The notes beneath the pieces were generated by a model that was not told where the DNA came from, searched no databases, and worked only from the letters and a program-made list of their open reading frames with translations. This document shows positions 1-64,000 of a stretch of 64,000 bases of DNA, in pieces. Location: positions 310,001 to 374,000 of the forward strand of contig OW569370.1 of assembly GCA_937625935.1 (NCBI GenBank), written 5' to 3'. The translations under genes were made by a program, and so were the position numbers. Within the stretch, counting starts at the first letter, position 1. Every line of letters starts with the position of its first letter. The stretch comes from Tetramitus jugosus. Taxonomy: Eukaryota; Heterolobosea; Eutetramitea; Acrasida; Vahlkampfiidae.

Positions 1-1205
1 CAGATTTGACAAAGCTGAAGCTACTAGCTTACACACATGACATAACTCTACCAGAGATCATTGATGACAGAGAAGAGAGTTCCACTATATCCATTCTAGA
101 CTATCACTCTGATTCAGACAACAGTATAATAGAACACGAGTATGATTTTTCTGAATCTGAAGAAAGTTCTGAAGAAATTGAGATGAACGAGAATATTGAA
201 CAAGTAGAAGAGGAAATTGTTCCCGAGGAGAGCAAAGAAGAAGACAAAAACTGTTCAGAAAGGGGAGATTGTGAATCACCAAATTCTTCATTTCAACTGA
301 ATCATATAGAAGTTGGAGAAGAGAAACACGTTAAATTTGAGGAGATGAGTGGCTCCCTCTTCATGCAAGTTGAAGGCAAAGCTGATTTGAAAAACGAGCT
401 AGCAACTCCAATAATAGTAGAGGGTCCTGTAGAGCAGCCGGTTATGGCTACCAAAGAGCAATTCATCAGTTTTTATGACGATGGATTCATGGAATGTGAA
501 AACATCGTGGACGACACGGATTTTGGCACGTTTGGCAGCTTTGATGAGAGTAAGTTTGGAAAGGAAGATGATGAAAATGTTACTGAGGTTCATGATGCCG
601 AATCGTACTTGAATAATTTTAAGAACAAGAATGAAAACGAGGAAACTCATTGCACCCCAAAAGTTGTCAAAAAACGAAAACTTAGCACCATGATATCGAG
701 CTTAATAGGAGACAGATCTAATTTATTACCAAGAACCCAAGCGATACCGAGTCATACAGAAGATTTCAGTTTAACAGAAGGATCAACAGTCGATTCTGTA
801 CTATCTCCTGTGACATTATCGTCCCACATCTCGAAGTGTGAGTTCGAAAGTATGGAGAGATGTCTAATAAGTTTGTTCACTGGCGATATAATGTGTATAA
901 CAAAGAGGGGAGCAAGTAAACCAAGTCGACGGTATGTTTGGGTGGACACTCAAAGGATGCATATCTGTTGGAGTAAAGGATCTTCCAAGAATGTGAAAAA
1001 CATGAAGGAGTTCCCCATCACAGAAATAAGAATGGGAACGTTCCTAGCAAGTGTTTCCATCACTGAAGAACAGAACAACAGATCGTTCACAGTTTGGTCA
1101 ATACAAGGATCGCAACTTCTTTTCTCAGCGAGCTCAGAATCATTAAGAAATGATTGGGTGAATTATATCACTGCTGTACTAGAGATCAAGCATCGAAAGC
1201 ATTAA
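1..1205 (+). CDS. PH-domain protein, C-terminal part (5' end outside window)
   Basis: The reading frame is open from the window edge (codons in phase from base 3) to a TAA at 1203-1205, about 400 residues, so this is the 3' part of a longer gene. The first two thirds are acidic, Glu/Asp/Ser-rich and probably disordered. The last ~110 residues read like a pleckstrin-homology domain: a strand pattern beginning near FTGDIMCITKRG, a central YVWVD / ICWSKG pair, and the C-terminal helix SLRNDWVNYITAVLE with the near-invariant PH tryptophan. PH domains bind phosphoinositides or proteins and recruit their carriers to membranes. Nothing visible gives a catalytic role; that part may lie upstream of the window. 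Confidence 0.75.
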   Translation, partial: DLTKLKLLAYTHDITLPEIIDDREESSTISILDYHSDSDNSIIEHEYDFSESEESSEEIEMNENIEQVEEEIVPEESKEEDKNCSERGDCESPNSSFQLNHIEVGEEKHVKFEEMSGSLFMQVEGKADLKNELATPIIVEGPVEQPVMATKEQFISFYDDGFMECENIVDDTDFGTFGSFDESKFGKEDDENVTEVHDAESYLNNFKNKNENEETHCTPKVVKKRKLSTMISSLIGDRSNLLPRTQAIPSHTEDFSLTEGSTVDSVLSPVTLSSHISKCEFESMERCLISLFTGDIMCITKRGASKPSRRYVWVDTQRMHICWSKGSSKNVKNMKEFPITEIRMGTFLASVSITEEQNNRSFTVWSIQGSQLLFSASSESLRNDWVNYITAVLEIKHRKH

Positions 1206-1688
1206 AATGTTGCGTCCGTTTCACGAACCGTTCCCCATCTTTTGCAAGTATCCAGTCATCATGAGATGATAAGGATATTCAGTCATGAAGTAAGAATCTG
1301 AGAAACATCGACGATCACATACTGGTCCGAATCCTTCACATAGGGACCCCCTGGTTGACAAGGAGCCGAATCCTTTCGATTGGATATCGGAAGAACGATC
1401 TATTCAAGCGAAAAAAGTCACTAGTTGCCCATGTCACCCAACAAAAGCTAATTTGATATGGAGTTTGAGATAGTCCGCGTTTTATTTCAAGCGTTTTCAC
1501 AGAATTTTTAACTATTTGTCACTGAGATCCAGCTCACGGCGAGCCCCATACCTCAGATCTCAGGCCTATAAGAACTCGAAGCCTTCGGTTTGGGCCTTCA
1601 AGCTTCCAAGACAACCAAAAACAAACATACACACGTTATAAAACATCCATCTATCTGTACATATTCATCAGCATTATCGTAAAATAAC
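1206..1688. other. intergenic region, 483 bp
   Basis: No convincing coding frame, tRNA or repeat. It holds the 3' UTR of the PH-domain gene and the presumed promoter and leader of the next gene. The last 70 bases are A/C-rich, like other leaders in this window. Confidence 0.5.
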
Positions 1689-2996
1689 ATGGTTGAAGCA
1701 ACTCAAACTCAATTCAATCCAGCGTATGACACTACCACTACAGCCAACACTGGACTCAAAGGAAAATTGGCTAGCTTGAAGAGCAAGTTGGGAGGACATC
1801 CTGCCACTACCGACAGTACTCTGGGAACATCTGGTGTTCAACCAACCTCCTATGGCACCACCCAACAATCAATGCTCGGTGGTCAAAACATCGGCGGACA
1901 GAACCTCGGCGGACAAACCTATGGTGGTCAACCACTCGCCGGTCAAACAATTGGCGGTCAACCACTCGCAGGCCAGCAACTTGGTACTCAACAAGGTTAT
2001 GGCAGTCAACAATCCTTTGGTGGTCAACAACTGACTGGACAAACCCTTGGTTCTCAACCTCTGTTGACTCAACAACAGCAACAACCAGGATTTGGCGGTA
2101 CCTCTGGCTTCAATCAATCCTTTGTTCAACAACAACCAACTACTTCCTTTGTTCAACAACCATTGTTGAGCTCCTCATCGACCACTCTCCCAGGTGCTAC
2201 TGCATCATCATTGCCTCTGAGCGGTCGCAGTTCATTAAGCTCCACAAGTGAACAACAATTCTTGTCATCTGGTTTTCAATCATCTGAAATTATTCAGGAG
2301 AAGCCAGTGTTGGACCGTGTTGAAAAGATTATTCAAAAGGAAGTTGTGCAAAAACCTCGCATCCAAGAACAGATCAGACAGGACATTATTGAGGTTCATG
2401 AGAGGCCAATTGAGAAGAGATTCATGCATCCTGTTCAAGAGTTCAGAGTGCAAGATCAAACTCAATTTGAGATTCAAGGAAAGGAAGCAGCTGACTTTGA
2501 GAGACAAAACTTGTTGAATCGATTGAGAGAACAAGACAGGTTGCATCAAGTCACAGTCGATCAAAGACAAGATGTCAAGATGTTCCAAGAAGCACCTCTC
2601 ATGTCACAAACCAAGGAGATGAGAAAGGAAGTGATCTACAAGCCAATTGTCACAGAGATTCATGAACAACCAATTCGTGAGATTCATGAACAAGCCATTC
2701 AAAGAACCATCTATGAGAAGCCAATTGTGACAGTGATCAGAGATCAGAGCATCATTGAGAACATTTCCAGTGGTCAACCATTGACTGGAATCAACTATCA
2801 AGCTACTCCATTGATGCAACAACAGCCTATCCTGACTCGAACTGTCCCAGTTCCAGTTGTTGTCCAACAAGTCCCATTGGCTCAGAGTGTCATTATTGAG
2901 AAGGGAGCTGCAGAGAACCTGCCACATGTTGTTGGAACAGGTGTCAATGCGGCCGAAGTCGATGCCTATGAGAACAAGTCTTTCTTGAGAAAGTAG
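1689..2996 (+). CDS. Gln/Gly-repeat protein with EKP/HEQPI repeats (alveolin- or articulin-like style)
   Basis: 435 residues from ATG 1689. Residues ~60-130 are degenerate tandem GGQ-x-LxGQ units, followed by a Gln/Ser-rich stretch. Residues ~200-360 are charged, periodic segments built on EKP, HERPI, HEQPI and YEKPIV motifs, and the tail has a PVPVVV run. This alternation of short hydrophobic (I/V) and Lys/Glu/Pro units recalls the repeat style of alveolins, articulins and some fungal stress proteins, but I see no diagnostic domain. There is no signal peptide or membrane helix. Codon choice looks more restricted than in neighbouring low-complexity genes (CAA, GGT, ATT, GAG preferred), which would fit high expression. 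A structural role, cortical cytoskeleton or stress-protective, is inference only. Confidence 0.8.
   Translation: MVEATQTQFNPAYDTTTTANTGLKGKLASLKSKLGGHPATTDSTLGTSGVQPTSYGTTQQSMLGGQNIGGQNLGGQTYGGQPLAGQTIGGQPLAGQQLGTQQGYGSQQSFGGQQLTGQTLGSQPLLTQQQQQPGFGGTSGFNQSFVQQQPTTSFVQQPLLSSSSTTLPGATASSLPLSGRSSLSSTSEQQFLSSGFQSSEIIQEKPVLDRVEKIIQKEVVQKPRIQEQIRQDIIEVHERPIEKRFMHPVQEFRVQDQTQFEIQGKEAADFERQNLLNRLREQDRLHQVTVDQRQDVKMFQEAPLMSQTKEMRKEVIYKPIVTEIHEQPIREIHEQAIQRTIYEKPIVTVIRDQSIIENISSGQPLTGINYQATPLMQQQPILTRTVPVPVVVQQVPLAQSVIIEKGAAENLPHVVGTGVNAAEVDAYENKSFLRK
1870..2060 (+). repeat. degenerate in-frame tandem repeat encoding GGQ-x-L-x-GQ units
   Basis: About a dozen imperfect copies of a 15-27 bp unit around GGTCAA...CTCGCCGGT lie inside the repeat protein. 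They share codons, which suggests expansion by slippage or unequal exchange. Confidence 0.7.
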
Positions 2997-3209
2997 ATCT
3001 GACCTTGAGGATGATGATCAAACATTCAAGTCGGATGATGTAAATAAAGAAGAAAACTCGAACAACCCTTAAAAAAAATCCGTTCAAGTATCTCGAACAC
3101 CTGAAGAACTCCCGCAACGAACAACAAGTCACCAATTAAGGATGTTACGAAAAAAGTTCAATTAGATAAAAACACAGAGAACAAACCAAAGTACTCAATT
3201 AGAACAAGA

Positions 3210-3470
3210 ATGAACAGTAACACTTCAGAGCTTCAAAGAGCCCGCTTGGCCAATAGCACACAAACTCTGAGACAATCCTCAACCAAATTACAAGAGTCTC
3301 TCCGATTGCTTGCAGAGACTGAAGCTACAGGTGCAGAATCTCTTGCTAGACTGAGGGCACAAGGCGAACAGATTCATCAAATGAGATCAAAGCTGGGAGA
3401 TGTGAACAGTGAGATCAAAGAAGGTGGAACAATCATTAGGAGAATGACTAGATGGTCATGGCTTTTCTAA
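3210..3470 (+). CDS. small SNARE-motif protein (Qb-type, Vti1/SNAP-25-like)
   Basis: 86 residues from ATG 3210. Almost the whole protein is one SNARE heptad helix: LQESLRLLAETEATG, then LRAQGEQIHQMRSKLGDVN, ending IIRRMTRW. The ES-R-ETE-G pattern and the LxxQGEQI segment match the Qb SNAREs Vti1 and the first helix of SNAP-25, where a Gln sits in the zero layer; QGEQI is the likely place. A normal Vti1 has an N-terminal Habc bundle and a C-terminal membrane anchor, and both are absent; the protein ends WSWLF. It may be peripheral, may use an unseen 3' exon, or may regulate SNARE bundles. SNAREs drive membrane fusion in the secretory and endosomal system. Confidence 0.7.
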   Translation: MNSNTSELQRARLANSTQTLRQSSTKLQESLRLLAETEATGAESLARLRAQGEQIHQMRSKLGDVNSEIKEGGTIIRRMTRWSWLF

Positions 3471-3691
3471 ACAATTATGCACCTGAGCACAAATATATGA
3501 AATTGGTGCCATAAGGAACCCATGGAACAAAAAATGTCTCGATTCGAGTCATAACCACAAAAGGAACGTTGTTGTAACGGACAAACAATAAACAATTCAG
3601 TGCTGGAAAGACTGGATATTCAGCTTATTCCTAGCTCGTTTTTTCTTCCTTCGTTGATTTCTCCGCATCATATTTACGAAACGCTTGTGAG

Positions 3692-5345
3692 ATGACCACA
3701 CACAAGGAGATGAGAGGATGTGAAAGTGTCTTCTGCTATGGTGAAATGAGAGTTTCAGAAACGTACACAGAATTGAAAGACAACTCGAAAGAAACGGTCA
3801 GTTATTCATTTCGCTTTGTTCTTTACTCATGGTTGTGTTCACTCAATGATCTTGGTTTCTTACTTCTAGAAGAGTCAAGCGAGAAAAGTTTTCCCAGGAA
3901 TAGGAGGACATAAAAAGCAGAAGAGTCGAGAAGAAATGTCAAACTTTTCACAATATGAAGACATGGTACATCCAAAGAACTTTTTCATCGATCCTACGGC
4001 CATATCAACATTTCAAACGAGTATTTCAGGGTTTCATGGCGATCTAATCCGAAAGATATCATATTCTTATAACCATGGTATGCTCTTACTCACAAATGGA
4101 GATGTATATAGCTTCGGCGAGAGTAAGCATGGAAAATTAGGTTTTCTGACTGAGGAGAAAGCAAGCTTGAAACTAAGAAGGATCTTAAGTCATGCTTCAG
4201 ATGTAGCTACTGGAAGAAATCATTCGGCTGTCATCAGTGAGTATGTTGATTTTTTTCTCTATTTTCGGAGTTAACTGTTAACAACAACTCTGACCTTTAC
4301 TTAGTGGTTTGTTGTATACGTTCGGCTGTTCTCAGTACGGTCAAACTGGACACGGCCACATACAAGATGTGAACGAGCCCACAGTCGTAGAATATTTTAG
4401 AAAGATTAATGTTACACCTCTTTCGGTGTCTTGCGGGGAGAATCATACATTGGTGATGTGTGAAAATGGACTTGTCTATGGTTTCGGTCATGGAGAAAAA
4501 GGTCAACTCGGCATGTTATCTCATTTACATCCACCCTTATCATGCGAAAGAGAAGCGCAAATCGTGTATCACTTAACTCCTAATGTCATGAAGCACTTAG
4601 AGAAAATACCAGAAGTGTCCAAGCATTTTAGGGAGTTTCATGTCCGAAGGTCCTTTTTTCTCTCTCGTTCTATTGCTTGTGGTGCGAACTATTCTCTGGT
4701 TGTGAGTGATCGTGGAAAGTTGTTCTTTTGTGGAGAGAACATCACAGGTTTGGGAGGACAAGGTTCACTTTCTAATCAATTCAAAGTAGTGCCTTGTATT
4801 TTCGAACGATTTCTAAACAGGAGTGTGGACCAAGTAAATGCCGAATTAACCTTAAAAAACACCAGTGATGAGATGCTGTCAGTCAATATTCAAGCGACGA
4901 TTACTTCGGGGATTATTACAAGTCCGGAACCAGCTGAAATTATTCAAGTAAGTTGTAGTTCTGAACACATTGTATGCCTAGACAAGAACTCCAACGTTTT
5001 TGTCTGTGGATTAAATCGTAATGGTCAACTTGGCTTGAACGATAAAAAAAATAGGAAGAAACTCAGCTTTGTTCCACTCCCCAGAAGACTGAGAGAAAGT
5101 GGAATCAAAACCATTGGCAGTGGTACTCGTTTCTCGGCTCTGTTGTCAAGTATGTTCAACTATTTCCTTTAATTATGTGTTAGAATCATCACTAACTTCC
5201 CATGGTAATAGATGATGGAGAGTTGTTTGTGTCAGGAAGAATTGAAGCTTCTTGCTCTGATTTGTTAGTTCCTACCTGTGTTCCCAATCTTCCGTATGTT
5301 TCACAACTATTCAGCGGGAAAGATTGTCTCATAGTAGTGTTATGA
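3692..5345 (+). CDS. RCC1-repeat protein, four exons
   Basis: I place exons at 3692-3796, 3870-4240, 4305-5149 and 5212-5345 (484 residues). The three introns (73, 64 and 62 nt) begin GTCAGT, GTATGT and GTATGT and end in AG. Splicing restores RCC1 repeat text across each joint, e.g. SAVIS-DGLLYTFG and SALLS-NDGELFVSG. The repeats carry the family signature: YSFGESKHGKLG, YTFGCSQYGQTGHG, YGFGHGEKGQLG, VCGLNRNGQLG, with CGENHTL / CGANYSLV / CSSEHIVC strands. RCC1 folds are seven-bladed propellers used for Ran nucleotide exchange or, more often in such proteins, as scaffolds with ubiquitin-ligase or cytoskeletal partners. No other domain is present, so the specific role is open. Exon 1 is the least certain, but it is in frame and itself contains a YGE element. 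Confidence 0.8.
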
Positions 5346-5444
5346 AACCTGCCAAACTGAATAAACCAGTCCGCTCATTATTCCGATTCTACTCTTTCCT
5401 TGTACCGCAACAACAGAATTAAACAACATCGACAACGTTGGAAT

Positions 5445-6899
5445 ATGAGCTCTGATAGCAAAAAGGAGCTGGATAAGAAACAACCCCCTCCAACAGAACA
5501 AAAGAAGGAGAACAAACCCTCACCAGTTAGAATGTTCTTCACTAAAGCTCTAACAAGGATAAAATTTGACCCTGATAGCAGAGGTAGATCACTATGGGAC
5601 ATGTTTGTCTTGATCTTTGTCGTGTATAATGTTGTTGTCATTCCACTGAGGATGGGATTTAAGATGCATTCTATAAAACAGTGGGTAGCCACAGATCTAT
5701 TGGCAGACATTGTGTTTTGGGCCGATATCATTTTCAACTTTCGAACGAGCTATTCTGTCAATGGACAAACCATTTACGACTCTAGACTCATGGCCAAACA
5801 TTACTTAAAAACTCAATTTATGTGGGATATGCTCGCGTCTTTTCCACTTGAAATAGTTGGTTATTCTTGGAAGTGGTACCCATGGTGGAGATTACCTCGG
5901 TTAATTCGATTCTTTCGATTTAATCATTACTTTAATGCGGCTGAGAACATTTTCAGTGGCATGCAATTGTTGTTCGAACTTTTAAAAACAGTGATTTATA
6001 CCTTTCTGATTTCCCACTTTTCAGCATGTGGCTATGTGTGGGTCATACTGCATCAACCCGAAGTCAATGACGACTTTCTTGTGGGAGGAGTCAACATTGT
6101 TGGTAGACCATTCTGGCGGCAATATCTTCGTGCATTCTATTGGGGATTCTCTATGTTCTCTGGTTATGCGAATACTCAACCAGTGACCAATCTCGAATAT
6201 GGATTCTCATTAGTCGTGGCCGTAGTCGGTATGGTCGTCTATTCGTACATTATCGGTATGGTTGCTCTACTATTGCAACAATACGATGACAGAGGAGCTG
6301 AGTTTCAAAGGAGAATCGAATCTCTACAAGCGTTTATGGACTACCGACGGTTACCCTCTCAAATGAAGAAGGATATTATCAGATACTACAACTACATTTG
6401 GTATACGAGAAAATCGTTGAATGAAACTCAGATTCTGGAGGATTTGCCTATTCATTTAAGAACTGAAGTCGCCCTATTCTTCAACAAGCAGATTATTGAA
6501 AAGGTTCCCTTCTTTGCCGAGTTAGAACCTCAGTTTATCAACTCGATTGTACTTAAACTGAAACCAAAGGTGGCTCTTCCCCAGTCATTCATCATCAAGA
6601 AGAACGATATTGGACGTGAGATGTTTTTCATCAGCAGAGGTGCTGTCGAGGTTGTATCAGAACCCAATGAACAAGGAGAAAGAATGATCTTTGCAACATT
6701 GAACGAAGGTTCGTTCTTTGGAGAGATTGCCCTCATTAACAATACGAAACGTGGTGCATCCATTCGAGCAAAAGGTTTCTGTGATCTGTTCGTTTTCACA
6801 AAGGCAGACTTTCAAGAAGCACTCAAGACCTTTCCAGAGAGTGTCAAGCAACAGATCATGGATACTGCCAACAAGCGAGACCAATCACAGAAAAAATAA
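5445..6899 (+). CDS. cyclic-nucleotide-binding-domain cation channel (CNG/HCN/EAG superfamily)
   Basis: 484 residues from ATG 5445 (the frame is open upstream, but this is the first ATG). Helices S1-S6 span roughly residues 40-290. The S4-like segment has spaced arginines (RLPRLIRFFRF), the pore helix is AFYWGFSMF, and the filter reads S-GYANTQP with G240-Y241-A242. A C-linker follows (residues ~295-345), then a cyclic-nucleotide-binding domain (~345-470) with the phosphate-binding cassette FFGEIALI...TKRGAS that keeps the Glu and Arg which contact cAMP/cGMP. The GYG potassium signature is GYA here, so strict K+ selectivity is doubtful and a nonselective or Na/Ca-permeable pore is plausible. 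It resides in a membrane, plasma or contractile-vacuole. Its stop lies 25 bp from the convergent sestrin stop. Confidence 0.88.
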   Translation: MSSDSKKELDKKQPPPTEQKKENKPSPVRMFFTKALTRIKFDPDSRGRSLWDMFVLIFVVYNVVVIPLRMGFKMHSIKQWVATDLLADIVFWADIIFNFRTSYSVNGQTIYDSRLMAKHYLKTQFMWDMLASFPLEIVGYSWKWYPWWRLPRLIRFFRFNHYFNAAENIFSGMQLLFELLKTVIYTFLISHFSACGYVWVILHQPEVNDDFLVGGVNIVGRPFWRQYLRAFYWGFSMFSGYANTQPVTNLEYGFSLVVAVVGMVVYSYIIGMVALLLQQYDDRGAEFQRRIESLQAFMDYRRLPSQMKKDIIRYYNYIWYTRKSLNETQILEDLPIHLRTEVALFFNKQIIEKVPFFAELEPQFINSIVLKLKPKVALPQSFIIKKNDIGREMFFISRGAVEVVSEPNEQGERMIFATLNEGSFFGEIALINNTKRGASIRAKGFCDLFVFTKADFQEALKTFPESVKQQIMDTANKRDQSQKK

Positions 6900-6924
6900 A
6901 GAATCATTTTCACAATATGATATT

Positions 6925-9828
6925 TTAGTGAGAGTATTGGTTCTCTATCTGTTGGAGGGCATACACGAGAGCCACTTGCTTTCGTGCTTCCATCGCCAGC
7001 AGGTTTACATGAATCTTTTCTCTCGATTTGAATTGGAAACCCATATCCACAAACTGTTCTCTCTCTGTTCTCTCAGGATAGCAAACAACAGTCTTAATAT
7101 ACTTCTTCAACCCTATGTTAAGTAACATGTTGACGCCCTTGTAATCGTAGTCATCCTCCAATACACCGTACAATCGTTGCACGTATACCCAGATGGCATT
7201 TCTAAAAGCAGTCGTATCAACATTCTGCGCCTTGTAAAAATTATTTTCGGTCATGTTGCGGATGAAATCGAATTCTTGGTCTAATAAATCAGCGTATCCA
7301 TTGTAGAATCTGTTGAGCAAAGGGAAACAATCGCTCTGCCAATTGAATTCTAACGAATATAGTACAGAGTAGTCTCGACTACGCACATCAAAGTCAGTAT
7401 ACTTCATATCCGAGAACTTTCCTTGTTCGGATGAAGCAGAGTCCAGATATCGTTTGTAGGCTCTCTGATCGTTCGATGAAAGCCTCTTCTTTCTAACATC
7501 GAATGCAGAGTTTGGATCGTTCTGAGAGGTAGGAGAAGTTGATTGTGTTCCCCAAAACATGAGCGATGTGAATCGATTACTAAAACAATCAAAGTTGTTG
7601 TAGTCTAATACTGCTGGACCACTGATTGGAGTGCCTAGACTCTGTCTCGCTTGTTTCTTCTCCTCGTGATCCAATTTACGCTCATCTCTCGCAGAGTCGT
7701 CAGTATCAGCTTCTCCATTGGATATCTTGGTTAGAGTTTGAAGCACCTTCTCATTCTCTTCGCTCAACTTGTGTTCGACATTGGTTTCAAGTTGCTTCTT
7801 ATAAGCCTTGAATCTCCGTATATCATCAATTACATCACTCACTGGTGTAACGTCATCATCAGGCAACAAGCCACATCCGAAAACAAAACCACTGTACGCA
7901 TGGAAGTGGCACATGATGACAACAGCATGAACCAACTCAGCAATGCTCCACAGGGAACTGTAGTCTTGATCAGGTCCAGTTGGCTTGACCAAGCGCTCCA
8001 CATGCTCCTTCCGGAGAGTCCATGGAGCATGAGCCAATATGGCGTTCAACTCCAACAGACTCGACATCTTTTCAGGAACGTACTTTATGCCGCGCAACCA
8101 TTGTGGATCTCCTCCATTATTCAAGAATTCCACCTCTTGTCTCCGAATTAAATAATTACATTGATGTCTGCTTGCTGCCATAATCGCAATATAGTTACGC
8201 AGTACCGTAGGCAATGGACCGTCTCTTCTCATGGCAAAATGATATGCCTTGTAGAAAATCTCAGCAAACTGTGGAAATGTTATCAAGACACGAGCCAGGT
8301 GAGACACGACACCATCCTCCAAAAAGAACGTCTTGAAATGCTTCTCCACCAAGTGTTCAGTGCTATTAATGAGAGCCAATCCTGTAGGTGTGAAGAAGCA
8401 CGATGGAGAATTGAGAAATCCGACTTCTGACTTTGGCATTGCAATACCCTTTTGTCGCAACTCATCCGCCTGTACCATATCGATATATCACTTGTCAGTC
8501 AATCAAAAATGATATACGACGAAACACAAAAAAAAGACAATCAAGGTAGAATATACGCACCAATTGTTGGAAACGAGAGCTAATGTCCTCAAATGGAGAA
8601 TCATATGCAAATCGAGCAATAATGGATCGATAGAAGGCAAAGAATTGTTGTCCATTTCTCGATTGCTGCTGTTGTTGTTGAGCCAAGGCAAGAGTGTTTG
8701 AATCTTCTTCTGCGCTGTTCGCTCCTCCTTCCTCCTCTGACTCGCTCTTCTTCTTTTTTTGTGCAGCTTCACTCTTGACCAACTCATCTGCATGCTGTCT
8801 AATGATTTCAATCACATTGTTGATACCAATCCTTCGTTTCTCCACTAATGTTGTTTTTAAAAATGAAAAAATGCATGTGTGAAAAAAATGATACTCAAAA
8901 ACAATGTGATTGAAAAACACAACATACCATTCGCCTTCAAAATTTGTCTAAACAAGTGAGTGTCACTCAAGTGAATGGCATCATCAAACTCCTCAGAATA
9001 CAGTTCTGGTTGCAAATCTTCATCACTCTCTGCATCTTCCTCATCACTCTCATCATCATCATCATCATCATTTTCATCATCATCGTCATCATTCTTATTG
9101 TCACTACCACCCTTATTCTTATCATCATCACTTTCATCCCCCTTTTTCTCATCATCCATGTCAATACTACTGTTACCTCCACCACCATCACCATCACCCT
9201 TCTTCTTCTTCTTTATTTCGTGATGATCATAAAAATCATTGTCATGATTATCAATCTCATCATTATCACCAAGATGATCATCATCATCAAAATCATTTTG
9301 TGAGTGAACATCACCACCACTACTGGCACCACTTGAAGAACGAGAACGATTATTGTCATTCATGCATTCCTCATTTTGATTGATGACATCATCATAATCG
9401 TCTCTTAATCGAATTGGATCAATCATTGTAATGGTCGCTCGCTTATTATTATTGCTATTGTTGTTGTTGTTGTTGTTGTTGTTATTGTTGTTCATTATCG
9501 AAGGATCAGAAGCCCACAGTGGAGAATCACCTGGTGAGCTACTCATGAATGACGATGATGATAATGCATCATTGTTGTTATTGTTGTTTTGATAATAAAT
9601 AGGAGTAGTAGTGTTGGTGGTGATGTTGATGTTGGTGATGTTAGAGTGATGAGTGTTCATGTTGTTGTTCATGTGAGAAATCCAATCAGGTGTTTTGGAG
9701 AATTGGTCTTCCTCATCATTATGATTTTTATTGTTGTTATTATTGTTGTTATTGTATGAGTGTACGTTAGTACTACTATTGCCAATGATTGGATTAATAT
9801 TGTTGTTGTTTGGTGTGTGAGTGCTCAT
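6925..9828 (-). CDS. sestrin, three exons, with long acidic Asn-rich N-terminus
   Basis: On the minus strand the exons are 9828-8928, 8844-8561 and 8469-6925 (909 residues). The introns are 82 nt (GTATGT) and 91 nt (GTGCGT, with a CTGAC branch-like site). The third exon holds the sestrin globular region: RNYIAIMAASRHQCNYL with the alkylhydroperoxidase-type Cys (~C499), GGDPQWLRG, a LLELNAILAHAPW block and SGFVFGCGLLPDDD. The C-terminal domain has DDYDYKGVN, YIKTVVCYPERT and HVNLLAMEARKQVALVYAL. Animal sestrins sense leucine and oxidative stress and restrain TORC1 through GATOR2. The first 300 residues are poly-Asn, Asp/Glu/Ser-rich and Lys-rich, and have no counterpart in animal sestrins. Start ATG 9828 is the first in frame after a Lys/Arg-rich non-ATG stretch; a 5' UTR exon upstream is possible. 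Confidence 0.9.
9443..9492. repeat. trinucleotide tract encoding poly-Asn in sestrin
   Basis: An (ATT/TTG)n run on the plus strand is (AAC/AAT)n on the coding strand. It is one of several Asn and Asp tracts in this exon; (CAT/ATC)n runs at ~9045-9080 encode Asp repeats. Confidence 0.8.
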
Positions 9829-10132
9829 GATTTGCACGTGATTGTGTGTGAGAGGAGAAGCAAATTGTGTATGAACGTAGCCTTTTGAGAGCTTTTTTTT
9901 TGTCAGTCTGCTCTCTCGTCGTGTGTGTGTTAATCTTTTTGTGTGTGAGGTTTTTTTTTTGGTGTTGGTGAGCTCGGGGGTTTTTTTTCTCTTTGCTCTT
10001 GAAAGCTGTTTGAGTTGCTTTTTAGCTCTTGTCACTTACCTGGAGGTTGTTGCTGTTGGTGAGGTGTCAGGAGTTTATCCCACGATGATGTTTTGAATTC
10101 AATTTAATCTTGTTGGAATTAGGATTACCATC

Positions 10133-10456
10133 ATGCAAATCGTGTCTTGTCGAAACAAATTCTCTGGGCTTCAATTTCACTTGCCAAATCGCCCTTCAAA
10201 ATTGCACTTCGAGAAATTGCAACCGAGAATTGAATGGAAGAGTATTCGATCCGCACGGAAAAACATAAATACTGACATGGAAAGTCTCTCAAATGGACCA
10301 TTGCAGCTCTATGTCAATTCCCTCAAAGGCTTGTTGAACAGTTATAGTTACCTGATGATGTCCTCTCGGGTAAATTCTTTCTTCATTGTGACCTGTAAAC
10401 TCACAACCTGTCAAAAACATTGTTGGCAGCTCTTGGAACTTTGCGGAGAGGACTGA
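10133..10456 (+). CDS. hypothetical small ORF, 107 residues
   Basis: An ATG-initiated frame lies in the ~1.2 kb between sestrin and the next gene. No domain is recognised. The stretch 10370-10431 starts GTAAAT, ends GGCAG and is a multiple of three, so it could be an in-frame intron that would remove 20 residues and leave a very short C-terminus. The composition (Leu/Ser/Lys, no low-complexity tract) differs from its neighbours. I keep it as a possible gene only. Confidence 0.25.
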   Translation: MQIVSCRNKFSGLQFHLPNRPSKLHFEKLQPRIEWKSIRSARKNINTDMESLSNGPLQLYVNSLKGLLNSYSYLMMSSRVNSFFIVTCKLTTCQKHCWQLLELCGED

Positions 10457-11026
10457 AATAAACGGGCGTTCTTTACACATGCTATTTTTGTGCTTGTGGG
10501 CAACAGAAGCCGATTACGTGGTGATGAAAAACAGCTTCAGGGATATCCAAGGAGATCCGCCAGTGTATGTGATCCGTAATCACGACTTAAACCTTGTATA
10601 GAAGGAGAGGGCCGGTGTCATGAGGCTTAAAGCAATCTCTCATTTAAGTTTCTCTAATTATATCTCAACATTTCCTTGAAAGTATCAAACTAATGCTGGC
10701 AAAAGGCCCTTCGATGCTATCTTGAGGCTCATTACGGTTTTCTTATTCTTAAGTTGGACGATGTATGGAGTGTTTCTAGGAACCCCCGAAGGTTTCCAGC
10801 ACCCAACAAACATTGTTTGGAATTAAAACACCAGCAACAAACAACGGCCCTTGCACAAGTGATATTAATATTTATGGTTATAACAATCTGACCTGCTTCA
10901 GTTCTATCTCAAGGAAATATACAGAATCAACACCAAGGCGCAAAACCTCTTCAAAGCACCAACAATCGTGAATATATCAAAACTCATTCAATCCAACATC
11001 AGCAACAATAGTTGTCAAAACAAATC
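10457..11026. other. intergenic region, 570 bp
   Basis: No coding frame or RNA gene is recognised. The last 100 bases are CAA/CAGCAA-rich and directly precede ATG 11027, so they are probably the 5' leader of the next gene. Confidence 0.5.
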
Positions 11027-12652
11027 ATGAGAAATCAACAAGGCTCCTCGACATCCAATCGTTCCTCTCCTTCAGCACGCACAGGCTTCCCATTTCATCA
11101 GCAGGAGCAACAACAAAAGCGAAGTGATCAACAACAACAATCCCAGCAATACCAATCTCAGTCGTTTTCTACAACAAAGAGCTATGGAGCTAGCACCTCT
11201 CAATCTCCTCCGATGCCGAATCGCTTAATACAACTCACTCAATCACCTCCGATCATACCACCCGCAATCGAAAGGCGAGGATCTCGTTCTTCTTCTCCAA
11301 TCTCTCCGCCTCCTCCACCACCCATGTTATTGGCTAGCATGCGAGAAAAAGAAGATACCAGGCTGGGTATCGCAGATAAGCTTCTAGCTTTCAGAGCAGT
11401 CATTGACGCCCCAGGACCACAACATCATCATAAACAGGAGCAACGTTCTGTCATACCACTACCATATTCAATTCAAACTACTTCATCGTCTGTCTCCTCA
11501 TCTGCTCAGCAACATTCTCACCCTTTGTTAGTGAGTGACAGGGAGACTGTGAATGTTTCTCACGCACAACAACAACAACAACAGTACACAAGTACTTCCA
11601 GTAGTGCAGTAGGAGCCAGTCGAAGATATATGAGGCCGTTAACTGCAACAACATCCAATTCTTCCTCTCACATGGATCCTCACTCGTATTCCTCCTCAGA
11701 TTCTGATAGTAGAGAGGGTATGGAGGATCAAGAAGCTGAATTATTCACACAGAATCATCAGTACAGCCAATATGGAGGCTTGCAAGATGATCAGCAAACA
11801 GCTGGTTTTCACCAAAAGCATCACATATCTCTCAAACATGACCCCTCTTCTCTTCCAAACAAACGCAATAGTCATCCTGATCTATCCACGAGTAGGGCTG
11901 TCTCGAGACGTGGCTCAACTTCCTTTTCACCTCCACCAGCTCAAGAGCACCACAGCGCAAAGAGAAAAAGATCCAACAGTCAACCCACACCTGGTACTGA
12001 AGTGAAAAAGAAAAAGTCTCGAGCAGATCGTGACAAGCAAATTACCAATGATCCGTGTGTCATCTGTGGGCAATTGTGCCCAAAGAGATGTTATCAAGCG
12101 CATCACTATCTTGAGGAATACAAGGCTGTGTTTCCAACCTATGATGGAACGCTGGGTAAAGTCTGCCCTGGTTGTTACTACAAATGCTATGCTTATCGTC
12201 AATCCAGAACGAGAAAAGGATCAGTGAGTTCTTCTGCCTCATCTGCTTCCTCATCTGGATCCATTCATCCATTGGTCGCCTATCAGCAAGCTGCCAGTGG
12301 TCAATGGTCCAGCAACAGTGCTCCACAAGCAAGTAATCTCCAACAGAGGACTATACCCGAATCAGGATCCCATCAGCCAGACTTAGGTGTGAGCCAACAT
12401 GAAGAGAATGCACCTAAACGAGATCGATCTCAAATGGAAGAAGTGCAAGAGAGATCCGGCCAAAGTGTTCCATCAGATGATGAATCACCTTCAAAGAGAG
12501 CAACAGAAAATCTTATCCAACAACTAAGATCTACCTTGGAGGAAAAAGAGCTCGTAATCCAATTTTTGCGCCAGGAAATTAACACTACCAGAAGTAGATT
12601 AGATGAAGTGTTAGCAAAACAATATTCATCTCCACCGAATGACACATCCTGA
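11027..12652 (+). CDS. low-complexity protein with a conserved-looking Cys cluster and C-terminal coiled coil
   Basis: 541 residues from ATG 11027. About the first 330 residues are Gln/Ser/Pro/His-rich and disordered. After a Lys-rich segment (KRKRSN...KKKKSRADRDK), which could be a nuclear localisation signal, comes a compact Cys-rich core at ~residues 343-395: DPCVICGQLCPKRC, YLEEYKAVFPTYDG, VCPGCYYKCYAYRQS. Spacing C-x2-C-x3-C-x3-C ... C-x2-C-x3-C suggests bound zinc. The last ~45 residues form a coiled coil (LIQQLRSTLEEKELVIQFLRQEI). I do not recognise the family. A nuclear, DNA- or chromatin-associated regulator would fit the basic patch plus zinc core, but this is inference. Confidence 0.8.
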   Translation: MRNQQGSSTSNRSSPSARTGFPFHQQEQQQKRSDQQQQSQQYQSQSFSTTKSYGASTSQSPPMPNRLIQLTQSPPIIPPAIERRGSRSSSPISPPPPPPMLLASMREKEDTRLGIADKLLAFRAVIDAPGPQHHHKQEQRSVIPLPYSIQTTSSSVSSSAQQHSHPLLVSDRETVNVSHAQQQQQQYTSTSSSAVGASRRYMRPLTATTSNSSSHMDPHSYSSSDSDSREGMEDQEAELFTQNHQYSQYGGLQDDQQTAGFHQKHHISLKHDPSSLPNKRNSHPDLSTSRAVSRRGSTSFSPPPAQEHHSAKRKRSNSQPTPGTEVKKKKSRADRDKQITNDPCVICGQLCPKRCYQAHHYLEEYKAVFPTYDGTLGKVCPGCYYKCYAYRQSRTRKGSVSSSASSASSSGSIHPLVAYQQAASGQWSSNSAPQASNLQQRTIPESGSHQPDLGVSQHEENAPKRDRSQMEEVQERSGQSVPSDDESPSKRATENLIQQLRSTLEEKELVIQFLRQEINTTRSRLDEVLAKQYSSPPNDTS

Positions 12653-12734
12653 ACATTCTTGTATTTTTGCACAAAACAAAACCCAATTTTCTTATTCAAT
12701 AAATAATTTCACTGTACATACTAAATACATTGGT

Positions 12735-13393
12735 TTATTGTTGCTGAATTGGTCTTGCTGGGCCACAAGCCGCTTTATGAATAGGCCCTATAGAAAGCAA
12801 TGAATTGATTGTTAGTGAACATTGACACATATATCATTCAACAAAACAAACTTACAACATTGTAAAAACAACATACAATCTTTCACTTGGCACTCACGTC
12901 CACAATAGTACACTTGTTGACACCGAGAACATCTCTTTAGATCAGGTGTCGTCTTTGCACATACCGCACACTTTGCCACCTGTTCTTGTTGATTCTGCTG
13001 TTGTTGTTGCTGCTGTTGCTTTTGAGCCATCTTGTCAACAAATTCAGGAGCATTTCTTGGCAATGCAGATGCCTTGTACATCCATCGACCACTGCTATCA
13101 GCACAAGCTAAGCACAAAACAAACTGATTGTTTGGATCATATTTTACAATACTCGTGTCCAACACATCATACTTTCTCTTCTTTGCCTTGTATTGAGAGA
13201 GATAACCACCGACATAACCATTGAAATCAGCTGCTTCCATCTTCTCAACAGATGAAAACTCAATGTACAGGCATCCTCTTCCTTCTTTTTCATAATTCTC
13301 CTTTGCCTGGCCAAATAGCTCCTCACTGTGAGCCACGATCATGGAAAGTGCAGCTGCAAAAGCCTTCTGACATCTCATGTAATGTTCGTCCAT
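12735..13393 (-). CDS. MYND-type zinc-finger protein, two exons
   Basis: Exons on the minus strand are 13393-12877 and 12787-12735 (189 residues), with an 89-nt GTATGT intron carrying a CTAAC branch-like site. The splice completes the MYND finger: CAVCAKTTPDLKRCSRCQ, YYCGRECQVKD, then W-PIHKAAC from exon 2, giving the full C-x2-C, C-x2-C, YC-x3-C, H-x3-C ligand set. Without the intron the last ligands would be missing. The N-terminal ~110 residues form an unrecognised globular domain with FSSVEKMEAADFNGYVGGYL and WMYKASALPRNAPEFVDKM, followed by a Gln run. MYND domains usually bind proline-rich peptides. The start is 265 bp from the divergent SNARE gene. Confidence 0.85.
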
Positions 13394-13606
13394 TTTTTAC
13401 GTCGGTGTTTTTGTTGTTCGAAACGCGGTCAAAAAACGATATTGGAACGATTGAATCACGCAGGGAATCTCCCTTCTGATCAACGTTCAACGAACATTCT
13501 CGTCTGTCAGCGAAAAACGCCAAAAGTCAGAAGGAACAGCCGAACCAAAAAAAATCCCAAAAATTGTTACTTGTTGTTATCAATAGAAGAAGAAGCACGT
13601 TCATCC

Positions 13607-13658
13607 AACAACAACAACAACAACAACACACAACAACAACATATACCACTACAACAAA
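13607..13658 (+). promoter_or_regulatory. CAA-repeat 5' leader of the SNARE gene
   Basis: An almost pure (CAA)n/ACAACA tract runs into the ATG at 13659. It is the clearest example of a leader type seen before several genes here. Such leaders are unstructured and free of upstream ATGs, which favours ribosome scanning. Confidence 0.5.
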
Positions 13659-14660
13659 ATGAACATTTTCAAGAAAAAGGAAGAAAAGCCAGCGTTGCGT
13701 GAAGACACCAAATATGAGAGTGTTCAGGGAACGGGTGCCTCTGTCGAACAATTCAATTTTCCTAGGGCAGCTCCAGGCATGGCCGACCTAATGAGACGAC
13801 TGTATCAAATCCGTGTCGACTGTGGAGCCATTCAAGTCGACAAGTCCGATGCGGAACAACAGGCAGAACAATTGAAGAATATGAGAAAGTTGGACGCGTT
13901 CGAGAGGAGCAAAGTCGAAATGAATGAACTGTTGGAGGAGACGAGAGGCTTCCTCGAAGAGAGAGCCAAGGGAGAGGACGATGCACTGCTGAGGAAGAAT
14001 CTGATCAAGAATATGACTGCGATTGAAAAGTTGTACAAGGAGATGGAACGATTGCAGCACGAAGCAGTCAACAGAAAGGGTATTTGGGCTCAGTTGGGCA
14101 AAACAAAAATGACACCAGAGATGCAACAGCAGAGAGATGATGACTTGAGTCTCATTCACAAACACATTCAACAAGTCAAGAAGGAACATAAGCGATTGTT
14201 GATGGGTAAGAGCAAGTCTTCCTCCTCTGACGACAATAAGAAAAAGAAGAAGAATAAGAAGATTGAGTTTGATTCTGTTGAAAACATGAAGGATATGAGC
14301 AAGGACGATGATAAAAACTTGCCAAAGATTGATATTAGTGCTGGATTGGCTCAATTGAAGGAAATGAAGGACAAGGAGGATCAATACTTGGACATTTTGT
14401 TGAATCAAGTCGGTACGATGGGAGATTTGGCCCAGAGCTACAAGGATGAGCTCGAATTACAGTGTACTCTATTGGACAAGTTGGAAACTGATGTGAATAA
14501 GCACTTGGAAACCATGGGAACTGTAAATAAGAATATGGATAAGCTGATTGAGGCAGCAGGAGGCAATCTTAAGCTAACCATTATCGGTATCTTGATCATT
14601 GTTGTGATTGCCATTGTAGGAATAGGATTCATCTTCTTGAAACAATTCTTGCTCAAATAA
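13659..14660 (+). CDS. membrane-anchored Qc/Qbc-like SNARE (syntaxin-type)
   Basis: 333 residues. The protein is largely helical and charged, with a Lys-rich linker near residues 185-205. It ends with a SNARE-like helix (QYLDILLNQVGTMGDLAQSYKDEL ... LDKLETDVNKHLETMGTVNKNMDKLIEAA), immediately followed by a ~20-residue hydrophobic anchor (LTIIGILIIVVIAIVGIGFIF) and a short luminal tail. This tail-anchored layout is standard for Q-SNAREs; heptads with QSY and a late Thr/Asn-rich half resemble the plant SYP7 and syntaxin-8 classes. It would act in fusion at an endomembrane. The exact class needs profile comparison. Confidence 0.75.
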   Translation: MNIFKKKEEKPALREDTKYESVQGTGASVEQFNFPRAAPGMADLMRRLYQIRVDCGAIQVDKSDAEQQAEQLKNMRKLDAFERSKVEMNELLEETRGFLEERAKGEDDALLRKNLIKNMTAIEKLYKEMERLQHEAVNRKGIWAQLGKTKMTPEMQQQRDDDLSLIHKHIQQVKKEHKRLLMGKSKSSSSDDNKKKKKNKKIEFDSVENMKDMSKDDDKNLPKIDISAGLAQLKEMKDKEDQYLDILLNQVGTMGDLAQSYKDELELQCTLLDKLETDVNKHLETMGTVNKNMDKLIEAAGGNLKLTIIGILIIVVIAIVGIGFIFLKQFLLK

Positions 14661-14874
14661 TCAACCCAACCAACTCTCCATTGTCCAACATCCAATAAAA
14701 CTCTTCGGTCCGGAAGCGCGACTTTTTATTTCACTCTCGGTTGGGCACACACAAAAAACAATCATCACTACCATTCTCCAAAGATCAATCATTTATTTGA
14801 ACAAGGTCATCGATCATCAACGTCGCCGCCGAGTATACCATTGTTATCATCATCATTCACATCTTTCATGCACC

Positions 14875-16125
14875 ATGTTCGGCAATATCGCTGCAAGGAT
14901 CAAACAAGAAGCTCTGGAAGAAGAAGCACAACAACAAGAGCAACAACAACTTGATCAGCCACAACAAGATGAATTACTTCATGTTGCTGCCATACCATCC
15001 GATCTAGTCAAGCAAGAAGCCGAAGAAGCCGAAGAAGAAGAGCGAGAGATCACAAAGCAAGAAGAAGAAAAATTGATTATAAAAGCAGAAGAAGCAAAAG
15101 AAGAAGAGTCCATTCCCCATTCACCGATTCATTTACAGACAGATGCATCCGATACCATTCTCAAAAAGTTTCATGCGGCGTATGACCTCATTGATGCAAT
15201 GAGAAAGTTGACTGTGGCACCTGTTGATACCATGGGTTGCACATCGACACTGCAAGAAAAGTCAACCAAGGAGCATCGTTTTCAATGCCTCATTTCACTT
15301 GTTTTGTCCAGTCAGACAAAGGATCAAGTTACACATGCAGCCATGAATCGATTGAGACAGCATGGCTGCACTGTGTCAAACTTGTTAAGCAACGAGGCGA
15401 CACCAGAAAAATTGTTGTGCGAGTTGATTTATCCAGTTAGCTTCTATAAGCGGAAGGCTCAGTACATTAAGGATATTTGTCGAGTGTTACACAATCAGTA
15501 CGATGATGATATACCGGATACAGTGGAAGGATTGATGAAATTGAGAGGAGTGGGGCCAAAGATGGCCTATTTGGCAATGTCAGGTGCTTGGATGAACACA
15601 GTTGGCATTGGTGTGGATACACATGTTCATCGTATCTCCAATCGGTTGCCGTGGGTCCACACGAACACTCCAGAGGAAACAAGAAAGCAACTGGAGAGTT
15701 TTGTTCCCAGATCACTGTGGGACCCAGTGAATGTCATGTTAGTTGGCTTTGGACAAACAATATGCAAGCCTGTGGGTCCTCTCTGTGGTCAGTGCAGCCT
15801 CAGAACAGCAAAGTTGTGTGCCTACGGTATTAAGCACTATAATCCAAAAACAGGTAAGGCGAGCACACCATCAAAAATCAAGAATGAGAGTCCAGCGTCA
15901 TCATCGGCTGAAAAGAGGAAACGCAGAGTGAAGAAAGAGAAAGAGTATGAGGAGGATGATGAATCAGAAGATGAAGTAATTCTTAAGAGTGAAGACAGAA
16001 ATGATGACAACGAATACAATTATCCCTTGTCGAACGACATTGAAGATTTAGTTTCTTCGAGTGGTCGTAGAGTAACTCGTGCGGTCTCTAGAAGCTTGAG
16101 TAAACGGGCAAAACAAGAGAGCTAA
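14875..16125 (+). CDS. NTH1: endonuclease III homologue (bifunctional DNA glycosylase/AP lyase)
   Basis: 416 residues from ATG 14875; the frame upstream has no ATG. The Glu/Gln-rich first ~75 residues and the acidic Lys-rich tail are disordered. The core is NTH: FQCLISLVLSSQTKD, a helix-hairpin-helix LRGVGPKMAYLAM with the catalytic Lys, GIGVDTHVHRISNRL with the catalytic Asp, and a cysteine cluster for a [4Fe-4S] centre. The enzyme removes oxidised pyrimidines and cleaves the strand in base excision repair, in the nucleus and often mitochondria. The cluster spacing is C-x6-C-x2-C-x7-C; bacterial and human homologues have x5 in the last loop, so two residues are inserted. The C-terminal KRKRRVKKEKEYEEDD is a plausible NLS. 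Confidence 0.93.
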   Translation: MFGNIAARIKQEALEEEAQQQEQQQLDQPQQDELLHVAAIPSDLVKQEAEEAEEEEREITKQEEEKLIIKAEEAKEEESIPHSPIHLQTDASDTILKKFHAAYDLIDAMRKLTVAPVDTMGCTSTLQEKSTKEHRFQCLISLVLSSQTKDQVTHAAMNRLRQHGCTVSNLLSNEATPEKLLCELIYPVSFYKRKAQYIKDICRVLHNQYDDDIPDTVEGLMKLRGVGPKMAYLAMSGAWMNTVGIGVDTHVHRISNRLPWVHTNTPEETRKQLESFVPRSLWDPVNVMLVGFGQTICKPVGPLCGQCSLRTAKLCAYGIKHYNPKTGKASTPSKIKNESPASSSAEKRKRRVKKEKEYEEDDESEDEVILKSEDRNDDNEYNYPLSNDIEDLVSSSGRRVTRAVSRSLSKRAKQES

Positions 16126-16163
16126 CAGGATACGAGTTTATTCAATCAAATGTGGATTCTGAC

Positions 16164-16451
16164 TTAGGCAGACGAAGTTTTTACGATTGAAGATGTCACA
16201 GATGTGAGCACCCGGAGGCCTAAAGCAAGCAAAATTGTATTCATCGTGTGGGAGTCCTCTGTCGATTCTTCCTCATCTCTATGGAAATTAATCGGTAGTT
16301 CGGGGTCTGTGGAAGCATGGGATTCCGTCCTCCTTCTCTTATTCGAGGAATTTATGTTGTCAGGTTCATTACAAAGTTGCAAAACTATTGCATCCTCACT
16401 GTTATCATCCAAAGCAGAGGGTTGGTCATACTTTCTCTTCAGTTGAGACAT
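16164..16451 (-). CDS. hypothetical small Ser/Asn-rich protein, 95 residues
   Basis: ATG 16451 to TAA at 16164. The protein is hydrophilic, with an NKRRRTES basic patch that could direct it to the nucleus and a short hydrophobic C-terminal part (NTILLALGLRVLTSVTSSIV). No family is recognised. Its ATG overlaps by two bases the ATG of a divergent plus-strand frame at 16450 that starts like a signal peptide, so at most one of the two is likely to be a main product. It ends 38 bp from the NTH1 stop. Confidence 0.45.
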   Translation of the reverse strand: MSQLKRKYDQPSALDDNSEDAIVLQLCNEPDNINSSNKRRRTESHASTDPELPINFHRDEEESTEDSHTMNTILLALGLRVLTSVTSSIVKTSSA

Positions 16452-16590
16452 GACAGATTATTTGGGTTTGTTTCTCTTGTTATTGCTGCTGTTGTTTTCG
16501 GTTGTCCAAGGAGAACCAAAAGTGGTCATCCTCTATCATCATCAAGTCAACCCAATGTTTCTTTTCGAAACTTTTACTCTTGGGCATTGA
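16450..16590 (+). CDS. possible tiny secreted peptide or first exon, 46 residues
   Basis: This frame reads MTDYLGLFLLLLLLLFSVVQG followed by a short soluble part. The beginning is a textbook signal peptide with a Leu core and a VQG cleavage region. It ends at TGA 16588-16590 after only 25 mature residues; another frame stays open to ~16670, so it could be exon 1 of a spliced gene, but I could not place a good donor. A chance Leu run is the alternative. Confidence 0.25.
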   Translation: MTDYLGLFLLLLLLLFSVVQGEPKVVILYHHQVNPMFLFETFTLGH

Positions 16591-16822
16591 AGGAGAGGGA
16601 TTGGAATTTCGAACGTTTGAATCTCGACAGCACTTGCCGAAATTAGAGAGGGACATACTGAAGAGCTAAAAATAAGTTGATGAAATCTTTTCTCAGGTTT
16701 CAAGAACGAACAAAAGTTGATGTCAGACAAGAGGTGAGAACAACAAGAAACAACACCATTCTTCGGAGAGAAATTTACACACCACACTTCTGGTTCCAAA
16801 ATATACTAAAAAGTTACACATT
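16591..16822. other. intergenic region upstream of KCTD-WD40 gene
   Basis: 232 bp with no supported gene. A/T-rich leader sequence precedes ATG 16823. Confidence 0.4.
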
Positions 16823-18286
16823 ATGCGAAGTCCAAGAACTCCGTTGAGCCCGCGCGACCTTACAGTGCGCCTCAACATCTCTGGTCAAATTTTTCAATGC
16901 AGCATGCACACGTTAGCTGCTGAAGATGGCAGCTATTTTTCAAGCTTGGTGAGTTTTCAAGCCATGGCAAACGGATTCCATTGCCAAAGTAGTCAAAAGA
17001 ATCATCACTTGCAACCACCGCCACAGAACCAATATGGTGGTGGTAGTAGCAGTGGTCATAGCAATGGAGCAGGAGTCCAAGAACTTTTTATCGATAGAGA
17101 TCCCACCTACTTTCACTTGATTTTGAATCATTTGAGAGGATATGATATCGCAAACTCGATCGAGCGGTTGAGGGATGACGAACGTGATTTACTGGCGCAA
17201 GACGTTCGTTTTTACAATATTCATTCCATGTTTCGCTACTTTCCACTCATGAGCTGCACCAAAAAATTTGTGGTAGCGTTGGGAGGTCAAGTCAAGGTGT
17301 TTGATGCGAGAACTGGTCGTTGCTTGCACTCCATGGACGCGCATCGCGTCGGTGTCAACATTGTTCGTTCTCCGAGTTGTATTTTGCAACTGTCGGATCA
17401 ACACTTTGTCACGAGCTATAAGAATGAGATGAAATTGTGGGATAGCTTTACAGGTGCTTGTCAATGCTCGTGGTATGACCAATCGGATGACATTACAAAC
17501 TTGTACGCGCTGAATAGTACGTTGTTTGCAAGTCTATCGAGAAATCATGAACTCAAAGTGTACAGTTTACAAACGAGACAGTGCCTGTACTCGCTAGTGA
17601 ATATTCTAGGTATCGTTGTGCTGTCAGACGAACTATTTCTAAGTCAAATGCCCAATGGCTTTATTCACGTGAGGCGGAGTGCGAATAACGAGTTTGTGAG
17701 AACGATTAGTGATGCTCAGGTTTCTTCTTGTATTGTTTCACTCGATGATTGTCGATTTGCTAGTGGCAGTAGTCATTCTGTCAAGATATGGAATGCGATG
17801 AGTGGAGCGTTGGAGGGACAACTATCGGATGTGAATTCATGTTTTGACGATATGACTCGTATGACGAACAATCTTGTGGCAACAAAACATAATCAAGTTG
17901 TTCATCTCTGGAACTTTAAGACACTGACGCGAGAGTACGCCACTCGAAGCTACAGTTGCCCTGGGTTGAGTCAGATTGTTCAGCTAACGGACAATAGCTT
18001 TGTGAGTGTTGGTTGCAGTGCGACGAATGCTCTGTCTTCTCTGTATATCTGGGATATCGCACATGGAAAGTGTTCTCTACCGCATATTAACAAGGGTGGG
18101 TTCACGTTTAAGGATATTGTTCGATTATCGAATGGAGGCTTCGTTATTGTTTGCACAAAGGATGAGGACAATACTGTACGGATAGGTGTTTGGAATCCAT
18201 CATCCGACATCATGTATACTTCAGAAGTTTTATTCGAAAAGACAGATCATCCCTCAGCACACAAGATATCTATCATTTCTTTGTAA
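16823..18286 (+). CDS. BTB/T1 (KCTD-type) plus WD40-propeller protein
   Basis: 487 residues. Residues ~12-140 are a T1/BTB fold of the KCTD class: VRLNISGQIFQCSMHTLA, then after a low-complexity insert FIDRDPTYFHLILNHLRGYD and a helix ending ARFYNI-like VRFYNIHSMF. Residues ~150-487 hold propeller strands (VKVFDARTGRCLHSMDAH, MKLWDSFTGACQCSW, VKIWNAMSGALEG, VHLWNFKTL, LYIWDIAHGKCSL). The combination matches SHKBP1/KCTD3-like proteins, where T1 domains oligomerise and can dock on Cullin-3 ligases or channels. The insert inside the T1 domain (~residues 57-85, Gln/Ser/Gly/His) is unusual but typical of this genome's low-complexity style. Confidence 0.85.
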   Translation: MRSPRTPLSPRDLTVRLNISGQIFQCSMHTLAAEDGSYFSSLVSFQAMANGFHCQSSQKNHHLQPPPQNQYGGGSSSGHSNGAGVQELFIDRDPTYFHLILNHLRGYDIANSIERLRDDERDLLAQDVRFYNIHSMFRYFPLMSCTKKFVVALGGQVKVFDARTGRCLHSMDAHRVGVNIVRSPSCILQLSDQHFVTSYKNEMKLWDSFTGACQCSWYDQSDDITNLYALNSTLFASLSRNHELKVYSLQTRQCLYSLVNILGIVVLSDELFLSQMPNGFIHVRRSANNEFVRTISDAQVSSCIVSLDDCRFASGSSHSVKIWNAMSGALEGQLSDVNSCFDDMTRMTNNLVATKHNQVVHLWNFKTLTREYATRSYSCPGLSQIVQLTDNSFVSVGCSATNALSSLYIWDIAHGKCSLPHINKGGFTFKDIVRLSNGGFVIVCTKDEDNTVRIGVWNPSSDIMYTSEVLFEKTDHPSAHKISIISL

Positions 18287-18315
18287 ATATGTAAAATTGT
18301 TAGTATTTATTACAC

Positions 18316-19545
18316 TCACTTGGATGTATCAACAATCTTCTGAGTTGCAATGCTCTTGTCGAACAGATCGATGAAATCCTCTCCGAATGCCATGCTTGGG
18401 GTGACGCATCCATAACGATCAACCTCACCTGCCAATACTTTCAAGGTACTCAATATAGCAGATTGTGCAGTGAATTTATAGCCTGGTCCTGCCACTGCTT
18501 CACCTCTAGTACTCTTCTTTCCATCCTTTGACTTGGCAATTGCAACAATTTCTGGAGCAGAAGCGGATGTCTCATCTGGGCCTGGTGGAAGCAAAACCTC
18601 CACCATCTTGTGCAACACTGGCAACAAGAATGGAATCCTGAAGAATAATGACAAAATCCATTGAACAATGAACAAGTTAACAACTGTTCGAACAAATGCT
18701 GGTGCACTAAAAGGGAAATAAACAGTAATGTTAGGAACGCCATCAGTTGAGTAATAAGATGTTGAAACATCGCCCCAACTCACAGCACTGCACTCAACAT
18801 CCTTTCCACTTGGTTCAAAATGGAACTTTTGACACTCAGCAAGCATGTTGACCTTTGTAATGACACCATTTCTTCTGACATGAGTCTTTCCATGATTGAC
18901 AACCATGCCCTCAATCATTGTTTTCAATGTGCCACGAGATACGCCGCTGCCCTCTGGAAATCCGACTGCAATTTGCAATGAATCTGGTGAATTACCCTCG
19001 TGTTGATCACGGTATGCCTTGACAACCTTTCTAGCGAGACAATCGGTTGGAACAACATCGAATCCCACACCAGAAATGATGCAAATCTCTCTCTTTTCTG
19101 CACTGGAATCCATGATGCGATCAGACAAGCTATACTCGAACACGTCAATCTCTCCTGTAATGTCCAAATAGGACACACCAGCACTGACACATGCATCAAT
19201 CATTGGTTTTGCAGTTTGACTGAACGGTCCAGCTGCATTCAACACGGCTCCCACTTTTTGTTCTCTCAGAATTTGTGAGATTTTGGCGACAGACTTTGGA
19301 CCAACAGTAAAGTGAACCGTCTGTTGCTTAAAGTTGAGTTTTTGAGCGAGTTGGGTCACCTTCTTGGAGTCTCTACCACCCAATATCATCATGTCATCTC
19401 TCAACGTGTCATACTTGGAGGCCAATTCAGCAATTAAATTTCCAGTGTAACCTGTGCAGCCGTAGAGCAAGAATCGACCATTGAATTCAGCAGAGGACTT
19501 TCCACACTTCTTGATGAGACGAAGAATCTCTTGTTCAAATGTCAT
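18316..19545 (-). CDS. saccharopine-dehydrogenase-like oxidoreductase (SCCPDH family)
   Basis: 409 residues from ATG 19545, close to the usual ~430. The N-terminal Rossmann fold has FLLYGCTGYTGNLIAEL and MILGGRDSKKV, then VLNAAGPFSQTAKPMIDAC, YLDITGEIDVFE and GVGFDVVPTDCLA, all typical of SCCPDH and mycobacterial trans-acting enoyl reductases. A hydrophobic stretch at ~residues 285-310 (VRTVVNLFIVQWILSLFF) fits membrane or lipid-droplet association. The substrate is not known for this eukaryotic family. The gene is convergent with the KCTD-WD40 gene, 30 bp between stops. Confidence 0.9.
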   Translation of the reverse strand: MTFEQEILRLIKKCGKSSAEFNGRFLLYGCTGYTGNLIAELASKYDTLRDDMMILGGRDSKKVTQLAQKLNFKQQTVHFTVGPKSVAKISQILREQKVGAVLNAAGPFSQTAKPMIDACVSAGVSYLDITGEIDVFEYSLSDRIMDSSAEKREICIISGVGFDVVPTDCLARKVVKAYRDQHEGNSPDSLQIAVGFPEGSGVSRGTLKTMIEGMVVNHGKTHVRRNGVITKVNMLAECQKFHFEPSGKDVECSAVSWGDVSTSYYSTDGVPNITVYFPFSAPAFVRTVVNLFIVQWILSLFFRIPFLLPVLHKMVEVLLPPGPDETSASAPEIVAIAKSKDGKKSTRGEAVAGPGYKFTAQSAILSTLKVLAGEVDRYGCVTPSMAFGEDFIDLFDKSIATQKIVDTSK

Positions 19546-19712
19546 TTGTTGTCAGGTGGATGATTGGATAACGAACGCTTTGTTTCTTTGGGTTTGTTTT
19601 TTCAGGAGATCAATCTTTTATTTTTAGGCAACCTTACGATTCCCCGTCAGAGCGGATCAATAAATATATTATCGGGATAATGGGATCAGGAAAAATGTAC
19701 AGGTGTTGTATT

Positions 19713-21515
19713 CTATGGCGAAGGAGCGAAGAAGAAGCGACCGTCGCTTGAAACCTTGTTGAATCCGGCTGACTGTGGATTGAAAACATACCACATGACT
19801 AACCGAGAAACGAGAACGGAATCCTTTTCATTGTTCGGATCACCATCCTTCTTTAGCAGGCGAACGTTGTCCAACGTGGCCACATAATTCTTGTTCATCA
19901 TATTCCTGAGACACCAGCCCATAGCCATTGCGACATCGGATGGATGGAACAGCTTCGTGTACGATATCTTACCACTCTCTAGATCACTTCTCGAATAGCC
20001 AACCTTGCTCAAGAAGAAATCATTGGCTTGAAGAAGCCCGTTGCTTCCATTGGCCAGAGCCATGCCCATTTGTTCATTGTTGGATGACCATCGACCATCA
20101 CGTATCAACTCACTCAACACCATCTCATGACCCAAGCAAGTGTGCTTTTGTTTCCTCAGTGTGCCTAGTTCACTCTCTAATCGTTGTTTTTGTAGCTTTA
20201 GTGTTTGAACATGCTCTTGCAAGTGTTTCAATCGAATACGTGACAGAATGGGACTCTTTTGTGGAGCTGTCATTGTCGTAGTAGTACTGGATATGGAGTC
20301 ATCCAATGATTCATAGTTGGTAGGTGGTGTAGCACTCTTCTTCTTCTTGCTCTTCTTGCTGCCCCTTGTTGTTTTTGTAGGAGACGTCTTTGATGTAGGT
20401 GTTGTTCTTCTTGCTGCCTTGGTTGGAGTAGTTGTGGTGGTGGCATTCTTTGCTTGATAAGTCTCATCATTGGTCGTCTTGCTGCTTGTTTGCTCAATTG
20501 GGATCGCTGCCTTGTTGACTGTTGTCGTTGACTTGACTGGTAGTCCTATTGTTGGTTGTGGCAATGGAGATGGTGTAAATAGTGAAGTCGATGATGGTGA
20601 TAATGGATCACATGAGAAATGACTATCAAACGAAGTTAGCATCGAATGTTGATCGTGCAATGTCAATGGCGAGAAGGGTGGGAATAGATCACTCAATTGG
20701 AAATAGCCATCTCCACCACCACCATCCAAAAGATTTTCAGTGTTCAAGCTCTCTACTACTTCTTGTGACTCTGTTTCTTCTGGCTGGACATGGTCTTGTC
20801 TTGGTTCAGAGAGCGATGGTTGATTTAGGAAGAATGGCTGTTGCGGCTGTTGCTGTTGCAATGGAACCTTAAAGTATGCTTGTTGTTGTTGTTGATGAGG
20901 AGGAAGCACTTGAGCAGAGGCACTATGATCCAACACGCCCATCACATCTCTCATCTCACCGTTCAACAACAGAAATGGATCACTCATATCCATCATGTTC
21001 ATGGAGCTTTGTATGTGAGGATAAGCCACATTTTTGTTTGTTGCTTGTATGTTGTTGTCGTTGTAACTGTTCGTTACAATGGATAATTTTTGTCGCTTCG
21101 GAGTGGGCTCTTCGGAAGGTACTTGATCAAACATGGAAGGAGGATTATTACTCGTGGGGAAAAGAAGGGTCGACGACGTGGATAAAGTTGTTGACGTCGG
21201 AGAAGCTGTCATTACCATCTGTGGATTATTTTGAGTCAACTGTTGCTGCTGTTGTTGTAGTTGTTGTTGTTGCAGTAATTGTTGTTGTTGTTGCTGTACA
21301 AGTAATTGGTTCTGATAAAATGATGCATCATTCATGTAGTTGTTCAATGGTGGTGGAGGAGGAACGATCAGACCACTCGGAGTTGTTGAAGTAGAGGTAG
21401 TGGTGATAAACAATGGTGGTTGCGAGGAATCGGAAGGAGACAATCTGTTTCTCTTCATATTTGGCTGTTGTGGTTGTTGCTGATAGTGTGGATAATGGGG
21501 TTGGTGTTGCATCAT
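19713..21515 (-). CDS. Gln-rich leucine-zipper/PAS-domain regulator
   Basis: 600 residues from ATG 21515. The first ~330 residues are Gln/Pro/Ser/Thr-rich, like an activation domain. A Lys-rich patch (GSKKSKKKKS, ~residue 390) precedes a helix with leucines exactly seven apart (LQEHVQT-L-KLQKQR-L-ESELGT-L), i.e. a leucine-zipper-like coiled coil. Residues ~475-590 form a PAS domain (LLQANDFFLSKVGYSRSDLESGKISYTKLFHPSDV), the type found in fungal ERT1/AcuK regulators. No consensus bZIP basic region lies directly before the zipper, so DNA binding by bZIP geometry is uncertain. It probably acts in the nucleus as a transcription regulator sensing a ligand or partner through PAS. Confidence 0.8.
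   Translation of the reverse strand: MMQHQPHYPHYQQQPQQPNMKRNRLSPSDSSQPPLFITTTSTSTTPSGLIVPPPPPLNNYMNDASFYQNQLLVQQQQQQLLQQQQLQQQQQQLTQNNPQMVMTASPTSTTLSTSSTLLFPTSNNPPSMFDQVPSEEPTPKRQKLSIVTNSYNDNNIQATNKNVAYPHIQSSMNMMDMSDPFLLLNGEMRDVMGVLDHSASAQVLPPHQQQQQAYFKVPLQQQQPQQPFFLNQPSLSEPRQDHVQPEETESQEVVESLNTENLLDGGGGDGYFQLSDLFPPFSPLTLHDQHSMLTSFDSHFSCDPLSPSSTSLFTPSPLPQPTIGLPVKSTTTVNKAAIPIEQTSSKTTNDETYQAKNATTTTTPTKAARRTTPTSKTSPTKTTRGSKKSKKKKSATPPTNYESLDDSISSTTTTMTAPQKSPILSRIRLKHLQEHVQTLKLQKQRLESELGTLRKQKHTCLGHEMVLSELIRDGRWSSNNEQMGMALANGSNGLLQANDFFLSKVGYSRSDLESGKISYTKLFHPSDVAMAMGWCLRNMMNKNYVATLDNVRLLKKDGDPNNEKDSVLVSRLVMWYVFNPQSAGFNKVSSDGRFFFAPSP
21250..21310. repeat. CAG/CAA tract encoding poly-Gln
   Basis: TTG/CTG-rich on the plus strand. 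It gives near-continuous Gln in the N-terminal domain of the PAS regulator. Confidence 0.75.
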
Positions 21516-22137
21516 GTTTGTTGGTTGTTACTTCAAGTAAAAAGAACGGATCTCACGGATAGGATTTTGTTGTTGTTGGAGTCCGGAAACGGGGGAGGTA
21601 CTGTTAATGCGTTCTTTCTTTTGGTTTGCTTGTTTGAAATAAAACAGGTTTTTGGTGAAATTGGACTGTGTGCGCAGATTACTTTTCTCACGTTCTAATG
21701 GCTTTGGAAAAACACGTGTTGGACGCTTTATGCAATTTCCTTTTGTGGACCTAGCGAGGTTAAGATGATGAAGCTTTGGTTGTTGATGTGTGCGGCGGCT
21801 TGTTGTGTTTCGTTGTCTTTGTGTTGGTTGGTGTTGATGAACCAAGATGAATAAAGATAAGTAGAGAGGATGGAAGAGAAGTGTGTGGTTTGGTGAGAGG
21901 TGATGGAAGCAGTTTTTTTTCGAGATTATAAGTTATATTTACGCCGCATCCCCAGGGGGGATTGGCTGTAGCGAACCGATTCGGTGAGCTCTTTTTGTTG
22001 CCTTCTTGCCTGTTTGGGGTGAACTTCTCAAAGTTGGAAAAGTGGTCCGTTGTTCAAAAGCTCGGTGCGCAGTGCGCAAGTCTAAAATGTGGATGATTCC
22101 TGTACTGAGTGAGCTGTTCAGAGCAGATGCTCACTCA
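21516..22137. other. intergenic region, 622 bp
   Basis: Upstream region of the PAS regulator. T/G-rich near the gene (CAA-rich on the sense strand). I see no convincing gene or RNA here. Confidence 0.4.
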
Positions 22138-23634
22138 TCAGAGAGGAGAGAAGCTGCTGTTTAGTTCGTGCGCATCTTCGACTTCCAACAGGAAATCGCA
22201 GATTTCACTAGCGGATGGAGGTCCCATGAGTGATGTTGAGTATTCATCTGATTCCAACAGGTCTACTGTGTGCATGCCTTGCCGTAATTTCTGACACTTT
22301 ACAATCTGTTTGTCTGCTTGTTCAGTGAACCCTGCGCTCACTCGTTTTGCTTGCTTGTAGGCTGTAATTGCTGAATCGTAATCACCACTCTTTCGCTTTA
22401 TGGAACCAAGGGTATCATATACAGAGTAAAGATCAGGATCGTTTTCAGCTGTCCCTATTTCCAATGCCACATTGGCAAACTTTGTTGCTTCTTTGTACTT
22501 TTTCATTTTACAATACGTGTAGGCCAATTGATTGGCGACACCCATGGTCTGTACCGAATTGTATGACTGCAACAGCAATGCAATTGCACTGTCATATGTT
22601 TTCTTTTGTCCGTGAAGATATCCTAACGTGTGCAACAGCCTTGCTTTGTCCTCCTTATTAAAGTTCATGTGCAGAGCTTTTGTTAAACTGTGCAGAGCAA
22701 TGTCGTATTGTGTGGGATCGTTCGCGCCAAGTTCATCCCGTATTGACGCCTCCGTTATATAACCCTCAACGAACATCTCATCCGTCTCCTGTGCCATAAG
22801 GACATACTGTAGTGCATCACTCAAATTTCCCAATATCTGATGCGTCAGTGCGATATCATTGTACGAAATGGCAGATTTCTCCAGTTTGGCCACCTGCACA
22901 AAACACTTCAATTCGGCTTGGTGATCCTCCAATTCATTGCACACACTGGCCTTGCCTCTAAAACTCCGTATCACCGAATCCTTAAAGTCATCTCTTTCCC
23001 GTCTCGATGGCAACTCCTTCCAATACGTGTACTGTTCCTTGATGACTTCATTGTACTCTTCTTTCGCCCCCAAAAAATCACCCTTCAAAAATTTCATCTT
23101 TGCCAAATCGCAGTGCATATCGAGGTACACATGACCATTGTCCTTATCCATATCCATTACCTGTTCAATGATTGAAATGGCATCTGCATACTGTCCCAGC
23201 TGTTCATACGTCAGTGCCAGTGCACTCTGAGCAGTAATATCCGGCTTTGGATTCATCTCAATCACTTTTTCAAAGCATTTCGCAGCTTTTTCATACTCCA
23301 ACTGATTATAGTACGATTGACCCTTTCGAAACACCTCCAAATAGGGCAGATGAGCGGATCGCTTGCCGTCCTTGGGTGTTCGTTTGGCCGTTTTCTTGTT
23401 GCTGCGACGACGTCGAACTGCTGCAACATTCTTTTTTCTTTTCGAACCTTTTTGGTGGTCATCATCGTGATCACTCGTGTCTGTCAGAGCACCAAACATG
23501 ACAGATTGGTTCATTTCATCAACCGGACGGTGATTGTTCTGGTCTTCTTCATAGTCACCGTTGTCATTGTCACTGCTACTGCTACCACTGCTAATTTCTT
23601 GGTAGGATCGCTTCTTGTCAACGTTGTTTTCCAT
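22138..23634 (-). CDS. TPR protein, TFIIIC tau131/GTF3C3-like
   Basis: 498 residues from ATG 23634. An acidic and then Lys/Arg-rich N-terminus (RRRRSNKKTAKRTPKDGKR) precedes at least eight TPR units from ~residue 95: GQSYYNQLEYEKAAKCFEKVIEMNP, LALTYEQLGQYADAISIIEQ, ALTHQILGNLSDALQYVL, LGYLHGQKKTYDSAIALLLQS, TLGSIKRKSGDYDSAITAYKQA. The acidic-basic lead into TPRs and the LPYLEVFRKGQ entry resemble the TFIIIC subunit that bridges TFIIIB for Pol III transcription, but it is shorter than that subunit (~880 residues in animals). A generic TPR scaffold is the alternative. Confidence 0.75.
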   Translation of the reverse strand: MENNVDKKRSYQEISSGSSSSDNDNGDYEEDQNNHRPVDEMNQSVMFGALTDTSDHDDDHQKGSKRKKNVAAVRRRRSNKKTAKRTPKDGKRSAHLPYLEVFRKGQSYYNQLEYEKAAKCFEKVIEMNPKPDITAQSALALTYEQLGQYADAISIIEQVMDMDKDNGHVYLDMHCDLAKMKFLKGDFLGAKEEYNEVIKEQYTYWKELPSRRERDDFKDSVIRSFRGKASVCNELEDHQAELKCFVQVAKLEKSAISYNDIALTHQILGNLSDALQYVLMAQETDEMFVEGYITEASIRDELGANDPTQYDIALHSLTKALHMNFNKEDKARLLHTLGYLHGQKKTYDSAIALLLQSYNSVQTMGVANQLAYTYCKMKKYKEATKFANVALEIGTAENDPDLYSVYDTLGSIKRKSGDYDSAITAYKQAKRVSAGFTEQADKQIVKCQKLRQGMHTVDLLESDEYSTSLMGPPSASEICDFLLEVEDAHELNSSFSPL

Positions 23635-23800
23635 TTGTGTTGGTTGTGAATTTCTTCAACGATAAGATCTTATTTTCTGTGTGAGGCGGGAATTTTGGTG
23701 AAGTTGCTGGATCACTTCAGAGAAGTCACAGTGAACAACAGGTGGATGTTATTATGCACAAAATAAATAAACACACTCGAGAGTTTTCACAGGACACCTC

Positions 23801-25576
23801 CTACGATTTGGACACTGCTTGTCCAATTGCCTTTTCCCATTCATCAGCCTTACCAGACACGTCCTCTAGTACATAGACACGCTTAGGAGTGGAGATGTAA
23901 AAGTGACGATCTGATTTTTTGTCTACACGAATGTCTTTTGACCAGGGTACTTGTCCCTTGAGCTTCATGGTGCTTGGATCTACATAGAGCAACCGATGCT
24001 TGTCCGTGAGGATTAGTTGTCTTGTTTTCGCAGTCATTCTACTTCTCTTGATCACGGACGACGTGTACAGAATCTTTTCGCCACTGATCAGGAACCTTCT
24101 CCACTGTGATGCATCGCTCACATTCTTCCTAGTGCTGGTTGCAAAGCGAGTGCTGCTCTTACTGATACCGTTGCTCATGGATATATCAGCCAATTGTTCG
24201 CTTCTGACACTATGGGGCACGATCCTAGGCGGTATCATTTCATTCAATTTACAAAAGTCGATACCATTGAAGAACGGATGTTGTTTCAGCTCGGCATAAC
24301 CACCTGCCCTAGCACCTAATCTCTCCTCTGGGGCCAACCGTAGCAAATTATCGACCAAATCTCGGGCCACTTCAGGAAAGCTCGATGGAAACTCAAAGTC
24401 ACGACTCAAAATTCTCTTAAACGTCAAATACTCACTGTCCGCCTTAAATGGATAATTGCCTGTTAGGAATTGATAGACAATGCAACCTAGAGCCCACAGA
24501 TCCGTTGCTTTCGAAGGCATTTGATTCGTGAGCACTTCTGGTGAGACGTACTCTGCTGTGCCACAAAACGTCTGGCGAGATCTCTTCAACAAATCTGACA
24601 CTTCAATCCCATCGGCCTCATCCTGCGTCAACACTTTTGCCGTTCCAAAATCCGTAATCTTCGTGTGCATGTCCTTCCCCAGAATCAGATTCTCCGGTTT
24701 CAAATCTCGATGGATAATGTTCATTGAGTGCATGTACTCTAGTCCATTGACAATTTCTGCAGTGTAGAAAATGGCGGCCTCCAACGAAAAGGGACCATAT
24801 TTGCTAATGTAGGAAAACAGTTCACCACCAGGCGCCAACTCCAATGCAAAATCTTTTTTTGTGCGTGTTAGCTCACAGTGATCAACAAGACAAGAGAGAC
24901 ACTGAAAAAAAAAAATGAGAGTAGCCTCAATCAACAAACAAGACCACTCACATATAACCTAACAACATAAAAACACAAGACACACAAAATAAAAAATGGC
25001 GGCATTATCCTATCTCTCTCTCTCATGATATATATACATACACAAATTTTCCTTATCTTGAAAAGTACAAAACAGACGAATAATATTGGGATGATTCATC
25101 ATATTCAACACATCTCTCTCCATCTTGACCGTCTTTAGCTTATTCTGACTAATGATTTGTTGTTTGAGAATCACTTTTGTAGCATAACGTTTTCCAGTGG
25201 GTTTAAAAATGGATTTGACGACACGAGAGTACGCTCCTTCACCCAACACTTCTCCAAACTCAAAATCTTCTCTAGAGTAGGGCCGTTTACTGTTGGCCCC
25301 ATTACTCGTAGCTTTTGATCGTTGTTTTTGTTGTTGTTGATTGGTTGATGTTTTACTATTGTTATTTTTCGTAGTGTTATCATCATCTTTATTTTTACTG
25401 TTATTATGATTATTGTTGCTACAATTGTTACTACTGTACACTTCATCACCAATACAAGTCATGGAGTTGGAGAAGGGAATACTGGAGAGGAGAGGTGAGG
25501 AACGAGGAGTTGTCGGTGTCGATGTTGATGACGATAGAGAGGACGTTGATGAAGCAGAAGATGATAGTGAGGACAT
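23801..25576 (-). CDS. PDK1: 3-phosphoinositide-dependent protein kinase 1 (AGC kinase), two exons
   Basis: Exons are 25576-25042 and 24852-23801 on the minus strand (528 residues), with a 189-nt GTATGT intron. Splicing joins QDKENL-Y-FALELAPGGELF, a standard PDK1 hinge. The N-terminal ~110 residues are Ser/Asn-rich. The kinase domain (~115-385) has GEGAYS, the ATKVILK lysine, HRDLKPENLIL, DFGTAKVL, TFCGTAEYVSPE with the activation-loop Thr region, and DLWALGCIVYQ. The C-terminal PH domain (~415-525) has WRRFLISGEKILY, RQLILTDKHRLLYVDPSTMKLKG and IPWS-like VPWSKDI. PDK1 phosphorylates the activation loops of AKT and other AGC kinases and is recruited by PIP3. It lacks its own hydrophobic-motif tail, as expected for PDK1. 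Confidence 0.93.
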
Positions 25577-25755
25577 TTTTTTTTTGGTTTTTTGTTGTTG
25601 ATAATCGAGTCGTTGTTGGTTTTTGAGAGCTAAAATCCCGAAGTTCCAATCAAGGCAATTTGCCAAGGCTGGTCAAATCAATTGAGTGAGTGATAGCGAA
25701 AGAGTCGTTTCGCGATGGCCTAAATTTCTTGTGTGTGAATTTATTGAAGAGCTCA

Positions 25756-27099
25756 TTATTGGTTCAGGTTGTCAAGCAGTGAGAATGCAAGAACGCTGGA
25801 ATCGTCAGAGCATGAGAACAAGAGAGATTTGGACTTCATGATACTCAATACAATGTCTCTGTGGCCCTTGAAAACCTTGATTGGTGACGATGTTCTCACA
25901 TCCCAGACACAAACCGTCTTGTCAACACTGCAACTGTACAAGAGTGGTTGATCTTCATCAAAGAACACCTTTGTAACACCGTCATTGTGCTTGAATGTTT
26001 GTCTCAGACTCAACGTACTCACGTCCCACAGATTGATCCTATTGTCCATACCACCGGTTGCCATGAGTGGAGCAACAGGAACACCAGCTTTGAATGCACT
26101 CATATCAATGGTTTCAATTGATTCTTCATGGCCACGCAACACACCCAATGTCTTCTTGTGAGTAATGTGAGACAATTGTGCAGTACCGTCTTCAGCTGCA
26201 GTCAAGATCAAATTTGGTTCTTGCTTTTGACTGGCGAATGCAGTGATGGGTGCAGTGGTAAACATGATTTCATTGGGTTGGAACACGTGAACACATTCGG
26301 CCGTGACTGGATTCCACACACGGACACTAGCGTCTTCTGAACCAGTGACCAATAGCTTACCGTCCGATGTGAAACCACCAGTGGTCACAGATCCCGAATG
26401 ACCAGAGAACACATTGAGACAAGACTGTGTCTTCACATTCCACAACCAAGCAGTCGTGTCTGCACTACCACATGCAAGCAAATTTCCCTTTGGATGCCAC
26501 TGAATCCATTCAATTGACTCGGATGGACCATCCAAGAACAATTCACTCACCACATTGTTCATATCACTGACATTCCACACACCAATTGTACCGTCCATGG
26601 ATCCAGTAGCCAACTTTGTTCCATCATAATTGAACGAAACATCGACACAAGTGTCCTTGTGACCCAACAAGTGTCTCACATTGGAGATTTGATTGTTGGT
26701 TGTGTCGTACTGGAAGATGAAACCAGTGTCATCTCCACTCGCAGTAGCAATCAACAGTGAGTCATCACTCTTTTCAAATTTGGCAATCTTGTACACACTG
26801 TCCGTATGTTTTGTAAACTCTGCAATGGAATCATTGGGGCCATCATAATTTTCCCGATCTCCGCCCATGGTTTCATCATCTTCGTATTCTTCGTCGTCGT
26901 CGTCATCATCACCTTCGACTCCTTCTCCATCTTCTTCATCAAACTTTGCCTTCAAAAAATCATCCATGTCCATCACAATTTGATCTTCAATGTCATTTGG
27001 GTCCATGAACTCTGCTTCTTCTTGATCATTGATTTCTCCATTGTCAAATTGGTTGTCTTCTTCTTCGTTTTCTCTAAAGTTTTGGTTACTGCTGCTCAT
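25756..27099 (-). CDS. AAMP: WD40 protein AAMP/Sqt1 (Rpl10/uL16 chaperone)
   Basis: 447 residues with a strongly acidic first ~95 residues, then an eight-bladed propeller: HTDSVYKIAKF, GHKDTCVDVSFNYDGTKLATGSMDGTIGVWNV, LDGPSESIEWIQWHPKGNLLACGSADTTAWLWNV, GHSGSVTTGGFTSDGKLLVTGSEDASVRVWNP, GHEESIETI, MDNRINLWDV and VDKTVCVWDV. The IEWIQWHPKG blade is specific to AAMP/Sqt1. Yeast Sqt1 captures nascent ribosomal protein uL16 with its acidic surface, so a cytosolic ribosome-assembly role is expected. Confidence 0.9.
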   Translation of the reverse strand: MSSSNQNFRENEEEDNQFDNGEINDQEEAEFMDPNDIEDQIVMDMDDFLKAKFDEEDGEGVEGDDDDDDEEYEDDETMGGDRENYDGPNDSIAEFTKHTDSVYKIAKFEKSDDSLLIATASGDDTGFIFQYDTTNNQISNVRHLLGHKDTCVDVSFNYDGTKLATGSMDGTIGVWNVSDMNNVVSELFLDGPSESIEWIQWHPKGNLLACGSADTTAWLWNVKTQSCLNVFSGHSGSVTTGGFTSDGKLLVTGSEDASVRVWNPVTAECVHVFQPNEIMFTTAPITAFASQKQEPNLILTAAEDGTAQLSHITHKKTLGVLRGHEESIETIDMSAFKAGVPVAPLMATGGMDNRINLWDVSTLSLRQTFKHNDGVTKVFFDEDQPLLYSCSVDKTVCVWDVRTSSPIKVFKGHRDIVLSIMKSKSLLFSCSDDSSVLAFSLLDNLNQ

Positions 27100-27268
27100 G
27101 GTTTTTAGGATTAGTCAGTATCTAGTTGTTGTTGTTGCTGTCGTTGTTTTGTGGAAGTGTGAATTTCATGTTTCTTTTTTCCCCGATGGGTTCAACGAGC
27201 AATTTGATATTTGAAGCATCAATCGTTTGGTTGAATGAAATTATCCGCATTGTATTTGGAATGTTTGA

Positions 27269-27586
27269 TCATTGATTCAATCCTCTTCTTTTGTTGCAGC
27301 TGTTCATGTGCACGAGGAGACGATCTGGTTCAAATCGACGAGAACAACCTGGACATTGAGCCATGGATTGCTTGTAAATCTCGTAGGCTTGCTTGTTCCA
27401 CTCCTGAATATCTTTGGCTGTGCTCTCAGAGGTGGGTAGAGGAAGAGATGGTGCTTCTGGGATTGGTTTTTGTAATTCCTCTGGTAGCAATCTCCAGTAG
27501 ATCTCTCTCTTGGTGGGACAATCCTTCAAGTGAATAGGAAGACTGGCAGATCCATATTCCTGACCACAACAATAGCAGACAATCAT
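27269..27586 (-). CDS. small C2HC zinc-finger protein (ZNF474/ZC2HC1-like)
   Basis: 105 residues from ATG 27586. Two C2HC fingers flank a Pro-rich linker: CYCCGQEYGSASLPIHLKDC and CPGCSRRFEPDRLLVHMNSC. The linker KREIYWRLLPEELQKPIPEAP matches the ZNF474 family. Members in animals are testis- or cilium-associated but poorly understood. It starts head to head with the VPS35 fragment, ~50 bp away. Confidence 0.8.
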   Translation of the reverse strand: MIVCYCCGQEYGSASLPIHLKDCPTKREIYWRLLPEELQKPIPEAPSLPLPTSESTAKDIQEWNKQAYEIYKQSMAQCPGCSRRFEPDRLLVHMNSCNKRRGLNQ

Positions 27587-27639
27587 CTTTCGTTGCTGAT
27601 AGCCTCTCCATTGGGATTGAATTTTTCGTCGACCAATGA

Positions 27640-28825
27640 TTTAGCATTGCTAGTCAATTGAATAGCACTGCACTTGCTTCAGATGAAATTGTAGACATGT
27701 TGAAGCGATTGTTGTTGGTGCCACTCGAGTCATACAACAATGTGCTAACAGTTTTGAAGTTGGAGAAGTATGGTGATATTATTCATTCTCTTGGATATGA
27801 ACAGAGAAAGTTTATTGCACTGAGCATTGTGAGATGCGCACTTGACAATGGACACAAGATTTCAACATTTGAACAAGTGAACAAACTGTTTGATTTGATT
27901 CGTCCACTGTTGAAGGATGAGGAAGACCAGACAACATTCTCACCTTCTGACGACTCACCAATAGCTGCAACATTGCTCGAAGATTTCGAAGAAGAACTTG
28001 ATTGCCAGATTGGTTCATTTGTTTGATAATAGCGATACTGATCAATTGTTTAAAGTTTTGGCCGCAGCCAGAAAGCACTTTGGTCAGGGTGGTGTCAAGA
28101 GAATTCAATACACATTGGTACCGCTTGTATTCTCCTACTTGAAACTTGCTCAGAGAATCTACAATGCACAGGAGGAGGAAAAGGTGATCAATGTAGACAA
28201 GGTGTTCAAGTATGTACTCGAAATTTTGCAGGTTTATGCCAACCACAGACCAAGTGTCGCCTTGACACTCTATCTCCAAAGTGCTCAATGTGCTGATCAA
28301 TGCGCCTCTGATCAAATCGTGTACGAATTCCTGACACAGGCATTCATGATCTATGAAGAGGAAGACAGCAAGATTCAATTGAATTATTTGACCTTGATCA
28401 TCAACACGCTGCAAAATATGAAGAATATGACTCGCGAAAACTATGACACATTGTCCACAAAGACCTGCCAATACTCATCCAAGCTATTGAGGAAGCCTGA
28501 TCAGTGCAGAGCTGCCTTCACTTGCTCTCATCTGTTCTGGCCGTTCGTGAATAACGAAGAGCTTCAGAACAGTTCAAAGGCACTTGAATGCTTGCAATGG
28601 TCGTTGAAGATTGTCAAGGCATGCATGCCTGCACAACAAATTCCATTGTTTGTTGACATTTTGAACGTGTACGCTTATCACTTTGACAAGGACAATGACA
28701 AGGTGACTGCCGAGTACATTAACGGTCTCATTGATCTAATCGCTGACAATATCTCAAAGATTGAAGAAGAGGAGACTCCTGATGATGTCTTTGCACCAAC
28801 CAATGCCGAGATTGCTATTTACTAA
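27640..28825 (+). pseudogene. VPS35: 5'-truncated, frameshifted VPS35 (retromer) fragment
   Basis: The C-terminal half of the retromer core subunit VPS35 is encoded in two frames. Frame one (from a TGA at 27637-27639 to ~27996) gives LVPLESYNNVLTVLKLEKYG and ends in DFEEE. The match continues one base later (from 27998) as LIARLVHLFDNSD, ARKHFGQGGVKRIQYTLVPLVF, LQVYANHRPSVALTLYL and LDIL-type helices, to a normal stop at 28823-28825. Skipping base 27997 rejoins the protein, so there is a +1 shift. No N-terminal half (human VPS35 is ~800 residues; ~390 aligned here) exists upstream, where the AAMP and C2HC genes lie. It is best read as a pseudogene or broken duplicate beside the Fanzor locus; an assembly error or programmed frameshift is less likely. 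Confidence 0.75.
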
Positions 28826-29284
28826 CCAAATCTAGAGAATAAACTTCTTCACTCAACAAGAGGAACAGACTCGCTCTCTCAGCACTCAACAACTTGCCAA
28901 CACCAGAGATCAAATGCTGCAAATAGACACCTCTTGTCGACTCTCCATCTTTTTTGATTGATTTGGTTGTTGTTGTTGTTGTTGATGTTCGTTGTGCGAC
29001 TTGTGTTTTTCGTTGTTGTTGTCGTGTCAGAGAGAAAGTTTTTCGTTGGTTCAAGATTGGATAGATAGGTGGATATATTATAAAAAAATACAATAAATGT
29101 TGTATCAGTTTCCTCTAAGCTGCGGAATTGGTGCAGTTGTAACAATTTCCGTTGAGACTGTCTTTACAACGGCAACGGCCATCTACCTCGGTTTAAAAAG
29201 CGCTGTCTTTTTCGCTGTTTGATTCAACTCACACAACAAATACAACACACAACAAATACACCACACAACAAATACAATAACATT
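28826..29284. other. intergenic region, 459 bp, presumed left flank and promoter of the Fanzor gene
   Basis: No gene seen. A TTG-rich stretch lies at 28965-28985. At 29236-29280, three near-identical copies of CACAACAAATACA lead to the Fanzor ATG. I found no terminal inverted repeat shared with the right flank and could not fix a left element end. Confidence 0.45.
29235..29280 (+). repeat. triple ACAACAAATAC leader repeat
   Basis: Three tandem, slightly diverged 15-16 bp copies sit in the leader directly before ATG 29285. They are similar in type to CAA-rich leaders of host genes in this window. Confidence 0.7.
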
Positions 29285-31105
29285 ATGCCACGAGGCGTGC
29301 CGAAGGACGGCAAGAGAAAGAGAAAGAGAGAGACTGTCAAAAAGAATGAATACTCATCACATTACGTGGTCAAAATCGGTTTGAAATCCTTGTTGTTGCA
29401 TCATCCAACTCTGTTACCAATCATACAAACTCAAGCTCTGGAGATTACAAGGATTGCTCTTAGAATCACTCGATTCATAAATGTGTTCGTGTTGAGATAC
29501 TTGGAGAACGATTGCAACATTCCTCCATTGGATCAAGGATTTATTCAACGGATTGTCTCTGTCTTGTTTGGACCAAAATCAGAAACAAGAGACGGTAATG
29601 TTGCCCTTGCCAATGAATCTGTTAATATGGATGATGTCATAGTCAAACTCAGAAAGCTTTATGAGAATTTTTCCACATCCATCAATTACGTTGCAAAGTC
29701 TCTCAGGGTCAACATCTCCAACATGCTCAAGTTCACGCTTGAACAAAGACTGAGAAAGTATCTGATAGTCAGAATGAGTCAATTGTGTTCGGATCCATCT
29801 ATCCCAAGATCCGAATACAGAAGGGTCGTTGAATACATTATCAGAAGGTTGACATTCAAAACTCCAGTCTATGACTTCATCAAACTGCCTCCAAGGGGGT
29901 TGATTGAAGTCATTCCTGTATTAATTCATGAGATCAAAACACTTGCTGCTGTTGGAACCGATGAAGTTATTGATGAATCTTTTGTGGATAACAACACTAA
30001 CAATATGCTGAAGTTTTACTGGCATGTACAACAATTTCTGACATATCCAAATAGAAGAAAGAAAAATGACATTCGTGAACCGATAGAATTCAAATACAAT
30101 CTGAAGTGTTTGAACACCGGCGAAAAGAAGATTCAGATTGATTCTATCAGAACTGACGGTATTCAAGCCTCTGTTGTTGTCAGACATCAACTCATTGGCA
30201 ATCACAAGAACAATAAGGCAGAGAAATCTAAAGGCGAGAAACAAGCAAAGAAGATGAAGAAAGAAACAACTATTGTTGATCAATATGCAGATTACTTGAT
30301 TGGTATCGATCCTGGTATTGTCACATTGATGAGTTGTGCTGATTCAGATGGTAAAAAGTGGGAGTTCTCCAATAAGGCATACAGACGACTGTCTCATCAT
30401 TCACAGAACGCCAAACGTTTGTTGAAATACAAAGCAAAATGGAACACGAAAACTGGAAAAGATTTAGATGAACTCCATAACTCGATCAAACAAGCCAGTG
30501 TATCGACAAGTGATCTGTTTATCGAACACATTGATTCTGTTTTGAAAGTCGAAGATGACTTGCTTGGTTTTTATTGCACTCCAAAGGTGAAGAGACTGAA
30601 TTGGGACAGCTATATTATGAGAGACAAAACAATTGCTGGAGTAATGAATGATTTTCACAAAAGAGCAAATGGAAGAAAGATGGTCATTGGCATGGGCAAT
30701 GCTGGTTTCAAAAATAGTTACAGAGGACATGCTTCAACGCCCAAGGGCAAACTGTTGAAGAAACTGAATGAACGATTTGAAGTGAAAATGATTGACGAAT
30801 TCATGACCAGCCAAAAATGTTGTGCTTGCCATTCCCATTTGAAGCCAGTCAAGCACAAACGAATGGACAAGAAAGGTGTATCAGCAATCTCTATTGTACG
30901 AGGAGTTAAACAGTGTGCAACCACTAAATGTTTAGTGACTCACAACAGAGGCATCAATGCGGCCAAGAACATGCTCCATCTACTGAGAACAGAAATGGAT
31001 GGACAGTCACGTCCCGATGCCTTCAAGAGGAAGAAAAAGGTCGCAAAAGAATTAATCAAAATGGTGGAACACCTCCAAGGCTCACTCCATCAAGCTGCTA
31101 TGTAA
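29285..31105 (+). CDS. Fanzor (eukaryotic TnpB-like RNA-guided endonuclease family), third RuvC Asp replaced by Gly
   Basis: 606 residues from ATG 29285, one uninterrupted frame. The N-terminus has a likely NLS (GKRKRKRE); residues ~25-330 are the helical recognition part. The RuvC core follows: IGIDPGIVTL with D342; a VIGMGNAGF...YRGHAS block, where TnpB would carry the RuvC-II Glu; and MIDEFMTSQKC with E505, the rearranged glutamate described for Fanzors. A zinc ribbon (C512, C515, C544, C549) ends in HNR-G-INAAKNM. The family has NRD-x-NAA here; G556 (GGC) stands where Asp is expected (GAC/GAT), a one-base change at 30951. Fanzors use a 3' guide RNA to cut DNA and are related to IS605/IS607 accessory proteins. 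No transposase is adjacent. It is either catalytically dead or impaired, or repurposed for RNA-guided binding; the frame itself is intact. Confidence 0.92.
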   Translation: MPRGVPKDGKRKRKRETVKKNEYSSHYVVKIGLKSLLLHHPTLLPIIQTQALEITRIALRITRFINVFVLRYLENDCNIPPLDQGFIQRIVSVLFGPKSETRDGNVALANESVNMDDVIVKLRKLYENFSTSINYVAKSLRVNISNMLKFTLEQRLRKYLIVRMSQLCSDPSIPRSEYRRVVEYIIRRLTFKTPVYDFIKLPPRGLIEVIPVLIHEIKTLAAVGTDEVIDESFVDNNTNNMLKFYWHVQQFLTYPNRRKKNDIREPIEFKYNLKCLNTGEKKIQIDSIRTDGIQASVVVRHQLIGNHKNNKAEKSKGEKQAKKMKKETTIVDQYADYLIGIDPGIVTLMSCADSDGKKWEFSNKAYRRLSHHSQNAKRLLKYKAKWNTKTGKDLDELHNSIKQASVSTSDLFIEHIDSVLKVEDDLLGFYCTPKVKRLNWDSYIMRDKTIAGVMNDFHKRANGRKMVIGMGNAGFKNSYRGHASTPKGKLLKKLNERFEVKMIDEFMTSQKCCACHSHLKPVKHKRMDKKGVSAISIVRGVKQCATTKCLVTHNRGINAAKNMLHLLRTEMDGQSRPDAFKRKKKVAKELIKMVEHLQGSLHQAAM

Positions 31106-31193
31106 ATCCCGATTATGTAGGAGCGTTAAGGTGTCTTATCGGGAAACCATAATGTTTTTATTATGGCTTACAGTAGACCGCCACCTTAATACT
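31106..31193 (+). ncRNA. candidate Fanzor guide-RNA (fRNA/omega-RNA) scaffold, pseudoknot
   Basis: One base after the Fanzor stop, three perfect stems can form. Stem 1: 31107-31113 (TCCCGAT) with 31138-31144. Stem 2: 31126-31133 (TTAAGGTG), inside the stem 1 loop, with 31182-31189 (CACCTTAA) downstream, plus a possible G-U pair 31125/31190. Stem 3: 31147-31153 (CCATAAT) with 31160-31166, loop of six. Stems 1 and 2 interlock as an H-type pseudoknot enclosing hairpin 3. Position (3' of the nuclease ORF) and pseudoknotted form are what is known for TnpB omega-RNAs and Fanzor fRNAs. In that model the guide starts just 3' of ~31190. Confidence 0.6.
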
Positions 31194-34100
31194 TTGTAAA
31201 ACCAGGATAGAATGACATTCCTGCTTTCCATTCAGCAATTAGAGCTGGCAACACTTCAGGTTCTCTCATTTCGAATGACTCCTTCTCAGTTTCAGAGAGA
31301 CAGTTTTCTGGTACTGAAGTACTCGTGGCGTTATCCATAGCTCCATGTCTCTGTGATAGATACTGAATGATCATTCTTCGACAATTTTGGCTTGACAGCA
31401 GCAGATAGTTCTCAAAGAAGTGCAATAGATCACTCTTCTTCAATGTGGCCAATGCTTCTAACTTTCGCTCGGCTCTATCAAAGAGATATTGTCTTGCCAT
31501 AACTTCTCTCCAGAATCTAACTGCTTCATCCTTCAAATGCTTATCCTTTTCTTCAATCGTAGCTCTCAAACCACTGATATGGGTGCTAATTTCCTCATCG
31601 CTTGTTTGCTCCAAAACGTCATAAAATTGTTGCATGAAGAGATCAATTCTACCCTGAATGAACTGTGGTGTCTTTGTATCAGATTGGATGATAAAAGAAA
31701 GGGAGTTAATGTTATTATCTCGTCTGGCTCTTGAAAACACTAGATAACCGAGTTGTTCCACAGTTCTCAACTGTGAGTAGAATGGAGTGGAGATAATTTG
31801 AGCCAAAAGATCCAAAATAACATCCTGTTGAATGTTTCTCAATCCAATTTGATAAATAACCTCGATAGCAGAGTTCTCGTTCTGGTTTGGAACTGGTTTT
31901 TGAACAAGATAATCCTTTCCTTCCTCAAGCTTAACAATTCGTTCCATGGGTATTTGAGATGGCAATGGTTCTCTGTGCTTGAATTTACGATTGTTACGCT
32001 CTCCAAATAAGATATCTTCGGTTTTATCAGCCAAATTGAGTGCTTCAGCTTCGTTCATATTTCCAATCATTAAAAACTCAGCTTTCAAACACAATAAATA
32101 TTGAGGCACAAAATCGCTCAGCATTTCGAACGTGATATCACCAATGACATGTGCATATTGATCGTAAGTCCACTTTGATAAGTATGTACTTTCAAAACTT
32201 GTGATCAATACGTGCTCATATGGTTGATTTTGAGCCATGTTATTATATTGTTCAGTCAAATCATTCTTGAGCACTTCGAATCTGCTGCGCTCAAAGCTAT
32301 GATCAGCAAACTTTTCAAACACAATGTGATTGAGCTCAACAATTCTGTCATTGTAGCCACTCAAATAAATAGTGAATCCTGTTACGCTGGACTGAATATC
32401 ATAGTAGACACCGGCCATCTCTGCTTCATATGCAATTTCATTCAACTGATCGGCAACTAACATTGACAACAACTTGCTCAAAACTACAACTCTTGGTGAG
32501 GTATATGACTCAGGAATGATCAAGTTGTAAAAGATGTTAACCTTTGGTTGCTTGAAGACATAATCTTGCTTAAACCAAAGTTTCACTTTGCCATTGTCTC
32601 TGAGTAGCGAAGGGAAAGGGTTTCGCTCTTCAACTTGCTTGATTGCAAAACTTTGCGGAATGAATGGATTTGGACGTACAAGCTTCACTGCAGCAGGTTC
32701 TCCAACATGTTCTCCCTTTGCCCAGTTTGTAATTAGTTCAGCTTCAATATCAGATTTTGAATATTTGATCTTGTACCACTTTTCTTCCTCTGTTCCTTCT
32801 TCTTCGTGTCCTTGACTGGCAAAGTATATGTTCATATTTGAAGGAACTATATAATTTAGATAATCATTGAGAACATCTGGAGAGTAATCAAATGAAAGGA
32901 AGCTGGCACTCATAACCTTATCGGCTGGATACTTTTGCATATTGCCTGCCAATCTACTGATGTAATCTGGATCAGATCGCTTGTCCATGTATTGGAATTG
33001 AGCAAGAGACAAGTTGGCTGTCTCATCGAAAATGTGTTTCTGTGGTCCTGCTTCTCTCAACAACTTTAGGTATTCAAACACTGAAGAAACAACCTTTTTC
33101 CACTGCTTTTCACCTTCGCTGGTCATTCTCATGCTGATCATAAAGAGTTGATATCCATTAAATTGGTGGGCAACACCGGCAGCGAACGAATAGAGGAGAC
33201 CCAGACCCTTCAAATAAGAAAATAGTGATCCTTCTCCTTCGTGTCCAAGATAATGGGAATAATAACGATCTGGTTTGATCATCCAATTCACTGTTGTATC
33301 ATCGATACGAATTGGAAATATAAGTGTCATCTCCTTCGTGTCCTTGATTGGTACATACTTGTAAAACTTGGTCAGTTCACTCGGAGTGAACACCTTCTGT
33401 TCCACATACTCCAAACTCGGAAGTGGAACATTCATGTTTTTGACTTGCGAGAAGGATTCACTGACCCAGGAAACAAGTGTCTCAATGGAATGATTGGACG
33501 ATATGACCAATCGCATCAAATTAGCCGAATAATACTTGGAATGAAACTTGATCAACTCATCTCGAATGTTCAACGAATTTTCAGTTGGAATCCGATCCAG
33601 AGTCTCCAAATTACCAGTACCAAACTTGTGGAACGGATGAGATGAATTGCACGATGTTTTCACGAGTTGAAACCTTCGCCACATGTCCTGTGGAATATTC
33701 TTTGAGTGTTCACTCTCAATCGCCATCATTTCTCTTGCCGTAGCATCCTGAGTGAACAATGGAGCAATAAAGAATTGTGCAAATCGATCCAGTCCCTCTT
33801 TAAATGCATCATTGGCCACATTGAAGTGATAATTGGTGGACTCCATATCCGTAAATGCATTTGTGTCTCCACCATTCATCTTTACACTAAAACAAACAAC
33901 AAACCATGTCAATTACAAAAAAATCAACAAATCATGATTACAAAAAACACCACAAAACTTGTTTCTTACAATTTTTGATAAGATCCTTCTTCAGGATACT
34001 TTTCTGTGCCTAAAAACAACATGTGTTCACAAAAATGAGCCAAACCAGCGATACCCTCAGGATCATTCAAATGACCCACATTGATGTCCATTGCTGCAGT

Positions 34101-34490
34101 GCTTTTTTCAGCACTCTTATCACTGATCAAAAGCACAGGCAATTGGTTCGTTTCAAGTTCATAGTAATGATAAATTCTATCATCTGTGATTGGTTTTTGA
34201 ATTTCTGTGTGGCTGTTCATGTTTGTCTGTGCTGTCTTTGTTTTTGTGTGAGCGCAATCGCTTTGTTGATTCAAATTCCAATAATTATTATTCTTGTCGG
34301 AGGAAGAAGGTAAAGTCTTGAGTTCTGCAAAAGGAGCTGTTGTGTTCGTCGTTTGATTGTTGTGACTACTCAAAGAATGAGGAAGATGTCCGTTGTTGTC
34401 GGTATTGGCTGAAACCAAAGCAAGAAGAAACCATGGTGAGAGGATAAAAATTGCCAACAACAGGAGAACAGAAGTGGTAGCTCTGAACAT
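31186..34490 (-). CDS. insulin-degrading-enzyme-like M16A metallopeptidase with signal peptide, two exons
   Basis: Exons are 34490-33970 and 33886-31186 on the minus strand (1073 residues), with an 83-nt GTAAGA intron. The splice gives EGSYQK-F-VKMNGGDTNAFTD, the standard insulysin text. Zinc ligands are present: HFCEHMLF (inverted HxxEH) and, in exon 2, MMAIESEHSKN with the third-ligand Glu. The C-terminal inactive half is complete (QIGLRNIQQDVILDLLAQI, TVEQLGYLVFSR). The enzyme is a clamshell protease for peptides. Start 34490 gives MFRATTSVLLLLAIFILSPW, a clear signal peptide, whereas animal IDE is mainly cytosolic or mitochondrial; an in-frame ATG at 34622 would bury it. The stop codon (31186-31188) lies inside the 3' strand of the predicted Fanzor RNA stem 2. 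Confidence 0.92.
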
Positions 34491-34622
34491 CCTTCGATTG
34501 AGAGGGTACGATTGTTTTGATTGTGGTGTAAAGTCACAAAAATAAAATTTTGGGGTTTTATGTACAAACTGGGGGCTTCTTTCCTGTAAGAAGTTAGTAT
34601 GTTGGTGATTCGAATGAAACAT

Positions 34623-36071
34623 TCATTCGTCGTCGTCATCAGATTCCTCTTCCCAGTCTTCTTCATCCGAGTCCGAGTCTTCCTCAGATTCATCGTCATC
34701 GTCTTCTTCTTCCTCATCAGATTCATCTTCCTCATCAGAATCAGAATCATCCTGATCTTCAGTATCAGAATTGGATTGATCCATGACTGCTGCATCGGCA
34801 GACTGAACAAAGTCAAACTGGTAGATGCTATATGGACAGGAAGATGAACTTACGACAAGTAAATCCATGTAGCTGGGCCTGGAGTGACCCTGTGGTTGAC
34901 CTGATAGCTCCTCTGGTTCTTCGTCAAGAACACCGACGCTGTGACAACTACGACCAGAGATTGAATAACAATAATCATTGTGAGTGCCTTGTTCCAATCG
35001 AGAATGTACTTCATAATTGAAGTCTTGATACAAATCATCTTCGTCGTCATCGTACTCGTCGTCCACATCGTCATAGTCCTCATATTCCTCATTCTCATCG
35101 TCATATCCGTCCTCGTCATACTCATCACAGTTCCAAGTCTTTTCTGGTTGAGTTCCATCTTCTGACAATGAGAAGTCAGGATTGGAGAAGGATTTGACCA
35201 TGCGGATGGTGTCTCGTTGTTTGAACACAGCCTGGGACATGAGATCTGAATATGTGACCTTGTTGTCACAAATGTCTTCGCATCCTGATACGCCGTCTGC
35301 TGAGTAATATCGGAAATCATTGTCAATCTTGCTTCCAAACACTGGCAAGCAATAGAGAATATAGGGAGAGGAACAATGGGCATCATTTTCATCACTGTAG
35401 TCATCGTCATCACTGTCACTGTTTCTGTTGGATGGTGCAGTCACAGTTTCAAATCGTACCGGTGTTCCATCACTCTTGTTCCACACAGTTTTGAGATTAT
35501 ATCGTCGTGCGAATGCCATGAGATGATCCGGTGATCTTCCCTTGTCTCTAAAGAAAAGGAATACCGTATCCATTGTAATCAATTCTCCTTCACTTAATTC
35601 TCCGGGATACTTTGAGAGTTGTCTCACCACTTTACCAATGAATTCCTTTGGTCTCATGGCACAACCACTCCCGGAGCCACTACTGCTCAGTGAAGAACAT
35701 GAGGAGCGACTGGGCATCGATGATTGCTCATAAATGTCCAATCGAAAGTGCTTTGCATATTGTTTCAAAATGAACTCAATCTGAGTCTCCTCTTCGTGAC
35801 CGAGCCAAAAGGGAACAGTCGAATTGTGTTGTTGCTGCTGATGCTGATGGAGCAACTTGTTCGCAGCAGTGACAGTTGCATGTGCAGAATCCGATGCCAG
35901 TTCGTTCTTCGGCGCACGCAAGTTCTTCATTTGATGGTACAAGAGCTTCTTGTTGTTCATGGATAATTGTTGTTGTTCTTGTTGTGGTTGCGGTTGTTGG
36001 TGAGGCCAGCCAGGTGAAAAGTTCATCATGTACTTGTTGGTATTGTAAGATAGAGTAGTCAATGTCATCAT
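34623..36071 (-). CDS. unknown protein with strongly acidic C-terminal tail
   Basis: 482 residues from ATG 36071 (next base triplet also ATG). A folded core seems to lie at residues ~95-290: GHEEETQIEFILKQYAKHF, KEFIGKVVRQLSKYPGELSEGE, TVFLFFRDKGRSPDHLMAFARRYNLKTVW, SPYILYCLPVFGSKIDNDFRYYSADG. I do not recognise this core. After it come Asp/Glu/Tyr-rich stretches and a ~45-residue terminal run of Asp, Glu and Ser. Such tails suit histone or ribosomal-protein binding, but that is inference. The stop abuts an upstream in-frame ATG of the IDE gene (34622/34623). Confidence 0.8.
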   Translation of the reverse strand: MMTLTTLSYNTNKYMMNFSPGWPHQQPQPQQEQQQLSMNNKKLLYHQMKNLRAPKNELASDSAHATVTAANKLLHQHQQQQHNSTVPFWLGHEEETQIEFILKQYAKHFRLDIYEQSSMPSRSSCSSLSSSGSGSGCAMRPKEFIGKVVRQLSKYPGELSEGELITMDTVFLFFRDKGRSPDHLMAFARRYNLKTVWNKSDGTPVRFETVTAPSNRNSDSDDDDYSDENDAHCSSPYILYCLPVFGSKIDNDFRYYSADGVSGCEDICDNKVTYSDLMSQAVFKQRDTIRMVKSFSNPDFSLSEDGTQPEKTWNCDEYDEDGYDDENEEYEDYDDVDDEYDDDEDDLYQDFNYEVHSRLEQGTHNDYCYSISGRSCHSVGVLDEEPEELSGQPQGHSRPSYMDLLVVSSSSCPYSIYQFDFVQSADAAVMDQSNSDTEDQDDSDSDEEDESDEEEEDDDDESEEDSDSDEEDWEEESDDDDE

Positions 36072-36917
36072 TTGTTCTGTAGTTGTCGTTATAGCAATAA
36101 TAGTTGTTGTTGATGTTGTTGGTTGCAAAGAGCATTGAGTTAATGGTTGTTGTAATAGTTGAAAAACTGTAGTAAGTTTTTTGTGGTTGTTGTGGGTAGT
36201 TTTGTTGGTTTGGTCGGTAGAGCTGTAAGCTAAGCGTCGTTTGTAAGTTCAAACTTCTGATATTTCAAATAGTTTTTTGGTTGGAGAACAAAATAGTTGT
36301 TGTGTTCTTTGTTTGCTTTGTGTGCGGGAGAGAAGGTAATATGTACGTTTTACTGTGGATCCTTTGTCAGGTTGTGAAGTTCTCTCTATGTTCTCTCTTT
36401 TGTTGAGTCTGTTTTTTCAGAGTTTGTGTCACAACCAGACATATCTTTCACAAGAGTATCTCCAGAGATCGAGGAACCAGCAGGAAAGTTGTTCTGCCAG
36501 AAGTGCCATGAAGGAACACCGGTTTTTGCTCAGGTTATAATTAGTTCGCAGCTTGTTATTTGTGGATAAAAGCCCGATGGGCGGAGATCAATCTGGTAGG
36601 TGAACCTATTCATCTACGGACCAATAAGCGGATTGATTACCACTTGATTGGGAATTGGGGTAATTTTTTGGGATATTTGATGTTCTCACTATTTAGAGAG
36701 AATGGATATTGAGAGGATGAAAAAGATCTGTAGCTGGATAACGGATGTTAATTGCCCTTAGAGTGGACAAGTGACATGAGAATTAACACCAATTCATAGT
36801 GTTCTTTTTGTTGTTATTCTCTTACAAGGCGTCGGTTACCATTGGTTAACACACCTTCCAAAAAACGAAGAACAGAAACACAAAAAAAAGCAATCACAAA
36901 CACATTCATCTGATTCC
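36072..36917. other. intergenic region, 846 bp
   Basis: Upstream regions of two divergent genes. CAA-rich on the minus sense strand near 36071. Short frames at 36355-36540 have no features of a gene. No RNA gene recognised. Confidence 0.45.
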
Positions 36918-37343
36918 ATGTACATTACCAACCGAACCAAGTATTCCCTAATTGCTTTTGCAGTGATTTGTCTGCTGTATTGCACTATAATCCTACCCTA
37001 TCCAACTGTGCAGAATCGTTGGCTAACGAGTTGTTCACTGACTTCGTTTCTAATGTTCGGTTGGGACAAAAAATTGGCTTATCGGGGTGGCAAGAGGCGA
37101 GTACCGGAGCATTCCATGTTTCTTGTGACACTCATTGGAGGTTATGTCGGATCTTTCTTAGGAATGATTTTGTGTGCTCACAAAACCAGGAAACCAAAAT
37201 ATTGGTTGGTTCTTCTGCTTTCGGTGCTGGTGTTTCACGGTGTTCAAATTGTGCAAGCTCTGATGCCCTACATTGAGCTTTTAATCTTTATGTGGAAGCA
37301 ACTTCGAGCTTCTCCTAGAGTCAACGTTGATACAATGGGGTGA
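36918..37343 (+). CDS. DUF1294 membrane protein
   Basis: 141 residues from ATG 36918. The DUF1294 signature is clear: SFLMFGWDKKLAYRGGKRRVPEHSMFLVTLIGGYVGSFLGM, followed by HKTRKPKYW. Three to four transmembrane helices are predicted by eye (residues ~8-28, 38-50, 66-85, 95-125). The family is common in bacteria and scattered in eukaryotes, and its function is unknown. It faces the ACAD8 gene with 24 bp between stops. Confidence 0.85.
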   Translation: MYITNRTKYSLIAFAVICLLYCTIILPYPTVQNRWLTSCSLTSFLMFGWDKKLAYRGGKRRVPEHSMFLVTLIGGYVGSFLGMILCAHKTRKPKYWLVLLLSVLVFHGVQIVQALMPYIELLIFMWKQLRASPRVNVDTMG

Positions 37344-37367
37344 ACCGTAAAGTTAAGATTTGTGATT

Positions 37368-38609
37368 TTATTCTTCCTTGAGCAATTGTCTGCTCATGAT
37401 CAATCTCATGACTTCATTCGTTCCTTCAAGGATGGAGTGAACTCTCAAATCTCTGAGATATCTCTCAATTGGATAATCTTTCAAATAGCCATAACCTCCA
37501 TGCATCTGCAAGCATTGATTCACAACATCGAAGCACTCATCAGTCACAAATCTCTTAGCCATCGAACACTTGAATGTGTAGTCTGCTTCCTTTGCATCAA
37601 GTGCCTTGGCTGCCTCTCTGACCAACAATCTACTTGCTTCGACTTGAGTGGCCATATCAGCAATCTTGAATTGAAGGTATTGATTGTCTGCAATTGGCTT
37701 ACCGAATTGCTTTCTAGTGCGAATGTAATCACGAGTCAAATCCAAACTTTTTTGAGCACCACCCAACGAGCACGTAGCAATGTTGATTCTGCCACCGTCG
37801 AGACCACTCATGGCAATCTTGAATCCCTGACCTTCCTTACCGAGCAAGTTCTCCACTGGCACCTTGCAATTGTCCATGACAACAGCTCTTGTTGGTTGAG
37901 AATTCCAACCGAGCTTGCTCTCATTCTTACCAAAGCTCAATCCTTCGAATCCCTTCTCAACAATAAAGCAAGAAATGCCCTTTGCAGACGCATCACCCGT
38001 TCTTGCCATAATCAAATAAACACCACTCGATCCAGCTCCACTAATAAACGCCTTTTCACCAGTCAACAGATAATGACTCTTATCTTCGCTCAGAACAGCA
38101 CGGGTCTTGAGTGAGGCAGCATCCGATCCTGCACCAGGCTCCGTCAAACAATAACTCGCAAACGTTTCCATGGAACAAATATCAGGCAAAAATTTTTCCT
38201 TTTGTGCATCACTGCCAAACGTATCAATCATCCAAGCACACATGTTATGAATGGTAATGTATGCCGTAGTGCTGGTACACCCTTGACTCAATTGCTCAAA
38301 AATGATACTTGCATCCAGTCTCTTGAGCCCAGTTCCACCAAATTGCTCATTGACATAAACTCCGCCAAATCCCAGTTCAGCAGCCTTCTTGAGAGTATCA
38401 ATGGGGAAAGTCTTGTTTTCGTCCCATTCGGCAGCATGAGGATACATTTCGTTCATGGCAAAATCACGAGCCATTTGTTGAATTTCCAATTGTTCACTGG
38501 TGAGGTTACTCGATTGGTAGCTGTTGAGAAAAGTGGAGTAGTAAAGATGTTGTTGGAGCTTGCGACCTTGTGCGAAAAGTCTAGACGTCTTGTTCAGTGA
38601 TCTCAACAT
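37368..38609 (-). CDS. ACAD8: isobutyryl-CoA dehydrogenase, mitochondrial (acyl-CoA dehydrogenase family)
   Basis: 413 residues from ATG 38609. This start gives a mitochondrial presequence ([20 protein letters not shown]) ahead of the mature start; an in-frame ATG upstream would add a hydrophilic extension. Acyl-CoA dehydrogenase blocks are complete: [70 protein letters not shown] and [12 protein letters not shown] with the catalytic Glu. The [10 protein letters not shown]-like [15 protein letters not shown] block points to the valine-pathway enzyme, which oxidises isobutyryl-CoA to methacrylyl-CoA with FAD. Confidence 0.92.
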
Positions 38610-38757
38610 GTTGTGTGGGTGCGTGGAGGTGTTGAAAAAAGCTTGTTTGTTGGTGATGATTTTTTTTTGGTGCAGGTTTTGGATGTCGATTGGAGGTGAT
38701 CGGTTTTTTGCTTCCTGGTTGATTTGGTTATTCCGCCAATTGTCATTGGTGGTTTCG

Positions 38758-40746
38758 TTAGTGATTCCGCCGGTGTTTATTGGGCTGATCATCATTAAAG
38801 GTAACTCTGGGTCGTTTGTTTGTGGTCAAAATGGATCTTGTGGTGGTTGGTGCAACAGCTCTGGGTGGTGGAGCAGGAGCCTGTTGGGAGTGGAGCACAA
38901 ACGTAGAGTAGTCAATTTGTGGCTGCTGCACATTCGGTTCTTCATTCTTCCTATGATCCACAGCTCTTCTTGTTGTATCTGACCGAGGAGGTTGGATTGT
39001 TTTTGCTGGGCCTGCTATTCTCTGGTTAGATGTATCAGACGTAGTGGAGTGAGAGGAAGGCCGGCCTGGAGTATGGCGTCCATTGGGTACAAAGAGATCA
39101 TAAATAAGACGGGTGATCCTGTATGCTGAAATGTTTTGACAGTTAGGTTTGGCTCGTGCCTTCGATTGGACTTCTTCTTTAGAAGTGGAAAAGACATAAT
39201 GAGTTGGGTTGGCATCATAGCCATCAACAAGGATGGCACCTCCGATTGATAACACATGCTTGAGACTTTGATCATTATTAGAATGAGTAATGAACACTCT
39301 CCACTGATGAAACAACTTCTCAATTGTTGTTTGATTGCGCCAATATCGATTGGCATTATCTAGAACCTCGGATAGCTCTTGTGACACTGTGCCCTCCGTA
39401 CGATTCTGAGATATGTACAGAGAGAATGATTGTTCACTGCGCCATCGATTTGCGGTTCTTGATTCAGTAATATACTGCGATGTTACAATTTGCAAATTTG
39501 CTAGTAGTGCAATCAAGACCTTCGAAGTTGGAATCAATTTACCAGGTGGAACCAACAAATGTGTGCAACTAGAGTCATAAGTATCCACTAGCAATCCATC
39601 TAACGATTCAATATCACTCTTTAGTTTTTCTTTTTCTTTGTGCGATCCGGTCATCAAAAACACTTTTGATTTCATACCGGTTGGAAGTGCAGTGCTGGTG
39701 CTACTGCTACTCGAAATTGGAGTCCTGATAGGGCGATCTTGCTCCCAGCTTCGGGGACCAGTATCTCTAGACTCTCTAGACCTCGTATCATCACCTCTTG
39801 CACTTCGGTAGCTAGCTCTATCATCTCTATAATCACGATCTCGGTCATGAATATCTCGTTCTTCAATATTCCGGTAACGATGATCATTATCGTGTATGTT
39901 TGAGCGATGATTGTTCATGTTTCTGTTGTTTTCGTGGTTCGAACGATGAGAGTAAGAGTGTCGGTCATTGGAACTATCAACTGTTGGTGGTTCGAGATGA
40001 TTAGTCTTGTTTGTTGTCAATGGCTCACTCACTACAGCTTCCTTCTTCTTCTGCATTTCTTTCTTCAATTGATCCAATTGCTGTTCATACTCTCGTTTCA
40101 ATTGATCACATTGTTGTTCGTGCTCTCGCTTCAAATGCTCCGATTTTGTTTCTCGTTCTTCTACTTCATTCTTCTGTACTCGTTCCAAATGTTCCAAATA
40201 ATGAACGAAAGACTGTTTGTTTATACTAATCATCGCATCATCAGCATCAGCATTCTCCTGATTCTCAATGTTCGATAGTGCGTTTAGACAATCATTGATC
40301 GTGTTCCAATGGTCATCTATTGCGAATAATGGAGGTGCACAATGAGCATCAACTGTTTTTGTCCCACTCGCATTTGTCACATCACTATCATAACCACTCA
40401 ATTCATCGTTATTATCATCATCTCCATTACTCATTTTCTTTGCGTGTTGTTCCTCTTCTATTTCTTCCTCCTCCTTACTATTGTTCTTGATGTGATCATC
40501 GTCCGAGTCATATACTACACTTGTATTGTCATCATCCTCGTCATGATCATCAATTTGAACAGTACTCTCACTGTTCTGCCGTGGTTCACTATCTTCATTT
40601 TCCTCATCATCATCTGGTATGATTATGGATGTCTCGTTGGGAACAACTTGAGTGAAAATACCCATGCTGTCATAGTAGTCCATTTCATCGTTCAAGTCAA
40701 GCTTATTCGCATCACTGCATCTTGGTAAGGGCCGTGATGATGACAT
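38758..40746 (-). CDS. BRCT-domain protein with coiled coil and RD-rich linker
   Basis: 662 residues from ATG 40746. Residues 1-200 are acidic; ~190-255 form a coiled coil with repeated EQQxDQLK(R/K)E units; ~270-360 are rich in Arg/Asp/His/Asn ([15 protein letters not shown]), like RNA-processing or condensate-forming linkers. Two BRCT-like modules follow: [38 protein letters not shown] (~370-460) and [41 protein letters not shown] (~480-570). BRCT pairs bind phosphopeptides in the DNA-damage response. The basic C-terminus ([20 protein letters not shown]) may be an NLS. The specific orthologue is unclear. Confidence 0.82.
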
Positions 40747-40845
40747 GTACACTACTTGGCGACTACAACAAATTGCTAACAACAAAAAATTGTTTTTGTG
40801 ACGATGTTGTTTTTTTTTCTGATTCCTTCAAAACAAAGAAAAAAA
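40747..40845. promoter_or_regulatory. 99-bp divergent intergenic region between BRCT and PIG-V genes
   Basis: Two divergent start codons are only 99 bp apart, so promoters and leaders of both genes must fit here or overlap coding sequence. It contains a perfect inverted repeat ACAAAAA-ATTG-TTTTTGT at 40782-40799. Confidence 0.5.
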
Positions 40846-42489
40846 ATGGCGGCAAACAGCAAGAGCGGAAATAAGATCTTGTTGTTTGATCTTGTGAGAT
40901 TTGCAGTGTTGGTTCGTTTGGGCGTCATTTTGTGGACCATTTTGACTGATTTATTGGTGACCAATTATGATACGTCAACTTTCTCTCCACAAACCAGCAA
41001 CAACAATGAACTTTTTGTTGATGGAAGTAAGCTATTGGTGATTCTTCATCGATTGGTACAGCCGTTCAGTCACTGGGACAGTGTCTACTTTCTAAGAATA
41101 GCCAAAATGGGATTTTACGAATATGAGAACTTTCATGCTTTTTTCCCATTGTATCCCTATTGTATTCGAGGATGTTCAAAGCTCTTGATGACACCATTGT
41201 TGTCATTGTTTTTTACTGTATCGCAAGGGCAACAACAATTGTTGCAAGATACGAGCTTAATGTTGTCTGGCTTTGTCATTTCGAACGTTTGCTTTGTCGT
41301 GTCTGTTATTTTCATGTTTCATTTGTCGCGGCAACTGTTTACGAAACGAGTGGCGTGGAATGCAACAAGAATTTATGCCATTAATCCTGCATCGATCTTC
41401 ATGTCTTCCATCTATACAGAGAGCATGTTTGCAATGCTGTCGTTGATGGGAATGTATTGTATTGTGAGGTTGGAGTCGCTGGAAGAGTTAGGCAATGCGT
41501 CCATGAACAATTACTTGAGAATTGGATTGCATCTGTGTGGTAGTACAGTGGCATTCTGTCTGGCATCCCTCGCTAGAGGAAATGGTATTGTTTGTTGTGG
41601 CTTTTTTGTATATTATTGGTTGTTGTTCATGGTGAAACAATTTGGGAGGTCCTCAACCATATCAAGCAACGAAATGGCCTTGAAGTCATTTGTTTCATTC
41701 TTTGTAAGATGTTCTATTCCATGTTGCTTTGTTATCGGAGCATATTTTGCGTTCCAGCTTTATGGATTTAAGCTCTATTGTCTTCCAGAGTCCAATAATC
41801 ATTTTCAGCAACAACAGAGCACGACTGCCTGGTTGGCTTATGTACAAAAGAATCATCCATGGTGTCTTCAGAACCCATTCCAATTTTACGGCTACATACA
41901 AAAGAAGTATTGGTATGTTAATTCGTTTTGCATTTGAAGTTCTGTTACAAGAGACATTAACACTTTCTACCCACAGGAATGTTGGCTTTCTACAGTATTA
42001 TGAGATGAAACAATTACCAAACTTTATTCTGGCCTCCCCTATAGTATGTACACTTTCATTAATGAACTGCTTTGCAACTAAATTGCTCTAACGATTACAT
42101 TTTGTTTTATTCAGATATTCTTGTCGCTCTTTGGGGTATTCAGATATGCTCGGCATGGCCTGTCCCGCTTCTTCACTTTCAGTCTTGCTCGACCCAAAGT
42201 GGAATCAAGAACATTTGTCGAGAGTGATAGAACTCTCGTCTTTGTTTATTATTGGGCATTCCTGACCTTGTCTGGTCTCTTGTTCATGCATATTCAAGTC
42301 CTCACGCGATTTCTTGCCTCCTGTCCTCCATTGTATTGGTACATGGCTGAATTGTTGGCGCCACCACGTGCAGCCAAGCAAAACCAAGTCTATAGATCAT
42401 CGATATGGCAGCGTGCTATACTAGGGTACATTGTCCTGTTTGTTCTTGTTGGACCGGCACTGTTTGGCAATTTCTATCCATGGACATAA
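40846..42489 (+). CDS. PIGV: GPI mannosyltransferase 2, three exons
   Basis: Exons are 40846-41912, 41977-42043 and 42115-42489 (502 residues); introns are 64 and 71 nt, both GTATGT donors, the second with CTAAC. Splicing yields [33 protein letters not shown], the conserved PIG-V loop. The early luminal motif FSHWDSVYFLRIAKMGF with HAFFPLYP is the family signature with the functional Trp-Asp. About eight membrane helices are visible. The enzyme adds the second mannose to the GPI-anchor precursor in the ER lumen from dolichol-phosphate-mannose. Start 40846 follows a purine-rich leader; an ATG at 40804 in frame is a weaker choice. Confidence 0.92.
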
Positions 42490-42544
42490 GAACTTTCGAA
42501 TTGATAAAGAGTATTGTTTTTTTATAATGGAGAGAGCAGATTTC

Positions 42545-43711
42545 TTAGAAATCAATGACATTCCGTCCTCTCTTCTTTCCAGCAGCGCCCTTCTTGCCCT
42601 TGCCTCCCTTCTTGTCTTGATTGGAAGTGAATCGTGTCTTGTTCTGACCGAGCAAATGAACCTTCTTGTTTGATCTCTGTTGTTGTTCGGCAATTTGTTG
42701 GAAGACTTGAGCGGCATTCGACTTGACAGCTCTCTTCTTTTGAGCATTGGTCTTCAACACTCTGTCCAAGAGCTTCAAGCTCGCTTGCTTCTCATCAGTT
42801 TGTTGAGCGTCATTGCCCAGGGCAGCCTTGCCTGACAACTTGTTCTTTGGCTTGACAGTGCTCTTCCTTGGTTCCTTGGACAACTTCTTGTCAAACTTGC
42901 CCATGGAAGCAGTGGAGACAGAGGCCATGGAATGAACATCCTTCAAATCATGCTTCAAATCAAATCTTGCTCTCTTGGCATCCAATCTTGGAAGAGCAGC
43001 AATGTTCAATTGAGCAGGAATCTTTGTCTTTTCCTGTGATTTACTCATATTCTTCTTTTGATTCTTCACTTGTTGCTTCTTTGACTTGTTCTTTGCTTGT
43101 TGCTTCTCCAAGAATGGATCACTCTCAGTGTAGCCTGCAATTTCAAACTTTGATTTCTTGGTAGGTGCTTCTCCATTGCTCAATCTCGCATTCTTCTTCT
43201 TATTCGCATTGTTAGTGTTGTTATTGTTATTGTTATTGTTACTAGCATTCTTCTTCGTATTGAGTGAGTTTCCTTGATCCTTGACTTCCATGACCCAATC
43301 ATTTTCAATTTCCTTGTTGGCTCTGCCCATTCCGAATCTCGGACGGAACTCATCATTCACCTGATCATAAACAAGCTTCTCCTTATCATGTAATCGCATA
43401 TTCTTTTGTTTAGCAAAGTCTTCCCAGGCAGTTGTCTTCTTCTCTTTTGGAACTGGTTTTTCTCTTGGAATAGGAACGGTGCCAGTCTTTGGTAGAGTGA
43501 TGAACAAGCCGTCTTCTTCACTTGATGTAGGTAGTCCAAAGAGCTTTGACATGAGGAATTGAGTGTTTTGTCGCGAGTGTTCCATGAGATACTTTTCGCC
43601 TTGTTTTTTGTATTGGGCGAGGTCAATAGGATGTGTGTCGAGTGCACTCAAGTTGTACACGTCGAACAAGAGGTCATTTTGTTTGTCTGTTGTTGTTGTT
43701 GTGGTGGTCAT
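42545..43711 (-). CDS. RRS1: ribosome biogenesis regulator RRS1
   Basis: 388 residues from ATG 43711, which sits right after a CAA-rich leader. The RRS1 core is at residues ~10-160: LLFDVYNLSALDTHPID, LPKTGTVPIPREKPVPKEKKTTAWEDFAKQKN, KLVYDQVNDEFRPRFGMGRAN and NDWVMEVKD. The rest is Lys/Asn/Gln-rich and basic, with a Gly-Lys-Lys tail, typical of nucleolar proteins. RRS1 pairs with RPF2 to load the 5S RNP onto pre-60S particles. It shares a 178-bp divergent region with the FIG4-like gene. Confidence 0.92.
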   Translation of the reverse strand: MTTTTTTTDKQNDLLFDVYNLSALDTHPIDLAQYKKQGEKYLMEHSRQNTQFLMSKLFGLPTSSEEDGLFITLPKTGTVPIPREKPVPKEKKTTAWEDFAKQKNMRLHDKEKLVYDQVNDEFRPRFGMGRANKEIENDWVMEVKDQGNSLNTKKNASNNNNNNNNTNNANKKKNARLSNGEAPTKKSKFEIAGYTESDPFLEKQQAKNKSKKQQVKNQKKNMSKSQEKTKIPAQLNIAALPRLDAKRARFDLKHDLKDVHSMASVSTASMGKFDKKLSKEPRKSTVKPKNKLSGKAALGNDAQQTDEKQASLKLLDRVLKTNAQKKRAVKSNAAQVFQQIAEQQQRSNKKVHLLGQNKTRFTSNQDKKGGKGKKGAAGKKRGRNVIDF

Positions 43712-43889
43712 TTTGTTGTTGTTGTTGTTGTTGGTCTGTTGGTGTGTTGTGAATGAGGTTGGGTTTTGGTTGGAGATGCTGTTTTTTGTTGTTGCTGTGA
43801 AAAAATTATCTTTTTGGTGAATTTCAAATGTTTGATTGAACCGGATTATTATCATCGGAGATTTTGAATGGAAAGGAGAAGCAGAGAAA
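43712..43889. promoter_or_regulatory. 178-bp divergent region between RRS1 and FIG4-DEP-DUF547
   Basis: Head-to-head start codons at 43711 (minus) and 43890 (plus). The RRS1 side is a (TTG)n tract, i.e. CAA-rich leader on the sense strand. Confidence 0.45.
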
Positions 43890-46800
43890 ATGAATGAGGA
43901 AAACAATGATGGCCGTGGTTCTTCTTATTCGTTCCAGTTGAAAAGTTTTTCAAGCAAGCTACGGCACTTTACACTCTATGAATCTGATCAACGGTTCTAT
44001 CTCGTTGGTTGCGACGTGACACGAAAACATTATCGAATTCTCAAATTGGACAAACAATTCAAGTATATCAACACCAACAACAGTAGAGGTGGTGGTAGTC
44101 ATCAACCGACACAATTGATTGAGGGTGCATCATCATCATCATTGGCAATGTTGAACATTTCAGAAGACGCAGGCGTGTACACACTGTCTCAAATGAATCA
44201 CTTGTTGAACATGATTCATTTGTCGTCATTGCGCAGTAGTCAAAATCAAAGCAATATCGGCGCGAATAGTAGTAGCAATAGCAGTACAAATAGTAGTAGT
44301 AATAATAGTAGTAATAGTAGTAGTAATAGTAGTAATAATAATGGTGGTGTTGGTGTTGGTGGTAGGGGATTGGTGAAGCGTGTTTCGAATGCGCATGGCC
44401 TACTTGGTTTCATAAAGTTCACTCATGGTTATTATTTGATTCTGGTGACAGAGAAGAAGAAGGTTGGAATGATTGCGAGTCATTCGTTTTATGAGATTGC
44501 AAAGACTGAGTTGATACCATTGTTTGTTACGATTGATGTATCGTCGATTGAGTATACTCGGTTGAATAGCAGTGGTGGTGCTCGAGCATCTTTGTGGATC
44601 AAGAATCAGGCGAGTTCATTCTTTCAGAAGCGGTTGAGTCTTCACAGGGATGACGAACAAAAGTACAAGGAGATTTTTATGGGACTCGATCTGACAAAGG
44701 ACTTTTATTTTAGTTATACGTATGATATGACCAATACGTTGCAACGGAATATGATGATGATGAGCGATGAGGATGATAATAGCAATCATCATCAACAACA
44801 AAAATCCATGTTCGAATGGAATTCGTTTCTCATGAAGCCGTTCAAGGAGCGTATACCGAACAATGCATGGTTATTGCCTATTGTTCACGGTCATTTTGGT
44901 CAATCAACGCTATCTGTATTCGGAAAGATTGTAAATATTGTACTTATAGGTCGCAGATCTCGTTATTTTGCTGGAACTCGATATCTGAAGAGAGGAATCA
45001 GTGATAATGGTTATGTGGCGAATCATGTAGAAACAGAACAAATTGTGTATGATCAGGACTCTCTGTCTTCTAGACAGAGCAAAGGATTATTCAGTTCGTT
45101 TGTACAAACAAGAGGCTCCATTCCTCTATACTGGTCACAAGCAATTGTAACAAAGATGGTGAATCCGAAACCGGAGATTGTTATGGGAAAATTCGATCCA
45201 CTGTATACTGCATCAGCGAAACATTTTGATAATTTATTGGATAGATATGGAACGCCTGTGTGTTGTTTGGATTTGGTGAAAACAAAGGAGAAGAAGCCAA
45301 AAGAACAAGTACTTGGTGATGCATATCGTGTTTGTGTTGACTACTTGAATCAAATATATCCTTTGGACAAAAAGGTCAAGTATACCTCATGGGATTTCCG
45401 AAGAGCAATCAAAGAGAAGCCTGAAAAGGCATTGAATGAACTAACAGCTTTTGCAGAAGAAAACTTTGAGTCAACAGGAATGTTTTGCAGCAGATCCTTG
45501 GTGCATAAGGATGGATATTGCCTGCAGAATGGTGTTTTACGAACAAATTGTATTGATTGTTTAGATAGAACGAATATTGCCCAATTCTTTGTTGGAAAGT
45601 ATGCACTAGGTCAACAATTGTATGCTATGGGAATATTGGACTCTCCTCATTTAGTGTACTATCCCGATATAGTTCGAATCCTTATGGTACTCTATGATCA
45701 AATGGGAGATAAAATAGCATTACAGTATGGAGGTTCGAGGACCGTGAGTGCTGGTATTAATCATAGAGGCTACAGTTGGGATCTGTTGACTTCCTTGACC
45801 AGATACTATAGCAATAATTTTAAGGACACTACCAAGCAGCATGCTATGAATCTATTCCTGGGAAACTTTGTTCCCAATTCACACCAAAACATGCCCTTGT
45901 TATGGTATCTGGATACTGACACATACCTTCACGATAATGATAAATCTGATAGCTCCATAATGGAGGAGTATTTCATACCAGAGAGAGATGATACCGAACA
46001 AATTGAGGACTACTATGAGGAAGTGTATGGTCAACATAAAGTTTCAGATTTAGAAGGATATGTGGAGTACAATGATATGACCACAGAATCACCCAGAAGA
46101 AACTCAAAGAAGCTAACTGCTGATTCTCCTCGCCAATCTCTGGAGAACAATAATACTGTAACAGAAAGTGATACTCAGAAAAAAGAAACTGATATCGATG
46201 TCGAGGATACTTTTGATTATGTTGCTGATTCTACAAGTCAAGCTGAACTTCTCACACATTTTGAGGGCAAAATGAACGAACCGTCCATTATTCATTCCGA
46301 GTTGACTCATAACGACTCATTCGTGAAAGACCTGAGCAAAAATATGCTTCGCTATCAAAAGGAGAATGAAGCAGTCATACAAGTTATGAGTCATGAACAA
46401 CAGGACATTGATTTGCTCAAAATGTACGTCAACGAGTACTCGGGTGACAAAATTTCAAGTGTGACAAAAACAACAAGAAGAACGATCAATAACAAGAAGA
46501 GGACTATCCTCGCGCCAACAGAAACCGCACTTGTGTCCCAAAAAGCTCTACAGAGCAAGAGTGCGTACGAATCATACATGAATCGCTTTTCTCCAAAGAA
46601 AGGAAATCTCACTCGATCAGAATTGCTCTCAAAAGATTATGCACTCTATCAACAGTATTTGAATGTTCGAACTTCAGATAATATGCAAGAGCAAAAGAAG
46701 GAGCAATACCAGAATTTAATCAAGACTGGAGACGCTGATGCGATTTTCCTTGAGACAGCAAGAGTGAACAGCTACCCACATCCTCACTTTACAAAACTGC

Positions 46801-48179
46801 AACCATTTTTCACAAATCTAGACTCAAATCAACAATTATCAACGAGAATAGCTCAGATTATCTATAAGATGAGAAATGAGATCACTATTGTAGATAGAGT
46901 TAGGCATCCAAGGCCTGCAAAAAAGAAATTCTCTCAGATTGGCCTACTTGAGTTGCTCAAGGGACGTTTGTATCGTCACTGCTTCTTGGGATGTCATGCC
47001 ATCGATTGGGTGATTGAGAATAGTGGTCATGGTGATTACATACAGAAGCGAGTGGAGACAAGGGAGGAAGCAAGGAGTTTCTTGCAAATATTACTGGAAG
47101 CGTACGTGTTCCATCATGTAGCATTTGCTAGATCATTCTTGGATGGTCATTATCTGTACAAGTTTGCATCTGATGACCCTGTCAGTGTTTTGAATATGCA
47201 TCAGCTACATCAAGCAGAAGCCAGACCTGCACTTGTTGTTTCGCTTGATGCTTTAGCCAAGGTTACAGAAATTTACCAAGAAATGTTTCTCGTGGATCAA
47301 AGATCCTTGAGCATCAAGGGAAAACAGTTCTTTGAAAAGCTATCTGAAGCATCGCGGAGCGTAATTTATTCGGCACGATTCAAACGCTTCCTAGATGTTT
47401 TATGTGAATTACAAAGAGTCGATTTGCATCTGCCTCGTCGAGAACGATTATGTTTCTTTTTAAATATTTACAACGCACTGCTATTGCACGGATTGCTCAT
47501 TTCAAGCTTAGCACCAGATTGTAAGCTTCATGGTATGGCCACTCACTCATTCTATCGAAGGATATGCTATCAGATTGGAGGTTTTAAATTTTCGCTGAGT
47601 GACATCAGAGATGGAGTCCTAAGAAACAATAAGAGCTACCCTAACACGTACATCCCCGTATTCACCTCCATGGATGGAATTGATCCTCGCCTAAGATTCT
47701 GTATCTCTCCTGAAGAAGTTCGAATTTTGTTTTTGTTGGACAAGGTGGATCATTTGTGGAATACTGAGGGATACGTAACCATTCCCAGAGTTGGAAACGA
47801 ACAATTAGATAGCCACAATATTTATCATACCGATTCAAACGAACAATATGAAAATGTATTCTCGCACGTCGAGCCTCGTACATTAGAAGCGGTCCTACAA
47901 AGAGAAGCCGAGGACTTTTGCATGAACAATATTTTTATAGACCCAAACACTTGCCAGATTAATTTGCCCTCATTGTTCGGTATATATTGTGATGACTTTG
48001 GTGGCTCTGACAAGGCTGTAATTCAAACATGCTATCATTTGACACCACCTTCATCTCTCCTGCGCTCCCAGCTATCTGAAATGTTTGAAGTGGAAAACAT
48101 AAGCATAAGCAAATCGAGCCTTTTCGACTCGAGTCTTACTTCCCCCCAGAAAGTTCTCCCAAATATTGGTTATAATTAA
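43890..48179 (+). CDS. FIG4-type SAC phosphoinositide phosphatase fused to DEP and DUF547 domains
   Basis: 1429 residues from ATG 43890 in a single exon. The SAC domain (residues ~15-660) follows FIG4 closely: LYESDQRFYLVGCD, VYTLSQMNHLL, GLLGFIKFTHGYYLILVTEKKK, FAGTRYLKRGI, IPLYWSQAI, and the catalytic CX5R loop RTNCIDCLDRTN with C554 and R560. FIG4 removes the 5-phosphate of PI(3,5)P2 at endolysosomes. After a low-complexity linker comes a DEP domain (~990-1110: HCFLGCHAIDWVIENSG), then DUF547 (~1170-1390: RLCFFLNIYNALLLHGLL, YQIGGFKFSLSDIRDGVLR, DPRLRFCIS). DEP-DUF547 pairs are known in plants and protists, but I know of no SAC fusion. A Ser/Asn insert lies at ~125-155. The stop is 1 bp from the convergent CFAP57 stop. 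Confidence 0.9.
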   Translation: MNEENNDGRGSSYSFQLKSFSSKLRHFTLYESDQRFYLVGCDVTRKHYRILKLDKQFKYINTNNSRGGGSHQPTQLIEGASSSSLAMLNISEDAGVYTLSQMNHLLNMIHLSSLRSSQNQSNIGANSSSNSSTNSSSNNSSNSSSNSSNNNGGVGVGGRGLVKRVSNAHGLLGFIKFTHGYYLILVTEKKKVGMIASHSFYEIAKTELIPLFVTIDVSSIEYTRLNSSGGARASLWIKNQASSFFQKRLSLHRDDEQKYKEIFMGLDLTKDFYFSYTYDMTNTLQRNMMMMSDEDDNSNHHQQQKSMFEWNSFLMKPFKERIPNNAWLLPIVHGHFGQSTLSVFGKIVNIVLIGRRSRYFAGTRYLKRGISDNGYVANHVETEQIVYDQDSLSSRQSKGLFSSFVQTRGSIPLYWSQAIVTKMVNPKPEIVMGKFDPLYTASAKHFDNLLDRYGTPVCCLDLVKTKEKKPKEQVLGDAYRVCVDYLNQIYPLDKKVKYTSWDFRRAIKEKPEKALNELTAFAEENFESTGMFCSRSLVHKDGYCLQNGVLRTNCIDCLDRTNIAQFFVGKYALGQQLYAMGILDSPHLVYYPDIVRILMVLYDQMGDKIALQYGGSRTVSAGINHRGYSWDLLTSLTRYYSNNFKDTTKQHAMNLFLGNFVPNSHQNMPLLWYLDTDTYLHDNDKSDSSIMEEYFIPERDDTEQIEDYYEEVYGQHKVSDLEGYVEYNDMTTESPRRNSKKLTADSPRQSLENNNTVTESDTQKKETDIDVEDTFDYVADSTSQAELLTHFEGKMNEPSIIHSELTHNDSFVKDLSKNMLRYQKENEAVIQVMSHEQQDIDLLKMYVNEYSGDKISSVTKTTRRTINNKKRTILAPTETALVSQKALQSKSAYESYMNRFSPKKGNLTRSELLSKDYALYQQYLNVRTSDNMQEQKKEQYQNLIKTGDADAIFLETARVNSYPHPHFTKLQPFFTNLDSNQQLSTRIAQIIYKMRNEITIVDRVRHPRPAKKKFSQIGLLELLKGRLYRHCFLGCHAIDWVIENSGHGDYIQKRVETREEARSFLQILLEAYVFHHVAFARSFLDGHYLYKFASDDPVSVLNMHQLHQAEARPALVVSLDALAKVTEIYQEMFLVDQRSLSIKGKQFFEKLSEASRSVIYSARFKRFLDVLCELQRVDLHLPRRERLCFFLNIYNALLLHGLLISSLAPDCKLHGMATHSFYRRICYQIGGFKFSLSDIRDGVLRNNKSYPNTYIPVFTSMDGIDPRLRFCISPEEVRILFLLDKVDHLWNTEGYVTIPRVGNEQLDSHNIYHTDSNEQYENVFSHVEPRTLEAVLQREAEDFCMNNIFIDPNTCQINLPSLFGIYCDDFGGSDKAVIQTCYHLTPPSSLLRSQLSEMFEVENISISKSSLFDSSLTSPQKVLPNIGYN
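44265..44345 (+). repeat. AGT/AAT microsatellite encoding Ser/Asn tract
   Basis: An in-frame (AGT/AAT)n run sits in the SAC domain of the FIG4-like gene, in a surface-loop position between two conserved blocks. Confidence 0.8.
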
Positions 48180-48180
48180 T

Positions 48181-51100
48181 TTATGTATTTTTTGAATTGG
48201 CACTCACCAAATTTTCTACGTAATCCTTCAATTTTCCAATCTCTTTCTGTTGTCGTTCGAAGTCTCTGTTGTTGTTGTCGATTGTTTCAAGGAACTCCTT
48301 CACCTTCGACCTATCCAATGTTGTTTGAGAGGAAGTGAGGCTTCCTCGAGTCGTGGAACCTGAATTACTTCGACTACGACCACTCTTAGTGCTGAAAAAT
48401 GAGTCTGGTGTCCGGACTCTTGTGATTATCGAAGAAGCTTTAGATACACCCCTCACCTTGCCACTTGAACTTATCGAAGACCGGAGAGAATCTAATGTCT
48501 CAAAAAGTTGTGTTGTATTCTTTTCTTCATGTTCATCTTTAAGTCCCTCCACATCTGGCAGCTGCTGTGGATCTATATTCGAGCTCTGCGTCAATGTACT
48601 CTTTAGTTGATACTCCAATGATAAAATCTTCTGTCTTTGTTTTTTCTGCTCCTTCCTCAATTGATTGATTTCTTCTACCAGAGTTGAGTTCTCTGTATTC
48701 CTCCTAACGATTTCCATCTTTGAATGTGTTGACTTGTGTTCAAATGCTTTCCGGAATGTATTCATTTGTTGTTCTAAGAATTCTCTCTGTCTGTCGAACT
48801 CCATGATTTGATCTCGAGAAGTTCGTTCTTCTTCACTTCCTTTGTCAAGAATGGCTGAGTACTGATTGATGATTTTTTTCAACTTTAATAGGCTCGTCTT
48901 GTTGTCACCACTACTGCATAGTTGAGAGAGATTACCCAGTAGTAATTCTAAAACTCGTGATTTATCCTCGAATAATTGCCTGTACTTCAGAATTTGCTTT
49001 CCCATTACGTCTGACTTCTCGATCTTGTTCGCAAGTTGTCCTTGTATGCTATCCATGGTAGTCTTCACTTTCTGAAGCTCCTCATCTTTTGCTTTTAAAT
49101 CATTTCTCATTTCTTTGATGAGCTCTTCCTTTGGAGCTACTTCTCTTGTCAAACGATTGAATTTGAATGTCAGAACATATCTTAATTTCTCCAACTCCTC
49201 CGTTTGCTTCTTCAACTCCTGAATTCTTTTTTCTTGAAGTGCTATCTTCAAATTCTTTTCCTCCTTCTCTTCTTCCAGTTCTACAATTTGTTGTTTATCA
49301 TCCTCTCCCTTCTTCTCCGCTCTTCGAAGTTTGTTTGTTTGTTCTTGATGCTTGAGCTCCATCTCTTTCCATTTCCGTTTAAAAACCTCAGCATTATTGG
49401 AAAATGTCCCAGCTTTGGCTTTCTCTTCTGTTATCTGTTTCTTATGAATTTTGATGTTGTCATGAAGAACTTCCTTTGTTTTTTGTAATTCCTTCTCGAA
49501 GTCCCTCTCAATATCATCTTGGGTTTTTTCAAATACTTCGTTCAATCGAGTGTACTGATCAGATAATTGCTCCATTAATTGATTTTGATTCAACCTATCA
49601 TGTTCGTACTCCTCTTTAATTCTAGTTAATTCTCGCTCTTGTGTGTCTCTTAACTCTTGGATAATATCCGTGAGATTTGATATCTCCTCGTCTTTGTCGG
49701 TCTTCGTTTGTTCCAGCAGTCGCTTAGAACTCGTCTCGAGTTTCAAAATCGTGTCCTGAGCCTGCATCTCAGCTCTGGTTTTACTTTGCTCGAGTTTCTC
49801 TAGTTTCTCTTTTGCTCTGATTTGCTCATCAATAATTTTCTGTTTCAGTTCGTTGTATCGCGATGTCCACTCAGAGATCTCCTCTTTAAAACTTCTTCTT
49901 TCTTTAGCTAACGCTTGCTCGTTCTCCATCTCCGACTTTTCCCTTTCACGATCAAAGTCAGTTTTCAACTGTTCTATCCTAAGGTTGAGATTTGCTATCA
50001 TGGTTTCGGACTCCTCCAGCACGGTACCGTTCGCTATGAATAAATCCTGCATTAATGAATAGTCGAATTGTAATCTATTTCTCGCACCGAGAGTTGTTAA
50101 ACTAGAATCAGATAATGGTACTGATAGATCGCTCGATACCCCTTGAGAATCTCCGTGATATTCATACATGTTTAGAGTCGACATCATGCTGACGATAGTC
50201 ATCATAAATAAGCTTCCATCGTTTCCCATAGTCAGAATGAACTGTTCATCCGTCGTAAGAGACACACAACATATAGCGCCTACATGTACATCGTACTGGA
50301 GGTATGGCTGGGCTAGTGGTGGCCAATCCGAAACTAATAATCTTCCACAGCTTGTTCCCACAAATAACAGTGAATGAAGCTTCGATATTCGGGCACAAGT
50401 TAGATCATATTGAGGGATATTAATCTCAGAAAATAAGTCATTTCCTCTGAAGCTATATATCTTTCTATCGTTTCCCACTGCCACAACAATATTTCGATCA
50501 CCATCAAAATCGCAAGACCGAAAAGAACAACTCTTAATAATATTTTCAGATATTTTACCTGAACCAATGACTGTTGTGGCCTTCTCAATAGATAAATTAA
50601 TTGAGGGTGATTGAGATATACCAGATGAACTGTTATCCATCAGTTGAGTGTAGAACAAATGAAGTGAACTTAACGTACATGGATGAACAATTGTCCACTC
50701 ATATTTTGCTCCCTCATGACCAACACTTACCAGCCTCATATCTTGACCTGGGACATCTTTATCCAACTTACTCCATTGAGCTGCTTTCACAAGACCAGAA
50801 TGCCCCCGTAATGTTTTCAATACTTTGAAGCTGTAAGCTGATATGATCAATACGTTAGTACTAGTCACTGCGAAAAATCTATCGCCACTTCCACTGAATT
50901 GGACGATTGACACATTTTTCAACTGCCAAGAACAAACCAAGGATAATTTATCTCTCTCAATGTTAAAGAGACAGAGTTTGAATCGAAAACCAATTAAAAT
51001 GCGAAACCCAGTGGGACTTAAGGACACACTTAGTGTTTCTTCTGGAAAACTCTGAGTGAGTTCGAGACACCTTCTACGATAATTATATATTCTTACAGTA

Positions 51101-52598
51101 CGATTACTCACAGATGCAATCAAGGATTTCTGATAGCATGTATCAGTCGAAAATGTTCCATAACTCGCTTGTTGATGAATATTCGAATTGACATTCAGTT
51201 GTTTGGCAAAAATTGATGCATTATTGGAAACTGAACCTTGAATTGATGAATTGCCAGAAGATTTTTGGTAATAATGATAATCATGAAAGGAGACAGGCAA
51301 ATGATTGAAGTTGTCTAAAGAATTTTCTTTCAGAATATCCACATTCGCAAGTGCAAAATGAGCTATTTGATTATCCTCATAGGCTACAATAATTGATTCC
51401 TCCATTTTCGAAACACACATTCCAAGTATACTCTCCTTTCTATTGTTCGATGATCTGAACCTCTTGTAATGATTGAAATATTCTGTGTCATATGTTCGTT
51501 CAAAGACAGACAAGTATCCTCCCTCTCCTCCACAAACAAAACCTCTATCAACACTACATAATGTTAGTATTCCTCCCGCTACATTTTGTGGATGAATGTC
51601 CCGAATTTCTTTTACGATCTGCATTTTATCTACAACAAGAACTACACCTTCCTCAGTTCCAACAAGTAATTTTTCATCGTCGAACCATACATGACAAGTG
51701 AATGCATATTTTCTACTAGCTGGAAGAGTTGTGCTTTGGATAGTATTTGAAGAACCCTGTTTCTTCATTGAATTATTGGATGTATTGCTAAATATTGGAT
51801 CGAAACTCTTCAATTCGTTTTCTGTAAATCGCCAAATTTTTAGATCCTCACTTCCTGTGCTTGCAATCTGCCAATGTGCATAAGGATTCATGCTAATAGA
51901 GTCAAGTGTATGAGCGTATAGTTTACTTCCTAGTTTTTTCATCTTATCCAAAGCATATAGAACCACTTCATTATCCAAAGCAACAACAAAGTATTTACAA
52001 TCTCTGCTCCAGAAAAAGGATTTAATCTCTCGTTCACCAAATTGTAACACTTTAAACTTTGAGGCTTTTTGAAAATCATAAATAGATAGTTGACTTGTCA
52101 TCGTTCCGGTCGATGTCAACTCGTTGGTTTTCGATACAGATTCACATAACGTAATGTATTGTTGATCTGGTGATACGACGAATGCGTTAATTCTTGTGGT
52201 TTTTGGAGATTTCAGAAAGAATCGATGAGTTCGCTTCTCATAGTTGTACTACATTACATCCAACAACAAATAAATATGTATCAGAAATAATTTCAAAGTT
52301 GACAACGGTGTTGAATGTCATTACATACCAGAGCTACATGTTGACCAACCAGATACACAATATGCTCATCGTCGTCCAAGTGTTGAATAATTGGAGACCC
52401 GGTGCTGCTCCCTCGAAACCCCAGAGCATGTAAATACTTTAGATGAGGTTTTGTTACTGATCCAATCGGGTTTCTTTGGCTCATTGGGGCTTGGATAGCA
52501 CTTGAATCTTTCTCCTTGTTTGAGGAACTGATAGGATCAACTATCAAAGAGGATGACACTTCATTCTTACTTGTGGTGGCCTTAGACCGAAAACTCAT
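48181..52598 (-). CDS. CFAP57: cilia- and flagella-associated protein 57 (WD40 plus long coiled coil), two exons
   Basis: Exons are 52598-52329 and 52248-48181 on the minus strand (1445 residues); the intron is 80 nt with GTATGT. The splice gives VGQHVAL-YNYEKRTHRFF...TTRINAFVVSPDQQYITLCES, the first CFAP57 propeller blade. The N-terminus has the family LHALGFRG motif. WD-like blades run to ~residue 700, followed by ~650 residues of Glu/Lys/Gln coiled coil. CFAP57 (WDR65, Chlamydomonas FAP57) helps anchor inner dynein arms on the axoneme. In an amoeboflagellate it would be needed for the flagellate stage. It is tightly convergent with the FIG4-like gene. Confidence 0.88.
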
Positions 52599-52900
52599 CT
52601 CTCACTTGTTCGTTGCTAACCTCCTCCTCCGGAATGAAGCATTTTGCGCGCTTTCCCGCAATTAGCCGATGGATGCAACCAACTGTAAAATGACATTAGG
52701 CGCCAATTAGTGTTCAATGTCCCAAGTTTTGGCAAGAGAGCAAGTCATGTGTGATAATTTCACGGTAGTAGTCTAGACATAATTGGATTTTTTTACTGTT
52801 GTTTGTTGTACTAGTAGAGTATGATACTTAATGTGGTTATTATTATTCTAGATAGTATTTGTGGTCGTATAGCACAGTAGTTGCAGCTATGAGAGCGAAT

Positions 52901-53749
52901 TTACTCTTGCTTCTTGTTCTTCTTGCTTTGCAATTGTTCCAACTTCTTTCTGTGAGAAGCAGGAATAAAGTCCATATTGACCTTCTCGTTACCAACAGAG
53001 AGAATCTTGTCCTCAGAGACTTGATCTCCAGTGGAGGTGGTAGTGCTGCCACCAACCTTCTTCTTTGCAACCTTGCTTCCAGAGAATGCAAAGTAAGCAC
53101 CATAGAAAACAACAGTCATCATACCGACAATCATGGTCATTTGAATCAAGGATCCAATGGACAACAATGAATCTTCCTTGGCAACAAAGGTCAAAGTCTG
53201 GTTGAATGCAATGCTTCCAAAAGTGTCCTTGTTGGAATTCAAGTAAAACACTTCAACAGCAACAGTGTAGTCTCTGGCTTCCAATTGTGGGGAGGCAAGG
53301 AAGGAGTAGAGCAAACTGGCGGATTGGTTTGGACCAATGGTCACATTGTAGTTGAATCCAGTAAAGTTTTGAATGATAAAGGTTGGATCAATGGTGGAGA
53401 TCAAGTAACCTCTGGCATATTGAATGTTGAAGATGGCTTCTTCACCTTCACCAGTGTTCTTCAAACCAAGCAAAACATCGACTTGTTCAGCAACTGGAAT
53501 CTTGGAGGCGTCCTTGGCCAACAACAATGAGTGAGTAACGATATCAGGTGAGCTAATGAAACCAGTGAATGTTTCTTCACCGATTGGTTGTTGTGCATCG
53601 ACTGGCACTTCATCACCAATGGTGTTGGCACCACTTGCATCTTCATCAATGGATGCATCCTCTGCATCTTGACAGACAGAGAAATTAATGATACAGGAGA
53701 AGACTACGAGAGCCAACACGCACAATAGTAGAATTTGTGAAACTTTCAT
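52901..53749 (-). CDS. SSR1: translocon-associated protein subunit alpha (TRAP-alpha)
   Basis: 282 residues from ATG 53749. A cleavable signal peptide (MKVSQILLLCVLALVVFSCI) is followed by an acidic luminal stretch (DAEDASIDEDASG). The immunoglobulin-like luminal domain has VLLGLKNTGEGEEAIFNIQYARGYL, NFTGFNYNVTIGPNQSASLLYSF and several N-glycosylation sequons. A membrane helix lies at ~residues 200-222 (IQMTMIVGMMTVVFYGAYFAF), then a Lys-rich cytosolic tail. TRAP-alpha sits in the ER translocon complex and aids insertion of certain substrates. The length is close to animal SSR1 (286). Confidence 0.93.
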   Translation of the reverse strand: MKVSQILLLCVLALVVFSCIINFSVCQDAEDASIDEDASGANTIGDEVPVDAQQPIGEETFTGFISSPDIVTHSLLLAKDASKIPVAEQVDVLLGLKNTGEGEEAIFNIQYARGYLISTIDPTFIIQNFTGFNYNVTIGPNQSASLLYSFLASPQLEARDYTVAVEVFYLNSNKDTFGSIAFNQTLTFVAKEDSLLSIGSLIQMTMIVGMMTVVFYGAYFAFSGSKVAKKKVGGSTTTSTGDQVSEDKILSVGNEKVNMDFIPASHRKKLEQLQSKKNKKQE

Positions 53750-53772
53750 GTTTTTGTTGTTGTTGTTGTTGA
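53750..53772 (-). promoter_or_regulatory. CAA-repeat 5' leader of TRAP-alpha
   Basis: A (TTG)n run on the plus strand is (CAA)n on the sense strand directly before the start codon. Confidence 0.5.
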
Positions 53773-54002
53773 TAATGAATTGTTGTGTTCTTTTTTTTTC
53801 ACCGACAAAAAACTTGTTCTTCTGATCGTCGATCACACTTGGGAGAGAATTGCTGTTGTTGCAATAGTTTCCATTCCACGCACAGTTTACAATCGAAAAA
53901 TGCCCACACGTCACACTTCATTCATCTCATTGAAGTCGTTTTTTTCCCTCGTAAATCTTCGGGGAAAATAAAAAAGAAACATTTACGTTTTTTCTCAATC
54001 CA

Positions 54003-54941
54003 TCAGCAACATTTATTCGAGTTCTTAGTCTTGCCATTGTTTTCTGCCTTCTTGTTTGCTTTTTCAAGGTTAAATGGCCGATCCGTAAAATTATCATCTC
54101 TGTTGTTCTTCGTATTTACATTGTTTTGATTGTTGTTGGTGTTTCCACGGCCTGCCTTGCCCTGTGATTGCTGCTGTTGCTGTTGTTGTTGCTTTTGTTT
54201 CATGTACTCAACAGCAACATACTGAAACACATTATCGACATTGAAATTGTTCTTGACACTAGCTCTGTAGAACTTGACTTGCAATCGAGTGGCCAACTGC
54301 TCTGCCTCATCCTCTTCCACCACTCTCTCAGACAAGAGATCAATCTTGTTCTGGATCAACACTCGGCATATACTGTCATCACACTCTTTCAACACTTTTT
54401 CATTCCATGTTTCAATTGCTTCAAACGAGGCTCGATCAGTTGTGGAGAATGCAAGAACGCACGCCTTGGCACCTCTATAGTATTGTTTTGTCATTTCTAC
54501 AAATTGTAATTCACATGTGTGCATTGCATTACATGATGTATTTATAAATGAGACATTGCATTTCGAAAGAAAACAAATAAAATTGGTGAGCTTCCAATAC
54601 CACAAAAAGCAATATCATGATGCCAAAAAAAAAACAAAACATTGAGAGCGCGCGAATGAAAATCTCTCGCGCTCAACTGGCAGTTTTGTCATCAACAATA
54701 ACAACATACCTGCAAATTCTTCTTGTCCAGCCGTATCCCACAACATAAACGTAATATTCTGCTCAATGTCCTTGACAAACATTTCCTTCTCTGTGAAACT
54801 GACACCAATCGTCTGTTTATAATTCTCATCGTACTTTCCAGTGGCAAACTGTCTGACGAGACTCGTTTTTCCGACTCGGCCATTGCCAACGACAATGACT
54901 TTCATTGTGTTGTCAAAATCATCATCAAAATAATCATCCAT
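54003..54941 (-). CDS. RAB23: Rab23 small GTPase, two exons
   Basis: Exons are 54941-54710 and 54496-54003 (241 residues); the 213-nt intron has a GTATGT donor. The splice restores WDTAGQEEFA-EMTKQYYRGAKACVLAFSTTDR. G boxes: GNGRVGKTS, TIGVSF (switch I), DTAGQEE, QNKIDL (NKxD) and ASVKNN (SAK-like). The FSTTDR segment and the E-x-WNEKV helix are specific to Rab23. The tail has a Gln run and ends NKCC, a double-Cys geranylgeranylation signal; vertebrate Rab23 ends in a single-Cys motif. Rab23 works in ciliary membrane traffic, which fits a flagellated organism. Confidence 0.92.
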
Positions 54942-55340
54942 TTTTCTTCTTGTTGTTGTTTTTTTGTAAAGTTGTTGTCGTTGTTGTTGTTGTTTTCGCT
55001 GTTATGATTTTGAGCTAGTGATAGGTTATGTTTGTTGAATTGTTTTGTTTTTGAATATTCCACGTGGTTTTCACACAACTCACCAAATTGAGATTGTTGA
55101 GATAGAGAGATAATTGGTGGTGGGCTTATGTGAGTGAGCTCTGTGTCGTTTTGGTTTGTTGTTGTTAGTAATTTTGTCTTGTTGTGGCACTGTTTCAGCG
55201 AATCAAGGTTTGTCGGAACTCGGGCAATTTAAAAATGACATGTGACAGCATGAAAAAAATTGGAGATGCAGAAATTTATTTGGTGTTACGTTTGAGGTGT
55301 TGTGAGCCCCTTTTTGCCCATTGAGGATAAGGTTTGATTG
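54942..55340. other. intergenic region, 399 bp
   Basis: Rab23 leader (CAA-rich on the minus strand) and promoter, plus the downstream region of the mL38 gene. No gene seen. Confidence 0.45.
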
Positions 55341-57023
55341 TTACAGCCATTGTTCATTATTGATGTATCTGTCTTGTCTCTTGACAAACTGGTTCTTCTT
55401 CAAAATTCTCTTCCAAACCAAATCTGGAGGCACGTATTCCCTTTCCAATGCGCCCATTCCCTTCTCCTGCAAATATTCAGTCACGGAGAACTCGTATTCA
55501 ATCTTTGAGTAGCACAGACCATGTGGCAGACGATTGTTGAACATTTTGGCCAGAGACATGCTTCTTCTGTCATTGTAAGCTTGAACGAGCTTTGGATCAA
55601 CAGTGGAGCCATTGTGGTTCAATCTGTATTCGGAATCTCCAATCTCGGAAGCTTCGACAGTGGATGGATCGAATTGAGACAAATTGTGAATCATCTTTTG
55701 ATCAATTTGAGTAAACACGTGGTCTTGCTCATACCAGTGAACATTCTTTGACATGTTCTTCAAATGATCCAAATATCTCTGAGATTGCTTGTACTTTGCA
55801 TCAACAGACAATTCCTTGAATTGATCGAGTGACTTGTTGTCAATGGTTGCATCCTGTTCATAAATCATGATGTAGTATCTGCCAACACCACCATACTCAC
55901 ATGGCAATGGTGCCAAATAGTCGTACATGACATGAGTAGAGTTGTTGTTGTTGTTGTTGTTGTTGCTTGTGCATTCCTTTTGAATGAATTCGTTCATTTG
56001 TTGGCAATTGTTGGTGCCAGGAATGTTGGCGACCCACCAGTGAACAAACACACCAGGATCAGAGTGCAATCGATGTGGATAATCGCTAGTCACCAAAACG
56101 ACCGAGTACAGCTTGTTCGAGTCGAATTGAGTGGTATCGGATGGGAAGTGAATGCTTGGAATGTTGGATTGAGTCTGATGAGGTCTCACCCAATTTCCCT
56201 GCAAGAATGCATGTTCCCATATCTGATAACGCTTGTTGCCTTCACTACTGTTGTTGTCATCATCATCGTCATACTTTGCACTGGTTGGATTCCATTGTGC
56301 ACTCACATTGACACAAAGAGTCTTTCCGTGATCAGTCGCATTGACATATGTTTTTTCATACTGTTCCAATTGATCCAAATTCAATGTCACAGTATCCACG
56401 GTTCTACTCTGTGAGATTTCTGCGTGTTGCGGTGTAATGCGATCATAGGGCATTCCAATCTTTGGCTTCAAATCGTTCGTCTCTTCAAAAAATAACTCTG
56501 ATTGAACATCATCAGCAATCATGTTGACCAACAATGAGTCTCTCAGTGTCAAATTTCCGTTTGGATCATATTGTCCTTGATGATCCTGAGGCATACTGTT
56601 GAATTGTTTGTTGGAGATGGACTGTGGATTTCTGAACACGGCACTGCGCTTCTTCATCAAATGTGGTCTCTTCTTTTCCTTGTCGTTCAATGGATATCTT
56701 GGATGATTCATGTGAGAATCAATCTGTTTTTTGCTTGGGAACAGAGTCAAGTGACTAATCAACTCCAATTCAGGCTTCTTGAGATAGGGTTTCTCAAAAG
56801 CAAGAGGTGTGGACTCTGCGGTGCGTCGTGCTTGGAACAGTGTTGGTATGTGATGTTGTTTGTATGGTGGCAGTGTTCTACGATGCAATTGGAATTGACC
56901 ACGGTTCATTTGCTTTTGAACAAGTGGATTAGGATGGTGCTTCATGACTGGTGATGCTGAGGATGAGGATGATGCTGATGCAGCAGTGGCTACACTGGTT
57001 GCCAATCGCTTCTTGGAGGACAT
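55341..57023 (-). CDS. MRPL38: mitochondrial large-subunit ribosomal protein mL38 (PEBP-fold)
   Basis: 560 residues from ATG 57023; a longer in-frame start without ATG exists. A Ser/Ala/Arg-rich N-terminus could target mitochondria. The PEBP-like domain at ~290-420 has LYSVVLVTSDYPHRLHSDPGVFVHWWVANIPGTN and YLAPLPCEYGGVGRYYIMIYEQD, the mL38 pattern, and is followed by a charged C-terminal part (DLVWKRILKKNQFVKR). An Asn tract interrupts the PEBP fold. It is longer than animal mL38 (~380), as is common for protist mitoribosomal proteins. A generic PEBP protein is the alternative. Confidence 0.8.
   Translation of the reverse strand: MSSKKRLATSVATAASASSSSSASPVMKHHPNPLVQKQMNRGQFQLHRRTLPPYKQHHIPTLFQARRTAESTPLAFEKPYLKKPELELISHLTLFPSKKQIDSHMNHPRYPLNDKEKKRPHLMKKRSAVFRNPQSISNKQFNSMPQDHQGQYDPNGNLTLRDSLLVNMIADDVQSELFFEETNDLKPKIGMPYDRITPQHAEISQSRTVDTVTLNLDQLEQYEKTYVNATDHGKTLCVNVSAQWNPTSAKYDDDDDNNSSEGNKRYQIWEHAFLQGNWVRPHQTQSNIPSIHFPSDTTQFDSNKLYSVVLVTSDYPHRLHSDPGVFVHWWVANIPGTNNCQQMNEFIQKECTSNNNNNNNNSTHVMYDYLAPLPCEYGGVGRYYIMIYEQDATIDNKSLDQFKELSVDAKYKQSQRYLDHLKNMSKNVHWYEQDHVFTQIDQKMIHNLSQFDPSTVEASEIGDSEYRLNHNGSTVDPKLVQAYNDRRSMSLAKMFNNRLPHGLCYSKIEYEFSVTEYLQEKGMGALEREYVPPDLVWKRILKKNQFVKRQDRYINNEQWL
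55940..55970. repeat. TTG tract encoding poly-Asn in mL38
   Basis: A short trinucleotide run lies inside the PEBP-like domain coding region. Confidence 0.75.
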
Positions 57024-57179
57024 TTTTGATGAATGTGTTTTTGTGTGAATGCTGCTGATTGATGACTCCCAGTACTTTTTTTTGTTTTTGCGATTGTGTG
57101 CGTGAAAAATGTTACAAAGAAAAAATGCTTTGCGGAGAATCAATCTACTCCGACATCTTTGGAGCCAAGTGTATTATTG

Positions 57180-58736
57180 TTACAACAGATTGCTTGCCTG
57201 TTGTTGCAAGAGGAAGAGTCCAGTGCTGACACCGACAGTCAGAAATACGGTGGCCCACATGACCCACGACGAGGAAGAACCGTGTTTCAATGCCGGTGAC
57301 TGTGACCTTTGTTGTTGTATGCGCCGCAAACGACGTTCCTGCTCCATTTCTTCCCTTTCGAGCTCTCTTAGCTCTTCTTCACCAATGAGAGGTATCGTTT
57401 GCATGAGTTCCTTGATTTTCAAAGCTTGTTGTATGATGTATTCCCACACTGTCATTGTTTCCTGCTCATTGTTGTCATTAATGCGACGATTCGTGCTCTG
57501 TGTGGAGGGTGGCACATATTGTTCATAGCACCACTCTTGAGGTATCCGATTCAACAGAGCAAACACTTGAGCAAAATCAGGCCTACTCACCTCTTTTCTC
57601 TTCTTCTTCTTCTTCTGCTGCTTGTTACTAACATCTTGATCATCTTCATCTTCACTCTGATTGTCTTGATCACTGTTATCGTCATTATCGTCATCATCGT
57701 CATCAGTGACAGTGTCATCATCATCCCGTTTTCGATACAGCACTTCCTGTTTTCGATAAATAACAATACTAACGGCCATATAGATACAAAATATGCTTCC
57801 ATGAGCAATCACTGCATCCATCACCTTTTCTGCCACACTCAAATCATCAATCACATGACTGTACCATGTCAACACCCAACTCAACGCATAATGACCCTGA
57901 TCCAAATCACACTTTTTCAAATAATGTGCATACTCTTTTTCTCCGACAGAGTACAATATCGAATAAATGGATTGGAGTTGATTGAGAACAGACTCCAATG
58001 TACTATTGTTGACATGAAGGTTCAAATACGTGCGCATCGGCATCAAATACCGATTCATTAGTTCGAGAGTCATGGATGGACCTACTGATAGCATTAACAC
58101 TGAACACAATTCATGAAATCCTTGATAGTAATGTGGAGTCATTGTTGTTATTTGTTTTGTATCATCATCATCATCATCATCATTGTCATTTTCATTTTCA
58201 TCACCATCATCACTAACATCACTATCATTATTGTATTGAGCAATCGGATGAGAGAGAATCGAGTTGACCAAATGAGACAATTGTTGACGTTTGATTGTGC
58301 GATCCGATTCATCGGGAACAAATTTGTAGAGACTTCGAATCACGTCCTTGTCTACTTGATCCACATACTCGTGATGATATTGACCACCATCATCACCATC
58401 ACCATTATTACTATTATTACTACTATTATTAGTCATCACTAATGTTGATGGAAAATGTTCATCATTTGAATCATGATGATGCATCATGGATGAAACATGT
58501 GGGAATTGATGAGAGAGTAAGAGTGCATAGATTCTCTGTCGAAAGTGTCGATTGTGATAGGCGAGTTTATGCGTGGAGAATTGAATCAGTTGATCAACAT
58601 CTGCATCATCAAGTGCCGATTGTAATTTGGATACATGTACTTGTTGTTGTTGTTGTTTGGTTTGAACATGTTGTTGTTGGTGGTGAGTGTGGGATGATGA
58701 GCTGGGATGAGAAATGGAAGTCGAATAATTTATCAT
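57180..58736 (-). CDS. TBC1D20: TBC1D20-like Rab GAP with C-terminal membrane anchor
   Basis: 518 residues from ATG 58736. The TBC domain is interrupted by Asp/Asn-rich inserts but keeps both catalytic fingers: DKDVIRSLYKF with the Arg and YYQGFHEL with the Gln. Family-specific text follows: CDLDQGHYALSWVLTWYSHVI and AHGSIFCIYMAVSIVIYRKQEVL. The C-terminus has a hydrophobic anchor (WVMWATVFLTVGVSTGLFLL). Human TBC1D20 is an ER-anchored GAP for Rab1, so control of ER-Golgi traffic is expected. Confidence 0.9.
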   Translation of the reverse strand: MINYSTSISHPSSSSHTHHQQQHVQTKQQQQQVHVSKLQSALDDADVDQLIQFSTHKLAYHNRHFRQRIYALLLSHQFPHVSSMMHHHDSNDEHFPSTLVMTNNSSNNSNNGDGDDGGQYHHEYVDQVDKDVIRSLYKFVPDESDRTIKRQQLSHLVNSILSHPIAQYNNDSDVSDDGDENENDNDDDDDDDTKQITTMTPHYYQGFHELCSVLMLSVGPSMTLELMNRYLMPMRTYLNLHVNNSTLESVLNQLQSIYSILYSVGEKEYAHYLKKCDLDQGHYALSWVLTWYSHVIDDLSVAEKVMDAVIAHGSIFCIYMAVSIVIYRKQEVLYRKRDDDDTVTDDDDDDNDDNSDQDNQSEDEDDQDVSNKQQKKKKKRKEVSRPDFAQVFALLNRIPQEWCYEQYVPPSTQSTNRRINDNNEQETMTVWEYIIQQALKIKELMQTIPLIGEEELRELEREEMEQERRLRRIQQQRSQSPALKHGSSSSWVMWATVFLTVGVSTGLFLLQQQASNLL

Positions 58737-58789
58737 GCTGCTGTGTTTGTGTTCGTCGTTTTTTTATCGCTGTGCCGTGATGCCTGCTT

Positions 58790-60112
58790 TCATTTTTGAA
58801 AATTGAAAATAGGACAGAGTCTGTTCTTCATCCGTTCCTTTCTCTCTCTGAGTGCTTTCACTTCCTGCTGCAGTTCACTGATTGCTTTCTCTTTTTGTTC
58901 CACTTTGAGATCAATTTGCTCCACTAGGGAGATCACTAACTCCAAGGGTGCCATACTTTGGTCAGTCGATTCGGACTCTGGTTCAGATTGTGGCTCTATT
59001 GTTGGTGACTGTGGATTGTTTCTTGTGACTCTTCGCTCGGCTTTGGTAGGTGAAAGAGTCTCGTCTGTTCTCACCTTCTTTGGTGATGGCTCATTGTAGT
59101 TCTGATCCCCTTTCTCATAATCAGATACATCATCGTAGTCGCTATTACTGTCATCTTCAGACCCACGGGGTCGTTTCTTTGAGAGATCGGACATCAACAT
59201 TTGGCCATTGTATTGCTCTCTTTTGTTTCCATTCACGCAATGGTTTATCATGTACTCTCTCGTGAAACACTCGGCTGTCTGATTTTGGTCTTTGTACTTG
59301 ATGAGCTGCCACTTTTCATTCACCATGATTGCAACTCTCCCTGCCCACCGATTGTGTCCTCTACCCTTTCTGCGAAAAAGAAGATCAAGGATGAGACCTA
59401 TTCTAGATACCAGAGCTCCTTTCTGGAGAAATGGTTCTATCGAGCTATCAGCGATACTCATTACTTTTACAACAGATATTTGACTGTCGACAAAGAGCAA
59501 TTCTCCCTCTATCACCGTTTTGTTCTCCTTGAAAAACCTTACTTTGGTGGGAACAGGGATGATAGATGGTAGCGGGGTGTTGATGGTACCATCAGAGGTT
59601 TCAGTCCCGAAAGGTGTATCATTACTGTCTTCATCTTCACTAGAAGCTTCCTCATCGCTATTTTCATCACGACTTTGAAACAAGTGAAGAAAGGCTTCTT
59701 TTTTTTTCTTGTTGGTGGCATTCAACTCGAGATACTCTTTACAAAGCCTCTTTCTCAGATCAACAGGGTCGTTCAAGTCAACACTGTTTCCAGGTTCAAT
59801 CATTTTCCTCCATTGTCCGCCTACTTTTATGGAGACTCTGCCAGCCCAAGTAGTCACAGAGCCCTTGTTCTTTGGGTACATCTCGAGGATGTCATTAACC
59901 ATTGCAAACTGTTGGGTTTTTTTGAGTGTCCGGAATTCTTCTGGAACCACACCGACATTGGGTATCTCATCCATTGTAACAACGGAATAGACCTGGTCAA
60001 TGTACTCTAATATTCCCTCGGCAACAAGTTTGCCATTGCAATGGAACCTGATGGGGGTTGGGACGACGAGTTGGATCTTTGCTTGATTGCTGTTAGAACT
60101 TGAGTTCGACAT
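58790..60112 (-). CDS. unknown protein with an internally duplicated ~95-residue domain
   Basis: 440 residues from ATG 60112. Two copies of one domain are visible. Copy 1 (~12-108): VVPTPIRFHCNGKLVAEGIL, YSVVTMDEIPN, VNDILEMYP, WAGRVSIKVGGQWRKM. Copy 2 (~177-270): PVPTKVRFFKENKTVIEGEL, ISVVKVMSIAD, LILDLLFRRKGRGHNRWAGRVAIMVNEKWQLI. Shared features are VPTxxRF, a Val-Gly/Glu-Gly turn, the IGLILDLL-type helix and WAGRVxIxVxxxW. An acidic linker joins the copies; the C-terminal part is Ser/Asp-rich with KKRPRGSEDD and ends in a coiled coil. I do not recognise the domain. A nuclear protein is likely from the basic patches. An upstream exon at ~60120-60375 is possible but not shown. Confidence 0.8.
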   Translation of the reverse strand: MSNSSSNSNQAKIQLVVPTPIRFHCNGKLVAEGILEYIDQVYSVVTMDEIPNVGVVPEEFRTLKKTQQFAMVNDILEMYPKNKGSVTTWAGRVSIKVGGQWRKMIEPGNSVDLNDPVDLRKRLCKEYLELNATNKKKKEAFLHLFQSRDENSDEEASSEDEDSNDTPFGTETSDGTINTPLPSIIPVPTKVRFFKENKTVIEGELLFVDSQISVVKVMSIADSSIEPFLQKGALVSRIGLILDLLFRRKGRGHNRWAGRVAIMVNEKWQLIKYKDQNQTAECFTREYMINHCVNGNKREQYNGQMLMSDLSKKRPRGSEDDSNSDYDDVSDYEKGDQNYNEPSPKKVRTDETLSPTKAERRVTRNNPQSPTIEPQSEPESESTDQSMAPLELVISLVEQIDLKVEQKEKAISELQQEVKALRERKERMKNRLCPIFNFQK

Positions 60113-60818
60113 TGGGTATGGCAGTTGATTTGAGTCACTTGTTTGTTTCGATGACACGCTGCTTGGAGCTTCTCCCTAACGATCTTCTCCCAAGAAACTT
60201 TCTTACAATTTGGATAGTTCAACAAAGTTTGATTGGTGTCCTTCTCTGAGTTGGGGTGAGTTGTAAGGTCATTGTAATTTTTCTCCGATGCAAGCAAAAA
60301 TCCTTGCCGGATCTTCACTTCCAAGGCGAGAAGAAGATTGTGAGTCTTGATTTTTGTGAACACCAACGCCTGCACACCTAGAAAAGGACGTCCAAGTATC
60401 TCCTCCTTAAGAGTCTAAACCCTCGTGTGTTCAATAGCGTCGGAGTTTCAATGCGTAACATCTCTCCAAATCCTGTGTCCCTGGTACCAGAAGAATGCCG
60501 ATGAGTATTGCTCGCCCGAACATTCAGAGTTAACCAACAAGTTTTATCAATACCTGACCCGAGGAAAAAGGTGCTCTATTGGTTTGCATGGGTTTCTGAG
60601 TTTTCTAAATCGCCAGCGACATTTCAGGGTTAATCTCCACCCTCGAGCTTTTCTTTCAATTCCATCGGCAGGGAAACTATTGACCAGAAGTCCAATTCTA
60701 CTGCCCGAATGCAAAGAACCCGAGAAAAAGATCTACTGTTGTTTTGTGCTGACTGCGAAGTTCGTCGGAACGGAGAAATGAAATCAAAGAACGGCAGTTC
60801 AACACAAAACAACAACTT
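60113..60818. other. intergenic region, 706 bp
   Basis: Divergent upstream region of the duplicated-domain gene and the glycosyltransferase-like gene. Short frames on both strands (e.g. 60425-60781 plus, 60007-60375 minus) have no recognisable features. The last 40 bases before ATG 60819 are ACAAAACAACAA-rich. Confidence 0.4.
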
Positions 60819-62060
60819 ATGAAGCGTGATAACAAACTTCTGTTTGTGTCCATTTGTTTCACAATCTTCCTGTTCGTTTTACTCTTTTCCAACAACAGAA
60901 ACACAAAAATTGATGTCCCCGTTGTGTTCTTTGTGGAGAATGCACGTTCCCCTTGTGTAAAGGGTGTGAACAGCGTGGTACACATGGCTGTGACTCAAGC
61001 TGCTCTCTATAATGATCGAATCATTATTGTTGGTTGTAAGTTGTTGGCTCAGTTTGTCGAAGAGAACAACCACGATTTCCCATGGTCTTCCGTTCAAGTT
61101 TATGACTTAGAGCAGTATCTCGATGATCCAGATGTTCTCGATTTCAAGAAAGAATACTTTTCAGGTGATATCCCAAAAGCTGATGATTCATCTTTGCGTC
61201 AATTCGAGTTTATTTGCTTCCAGAGATGGTTCATCTTGTCAAAATTGATGAAGGATGCACAACTCGAGTACATTGCTGCTATGGACAATGATGTTTTATT
61301 GTACACAAATATGACAGAATATTTTAATGTGTATAGAGGAGCTCATCGAGCTGATTTGTACCTGTCGTTCCTTCCACATCGAGTTTCAGGTCATACTTCG
61401 ATAATGAGCAGGCGGGCTCTCTTGGAGATTGTTGATTTCATTAGGGATGGAATGAAGTCATTGAGAGCGTCTGGTGATAGTCGAAGATCTAATGACATGG
61501 AATTCCTCAGATATTACTCCTATAAAGCTATTAATGACAAGCTGAGGCAACATGGAGATGTATTTGATTATAAGGAGCAGTGTTGGGTTACAGAGTCATA
61601 TGAAACCTGTAGGGAGTATTCCAATTTTGGATTGTCTGAACCGTGGAAAAGTTTGAAGTCGTCTTTCGAGCCAGTTTCCTTGACAAAGAAACAACTCTTT
61701 AAGGCACCTGTGTTTACCTACCTGGATGAAAGGCATTTTAGCTGGCGCTATAGAGAAGAATCAATCAATGGCCATCGATACAGAAGAGATGTTGGCGCAC
61801 TTGATCATAACTTTGATCATGATCCAGAGTTGCAATATGAAACAAACAAGAATCGAACGAAGGTTGTGTACTGGATCAACAGGTTCCCTTACTTTAATCG
61901 ATTCGACACACCATACCTCATATCTGCCATGAGTCTTCACTTCCAAGGTGAGAAGAAGAAGATGATGAGTCGATATATGCAAAGAAGACGACCACGATTC
62001 AACGACCCACCTTGTTTTTGCATTTCAACTGAGGTGGATGATTGTCAATCCTGTAGATAG
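60819..62060 (+). CDS. type II membrane glycosyltransferase-like protein
   Basis: 413 residues from ATG 60819. A short basic cytosolic end (MKRDNK) is followed by a ~19-residue anchor (LLFVSICFTIFLFVLLF), giving Golgi type II topology. The luminal part has the fold cues of a GT-A nucleotide-sugar transferase: VVHMAVTQAALYNDRIIIVG, QRWFILSKLMKD, and YIAAMDNDVLLYTNM with a DxD-like DND for metal-sugar binding, then SGHTSIMSRRALLEIVDFI. Paired cysteines are near the C-terminus (PPCFCIS, DDCQSCR). The sugar specificity and family number cannot be told. Confidence 0.7.
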   Translation: MKRDNKLLFVSICFTIFLFVLLFSNNRNTKIDVPVVFFVENARSPCVKGVNSVVHMAVTQAALYNDRIIIVGCKLLAQFVEENNHDFPWSSVQVYDLEQYLDDPDVLDFKKEYFSGDIPKADDSSLRQFEFICFQRWFILSKLMKDAQLEYIAAMDNDVLLYTNMTEYFNVYRGAHRADLYLSFLPHRVSGHTSIMSRRALLEIVDFIRDGMKSLRASGDSRRSNDMEFLRYYSYKAINDKLRQHGDVFDYKEQCWVTESYETCREYSNFGLSEPWKSLKSSFEPVSLTKKQLFKAPVFTYLDERHFSWRYREESINGHRYRRDVGALDHNFDHDPELQYETNKNRTKVVYWINRFPYFNRFDTPYLISAMSLHFQGEKKKMMSRYMQRRRPRFNDPPCFCISTEVDDCQSCR

Positions 62061-62736
62061 TTGCTTGAATAGCAGTTCAAAATTTCTCTTCGTCGAGGAA
62101 CTATTACCTGGTACAGAAGTTTTTAGAAGAGAAAAGAATGGATGAGTCTCAAGTTTGGAAAACAAGGAGGTCCATCCTAAAAACCCGCCGAGACAGGTGC
62201 AAAAGTCAGGTAAACAATCACAATACGAGAGTTACGCTCTTCCAAAAAGTCTTCTTTGTTAGTTACATGCCCGTCTCTTTGATTGGATTGTTATGTTCTT
62301 GCTTCTATTTGCTTCTCACTCCTTGTTTTGGCTAGATTTTGAGTCTGGAGCTCAGGCATCTTCAATACCAACAGCGACCAAGTCCCCTCATATTCTTTGA
62401 GCTAATACATTGTCACAGTTGATGAGAAGCGAAATAGAGAACACCTGGAGAGAGGTAGGTAGTCGGAAAATACCGTAGCACATCTCAGTATCTATTCTGG
62501 TTGAGCCTAGCAATCAAGAAAGAAACTTGTCAATGGAATGCATTCTTGGGTTGTCTCTGTAAATCACCCAACTATCCTCCTTGTTTAGACTCCGATTCAT
62601 CTCGAGATTGAACCTCCAGATTTTTTCCTCCTCGTTTCACACAAAAAAAACACTCACTATTTACACTCTTGCACCACCCGACTGCTCTGACATTTTGTTC
62701 TCCTCTCTTTGTCAATCTCTCTTATCTAAAAAGCCA
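62061..62736. other. intergenic region, 676 bp
   Basis: 3' UTR of the glycosyltransferase-like gene and upstream region of the F-box gene. A 65-codon frame at 62138-62335 has no supporting feature. No RNA gene recognised. Confidence 0.4.
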
Positions 62737-64000
62737 ATGATGACATCATCACCACCACTAGCAGCAGTAGCATCGCAACACCTTCCCACCACTGACCACA
62801 TTCATCATTATTCATCATCATCATCTACTACTACCACTACCACTACCACTACTACTACTAATAACAATATCACACAAAATACCACCATGAATGATTGTCA
62901 TTGTCGCCCACAAGAATTACCAGATGAACTATTGATTCACATATTGTCATTCATTGATCCCATTGACCTGTATCACTCGTATCGCACAGTATTCACATGC
63001 AAGCACTGGATTATGAATTTGTGGCCCTATTGCAAAACCACTCTACGATTCAATTCCATGCACAAGATTTATCGTCAAATGAATCAGTCTTATTCACCAA
63101 TGAAACTATTGCAACAACAACAACAATCCATGAACAATCACTACAATTCTATGCATATGAACAATCACAATCACAATCATACGATTCGTAGTAGTAGTCT
63201 TAGTAGTAGTAGTAGCAGTAGTAGTAGTGCTGATAAGAATAGTATCGCCGTACAATCATGTGATCATGATACTGATCAATACAATATGGATTATTATCAT
63301 TATGTATTGTGCAATAATAAGAATAGGGGTTTGGATGAGAGTCATCCATTCATGAGAAGCAATCATTTATTGTTGGATCCATTCATGATTCAATATCCCA
63401 ATATTCAACACTTGTCCATTCAAGAGTACAAGTGCATGACTGATTCATTCATTGATAAACTGTTGAACTCGTATCACAAGAATCAATTGATTGATTTGGA
63501 TTTGTCTTATCACTATTATCATCAGAGTACTCCTACTACTACTATTACTACTACTACTACTAACAATAACAATAATAGTAATACTAATAGTAATAGAAGC
63601 AAATTTACGAGTAAATCATTGGAATTGATTGGTCAAACATGTTCATTATCACTAGAGACGTTGAATATTGCTGGTAGTGAGAATTTGGTGACTCAGAGAT
63701 TGTCTCTGTTTAATGATGACAAACGAAGGAGGCACTACAAGAAGAAGAGTTATCAACAACAACAACAACAGAATAATGACATGACATCTTTATCAGAGTC
63801 ATCAGAGTCATCATCCTATTCAGTGAGTCAATTTATTCATCAACAACTCAAGAATTGTGTAAAGTTGAAAGAATTGGATTTGACTGATCTATCATGCATT
63901 GGATGGGATCAATTGTTTCAATTGATTCAACTCTTTTCTACTACTACTACTACTACTACTACTACTAGTACTAGTACTGCTCTTAACACTGTGAATACGA
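62737..64000 (+). CDS. F-box/LRR-like protein, N-terminal part (3' end outside window)
   Basis: The frame is open from ATG 62737 to the window end, at least 421 residues. After a Ser/Thr/Asn low-complexity start, residues ~52-85 form an F-box: RPQELPDELLIHILSFIDPIDLYHSYRTVFTCKHW. Leucine-rich-repeat-like segments follow (YPNIQHLSIQEYK, LIDLDLSYHYY, LSLETLNIAGSENL, CVKLKELDLTDLSCIGW). F-box proteins bring substrates to SCF ubiquitin ligases through the LRR part. The coding DNA is loaded with trinucleotide runs that encode Thr, Ser, Asn and Gln tracts. Confidence 0.8.
   Translation, partial: MMTSSPPLAAVASQHLPTTDHIHHYSSSSSTTTTTTTTTTTNNNITQNTTMNDCHCRPQELPDELLIHILSFIDPIDLYHSYRTVFTCKHWIMNLWPYCKTTLRFNSMHKIYRQMNQSYSPMKLLQQQQQSMNNHYNSMHMNNHNHNHTIRSSSLSSSSSSSSSADKNSIAVQSCDHDTDQYNMDYYHYVLCNNKNRGLDESHPFMRSNHLLLDPFMIQYPNIQHLSIQEYKCMTDSFIDKLLNSYHKNQLIDLDLSYHYYHQSTPTTTITTTTTNNNNNSNTNSNRSKFTSKSLELIGQTCSLSLETLNIAGSENLVTQRLSLFNDDKRRRHYKKKSYQQQQQQNNDMTSLSESSESSSYSVSQFIHQQLKNCVKLKELDLTDLSCIGWDQLFQLIQLFSTTTTTTTTTSTSTALNTVNT
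62815..62868 (+). repeat. ACT/ACC microsatellite encoding poly-Thr
   Basis: (TCA)n followed by (ACT/ACC)n near the start of the F-box gene; in frame. Confidence 0.85.
63186..63232 (+). repeat. AGT microsatellite encoding poly-Ser
   Basis: A nearly pure in-frame (AGT)n tract in the F-box gene. Confidence 0.85.
63938..63978 (+). repeat. ACT microsatellite encoding poly-Thr
   Basis: Nine or more ACT codons in a row followed by alternating AGT/ACT, in frame. Confidence 0.85.

What the first reader, a model, noticed from the sequence alone, without database searches (positions are those of the whole stretch)
31106..31193. Pseudoknot directly after the Fanzor stop: candidate fRNA scaffold
Three perfect stems (7, 8 and 7 bp) fall within 85 bases, starting one base after the stop. 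Stems 1 and 2 interlock (31107-31113/31138-31144 and 31126-31133/31182-31189) around hairpin 31147-31166. Guide RNAs of TnpB and Fanzor lie exactly here and are pseudoknotted. Three long perfect stems in so short an A/T-rich stretch are unlikely by chance.
Basis: partly seen in the sequence, partly recalled or inferred. Interest (0 to 1): 0.9.

Follow-up and report, generated by a model that had tools for sequence, protein, structure and literature searches.

The report
Fanzor guide RNA and homing scars
The folded stretch looks like the guide-RNA end of a jumping gene that carries an RNA-guided DNA cutter, and a few broken relatives elsewhere in the same genome bear duplications that look like footprints of such a cutter cutting and refilling its own empty landing site, a job for these enzymes that has been suspected but not shown.

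Summary
The three stems exist as described, beyond chance (0 of 10,000 shuffles). The site is the right end of a Fanzor1 transposon with TTAA-starting terminal repeats. Stem 2's 3' arm is that repeat plus TTAA (31173-31189), so a guide would start at 31190. The fold needs revision: SL1 (31094-31124, spanning the stop codon), then SL2 (31126-31189). SL2 recurs in a distant relative at every length tried, SL1 in two of three. Stem 1 could coexist only as a 6-bp loop pseudoknot; covariation cannot decide. This copy is probably dead: its third RuvC Asp is Gly (25 of 26 copies showing the motif keep Asp), and 35 residues and the left end are missing.

Unexpected: 4 of 16 left-truncated copies repeat TTAA plus 6-22 nt of their own guide at the left junction. 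The two longest repeats end 18-20 and 20-22 nt past TTAA. This fits a Fanzor cut about 20 nt from a TTAA motif in the empty site, one-sided recopying of the element, then end joining. It is inferred from sequence only; 12 of 16 lack it.

The parts
29285..31105 (+). Fanzor1 ORF, 606 aa; D342/E505 present, third RuvC residue is G556; lacks 35 aa present in the paralogue L010
   Evidence: PF07282 E 5.9e-08; SpuFz1 match E 7.6e-13; motif survey; alignment with paralogues
29105..31189 (+). core of the Fanzor element shared with type-A copies (whose left ends start about 500 bp further upstream)
   Evidence: blastn of the window copy against paralogues and boundaries of L015, L017-L020
27642..28825 (+). 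VPS35 gene fragment carried upstream of Fanzor in type-B and hybrid copies; 27642 is the left junction of this copy, where no left terminal repeat was found
31094..31124 (+). SL1 of the predicted guide RNA: 31094-31096/31122-31124 and 31098-31105/31113-31120, loop AUCCCGA; spans the stop codon
   Evidence: 98.0% of cells paired in 23 distinct rows
31126..31189 (+). SL2: basal stem 31126-31133/31182-31189 (internal TTAAGGTG with terminal repeat + TTAA), apical hairpin 31147-31153/31160-31166
   Evidence: 6-bp loop match in 1.8% of shuffles
31173..31189 (-). right terminal inverted repeat TTAAGGTGGCGGTCTAC (read on the - strand), including TTAA
   Evidence: same sequence at the left end of intact copies
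31186..31189 (.). TTAA: probable target-site duplication, predicted TAM; also holds the stop codon of the neighbouring insulysin gene
   Evidence: similarity stops after TTAA and flanks differ; ORF table
31190..31211 (+). predicted guide (right flank), antisense to the 3' end of the insulysin gene; the only genomic match of TTAA+18 nt within 3 mismatches is this site
   Evidence: length by analogy with the scars
31186..33912 (-). host insulysin (M16 peptidase) gene, at whose stop codon the element sits
   Evidence: a 99% identical protein, P0007, ends at the same residues

Best explanation
The stretch is the right end of a transposon with TTAA-starting terminal repeats that carries a Fanzor1; in the type-A copy L015 the Fanzor ORF (642 codons) is the only ORF above 108 codons. 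The right end doubles as the gene for the Fanzor's guide-RNA scaffold: SL1, beginning inside the last codons, one nucleotide, then SL2, whose 3' strand is the terminal repeat plus TTAA. Transcription past the end adds about 20 nt of flanking host DNA as guide. In an empty site the same flank stands directly 3' of a single TTAA, so TTAA acts as TAM and the family's RNP cuts the empty site about 20 nt into the flank. Repair from an element-bearing copy restores the element; when copying from the right side is interrupted and the end is joined, a left-truncated element remains, preceded by TTAA plus the leading guide bases. Seen in sequence: element ends, scaffold fold model, the four repeats. 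Inferred: transcription, RNP formation, cleavage, repair route, and that TTAA is single in empty sites. The window's own copy is probably an inactive member.
For: Type-A termini TTAAGGTGGCGGTCTAC...GTAGACCGCCACCTTAA and type-B TTAAGGATGTAGTTCG...CGAACTACATCCTTAA, with differing flanks starting right after TTAA. SL1 followed by SL2 with TTAAGG:CCTTAA at its base in 5 of 5 sequences folded: window (z -2.11), L015 type A (-2.85), L016 type B with a different right-end sequence (-3.82), L043 (44% identity over residues 293-593 and 35% over 10-258; z -4.03), decayed L042 (-0.01). Scars: L057 TTAA+18-20 nt (2 differences), L060 TTAA+20-22 nt (1 deletion), L034 TTAA+8-11, L010 TTAA+6-9, with 1-3 bp junction microhomology; in each of the four, none of 38 other guides scores as high as the own guide. 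L057's repeat occurs genome-wide within 2 mismatches only at these two places. The two longest repeats agree on a break near 20 nt; SpuFz1 cuts after 16-17 (non-target strand) and 20-21 (target strand), and GtFz1 has a TTAA TAM (passages of PMC10432273 and PMC11423790). Type-A left ends: all 12 are paired with a right end, against 14 right ends without a detected left end after dropping 2 (my tally); a cut beside the right end would favour this.
Against: 12 of 16 left-truncated copies tested, the window's included, show no convincing repeat; L023 and L033 have TTAA plus 1 nt, then filler. Type B shows no end bias (2 left-only, 3 right-only; my tally). L025's 13-nt match is internal element sequence, not a junction. 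Covariation is uninformative. In L043, SL1 is replaced by another fold when 30 more upstream bases are added, while SL2 stays. L042 folds no better than its shuffles. SL1 is nearly the same sequence in the window, L015 and L016, so these are not independent. No RNA data. No transposase was linked to these termini. The window's protein lacks the third catalytic Asp.
Confidence: 0.7

Rival explanations
1. Scaffold as stated by the reader: a pseudoknot of stem 1 (7 bp) and stem 2 (8 bp) around the hairpin, starting after the stop, without SL1.
For: All stems perfect and rare by chance; 95.0% of stem-1 cells paired in 23 distinct rows and one two-sided change, in L042; in L043 SL1 depends on where the sequence is cut.
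Against: SL1 alone (-10.7 kcal/mol) is more stable than stem 1 alone (-8.7), and SL1+SL2+hairpin gives -23.1; stem 1's seventh pair is unpaired in 6 of 23 distinct rows, with 1 more gapped; L043 has no loop match of 4 bp or more; the L042 change is at a CpG on both sides.
Confidence: 0.13
2. The TTAA+guide repeats are target-site duplications of LINE-like retrocopies of Fanzor transcripts (5' truncation, 10-26 bp duplication, microhomology).
For: 5' truncation, variable length and microhomology are typical of such insertions (recalled).
Against: No poly(A) or other tail is seen at the right ends of the four copies; their 3' end is exactly the transposon terminus; the repeat begins with TTAA in 4 of 4; SpuFz1 guide RNAs run 14-15 nt past that end (PMC10432273 section 7). 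L010 starts only about 43 bp inside the left terminus, though a transcript starting there is not excluded. LINEs in this genome were not searched for.
Confidence: 0.09
3. Transposase excision left a gap; the left end L-TTAA copied a few bases of the right flank by template switching before joining to a partly copied element, with no Fanzor cut.
For: Microhomology at all four junctions; templated insertions are common in end joining (recalled).
Against: Annealing at TTAA would simply restore the empty site; the route does not explain why the two longest repeats both stop near 20 nt, or the right-end bias of type A. Two long repeats are a small sample.
Confidence: 0.17
4. Only the transposon end matters: TTAAGGTG and the terminal repeat are transposase sites and the fold has no RNA function.
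For: Terminal and subterminal TTAAGG motifs could be protein sites; no RNA data; covariation uninformative.
Against: Type B has a different right-end sequence and L043 differs throughout, yet both keep SL2 with z -3.82 and -4.03 (-3.54 and -2.50 for longer L043 stretches); Fanzor1 guide RNAs described in print include terminal repeat and target duplication (PMC10711439 section 27).
Confidence: 0.1

Closest known systems
Fanzor1 omega/reRNAs (SpuFz1, GtFz1, PpFz1, SfAV Fanzor)
   Same: Right-end position, terminal repeat and target duplication inside the predicted scaffold, a first stem-loop then at least one more before the guide, guide in host flank; GtFz1 has a TTAA TAM and its RNA overlaps the end of the coding sequence.
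   Different: Predicted SL1 here has 11 pairs in two segments rather than 7; it spans the stop codon; a 6-bp loop pseudoknot is possible; the termini (GGTGGCGG or GGATGTAG after TTAA) are not ones I found described.
IS200/605 and IS607 TnpB with reRNA (recopying after excision)
   Same: Guide records the flank, the empty site carries TAM plus target, the cut promotes recopying by homologous recombination (PMC11870625 passages; PMC10432273 discussion passages).
   Different: Eukaryotic element with terminal inverted repeats and TTAA; the evidence here is repair scars, not experiments.
Fanzor2 of Naegleria lovaniensis (NlovFz2)
   Same: A Fanzor of a related-looking protist with a confirmed guide RNA.
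   Different: Fanzor2 with TAM CCG; the protein here matches Fanzor1.
piggyBac-type TTAA transposons
   Same: TTAA at the ends and short terminal inverted repeats; 12 PF13843 matches exist in this genome.
   Different: No piggyBac-type gene was found next to these termini; which transposase moves the element is open.

Membership tests
Fanzor1 protein | TNB zinc-finger domain and sequence similarity to SpuFz1 | tested here: met
   PF07282 E 5.9e-08; PDB 8gkh E 7.6e-13
Fanzor1 protein | RuvC catalytic triad D-E-D (or N third) | tested here: not met
   D342 and E505 present, but G556 in the window copy; 25 of 26 loci showing the motif have D (42 loci searched). The family meets it, this copy does not.
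Fanzor1 guide RNA | scaffold at the element's right end with guide in the flank | tested here: met
   similarity ends at 31189; flanks differ from 31190
Fanzor1 guide RNA | terminal repeat and target duplication form part of the scaffold | tested here: met
   predicted TTAAGG:CCTTAA at the base of SL2 in 5 of 5 sequences folded
Fanzor1 guide RNA | first stem-loop upstream of SL2 | tested here: inconclusive
   predicted in 5 of 5, but lost in L043 when 30 more upstream bases are folded
Fanzor1 guide RNA | transcribed small RNA bound by the protein | not testable with these tools
   no RNA data
Fanzor1 guide RNA | conserved pairing shown by covariation | tested here: inconclusive
   1 two-sided change in 23 distinct rows
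pseudoknotted TnpB/Fanzor2 guide RNA | pseudoknot | tested here: inconclusive
   6-bp loop match, found in 1.8% of shuffles; none of 4 bp or more in L043
TTAA (piggyBac-type) transposon | TTAA at both ends and terminal inverted repeats | tested here: met
   14 of 15 copies listed with both ends; the ends were located by patterns that include TTAA, but similarity searches without them stop at the same base
TTAA (piggyBac-type) transposon | piggyBac-type transposase linked to the same termini | tested here: not met
   8 of 12 PF13843 matches were cut out as loci; none holds TTAAGG or CCTTAA

The most novel reading that the evidence does not exclude
This genome carries natural repair scars of a Fanzor: the enzyme family cut empty TTAA sites about 20 nt downstream in vivo, guided by the flank recorded at the right end, and the transposon was copied back from the right side. 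That would be evidence from evolution that a eukaryotic Fanzor works as an RNA-guided homing nuclease that keeps its own transposon in place, and the scars read out TAM and cut position directly.
Probability: 0.57. Interest if true: 0.9.

Novelty: new variant of a known kind. Interest (0 to 1): 0.75.

Why it matters
The 2023 Fanzor paper states that the biological roles of Fanzors remain unknown and only proposes TnpB-like recopying (PMC10432273, discussion passages). If the reading is right, scars of the form L-TTAA-guide(1..20)-truncated element-TTAA-guide-R turn that question into a genome search: any Fanzor-bearing genome can be scanned for them, and they give TAM and cut site without biochemistry. 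My searches of the open library (I saw titles, abstract starts and passages or sections of seven papers) showed no report of such scars. Jiang et al. 2023 (PMC10530073) is not held, and subscription papers are mostly missing, so an earlier description is not excluded.

Tried and rejected
Covariation in 33 paralogues (L013 and L024, with truncated scaffolds, left out): too little variation to decide. Rfam over 29000-31600: two snoRNA matches far below threshold. Relatives in viral contigs: none confirmed. Protein relatives: 6, all from metagenome sources, no DNA reachable. Linking the termini to piggyBac-type genes: failed. L025 as a fifth scar: rejected, the 13-nt match is internal (also in L059). 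L037 as truncated: rejected, it has a shortened left end. L039 was tested at position 1778 and again at 6068: no repeat. The left ends of L013 and L025 were not resolved. L063 is another small inverted-repeat element; L064 looks like a chance match in coding sequence. My notebook says 23 copies keep the Asp; the count is 25.

Full report
Observation. The three stems are perfect at the stated coordinates. None of 10,000 dinucleotide shuffles of 31106-31189 holds the full configuration, and 4 of another 10,000 hold the interlocked pair. A + strand scan finds one other place in the window with the full configuration (40761-40776). The 84-nt stretch alone is not unusually stable as a nested fold (z -1.09).

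What the locus is. The ORF 29285-31105 is Fanzor1-like: PF07282 at E 5.9e-08 and SpuFz1 (PDB 8gkh) at E 7.6e-13. The genome (26.3 Mb, 56 contigs) gives 92 matches to the protein and 36 DNA matches to its 3' end. I fetched 40 loci and later a few short ones. Similarity on the right ends at 31189 or within a few bases. Copies with both ends show two kinds of terminal repeat, both beginning with TTAA: type A TTAAGGTGGCGGTCTAC and type B TTAAGGATGTAGTTCG. Of 15 copies listed with both ends, 14 have TTAA at both; L032 has TTGG on the right (the ends were located with patterns that include TTAA). That TTAA also holds the stop codon of the insulysin gene on the other strand; a 99% identical insulysin from another source ends at the same residues.

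Structure. Folding with the preceding 18 nt gives SL1 (GCU and CUAUGUAA with UUAUGUAG and AGC, loop AUCCCGA), one unpaired G, and SL2 with the terminal repeat as its 3' strand; a 130-nt stretch gives the same. The layout also appears in L015 (type A, z -2.85), L016 (type B, different right-end sequence, z -3.82), L043 (44% identity over residues 293-593 and 35% over 10-258; z -4.03) and decayed L042 (two spacer bases, z -0.01). Only L042 and L043 have SL1 sequences clearly different from the window's. When L043 is lengthened upstream, SL1 stays at 100 nt (z -3.54) but is replaced at 120 nt (z -2.50), while SL2 stays. A 6-bp loop match occurs in 1.8% of shuffles; L043 has none of 4 bp or more. 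In 23 distinct rows one two-sided change was seen (L042), reached in 42 and 37 of 500 shuffles; both sides are CpG, so decay could explain it. So SL2 and the hairpin stand, SL1 is likely, and the pseudoknot stays open. Published Fanzor1 guide RNAs have a first stem-loop of seven pairs, then one or more before the guide (PMC11423790 section 5), are predicted to include terminal repeat and target duplication, and to lack a pseudoknot (PMC10711439 section 27).

State of this copy. G556 replaces the third RuvC Asp; 25 of the 26 loci in which the motif was found have Asp (42 loci searched). It lacks 35 residues present in L010, has no detected left terminal repeat (left junction 27642), and lacks 5 nt in SL2 that the other 32 rows have in full or, in L042, but for one base. 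The finding is best read as a family feature seen in a probably dead member.

Scars. Copy L057 is a short right-end fragment. Its left flank ends TTAAGATGTATGTGACTGTTTG and its guide reads TTAAGATGTATGTTACTGTTCG. L060, a right end of about 47 bp, repeats TTAA plus 20-22 nt with one base missing on the left. L034 and L010 repeat TTAA plus 8-11 and 6-9 nt. Ranges reflect 1-3 bp shared with the element at the junction. I scored the left junctions of 15 copies against their own guide and 38 other guides; L037 was then dropped because it has a shortened left end, and L031 and L042 were added (against 35 other guides), making 16. In 4 of 16 the own guide scores 13-22 and no other guide reaches it; in the other 12, the window's copy included, it does not stand out. 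The left ends of L013 and L025 were not resolved. The L057 repeat occurs genome-wide within 2 mismatches only at these two places; the window's TTAA+18 nt occurs once.

Reading. An L-TTAA-guide junction is expected only in an empty site. A break there, right-side copying from an element-bearing chromatid and joining to the left end would leave L-TTAA-guide(1..n)-truncated element-TTAA-guide-R. In all four n is at most 22, and the two longest agree on about 20; a random break would not be so confined. SpuFz1 cuts after 16-17 and 20-21 nt, and GtFz1 uses TTAA as TAM (passages of PMC10432273 and PMC11423790). A cut just outside the right end also favours loss of left ends. By my tally (40 hits, 39 of them at 0-1 mismatch; the reversed control pattern gave 8 at up to 2), 12 left ends are all paired, 12 right ends are their partners, and 16 right ends are unpaired, of which I drop L037 and L063: 14 against 0. 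L013 and L042 among these may have left ends beyond 2 mismatches. Type B shows no such bias: 2 left-only and 3 right-only among hits at 0-1 mismatch (my tally; control 19 at up to 2). LINE-like retrocopies and template switching are the serious rivals.

Limits. No RNA or biochemical data exist here. In L015 the Fanzor ORF (642 codons) is the only ORF above 108 codons, and the mobilising transposase is unknown: 12 PF13843 matches exist but none of the 8 loci cut out holds these termini.

Papers. Seen: PMC10432273 (passages, section 7), PMC10711439 (passages, sections 26 and 27), PMC11423790 (passages, section 5), PMC3627910, PMC11870625, PMC12633428 and PMC13246667 (passages).

Noticed in passing
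27642-28825: Type-B and hybrid Fanzor elements carry a fragment of the host VPS35 gene; PF03635 gives 30 matches in the genome, the fullest at C22:82336-84489, and 27 of the 30 lie beside fetched Fanzor copies (my tally). A host gene piece seems to have been captured and amplified.
   Followed up: partly
L025:115-127: The guide of copy L025 starts TTAAGGACATATC, which also occurs inside the same element (a near-identical stretch lies in L059, upstream of L014). Unexplained coincidence.
   Followed up: partly
L029, L030, L031: Three copies encode a Fanzor only about 54-70% identical to the window's, yet share a 93-96% identical right end: scaffold or protein seems to have been swapped by recombination.
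   Followed up: no
L063 (C31:454780-455180): A mini-element of about 95 bp with termini CTAAGGTGGC...GCCACCTTAA and no Fanzor sequence.
   Followed up: no
L062:52-74 (C11:254080-254330): A short right end with TTAA about 18 nt before the left junction, but the bases between match its guide poorly (2 of 38 other guides do as well); possibly a decayed scar.
   Followed up: partly
31186-31210: The predicted guide is antisense to the 3' end of the insulysin gene, so the transcript could also pair with that mRNA.
   Followed up: no
C18, C30, C34 and others: 12 matches to piggyBac-type transposases (PF13843), some in long open frames; their own termini were not found.
   Followed up: partly
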